Program-made: the position numbers and the translations under genes | Part shown: in pieces, positions 1 to 16,259 of the stretch | Position numbering within the stretch: the first letter of the stretch is position 1 | How the letters are laid out: each line of letters opens with the position of its first letter | Source: Gracilaria vermiculophylla | Taxonomy: Eukaryota; Rhodophyta; Florideophyceae; Gracilariales; Gracilariaceae | NCBI GenBank assembly: GCA_019155205.2 | Contig: JAHNZQ020000308.1 | Location: 5,021,469 to 5,037,727, forward strand | Reading direction: 5' to 3' | DNA: 16,259 nucleotides | Notes under the pieces: model-generated | Seen by the model: only the letters and a program-made list of their open reading frames with translations | Databases searched by the model: none | What the model was told of the DNA's origin: nothing

Positions 1-940
1 TTATACTGTCCTCCGAGCTGGAGCTGTTCACGGATTTGGAGTTTGAGCTTCTCTCCGAATCGGTGTCTCGCTTTCTTCTTTTCTCCCTCCGTTTCTTTCG
101 GCGTCTTTCCTTAAGGTGGTCTGGGTTGCTGACGATACTCCCGTTATCGCGATCCACCCGAGGGGTATCCTGTCCTTCTCTCCTTAGGTGGACTTCGTCG
201 CTACCGGTATCCTGTCCTCCTCCGCGGGGCGTCAGGTCCAGATGGTGCATAGCAAGATTCCTGAAATGGTTCCGTTTCCCTACGGCAGTATCCTTTCCTC
301 CTCTGGCGTATGGGATGGCAGTATCCTTTCCTTCTCTGCCCGGGGCCACCTTAGAAGTTGATAAAAGAAACCTCTCCTGTACGGAAGAATAACTTTGAAA
401 CGCCGCTGCGGGGAGCAGCTGCGTGGTTTGTGAGCGAACCTCCGCTCGGATATCATCTAAGATGACCTCGAGGAATGGGTCGGAATCCAGCAAAGCATCC
501 ACAGCACGGTGAGCGCTCTCCGTTGCGATGTACTCCACAAGAGCGTGGCGGCGCGCTCCGAATTGGGCTTCAACACCTGCAGGAATTCTTTCGAGCAGCT
601 CGTGTGAGAGCCAATCCCTAAGGCGCGGGGCCAGGGACTCCAAGAGGAATCTAGCCTCTGGGTGTTCCGGTCCCTGTAGTTCCTGAGTTGGCGGCTGCGA
701 TGCCGTTTGCGGTTCTTCAACCTCTACATCATCGTTCTCTGGAGGTGTCGCGGGGGATTCCGCTTGCCTCCGATCGTGCATTCGCCTAAGGCGATTCCTT
801 AAACGCTCCACAGAGGAGCCAGGATTCCGAAGGAGACTTTCAGGGTCCTCCAATGTGGTGACCATCTCCTGAAGAGTGCTGCACGTGCTGCGCCCACTGA
901 CGGAGCCGGTTGCTTGAGGGTTCTGTAGGGGGGTTTCCAT
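1..940 (-). CDS. Unrecognised protein with GKDT/GQDT repeats, 3' end outside window
   Basis: The frame opens at the ATG at 940-938, the first Met after an in-frame TGA, and stays open for 313 codons to the window edge. I do not recognise a family. Residues 1-60 are Ser/Thr/Pro/Arg-rich. A Glu/Pro-rich acidic stretch follows, then a probably helical region (about residues 85-165, with runs such as FLLESLAPRLRDWL and LLDSDPFLEVILDDI). Next come four short repeats around EGKDT, GGKDT, GGQDT and EGQDT. The end is a basic tract (KERRKKRREKRRKRD) followed by a Ser-rich tail. The uninterrupted frame contrasts with the ruined genes nearby. A nuclear or nucleic-acid-binding protein, or a Gag-like protein of another retroelement, would fit the basic tail, but both ideas are inference. 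The reading frame is fairly sure; the function is unknown. Confidence 0.6.
   Translation of the reverse strand, partial: METPLQNPQATGSVSGRSTCSTLQEMVTTLEDPESLLRNPGSSVERLRNRLRRMHDRRQAESPATPPENDDVEVEEPQTASQPPTQELQGPEHPEARFLLESLAPRLRDWLSHELLERIPAGVEAQFGARRHALVEYIATESAHRAVDALLDSDPFLEVILDDIRAEVRSQTTQLLPAAAFQSYSSVQERFLLSTSKVAPGREGKDTAIPYARGGKDTAVGKRNHFRNLAMHHLDLTPRGGGQDTGSDEVHLRREGQDTPRVDRDNGSIVSNPDHLKERRRKKRREKRRKRDTDSERSSNSKSVNSSSSEDSI
76..352 (-). repeat. Four imperfect coding repeats (GGAxRAGGATAC core)
   Basis: On the minus strand the motif GAAGGAAAGGATACTGCC and variants occur four times within the unrecognised 313-codon frame. Two copies have AAAGGATAC (near 330 and 296) and two have ACAGGATACC (near 210 and 172). 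They encode the (E/G)G(K/Q)DT repeats. Spacing is uneven, so this is a dispersed internal repeat rather than a clean tandem array. Confidence 0.6.
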
Positions 941-1640
941 GAGATTTTCTGAGGGGTCTATAGTGGAGTAGGTTGGGTGTGACTTGCTTCAACTTCCGAA
1001 TCACCTTAAGGAAGAATTTCACTGTTGGGGGTTGGTCGTTGCAAACTAGAAACACGGTTCTGCTGCGACTTGTGCGAATCCTTTAGGATCTGTTACCTTC
1101 TAAGTCGGGAGAACAGTTACGGTACTGTCAGCCCTCCTCTCGAGGTAGTAATGCACAACGTCCAGTTAGGAGTTTTTGTTGACTCCAAAGGCGCGTATTC
1201 CTGAAGGTGGTCTCCAGTATCCGCTGTCGCGAGCCGGAGGAATTCTGAAAGGTGATCCGCAAACACCAAGCGGAGGGGGAGGTTCACTGGGCGGACAATG
1301 CTCCTACAGGCGCTGCTATGATGCGACCTGGGGATCGGCGGCTTAGAAACCTGCGTTGATCGACCAGAGACTCCAACCGGAAAAGTAGATGAAGGCTCAA
1401 GGGTGCTTGTCTTTTCTTCCCAAAAGGTGGAGTTTAACCGGCAGATTAAGTATCAAGCCGGGAGCCCGCCTCGGCAGGTCTCGCTACTGTACTAAATACT
1501 TGCATAAATTAACTAAAATAAATAATAATTCTACTGTTCCTCCAGGATACTGTAGCGCACGCGGGCAGGATTATGCACCACATGGCCCAGCTAATAAAAT
1601 ACGAGCCCTCCTTACGAATATTATACCATAAGGCCAAACC
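941..1640. other. Region without a convincing gene; one open stretch lacking Met
   Basis: This interval separates the left-edge gene from the truncated retrotransposon. On the minus strand, 1452-1117 is open for 111 codons between a TGA and a TAA but has no ATG. Its translation (for example FADHLSEFLRLATADTGDHL) looks more protein-like than random, so it could be an exon or an old coding fragment. A short 71-codon frame at 1055-840 overlaps the left-edge gene in another phase and looks spurious. I see no LTR-like match to the right-hand LTR of the gypsy element here. The retrotransposon's lost 3' boundary should lie near 1500-1640, where the base composition changes. Confidence 0.4.
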
Positions 1641-1643
1641 ACT

Positions 1644-1844
1644 CTATTTTCTGAGGAGCCACTGTACTACACCAACGACGTGTTCTTCTCCTTCAGGCAT
1701 CGGTACCGGATCAGGTCTTTCAGGAATGGACATCCCAATAAGGGCAGGCTGTTTCCTGTATGGAGTTGTATGGATCACATGAGCAACTGGATGGATATTA
1801 AGGTGACTTGGTAGATCCAACCGTAAAGCATTCTTTCCAATCAA
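1644..1844 (-). other. Pol: integrase tail with chromodomain-like end
   Basis: GKNALRLDLPSHLNIHPVAH is the conserved end of gypsy integrases before the linker. The linker continues through TTPYRKQPALIG to PEGEEHVVGVVQWLLRK. The GEEHVV part looks like the first strand of a chromodomain (usually E-E-Y-x-V-E-x-I-L), which in chromovirus-type elements steers integration to marked chromatin. After the stop at 1644 the same frame gives RKEGSYFISWAM, which could be the next strands, but the match then fades. The integrase assignment is firm; the chromodomain is tentative. Confidence 0.6.
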
Positions 1845-1849
1845 CTACT

Positions 1850-2850
1850 TCACCATATATGGCCCGTACCTTCTTGCGGTCAGCTTCTGTGTTACCTGAG
1901 ACCTCGAATACAAATCCGAAAACAAAGATTTGTTCAACCCCACTTTCGATCCATCTTGATAACTTGGAGCTTGATAACGTTGAGAGGATATTGCACTTTG
2001 TCCAGCCTTAGACACTTTGTACTAGAACTTAGCATCTTCCAAAGAATTTTTCAATCTCGTTTTAAACCGTTCAACGCTTTCAATCGGCATCTCTGCTCCT
2101 GAAATCATAAAAAGAGGCGTCCTTGGATTATATCCCATGTCCACTTCGAGTGGCGACATTCCCAAGTCTTCAGTCACAGAAGAGTTATATGCAAACTCTG
2201 CAGCAAGTAGCAATTCATCCCAATCATTCTGATGGTACGAGCAATAGCACCGTAAATAGTGTTCAACTATTCGGTTCATAATCTCCTATGCAACATCTGT
2301 CTGGGGATGACGATCTGTGGACATCTTCAAGTTTGCTCCACATAGCTTCATCACATTTTCCCAGAACTTTGAAGTGAGCTTAGGATCTCTGTCCGAAACA
2401 ATGTTATCTGTCAAGCCACGGAGTTTAAATATTTTTTTGAAGAATGAAGAAGCCACATCTACTGCCGTGTCATTCACATTACAAGGAATGATATGAACTC
2501 TTCTTGTAAGACGATCAACCCAAGTTGTGACTGCATCTTTTCCATTCTTAGTCCTTGAAAGGTGTACAATAAAGTCAGTAGCTAGAGATCCCCATCTTCT
2601 TTCAGGCATCTCTAATGACTCTGGAACTGTCATTTTCTTTTGATTCGAATCTTTTGCTTGCTGACGTCGAAGGAATCCTTGCACATAATTTCGAACATCA
2701 CGTTTCTCATGTCTCTAATGATAGTTCGAAAGCCTCGATAAAGTCTTCGCAAAATCAAAATGTCCACTTATTTTCGAATTATGCGCTAGCTGCAGAGTAT
2801 CCGAAACACTTTTCCTTGGAACACACAGTTTCTTACCATACATCAGTGGT
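1850..2850 (-). other. Pol: integrase (zinc-binding part, DD35E core, C-terminal part)
   Basis: Integrase joins the cDNA to the host chromosome. The His pair of the zinc-binding part is present (LAHNSKISGHF near 2783), but the Cys pair expected near 2670 is gone and reads as VQGFLRRQ. The catalytic core has Asp at 2576 (SLATDFI), Asp at 2393 (IVSDRDP) and Glu at 2285 (EIMNR). The last two are 35 residues apart, the classic DD35E spacing. The stop at 2286 sits directly before the catalytic Glu. The C-terminal part (KLTARRYGPYMV, then GKNALRLDLPSHL across a stop at 1845) is typical of gypsy integrases. Confidence 0.88.
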
Positions 2851-3059
2851 TGTCCTTCTCGCCTAAACATTTGAATTATCTTTTCAAGCTGTAACTTCTT
2901 ATTCTCATCAGAAGGCCAGTTTCCATCTAAGGCTCTAGCAATAAGCCCAAAGAACTGATCATCATCATAACTGCTAGGAATATCATCAAGATCAAAAGAT
3001 AACACTTCCACATCGTTTACTGAAGGGTTATCCATATCCTTAGAGTTGGTCTCATGAAG

Positions 3060-3470
3060 AGCTCTTGACAAAGCATCACCAAGTACATGAATCTTTCCTT
3101 GCTTCAATGTAATTGGAAATATGCAAAAATTACCAAGCGTTTCAATGTAACGTTCCTCTTTTCGACTCAACTTAGGCTTGGTGAATAAATGCTTCAGGAC
3201 TCGATTGTCAGTTATAATCTCAAATGATTAACTTTCCAAATAAAATCTGAACCTCTGAAGAAAAGATATCAAACCAAGAATCTCCCTATCATTTGCGGAA
3301 TAATCTCTCTCAGTAGGAGACAGCTTTTCAGAATAGAAGGCAATAACACAATCCTTTCCATTCTCATCTAATTGTGTTAAAGTTCCTCCAACCGCATATT
3401 GCGAGGCATCAACGTGACCTCGAAAACTCTTGTTCCAGTCTGGGGCAACAAAAATAGGGGCTTGGATGAT
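3060..3470 (-). other. Pol: RNase H domain
   Basis: RNase H degrades the RNA strand of the RNA/DNA hybrid during reverse transcription. GHVDASQYAVGGTLTQ gives the first acid (about 3415), followed by FYSEKLSPTERDYSANDREIL, ITDNRVLKHLF with another acid, and HVLGDALSR with the last Asp at about 3077. All four expected acidic positions can be seen. One TAA at 3230-3228 interrupts the domain between FYLES and SFEIITDN. Confidence 0.85.
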
Positions 3471-3549
3471 GGATTCTTTCAACTTTTGGAATGCTCCATC
3501 ACACTTCTCATTCCATTTGCCAACAACGATATCTTTCTTTTTCAGATCC

Positions 3550-4320
3550 GCTAACGGGGCTGCAATTTCCGAGAACTTGGTAAAAAACCTGCGAAAGAAT
3601 TGGAGTAGTTGGAGTAAGCCAATAAAACTTCTAATGTCTGTAACAGTTTTCGGCTTCGGTCATGTTCGCAAAATCTCGACTTTTTATGGGTTGACGCGAA
3701 GACCATATTTGCCGACTGTAAAGCCCAAAAACTCTATTTCTGTTTTCAGAAAATCAATTTTCTTCGGAGAAACATAAAGCTCATGTTTTTTTCAGGCGAG
3801 TTAGTACGATTTCCAAATGCTTGAGATGGCTTTCTTCATCTTTGCTGAATATTAGAAGATCATCCATGTACACAACCATAAATACATCAATACAATTATA
3901 GAAGATACGGTTCAGCAACGCCTAGAAAGTAGCTGGGGCATTACATTAACCCATCGGCATAACAGTATACTCAAACTGTTTGTACTTCGTATTGAACGCG
4001 GTCTTTCCAGCATCCTTGGGCTTCACCCGTATCTGATGGAAACCAGTTTTCAAGTCCAACTTTGAGAAGACTCTTGCGTCACCAAGCCTATCAAACATCT
4101 CATCTGATCTAGGCAATGACGCATTGTTCCTTTTTGTGGTTCGATTAAGAGCTCGCTAATCGAGCACTCCTCTCATTCTGTCTTTCTCTTGGCCGAAGAA
4201 TAACAGCGATCCATACGGTGAATTACTGGGCCTAATCTTCTTTTTTCTCAGCAAATCTTCCATATATTCCTTTGCAGCTTTCAACTCCGCGGGGGACAAC
4301 TGAAATAATGGACGATGAGG
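3550..4320 (-). other. Pol: reverse transcriptase domain
   Basis: RT of the Ty3/gypsy type. Landmarks in order are LSPAEL with IRPSNSPYGS, then FSKLDLKTGFHQIRV with the first catalytic Asp near 4058, KTAFNTKY, CNAPATF, and VYMDDLLIFS with the YMDD box at 3870-3859. The thumb and connection region (FLGFTVGKYGL, then TVTDIRSFIGLL) follows in a second frame. The catalytic Asps are all kept, but in-frame stops occur before and after CNAPATF and in the connection, and the frameshift lies near 3785, so no working enzyme could be made. Confidence 0.9.
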
Positions 4321-4659
4321 TGGCTTAGATTATTTCTGAACCTCAATCACATGATCCACACTTCATTTTGGTGGTCGTCCAGCAGGGAGGTTCCCTTTGA
4401 AGACATTTTTAAAAAGACACAACAGCTTTTCCAAATTAACATGCATTTGACCTTCGGCTGCTGAGTGTTTAGTCAATTTCAACTCATTTACATCAACGAG
4501 TTGATATACATTGAAATCTCTCCCATTATTCTTCCTCCTAATCATGTTCCGGAACTTCCTAACTCCACTGCTAGTGAATCTTACTTCCTCGCTCGAATTA
4601 TCCTCAGTCATTGGAACCACGTCTTTGCCAACCTCAACAACCCGTTCTTGATAATCTAT

Positions 4660-5190
4660 ATCAGGATTGTTGTCAACATGCCATGGAATTCCAAGAAGCA
4701 CATCATATCTACAATCTGCGATAACCCAATTGGATTTCTACAGATGGGAACCAATCTTCAATTTTGCTTCTTGGATGACTTCGGACGCTTCTTCCTTTCA
4801 CTTCTTGCTCGAATGATTGATAGTAACATTGAATCTCTTAAATCGAAACTTTTCCTTGTTTCGAGCTGCAAAGTCCCTTGATACTACGTTTGTATTACAT
4901 CCGTCATCTTTGAGGATGGACACTTTTACATCATTCAATGTCTCATTGACTGTGAGTATGATCATTTTTTCAAGTGGAATTGAATCTTCATTGCCGTGGA
5001 TATTGTATTCACGATACGTAACGATAGTATTGGACTCCAAACTAGTCCTCGAGACTCTTATCGCATGATTTCTTTGACTCTTGTCCATTTCAGAGCTATC
5101 ACCAGTGTGAATCTCTTCTTCCAACACTGGAATATGTACACTTTGTCTTAGTTGCCTAACCCTTGCAACAAGACGCTTAAAGTCACTCAT
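4660..5190 (-). other. Pol: retroviral-type aspartic protease domain
   Basis: A protease in this position would cut the polyprotein into its parts. The stretch VSILKDDGCNTNVVS at about 4920-4875 matches the active-site loop (usually L-x-D-S/T-G-A), but it has DDG where DSG or DTG is usual. The second half continues in the same frame past stops at 4798 and near 4748, and ends in ADCRYDVLLGIPWH, the well-known end of gypsy proteases and their relatives. Whether DDG is a family trait or a mutation cannot be told from one copy. Confidence 0.75.
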
Positions 5191-5303
5191 ACTTAGTCCA
5201 ACCGGAGCGTTCTTTCTTTTCGGCGGATCTCTTAGTTTTCCGAGTCACTGTCATTAACTTGAGCATTATTCGATGTAATCTTATTCTTACGGTCATTATG
5301 TTT

Positions 5304-6053
5304 TCATGGCCTACAGCCTACTTTATGACATGTGAAGCAGCGGTTCTCTCTGTACAACTTCTCTTTCTTCGGATCATATCGACTATTCCTGCTTTGACTC
5401 TGATCATTGTTATACCTTCTCTCCACGTTACCTATCTTCATTGGAACGGGAGCCTGACTTGGAACATAACTCGACTGTTCACCAAACTTTGAGAACAAGC
5501 CAGATCCACCTAAAGCGCTGTCAACATTTGGAGCAATTCGTGCGGCTTCTTCGACGTTCGTAAAATTACCTTTAAGGACTTCTAGCCTAACTTGCGGCTT
5601 CAATCCAGAGACAAACTTATCTATCATTTCATCCATTGAAATCCCTGGGATGCTCAGAGCCACATTTCTAAACTCTGAAAGATAAGCTGCAACAGAATAC
5701 TTCTGAAGCAAAGACCTTAACTTGTCTCTTGCATGTCGAACACTATCAGCGGGAATGAACTCAGATCTTATCAGATTCTTGAACTCTTGAAAGAAATCCG
5801 GGACTGCATTAGCGGCAACCTTCATGAACCACCAACTTCCAGCTGTGCCCGTAAACAAGGTTGTAGCATACATAATCTTAGCTTTATCATTTAACACCAA
5901 CTCTGTGTTTTGCATTTGAACAAGTGCTACGTATTGTTCGAGCTGGTACAACCAAGTTTCCACGATGAGTCTATCCCGAGTGCCCTTTAACTGCTCCGGC
6001 TTATTTGGCTTTAAAAACGACATCTTAAACCAACTCTTTTTCTTCTCTTGCAA
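5304..6053 (-). CDS. gag: Gypsy Gag (capsid and zinc knuckle)
   Basis: Gag forms the particle that packages the element's RNA. The 249-codon frame has a Retrotrans_gag-type capsid: WLYQLEQYVAL, then AGSWWFMKVAANAVPDFF, FKNLIRSEF, LRSLLQKYSVAAYLSEFRNV and MIDKFVSGLKPQVRLEVL, at residues 30-170. A Gln/Ser/Asn/Arg-rich linker leads to the start of a CCHC zinc knuckle (CFTCHKVG, residues about 238-246). The knuckle breaks off at a TGA at 5306-5304 before its His and last Cys, so the end of Gag is damaged or shifted in frame. A second Met eleven residues in (MSFLKPNKPEQLKG) looks more like the usual start of such proteins. Protease follows about 110 bp downstream in another frame. Confidence 0.85.
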   Translation of the reverse strand: MQEKKKSWFKMSFLKPNKPEQLKGTRDRLIVETWLYQLEQYVALVQMQNTELVLNDKAKIMYATTLFTGTAGSWWFMKVAANAVPDFFQEFKNLIRSEFIPADSVRHARDKLRSLLQKYSVAAYLSEFRNVALSIPGISMDEMIDKFVSGLKPQVRLEVLKGNFTNVEEAARIAPNVDSALGGSGLFSKFGEQSSYVPSQAPVPMKIGNVERRYNNDQSQSRNSRYDPKKEKLYRENRCFTCHKVGCRP

Positions 6054-6602
6054 CCTTTTCTCTTGAACTAATAGTCACTTGATACTTGTAGGGAGCCGTC
6101 CCACGGCGACGGGTCCTCTTCCTGCAAGAGAGTGCTAATAATGACTCTTTGCAACCCACACGCGAGAGATACGGCGATCAATATCTGTTCGGGATATCAC
6201 CACCAGTCTTTTGTCAAAGACCTTTCGGTATCCTTAACCTACACAAAATAATCTCGAGCGGGCCGAAAGACACTTCGCAATGACTGCACTACCTGACTAT
6301 GGGGCTCCTACCTGATCAAACCTATAGCGCGTTACTCGAACCCTTGTCCCAGTCGGTCGACCTGGCTAACAGCCAATAGTCGAGAGAGTTGTTTTGAGGA
6401 TACGTTAGGCGACTTGGCGCAGAACAACCACAATCAAAGTAGGCAAAGATATTGAAGATACCTTCCTGCCTATATAGTTCCCCCTGCAGAACTAGAATTT
6501 TTTCACACACCTGGCACTCCAGCCCACAGGTGGTGACTTACCAACGACTGGCACTCCAACCCACACTCGTGCTATAACACGACTACCTTCGGCCAACTGA
6601 GC
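6054..6602 (-). other. Untranslated leader of the gypsy element
   Basis: About 550 bp between the primer-binding site and gag has no credible gene; the 62-codon frame at 6510-6322 has no retroelement features. The leader holds the two 18-bp repeats and would include the RNA packaging region. Confidence 0.55.
6511..6565. repeat. Pair of 18-bp direct repeats in the gypsy leader
   Basis: CTGGCACTCCAGCCCACA at 6511-6528 and CTGGCACTCCAACCCACA at 6548-6565 differ at one base and start 37 bp apart. They lie in the untranslated leader between the primer-binding site and gag. They could be packaging or regulatory repeats or a local duplication; nothing more can be said. Confidence 0.7.
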
Positions 6603-6612
6603 GATGCTACCA
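6603..6612 (-). other. Candidate tRNA primer-binding site
   Basis: The minus strand reads TGGTAGCATC, starting one base after the proposed LTR end. TGG pairs with the CCA tail of a tRNA, and TGGTAGC fits the 3' end of initiator Met tRNA in some eukaryotes. Only the first seven or eight bases fit well, so the tRNA is uncertain. Confidence 0.5.
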
Positions 6613-6613
6613 G

Positions 6614-6981
6614 TGAAACGAAAGACCAGTTGGGGCAAAAGAAGATAGGTGAAATAAACTCAAGTCATGACGTTCCTTGATGAATAACCGTTGGTTGGGT
6701 GTTGATGCCACTACTTGGCATTTACGAACTCTTATATAGAGAATTATACCCCCCTAAAAGGCGGCAAAATCACAGATATCAAATATACTAGCTAGATGCT
6801 TCTCAATTGCTCTAAACTCTTCTACAACACTAATTAGAAACCTCTAGATGCGTTACAGCAATGCAACATAAAATTCTACACGCGAGATAAAAACTAAAAA
6901 CATAAATGCCACGCTAAATATGCCTTGCTGGCATGCGTCCTGAACAGCTAAGAATAACCTGAACTATTCTAGAATGTTACA
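6614..6981 (-). repeat. Probable 5' LTR of the gypsy element
   Basis: On the minus strand this 368 bp stretch starts TGTAACATTC and ends TTTCA, the TG...CA ends expected of an LTR. A TATA box lies about 240 bp in, and a primer-binding site starts one base after the end. There is no second copy in the window to prove the boundaries, so they rest on these three signals together. Confidence 0.6.
6731..6740 (-). promoter_or_regulatory. TATA box of the LTR promoter
   Basis: The minus strand reads TCTATATAAG here, about 240 bp inside the proposed LTR, where the U3 promoter of an LTR retrotransposon should be. A second TATATAGG-like site at about 6471-6477 lies in the leader and is a weaker candidate. 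Confidence 0.5.
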
Positions 6982-7006
6982 TAGGCGGGCAGCCCGGAAC
7001 CATTTT

Positions 7007-7050
7007 ATATCCCTAGAGCCAAGATTTATTGATCACTATACTGCACATAA
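7007..7050 (+). repeat. Left terminal inverted repeat
   Basis: The outer block ATATCCCTAGAGCC (7007-7020) is followed by 8 spacer bases and the inner block, which starts TTGATCACTATACTG (7029-7050). It pairs with the right end in inverted orientation: 13/14 in the outer block and 19/22 in the inner. Confidence 0.85.
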
Positions 7051-7333
7051 CATGTTTCCGTGAACTAGCTTTTCTTGTCTACCTCTACGGCTACACAAAG
7101 TAGTTGAACGTATTCTTCACGTTTTTCTTGAGGAACGTGCCACTTTTCACGCTTGACAGATAGAAAATGGCTGGATGGCAACGTCTCAAACTTTGGCAAC
7201 CATGAACGGCTCAGGACATCCAAAAAAGCGGCTATCGATCAGTATACTGATCATTAGAATGCGCTTTCTGCCCGAGCCAACTACCCCATACCGGCACCCA
7301 AGACCCCACTTTCTACACCAAACGCCGCCTCCG
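7051..7333. other. Left non-coding end of the DNA transposon
   Basis: About 280 bp between the left inverted repeat and the transposase stop. It holds the left palindrome and would give the 3' untranslated region and polyadenylation signal. No gene is supported; short frames on both strands here are chance. Confidence 0.6.
7237..7252. repeat. Left subterminal palindrome
   Basis: GATCAGTATACTGATC is a perfect 16-bp palindrome about 230 bp inside the left end, in the 3' untranslated part of the transposase gene. The same 16 bases occur near the right end, and the inner block of the terminal repeats differs from half of it by one base. Confidence 0.8.
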
Positions 7334-7559
7334 CTACCCTCCTTCCATGTTACTGCTCCCCTCTCGCGGTCTCCGTCGTGATTTACACGGACACTCACTT
7401 GCAAGCAAGATTCTCGTGGATCTTCTTCGGGTCACTAAGTCGTTAGATGCTGTTGAAGAGTTATCATCCGCCTCAATTTTCACATCGTTGCTATTGACAG
7501 CACTCTGTACGGCGTCCAATCCGACGCTGCTTCTATGCGACACTGCCTCATGTGTATTT

Positions 7560-7720
7560 CGGGGCTTGAGCACCCTCGGAGAATGCCACACATGCCAGCA
7601 GCTTTTACGCAGCCCGGGGTAGACTCTCATACATAGAGGTATCCAACATAAAATGCATGAGTATGTCGACCGATGACCGCGGTACCGCCCAGGATGTTGT
7701 CTACAATGCGTGCAGTACTG
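7560..7720 (-). other. Transposase: C-terminal Cys-rich zinc module
   Basis: The pattern is C-x2-C-x15-C-x2-C-x4-C-x10-C-x4-H, beginning QYCTHC and including STYSCILCWIPLC and ending CWHVWH. PiggyBac transposases carry a C-terminal cysteine-rich domain with the same T-x-Y-x-C-x2-C-x2-P-L-C core, which binds the terminal repeats. Its presence after the third catalytic motif is strong support for a piggyBac relationship. A basic tail (TRRRSTRIL, KSRRRPREG) follows to the stop at 7334. Confidence 0.78.
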
Positions 7721-8035
7721 CACAGCACCCTGCTCTGGACTGTGTTTGGGAACAGAAATCCGTAGGGCCACCCCTTCTGTGGAATTGAAAAAAGCCAATC
7801 GCTTCCTCTTCCGTCCATGAGCAAGAGCTATGAGCCTTTTAACCTCGTACCTATCACCCAGCATCCCTTCAACAGCTGCACTCTCTTCTTCAGAGGCAAG
7901 GAGTGTGGCGGCATTGCTCAAAAGTTCCTGTGAAACGTCAAACGTGAAATCAGCTGTTCCTTGAACTTTGTTTAACCGGTTGCGATAGGCCTCCAAAGAA
8001 TGAAATGTTTGTGAAAACTCCAGCAGGTCTTGTCT

Positions 8036-8230
8036 TTAAAACATTCGCCATTCGAAAAATGCGTTGATGGCTATCGTTTTGATGGTTTGTGAAGCAATCT
8101 TTTGCTCCCATTTAAAATGAGATGCTGAGCTTCTCAAGATTGCTCTCTGTTGCGTAGCGCCTTCGACTCCATTTTTGGTTTTGGAGTAAAACGTTTGGGC
8201 TACGTGTTTGAAAAGCTTCAGGGGTGGAAA
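8036..8230 (-). other. Transposase: third catalytic motif and following helix
   Basis: TKNGVEGATQQRAILRSS at about 8179-8126 corresponds to the piggyBac G-G-V-D motif holding the third catalytic Asp. Here the position is Glu, codon GAA at 8164-8162. FKWEQKIASQTIKTIAINAF then matches the piggyBac pattern of aromatic residues, a long helix and N-A. It lies about 505 codons after the second Asp, against about 100 in piggyBac, and the difference is filled by the nuclease. Confidence 0.7.
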
Positions 8231-8439
8231 AAATCCCTCTTTCCGCACATGGTCGTCAATGGTATACCAAAACTTGTGCCTTGTCAGAAACGTTCGCTGG
8301 CATTCCGCAGATACAAACGACGAAATGGTGAGAGTGTCCTCATGAGCCCACTTTTCAATTAGAATGGCGATATCCATTAAGACATCCTCGCACGTCCGCA
8401 GCACCATCTCAGAGCATCTATAGACGACAAGGTACAGAA

Positions 8440-9050
8440 TTCCCGTCTCAGCGGCGGAAATATAAATGCCAACACGAAGACCAAGTACGAACACCTATTG
8501 CATGATTTGGACCATGTGCCCTTGCGGGCTGTACTTGTGGAATATATCATCCCCTGCCTCACAAAGCACCACGTATGGATATGAAAGCAATATTGCTTCT
8601 CCTCCGCTTGAATCGGCCCCCCTGGTCTTGATCTCCACGCATGCAAGGATGATGTAGTTGCCTTGACCATCTTGAATTGCTACCTCACCCACGCTTTCGG
8701 AGTCATAGATAGATGTATCGAGCACTGCTATCCCATCAGGTGAGCAGGCAAGGAAACGGCACTCATTAACAGCCAACATTCCCACCTCAAACACGCCTGT
8801 TACAAACTGCTTCGCTCGAAGTGCACTTTAAACGGCGCATTCGTTCGCTCTTCCTCGCATCATCGCCTCCGTAGAGGTCTTTGTACTAAATCGTCCCATG
8901 TAGAACCTCTCAAACCACTGTGGGATTGTCGTTTCCTTTGTACCACTGCTTGCGGGAAGTCGCAGTATGGATCTGAAGCATGGACTGCTCATCAGAACGA
9001 GACCGGCATTAGTCCCGGTCACGCAAAATTGCCGCAATACGAACCAATCA
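8440..9050 (-). other. Transposase: inserted YqaJ/lambda-exonuclease-like nuclease
   Basis: This is a PD-(D/E)XK nuclease of the YqaJ type, related to phage lambda exonuclease. Motifs in order are RQFCVTGTNAG at about 9034 (family pattern R-x-x-x-T/S-G-T/S), MMRGRANE with Glu at 8842-8840 (family M-x-x-G-x-x-x-E), ACSPDGIAVLD with Asp near 8735 (S-P-D-G), VEIKTR near 8638-8621 (E-x-K), and HMVQIMQ followed after the TAG at 8495 by MFVLGL (the Q-x-Q-x-x helix). All expected catalytic residues are present. Stops at 8828 and 8495 interrupt it in phase. Such nucleases trim or cut DNA ends using metal ions. Its role in a transposase is unknown. Confidence 0.82.
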
Positions 9051-9625
9051 GGACACCTCTGCGATACTGTTAGCACCTCACATCTCTCGCGAAGAAACAC
9101 CGACACCATATCCTGAACGTCTTGCATATCATTTCCCCGCCGAAATGTCTGGAACAAGGTAAACGTCGTCTTGTCTATGTTCTGTTTGGGAACCGCAATC
9201 CACGTATTAAGAGCATCTTGAATCCCAGCTGGCACAGTGTAAATAAATCGCAGCACCTTCGAAAACTTGTCTGTACCTCGTTCACGTACCGCGATAGCAT
9301 TCATGCAGCGTTGTTGAGAGCGGCCCTGGCCTGTACCAGCAATTTTTGTTGCGAAGAATGCTTCTGGACCAAGAGTACGGTCATCGTCGATCACAAATTT
9401 GCGGCGATGATCCCAGTAAAACTGGTGTGGAGCAACAGCAGGATGTTCCCCATCACCCTTCCCATGCGTATTCCCCATCTCAGCTGTCCTGGGTTCGGAC
9501 TCGCCTTCCGCATCCCCAATATCAAGCGCTTCATCTTCCAAGTCATCGCGTACAGGGTCTAGAAAGAACAGCCCGACGAAGAGATGCACGCGGAGAAAAT
9601 ATTCCTGCATAACATACACAGAACG

Positions 9626-10102
9626 TTAACCGAAACCTGAGAGTATCTCCAAAAAATATTGCTTTCCGTAGCCTCTGTCTGCAGTTACTATGCAACCAGT
9701 GTTTACCTCCTCCCCCCTGCCATCAAATACAGTCGAAAGAAGCTTTTTCATAGACTCTGTCTGAGCTTCACCTCTACGACGAAAGCGTATGGCCAGGATG
9801 ATGCGAAAAAGGGCATCAGCTAAAACGTCCACCGAATATCTCTCCTTGTCAGCCATGCGTGCGCTCAACATTTTCACATGATTGTCGGACGCTCTTGTCC
9901 CGTACAGGTCGTCATCGAGGGTCGCAAGCAGATGTATCGGACAGAAAAAGGCCTTCCGAGTATCTCTGAAAGCAATGCTTTCAAATTCTGACAGCTGCCG
10001 CGTCTGGTCCCTCTGCGCATTCCAATGCATCTCTCCTTGCCTACATTGTCCAGTAGAGGGCGTATGCAAGAATGTTGTCCGCAATGAATTGAACACGATC
10101 AA
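9626..10102 (-). other. Transposase: first two catalytic acids of the DDE core
   Basis: This open piece holds PIHLLATLDDDLYGTRASDN with an Asp cluster at about 9916-9908, and CIVTADRGYGKQYFLEIL with Asp at 9679-9677. In piggyBac-type enzymes these correspond to the first Asp (before a G-R or T-R turn) and the second Asp (an A/T-D-x-x-F/Y motif). The spacing agrees, counting from the middle Asp of the cluster. The first 20 or so residues of this frame, up to about 10040, are out of phase; the true upstream sequence lies in the other frame. Confidence 0.75.
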
Positions 10103-10956
10103 GACAAGGTGCTGTACTCCCTGCTTGGCGAAGCACCTCGATGGTCTTCTCGAAACTAAAACCGGTTGTGTGAGATAAAATCATCACGGAGACGTAGCGA
10201 TACATTTCAGCAATATTCACACATTCCTGGTCCTTGTTTCGCAGTCGAATGTCTTCATTGACCCATTTTTGTTACTGGTCGATGAGGCCTTATAGGAGGA
10301 GCACCGTAATGGTGCAGAGATTTCAAGGCAGATTGCGTACGTCACACTGTAGTTTTAGGTGGGTTACGGCATTGCTACAGAACATCCGCGCTCTGTTTTG
10401 GATGACCTTTTCAGCAAAAGCGCTCTCCAAGACGACAGTCTCACATGCAGTCCTGTTCAATGTCCATCCTTCACTTGGGTCGTCGTGACGTGCGCCTGTC
10501 GTCTCTCCTCCGCGATCTCTTCCCCTAGATCTGCCCCTTGTGGCTCCATGCCCCATCCCTGATGAATCTCTTGCTCTCCCTCTCCCTCATGATTGCCTTG
10601 CTCCCCAGTTACGACTAGCCGCACTCTCCGACCCGCCTTGTATGGCTTGGCTTGTGGCAGGGACATGCAAGGGACTGATTTGTGGCGCTAGAAAACCGAT
10701 GGGTTGCGTGGAGGCCTGCAGCGGCGTGGGTTGGGTCGTGGTGTTCTGCTCACCGATCACGACGGTAGTCATGTTAAAGGCGTTTGTTGGGCAAGATTCT
10801 GCTTCACCTACCCCAGCGGTTTCTTGTCGGATGTTGAATATTGAAAGCTTGGCTTGGTGGCAATAGGAAGATCAATCTAGAAGCAACGAGAGAACGGAAG
10901 CTTTTAGGGTTTTTGAGATCAACACCATGGCCTAGAAGGACGCCCCAATTGAGGGC

Positions 10957-10980
10957 TACTGATCAGTATACTGATCAGTA
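10957..10980. repeat. Right subterminal palindrome
   Basis: A perfect 24-bp palindrome whose core GATCAGTATACTGATC (10961-10976) is identical to the left copy. The next bases extend the pairing as AGGGC on one side and GCCCT on the other, with one unpaired G. It lies about 70 bp inside the right end and upstream of the transposase start, so it could serve both transposase binding and control of the gene. Confidence 0.8.
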
Positions 10981-11010
10981 GGCCCTTAAAGTGAAAATGC
11001 CTCTAAACTT

Positions 11011-11050
11011 TTATGTTCAATATAGTGATCATTGCGGGCACTAGGGATAT
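11011..11050 (-). repeat. Right terminal inverted repeat
   Basis: Read on the minus strand from 11050 it gives ATATCCCTAGTGCC, 4 spacer bases, then ATGATCACTATATTG and on to ACATAA. This matches the left end in two blocks, with a spacer 4 bp shorter. Confidence 0.85.
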
Positions 11051-11200
11051 GAGAATCAAACAGTTTCTTCATAGCGCAGACCTTTTTTTCTGCCCATCGA
11101 ATACTGTCGTTTACTTCAAGTTCTGGCGGATGCTCATATGATTGCATCGAGGTAACGACTAATGCACTGTATGGTCAAAAAAGAGCTCGATAAACAAAAG

Positions 11201-12156
11201 ATGTCTCCTTGGTCTACAGCTAATGCGGCTCTTTTCAACGACGAAAATTTCAAGCCAGCACCGAATACTGTTCGTCCGGAGAGATTACTCTAGATGAAAT
11301 CAGGGTATTCGACCCAGCCTTTCGTCCACTCATGCGTGATGCCCGGCTGATAAAGCGAAAGTTCGAAGAATTTAAAAGCCTCTACGGGACTAGTGTATAG
11401 TGAATTGAGGCATCCGGTCTGCGTGATTCTGAACCATTTGCAAGGATGGCTAACGGAAAAACGTTTTCTATGTATGGTTACTGCGTTCCACAGATACATG
11501 ATTTTCTGCAACCTTTGGCTACATGGGCATTGAATTTGGAGGCCCAAGAGAAGAGGTTGTGGGCGATGGAGTTGCTTCATATGGGTTGGCTGAATGACAA
11601 AACTCGTGTGGCAGGGAAGCGCCCACGAGATAACTCATAGGAATTCAAAATTGTTGGGGTTGAAAGTACAATTTCTGCATTGAACGAGGATGAAGAATGG
11701 AATGACAGCGAAGTGAAACAATCCGTGAAAAAGAAACGTTCTTTCGAGGAAACGGACGCTGCCTCACGAGCCATGCGATCGATTTTTTAGGCCTTCAATG
11801 AGGCAAAGAAAATGAAGTGCGAAGCTAACACGGAGGAGGAGAATGCTCTCCTTCATGGTGACATACAGAAGCGTTTAACACAGCTCGCTCAAGCGGAGGC
11901 CACTCTTTGAAATGTGCATACACTGTTGCTGAAGGATATGGCCACATCGGTGTCATAGCATACCGAAAACAGTAAAACAAGCGAAGGCGAAGTGCAATAC
12001 TGCGGAACAAGTACCAAGCCAGCCTCGAAGCTCAGAGTCTTTGATGTCTTTCGTCCTGTGCTCGATTCGGGCCTATTTGATAATAGTATGAAAGGGACTC
12101 ATAATGTGCAGAACGTGCCTGCGCCCCCACGAGATTGTGGCCCCAGAATGGCATGA
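11201..12156 (+). pseudogene. Decayed gene of unknown family, charged and helical
   Basis: An ATG at 11201 opens 30 codons in one frame (MSPWSTANAALFNDENF). From about 11230 the neighbouring frame looks coding up to 12156, broken by TAG-TGA at 11398-11403 and stops at 11638, 11788, 11908, 11956 and 12154. Recognisable segments are FDPAFRPLMRDARLIKRKFE, MANGKTFSMYGYCVPQIHDF, LEAQEKRLWAMELLHMGWLN, an acidic-basic part (NEDEEWNDSEVKQSVKKKRS) and a probable coiled coil (DIQKRLTQLAQAEATL). I recognise no domain. The even persistence of one frame between stops points to a once-real protein rather than chance. It lies just outside the DNA transposon's right end and runs in the opposite direction. 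It could belong to another transposon or be a host gene; nothing decides between these. Confidence 0.55.
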
Positions 12157-12206
12157 GCAAATACTTTGCGATTCCATCATGATTTCGAGACAGATAAAGT
12201 CTCCTC

Positions 12207-12884
12207 TTGCTCTCACTTCGGCTGTTTTTAAGCCTTGCACCTTGTATTTCTCTGCAAAACTCCAAAAGGGTTCACCTCCCCCCTCCCAAAGAGTTGTGTG
12301 AAGCGAAGCACGTCATGGATATGGCGTTGACTAGTCTGAAGATGGCGGCCAGAAAGCGCGTGGATGAGAGCGGCGAAGCAGCCTCCCTAGCCGCAAGCGT
12401 CATTGAGCAGACCAAAGAGAACGTAAATCGAGAGGAGGATCTCGTAGACGACTGCAGTCGTCTTCTCGTCGTGTTTGCGAGCAATTTATGTGTGAACGTG
12501 CTGTAGTGTGTTGAGGAGCGTTATGCTGTGAGTTGGAACAGCCGCATGCAATATTAGGTAGACATTGCTTCTGTGGGTATGGGGCAGCTGAAAACGGTTT
12601 GCCTTTCATTTGCTGCGGAGCTTAATCCGCCGGAAACATGCACGCCCGTGCTCAAGGACGTCTCTATGCGGCATGTGCTGCACTACGTGACACTTGGAGT
12701 GGCTGCGTTCCACGTCAAGGCGGCCGAGCGCGCTGTTGAATTCAGGCTTGGACTTGTAAGCGTTCTAAACTCTCGTATATTTTCCTTCAAGCTCACCAGG
12801 GCTGCGATGCGCAGTGCTCGGTCGGAGTCCTCCGCGCGGAGCGACGGTGGGCGTGTGCCCCTTTTTGCGGAACTCTCGCTTTGA
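12207..12884 (+). pseudogene. Decayed helical coding remnant, possibly the 3' part of the preceding gene
   Basis: One frame gives plausible protein from about 12280 to 12884, with in-frame stops at 12504 (TAG) and 12555 (TAG). It reads PPKELCEAKHVMDMALTSLK, ARKRVDESGEAASLAASVIE, REEDLVDDCSRLLVVFASNL and, after the stops, KDVSMRHVLHYVTLGVAAFH, AAERAVEFRLGLVSVLNSRI and LTRAAMRSARSESSARSDGG. It is rich in Ala, Glu, Arg and Leu in helical patterns. It lies 120 bp downstream of the decayed gene before it on the same strand, in another phase, so the two may be one gene joined by a frameshift or a former intron. I do not recognise a family. Confidence 0.45.
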
Positions 12885-12949
12885 TCTGTGCACACCCACG
12901 CTCGCCGCCCACACGTATGCGCTCACGAGACATGCCTGCCAAGAAACGC

Positions 12950-12988
12950 ACCGAAAATTATGACCGAAAATTATGACCAAAATGCATG
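12950..12988. repeat. Three tandem copies of a 13-bp unit
   Basis: ACCGAAAATTATG is repeated exactly at 12950-12962 and 12963-12975. A third, diverged copy, ACCAAAATGCATG, lies at 12976-12988. It sits between the decayed helical gene and the mariner remnant. Confidence 0.8.
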
Positions 12989-13108
12989 ACCAATCGCACG
13001 CCTACGGCGGCGACACGGTACCACTGCTTAGCGGTGCCGGAGGAAGCGCAGCTTGGCGCTGGCGGGGCCATATGCACAAGTAAAGTGCGTTTAAAAATCA
13101 TATCACGC

Positions 13109-13151
13109 CTACAAAACGCGCCAAAGTAGTACTTTAGTGCGCCTTTTGTAG
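13109..13151. repeat. 43-bp imperfect inverted repeat (hairpin)
   Basis: CTACAAAACGCGCC at 13109-13122 pairs with GTGCGCCTTTTGTAG at the other end, allowing one mismatch and a small bulge, and the arms continue inward through AAAGTA and TACTTT. It is just upstream of the mariner remnant. It may be a tiny palindromic element or a folded terminal repeat. Confidence 0.6.
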
Positions 13152-13278
13152 AACATATAGGTAAAAACCGTTTCATAATCATAACAATAGATCATCAACA
13201 TCCATCGTTACGGATCGACGTTCACCTCTTTCGCACTCCAAACAGCTTGAAATCATAGAGCTAAAAGCTTATAGGAAA

Positions 13279-14215
13279 TTGTATGTCAAAATTAGCCGAC
13301 TTCTAAAACGTTATCCAGTCACAACTCCACGTATCCTAGAAAACCCGGCAACATGTAGAACAAAAACGCTTAGGCGTTCACACCTTTCAATTCCTGCAGG
13401 TAAATGGGTTAGAAAACGGAAAGAGTGTCAAAGAATAGTTTCATGCAAAAAAAAACCAAAACCCTTACACCTCAATGTTTTTAAATCAACAATTTGACAT
13501 ATAATCAATAACAACATTACTAAAATATAAATAAATGATCGGAACATTCCTTTAAGAAGACAAACATAAGCAAAAAATATATATTTGTATGCAAACATGG
13601 CGTACTAGACAAATCAATGTGATACAGTTATTTTTTCTGACGAATAAATATTCATCTTGGATGTTACAAATGGTTATAAATTTTATTGACGTGATTTAAA
13701 AAAGAAACGCTATGAATTCCGGACAAAAAACTCTGTAGGCGGTTCTATAATGGTCAGGGCTGGCATATCAGAATATGGGAAAGCAGATATTGCATTTATT
13801 CACAAACATATAGACTTTGCATGCTACAAAAAGTTATTTATAATTCTAGGCTAGTTTATAGATATTGTGTACGCGGCAGAAGTTTTGTTTTCCAGCGAGA
13901 TAATTAACCGGTGTACAAATCTAAAGTAGTGACAGATTGGCTACAAGAAGCAAGTATTACGGTAAAGGATTGACCAGCACGCTCTCCAGACGTAAACCCC
14001 ATTAAAAATGGATGAAAGTTTTTATCAAGAACGGTTTATGGCCACGGAAGGCATTTCAGCGCAGATTTTGATTTGAAAAACTGTTTTAAAACTTTTTGGG
14101 ACAATACTTCTATTTTTACAATTAATGACTACATCAGTTTGATGCCCAAACGCTGTATTTTTGTTATTAAGCAAAAAGGTGGAAAAACTAGTTACTGAGT
14201 TGCCAAAAGAGACTT
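13279..14215 (+). pseudogene. Tc1/mariner transposase, heavily decayed (DD34E type)
   Basis: A cut-and-paste transposase remnant. VIFSDE at about 13627-13644 holds the first catalytic Asp (13639-13641). GGSIMVRAGISEYGKADIAF follows around 13740-13800 (family G-G-x-x-M-V-W-G/A-x-x). After a frameshift, FVFQRDN holds the second Asp (13899-13901), then VVTDWLQEA, and PARSPDVNPIKNG around 13970-14010. The last motif is normally S-P-D-L-N-P-I-E-N-x-W. The second Asp and the last acid position (14004-14006) are exactly 34 residues apart, the Tc1 spacing, but that position is Lys (AAA) instead of Glu. SRTVYGHGRHFSADFDLKNC is the usual C-terminal part. The N-terminal DNA-binding part is blurred. There are many stops, and the region is much more AT-rich than its surroundings. 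Confidence 0.82.
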
Positions 14216-14582
14216 AAACTTCATGAAGTAATTATTATTTTGAAACGTTTTTTGGACTTGAATTTATTTTAAATCTTGATCTTGTAGTCGTACAGTACCA
14301 AATTCACAATTTTTGTTTTTCGACACCGACGTGTTATGATTTTGAAACAGACTGTACTTGGTACAGTGTGGCGTCCCGACGCTTCACCGCATCTCATGGA
14401 TGTGCCCGCGCCTTATGCAGCGGACGGTGGCAATGCACAGATGCACGGGAGGCGTTCGGACTGCAATGCGCTACGATGGCTTGCGCCTTCCACCGGGCAT
14501 ACTCGGTGAATGCTTGACTCGTTTCACGACCGACGGGACAAGCGTGTGGTGAGGCAGTGACGCATGGCCTGCTGCCACACAG
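14216..14582. other. Region between mariner remnant and right-hand gene
   Basis: No convincing gene. Up to about 14350 the sequence is AT-rich and may include the 3' end of the mariner element. An inverted pair around GTACAGTACCAA (14294-14305) and CTTGGTACAGT (14358-14368) might be an end repeat. From 14370 the GC content rises sharply, as in promoter regions of GC-rich genomes. The overlapping 64-codon and 144-codon frames here look like GC-driven chance frames. Confidence 0.4.
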
Positions 14583-15749
14583 ATGATAGCGGCGATGGTA
14601 GCAGCGGCGGAGGCAGGCCACGGCCGGGCGCCGAAACGCACGGCGGCGCGCTGTAGGCGGCGACAGCGCGCGCGGCGGGGGGGAGAGTGTGGTGGAGGGC
14701 AGTTTACGAGAGAAGCCGCATGCTATCGGCCACTCTCTGTCACGTGTGCTCACTTCAGCCGCCCCTTGCTGTTCTCTGCTTACCCAGTTCCACCAGCCTT
14801 GTTGACCCTCACCGCTCTCGCCGTCCATTTTCCCCGCCTTCGCGATGCACTCTCCCTCGCCGCTCGCCTCACAAAATGTTCACGTCAAGCGCCCCAAATC
14901 CAACAGCGGCGTCGTCTTGCGCTGCGCCAACCTCTTCAGCGCCGCCTCGCTGTCAAAAATGATGCTCACCCACACTCTTCGCCCTTGCTTTCCGACTTCT
15001 CGCGCATGCAGCGCAAGATGATCCGCTTGAGCGATTCTTTGCACCGCCGCAAACGCCTTGAGCGTCACAACTCTAGGCATCGCCTGTCCGCACAGCATCT
15101 TGTCTTTGACAGAAATGGGCACGCCTTCCCCGCCGCTGCGCACGCCTTCCCCGCCGCTGCGCACGCCACCCAGCCCAGCCCGTCCATTAACTTCTCGGGC
15201 GTGATGTCCAGTCCGGTGCTGTTCAGCCGCGAACGCATCCTCAAGTTAGAGCGAGAAAACATGGGGACGCATCTTGCTCAACTGCGCTTTGACGACATCG
15301 ACGACGATGCGGACGCGGACAAGCTTGCTATCTCTTCTATGAGAGAACCTACCACGAGGAGGGGTTCTTCAGGTCGTAGTCCGCAGAAACGACGATACGT
15401 TGCTCATGTTGCCTCGCCTCGCATCCATTTCGTTCCTGGCCTCTGGAAGGCGGCGCCGAATGATTCTGCAAAAGTGCGTCAGCTTCCCAGAGATTCTGGT
15501 TGCATGCCCACTCGTGCCTCTCCAAGACATCCCTCCTTTCCTATGGCACCCTCTAGCCCTGTGTTTTCCAAAGCCAGGTCTGCGAGCACTGCCAGCAGTG
15601 GCGGCAAGACTGTTGAGACACACCGCTTAGTCAACCGTGGCGAGGCTCCCACAGATATCGTGGATGCACCGCAAAATGTCATGTATCGGCGACCAATAGC
15701 TTTGCTTGACAGAGATGTGGAGAAGGAAAATAGAGAGCGCCATCGTTGA
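14583..15749 (+). CDS. Unrecognised Ser/Arg/Pro-rich protein, possible host gene
   Basis: The frame is open for 388 codons, the longest unbroken plus-strand frame here. The first 120 or so residues (Ala/Arg-rich, GC-rich DNA) look like an extension by chance. From about 15000 the protein looks real: RMQRKMIRLSDSLHRRKR, then SINFSGVMSSPVLFSRERIL, KLERENMGTHLAQLRFDDID, an acidic run (DDIDDDADADK), several S-P and T-P sites and a charged end (DRDVEKENRERHR). Many S/T-P sites and basic patches suggest a regulated nuclear protein, which is inference only. An alternative start is the ATG at 14845 (MHSPSPLASQNVHVKRPKSN) in the next frame, which would join this frame by one base at the A5 tract near 14957 or by splicing. 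I recognise no family. Start uncertain, end at 15749 fairly sure. Confidence 0.5.
   Translation: MIAAMVAAAEAGHGRAPKRTAARCRRRQRARRGGECGGGQFTREAACYRPLSVTCAHFSRPLLFSAYPVPPALLTLTALAVHFPRLRDALSLAARLTKCSRQAPQIQQRRRLALRQPLQRRLAVKNDAHPHSSPLLSDFSRMQRKMIRLSDSLHRRKRLERHNSRHRLSAQHLVFDRNGHAFPAAAHAFPAAAHATQPSPSINFSGVMSSPVLFSRERILKLERENMGTHLAQLRFDDIDDDADADKLAISSMREPTTRRGSSGRSPQKRRYVAHVASPRIHFVPGLWKAAPNDSAKVRQLPRDSGCMPTRASPRHPSFPMAPSSPVFSKARSASTASSGGKTVETHRLVNRGEAPTDIVDAPQNVMYRRPIALLDRDVEKENRERHR
15120..15161. repeat. 21-bp tandem duplication inside the right-hand gene
   Basis: CACGCCTTCCCCGCCGCTGCG occurs twice head to tail (15120-15140, 15141-15161), followed by the first six bases of a third copy. It keeps the frame and encodes HAFPAAA twice in the long frame. 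In the next frame it would encode RTPSPPL repeats. Confidence 0.9.
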
Positions 15750-16259
15750 AGTTGCCTCAGACGGATAATCCGATAGTGCCTCGGATCCACACGCACAAAA
15801 TCGTTGAGAAAGACGGGTTCCCGGTTTCAACTTTGATGTGAGTAACGGTAGAGTAATGTCCGATATTAAACACCAGATGCGAATTGCTCGTCCTCAATCG
15901 TTTTTCCGTCGTATACACTCATCATTATACACATCAAACAGTTATAGTGACGAAGACAGGAACAGTTATGAGCGTCAGACACACACAATTGACTAGTGCC
16001 AGTCACATGAGAGCGTTGTGCACTTGGGAACAAAATTTCGGTACCCAAGAATTTCGAGATGTTTAAAGATGAATATAGGGATTACGCCATAGCGAAATTC
16101 TGCATCGAAACTGCAAAGATACTGTAATGTTAAAAAGTCGTTGTACTTGCAGTCGCAATCCTCACATACGTTACAAAATTAGTTTACGCTTTAGACTACA
16201 GGAGCATGTCAGGAGTATTACATCCCTTGATGCCTCACCCTATGCCTATTGTTCTATAC
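15750..16259. other. No gene seen
   Basis: About 510 bp downstream of the right-hand gene. The short frames on both strands near 15866-16066 mirror each other and have no protein-like features. I see no repeat, RNA gene or transposon end. The first part would be the 3' untranslated region of the gene ending at 15749. Confidence 0.5.

Follow-up and report, generated by a model that had tools for sequence, protein, structure and literature searches.

A predicted YqaJ-type nuclease embedded in the core of a decayed, possibly piggyBac-related transposase of the red alga Gracilaria vermiculophylla

The T. ni piggyBac transposon ends in CCC, and its transposase carries an insertion domain placed after the second catalytic Asp and before the third, in agreement with the residue numbers in the literature. 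According to the excerpts of PMC7351741 on which we draw, this insertion domain contacts the hairpin loop and the target, while the transposase frees the 3' ends, forms a hairpin across the four flanking bases, reopens this hairpin itself, and joins the element at TTAA. Other eukaryotic transposons bring a nuclease of their own. In ISL2EU, as excerpts of PMC4482050 describe it, a YqaJ nuclease is mostly encoded on a second ORF next to a THAP/HTH transposase, target duplications are AT, and what these extra ORFs do is called unknown; this agrees with the sequence-only reading of our locus, which had placed the ISL2EU nuclease on a separate protein. For Kolobok, excerpts of PMC9587614 give TTAA as the target, 5'-RR ends, and a C/DxxH signature between the second D and the last E, with a lambda-exonuclease-like PD-(D/E)XK nuclease located downstream of the transposase domain in KolobokE. 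In partly accessible literature, the work on eukaryotic DNA transposons among the matches listed for YqaJ and transposons concerns ISL2EU-type elements, and the co-mentions of YqaJ with piggyBac that were read amount to one filter list and one mention beside the title of a cited work.

The locus described here lies in a stretch of 16,259 nucleotides from G. vermiculophylla, called the window. Imperfect CCCTAG...CTAGGG inverted repeats of about 40 nt bound a decayed DNA transposon, which extends beyond the gene interval noted first and possesses 26-nt palindromes near both of its ends (Table 1). Read as window:7337-10102:-, the gene yields 922 codons in one frame, which is interrupted by 4 stops and free of frameshifts. 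This single frame contains, in order, TLDDDLYGTRA, TADRGYG, a YqaJ-like region, NGVEGATQQR, and a Cys-rich module, so that the sequence-only reading was right in placing all of its quoted motifs in one frame, which lies on the minus strand; its estimates for the distances between the acids (about 78 and 505) compare with measured spacings of 79 and 505, the acids being residues 63, 142, and 647 of the window read. The ATG of the N-terminal part, at position 10772, is out of frame with the rest in the window copy. As its third acid this copy has E, as against D in all six other rows read at that site (P0001, P0002, P0006, P0009, L011, and L013). Where the window copy has GRANE, the remaining rows of family 1 show GSANE and family 2 shows GTANE.

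Table 1. Coordinates of the element, its gene, and the candidate functional sites in the window.
Feature	Position	Strand	Basis or remark
Whole transposon	7011..11046	minus	4036 bp between ATAT duplications; boundaries from 5 other full-length copies
ATAT target-site duplication, one side	7007..7010	.	flanks read; empty sites of two other copies
ATAT target-site duplication, opposite side	11047..11050	.	flanks read; empty sites of two other copies
Imperfect terminal inverted repeat behind gene	7011..7050	.	repeat search of window
Imperfect terminal inverted repeat before gene	11011..11046	.	repeat search of window
Imperfect subterminal palindrome, candidate transposase binding site	7232..7257	.	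repeat search; putative binding role
Subterminal 26-nt palindrome CTACTGATCAGTATACTGATCAGTAG, candidate binding site	10956..10981	.	repeat search; putative binding role
Decayed transposase-nuclease gene, ATG to stop	7334..10772	minus	about 1146 codons
N-terminal part, Arg-rich stretch first	10083..10772	minus	frame differs from rest in window copy
First catalytic Asp (TLDDDLYGTRA)	9914..9916	minus	motif read, row alignment
Second catalytic Asp (TADRGYG)	9677..9679	minus	motif read, row alignment
YqaJ/lambda-exonuclease-like nuclease domain	8339..9076	minus	model residues 9-254; profile, conserved columns, structure match
YqaJ Glu of R-A-N-E	8840..8842	minus	alignment with viral rows
YqaJ Asp of SPDG	8735..8737	minus	alignment with viral rows
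YqaJ Glu-x-Lys (EIK)	8627..8635	minus	alignment with viral rows
YqaJ conserved Gln	8507..8509	minus	alignment with viral rows
Third-acid block (NGVEGATQQR...)	8042..8185	minus	E at 8162-8164 in window copy
C-terminal Cys/His module CxxC..CxxC..C..CWxxWH	7583..7714	minus	zf-Tnp_2-like, below cut-off

Homology of the region between the second and third acids to YqaJ/lambda exonuclease is well supported by profile comparison. Its profile aligned to that of 11 YqaJ proteins (lambda and 10 of 316 matching phage records) with an hhalign P of 6.9e-8, and with 6e-8 once 53 of the 55 loci L191-L245 had been added; the observed score was 59.9, whereas shuffling the columns of the nuclease profile 60 times gave no score above 23.6, and the exonuclease profile PHROG_149 was matched with an E of 2.8e-6. 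Furthermore, the active-site residues (E, the D of SPDG, E-x-K, and Q) are invariant with the rows of 34 out of 160 viral loci, L216 having been dropped for a stop. These residues are intact in P0003, P0002, P0007, and P0008 and altered in two of the six rows, the losses being N and K in P0001 and D for E in P0006, as expected for dead copies. The Pfam family itself scored below its cut-off (PF09588, E 0.016-0.15 in four reads), gave no match in P0001 and P0007, and found nothing in the whole genome; thus, such a search misses the nuclease domain of these transposons. The predicted nuclease model is closest to lambda exonuclease, a shape that is partly built in, as the underlying alignment includes the 34 viral YqaJ rows; an alignment-free fold reached a pLDDT of 32.6, with no usable shape. 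Lower rows of the structure comparison (Cas4, MGME1, Dna2, RecE, and others; VIA-align) indicate just the PD-(D/E)XK fold. The domain thus resembles the lambda exonuclease/YqaJ viral recombinase family (PF09588; PDB 1AVQ, 3SLP, and LHK-Exo 3SYY) in its active-site columns and predicted fold, whereas the phage YqaJ enzymes that we fetched are stand-alone genes and the red-algal nuclease is embedded in a transposase. No relatives were found in the viral contigs searched or in one scan of prokaryote genomes. Taken with the two families described below, the profile, the conserved columns, and the model uphold the central claim of the sequence-only reading, namely that a YqaJ-type nuclease lies between the second and third acids of one polypeptide.

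The transposase part appears weakly related to piggyBac, short of membership in that superfamily. The third-acid block had a single PDB match at E up to 10, and this was the piggyBac transposase 6X67, aligned over YNQTKGGVDTLDQ (the E value was 1.6 for P0009 and 0.22 for a profile of the block). P0009, the one read to touch DDE_Tnp_1_7 (PF13843), aligned to the last 43 profile positions with 14.2 bits against a cut-off of 22.4 (E 0.027), and no read exceeded this cut-off. The C-terminal module shows a Cys pattern and matches zf-Tnp_2 below cut-off (E 0.0068-0.048, the lowest in P0005), and the part comprising the first two acids (D1-D2) touches DDE_Tnp_1 in family-1 reads at E 0.003-0.07, again below the curated cut-off. 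Conversely, none of the 118 DDE_Tnp_1_7 matches listed for the genome falls on this transposase-nuclease family, the D1-D2, third-acid, and nuclease profiles did not match the host's own piggyBac profiles, six further comparisons included, and PDB searches with the D1-D2 profile or with the whole of P0001 returned unrelated chains and no transposase. As no curated cut-off was reached, the host piggyBac profiles remained unmatched, and D1-D2 was negative against the PDB, we speak of a piggyBac-related protein rather than of a member.

Set against T. ni piggyBac (PDB 6X67/6X68), the likenesses comprise a spacing of 79 between the first two Asp, where the accessible text of PMC7351741 gives 78 (D268, D346), a GGVD-type third motif, a Cys-rich C-terminal module with a below-cut-off zinc-finger match, CCC termini, and a 4-bp palindromic duplication. 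This duplication, however, is ATAT rather than TTAA, the second and third acids are 505 instead of about 100 residues apart, with an entire YqaJ nuclease between them, Pfam cut-offs are missed, and the host piggyBac profiles are not alignable. The earlier label of a piggyBac-like transposase is therefore retained in part: the third-acid block and zinc module back it weakly, together with the CCCTAG ends and the 4-bp palindromic duplication, while the Pfam cut-offs, the host profiles, and ATAT speak against it.

A search of the genome (44.8 Mb, 27 contigs) at the DNA level uncovered five further full-length copies with 89-91 % identity, plus several partial ones. Pairwise identities among the six full-length copies range from 0.890 to 0.913 in a star-like pattern. 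All six are decayed, and their frames break mostly at differing places, which points to descent from one uninterrupted gene. L010 keeps one frame across 965 codons with two stops, and L012 across 964 codons with three. Protein searches revealed a second family with about 45 % identity to the window read and the same motif order. Its best match, L058, has an open frame of 613 codons that spans both Asp motifs and reaches into the nuclease; past a single stop it continues up to a stretch of N, and L060 supplies the C-terminal half of this family, with SRTKGGVDGATQQRA. A third, worn family at C21 has 32 % identity, and the matches listed for P0009 and P0008 as queries, with E up to 10, all belong to these families. 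Every one of the copies read is decayed or gapped.

Transposase halves joined without a nuclease were absent from the best-scoring relatives listed in the genome, several of which are truncated, such as the C1 copy and L019 with its internal deletion, or broken by N, and are uninformative on this point. The sequence-only reading had named separate nuclease and transposase genes in all relatives as the outcome that would speak against it; instead, two families of this genome show both in the same order. The combination is conserved in at least two families and is no sequence accident. Moreover, nonsynonymous differences between the two main families (0.27-0.46 per site) lie well below synonymous ones (0.73-0.89) in four regions including the nuclease, and for this reason both the D1-D2 part and the nuclease are judged to have evolved under constraint, in a comparison with saturated synonymous sites that includes one stretch of 44 codons and covers neither the third-acid block nor the zinc module.

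The ends were matched at nine right ends in the genome. An end-sequence search of the genome showed no swarm of short derivatives; a single internally deleted copy of 1,847 bases was found. Six copies that could be read through both flanks carry ATAT on each side; at its degraded end, the C8 copy (L015) had no ATAT-CCC match, and the right end of L010 runs into N. L012 is inserted within a repeat, 29 paralogues of which cross the junction (best 40 of 888 candidates scored). By net length, 21 of these correspond to flank-ATAT-flank, 7 are off by one base, and 1 is two bases shorter. Six of them, read directly as empty sites, were gap-free, with ATAT in one and ATGT in five, although they had been picked from the 29 for a match length equal to that of the query, so that the lack of gaps is partly by choice. 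For L014, three further empty sites were gap-free at the junction (ATAT in two, AAAT in one); these paralogues are 4-5 bases shorter in net length, with the gap far from the junction. The simplest reading of these sites is a 4-bp ATAT duplication. A 2-bp TA duplication with TCCC ends fits as well, as it predicts the same empty site. Under a 2-bp AT duplication of the ISL2EU kind, with symmetric ATCCC ends, empty sites would be two bases shorter. As this was seen in 1/29 by net length and in 0/9 of those read, such a duplication was rejected.

Our main reading, to which we give a probability of roughly 0.6, is that the element is a dead member of a cut-and-paste family whose protein of about 1,150 residues had a YqaJ-type nuclease embedded in its DDD core. 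This protein would begin with an Arg-rich N-terminal region and end in a zinc module; the RNase-H-type DDD core between them, distantly related to piggyBac, would house a complete PD-(D/E)XK nuclease in the interval from its second to its third catalytic Asp. The 4-bp palindrome, the CCC ends, and the similar third motif suggest that the core would excise and integrate the element by a piggyBac-like reaction with a 4-nt offset at the palindrome ATAT. Located between the same acids as the piggyBac insertion domain, the nuclease would sit beside the cleaved ends, the flank, or the target. Its likeliest single action, which we propose tentatively, may be the 5'-to-3' resection of the 5'-phosphorylated donor-site ends after excision; such resection would block seamless rejoining and shift repair to copying from the sister chromatid, by which the donor site would regain the element. 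Lambda exonuclease acts as a trimeric ring, and such a ring may not form inside a transposase. A stronger version seems doubtful to us: a two-active-site transposase of a piggyBac-derived lineage, in which the nuclease would be obligate in the cycle, for end processing or donor resection, and which would follow a distinct pathway with a non-TTAA 4-bp palindrome.

The nuclease might alternatively take part in the transposition chemistry itself, opening or trimming a hairpin or a flank overhang on the transposon end. This use, in our view unlikely, would suit a domain placed where the piggyBac insertion domain contacts the hairpin loop (excerpts of PMC7351741) and whose active-site residues have been retained by the window copy and by family 2; yet piggyBac, in the same excerpts, opens its own hairpins, and an extra nuclease is not needed. 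We regard as similarly unlikely that the domain now has a chiefly structural or DNA-binding role, as a larger version of the insertion domain that holds the ends or the target and whose catalysis is dispensable. The insertion position itself agrees with such a role, as do the catalytic residues lost in two of six rows and a nonsynonymous divergence (pN) that is higher in the nuclease (0.44-0.45) than in the D1-D2 part (0.27-0.30), but family 2 and the window copy alike retain the conserved YqaJ columns, and pN is well under pS.

Less probable by a good measure is that we are dealing with a member of ISL2EU or KolobokE made unusual merely through decay. In both groups a DDE transposase is accompanied by a lambda-exonuclease-type nuclease, according to the excerpts of PMC4482050 and PMC9587614; like ISL2EU (PHIS group), our element unites a DDE transposase and a YqaJ nuclease, and the coupling of a DDE transposase to a nuclease is likewise shared with KolobokE, KolobokD, and KolobokP, KolobokE being the one with the lambda-exonuclease-like type. 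As described in those excerpts, however, ISL2EU elements carry a THAP/HTH transposase, duplicate AT, and mostly contain two ORFs, against one frame and one ATAT at the empty sites here. In Kolobok, again as described there, the target is TTAA, the ends are 5'-RR, and KolobokE has its nuclease downstream, whereas here we find ATAT, 5'-CC ends, and a nuclease inside the core; the row alignment showed no C/DxxH between the second and third acids common to both families. Membership in ISL2EU was thus rejected on duplication and gene layout, and in Kolobok on duplication, termini, and gene layout, in each case as set apart by the published description of the group. Finally, that two unrelated broken elements were joined by chance or in the assembly, as the decayed or gapped state of every copy might suggest, is ruled out by six full-length copies at six places plus a second family with the same order.

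Lambda-exonuclease-type nucleases go with at least two other eukaryotic DDE transposon groups, on a second ORF in ISL2EU and downstream in KolobokE. No report of a YqaJ nuclease inside a transposase fold was found in the literature covered, which was partly accessible, mostly open-access, and exclusive of Repbase entries. With ISL2EU and KolobokE already known, the nuclease embedded in a single frame, as deduced from sequence, represents a new arrangement among nuclease-coupled transposons. The embedding would fix both the position and the stoichiometry of the nuclease relative to the transposase, at the place where piggyBac has its hairpin- and target-contacting domain, and the role of transposon nucleases becomes directly testable through point mutations in one protein. 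The case would demonstrate, too, that RNase-H-type cores can accommodate an entire second enzyme after the second acid and before the third.

Matches to the ordinary piggyBac profile in the same genome (G000) number at least 118 and comprise at least two kinds; some of the matches retain open frames, and they resemble oomycete piggyBacs. Among the 14 stretches of these that were read, no nuclease was found between the second and third catalytic acids wherever both acids were covered. In the second family carrying the nuclease, the copies are broken by runs of N within that domain (L058 from ~5155, L060 at ~2000-4091, and L059), and therefore the nuclease is readable end to end in none of the single copies.

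Elsewhere in the window, a Ty3-type retroelement survives as decayed pieces (2289-6053, minus strand), and an open frame of 388 codons at 14583-15746 (plus strand) lies in GC-rich DNA; no Pfam match was obtained for it at E <= 0.01.

Coordinates of the derivative, the retroelement pieces and examples of flank-matched places
Feature	Location	Strand	Remark
Internally deleted derivative L019/L020, 1,847 bases	G000:C18:2043787-2045634		both ends present, ATAT flanks
Ty3-type gag	window 5307-6053	-	profile match
Ty3-type RNase H	window 3231-3482	-	profile match
Ty3-type integrase zinc	window 2718-3170	-	match below cut-off
Ty3-type integrase core	window 2289-2684	-	match below cut-off
Flank-matched place	C17:2437653-2439924
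Flank-matched place	C9:1971601-1973091
Flank-matched place	C18:88822-89901

With regard to insertion surroundings, six copies were tested, and for four of them, namely the window copy (left), L012, L014 and the derivative's L019 (right), the flanking DNA matches sites lying ~3 kb or less apart. Because these matches cluster so closely, all four copies seem, as judged from their flanking sequence, to have inserted into one dispersed repeat family.
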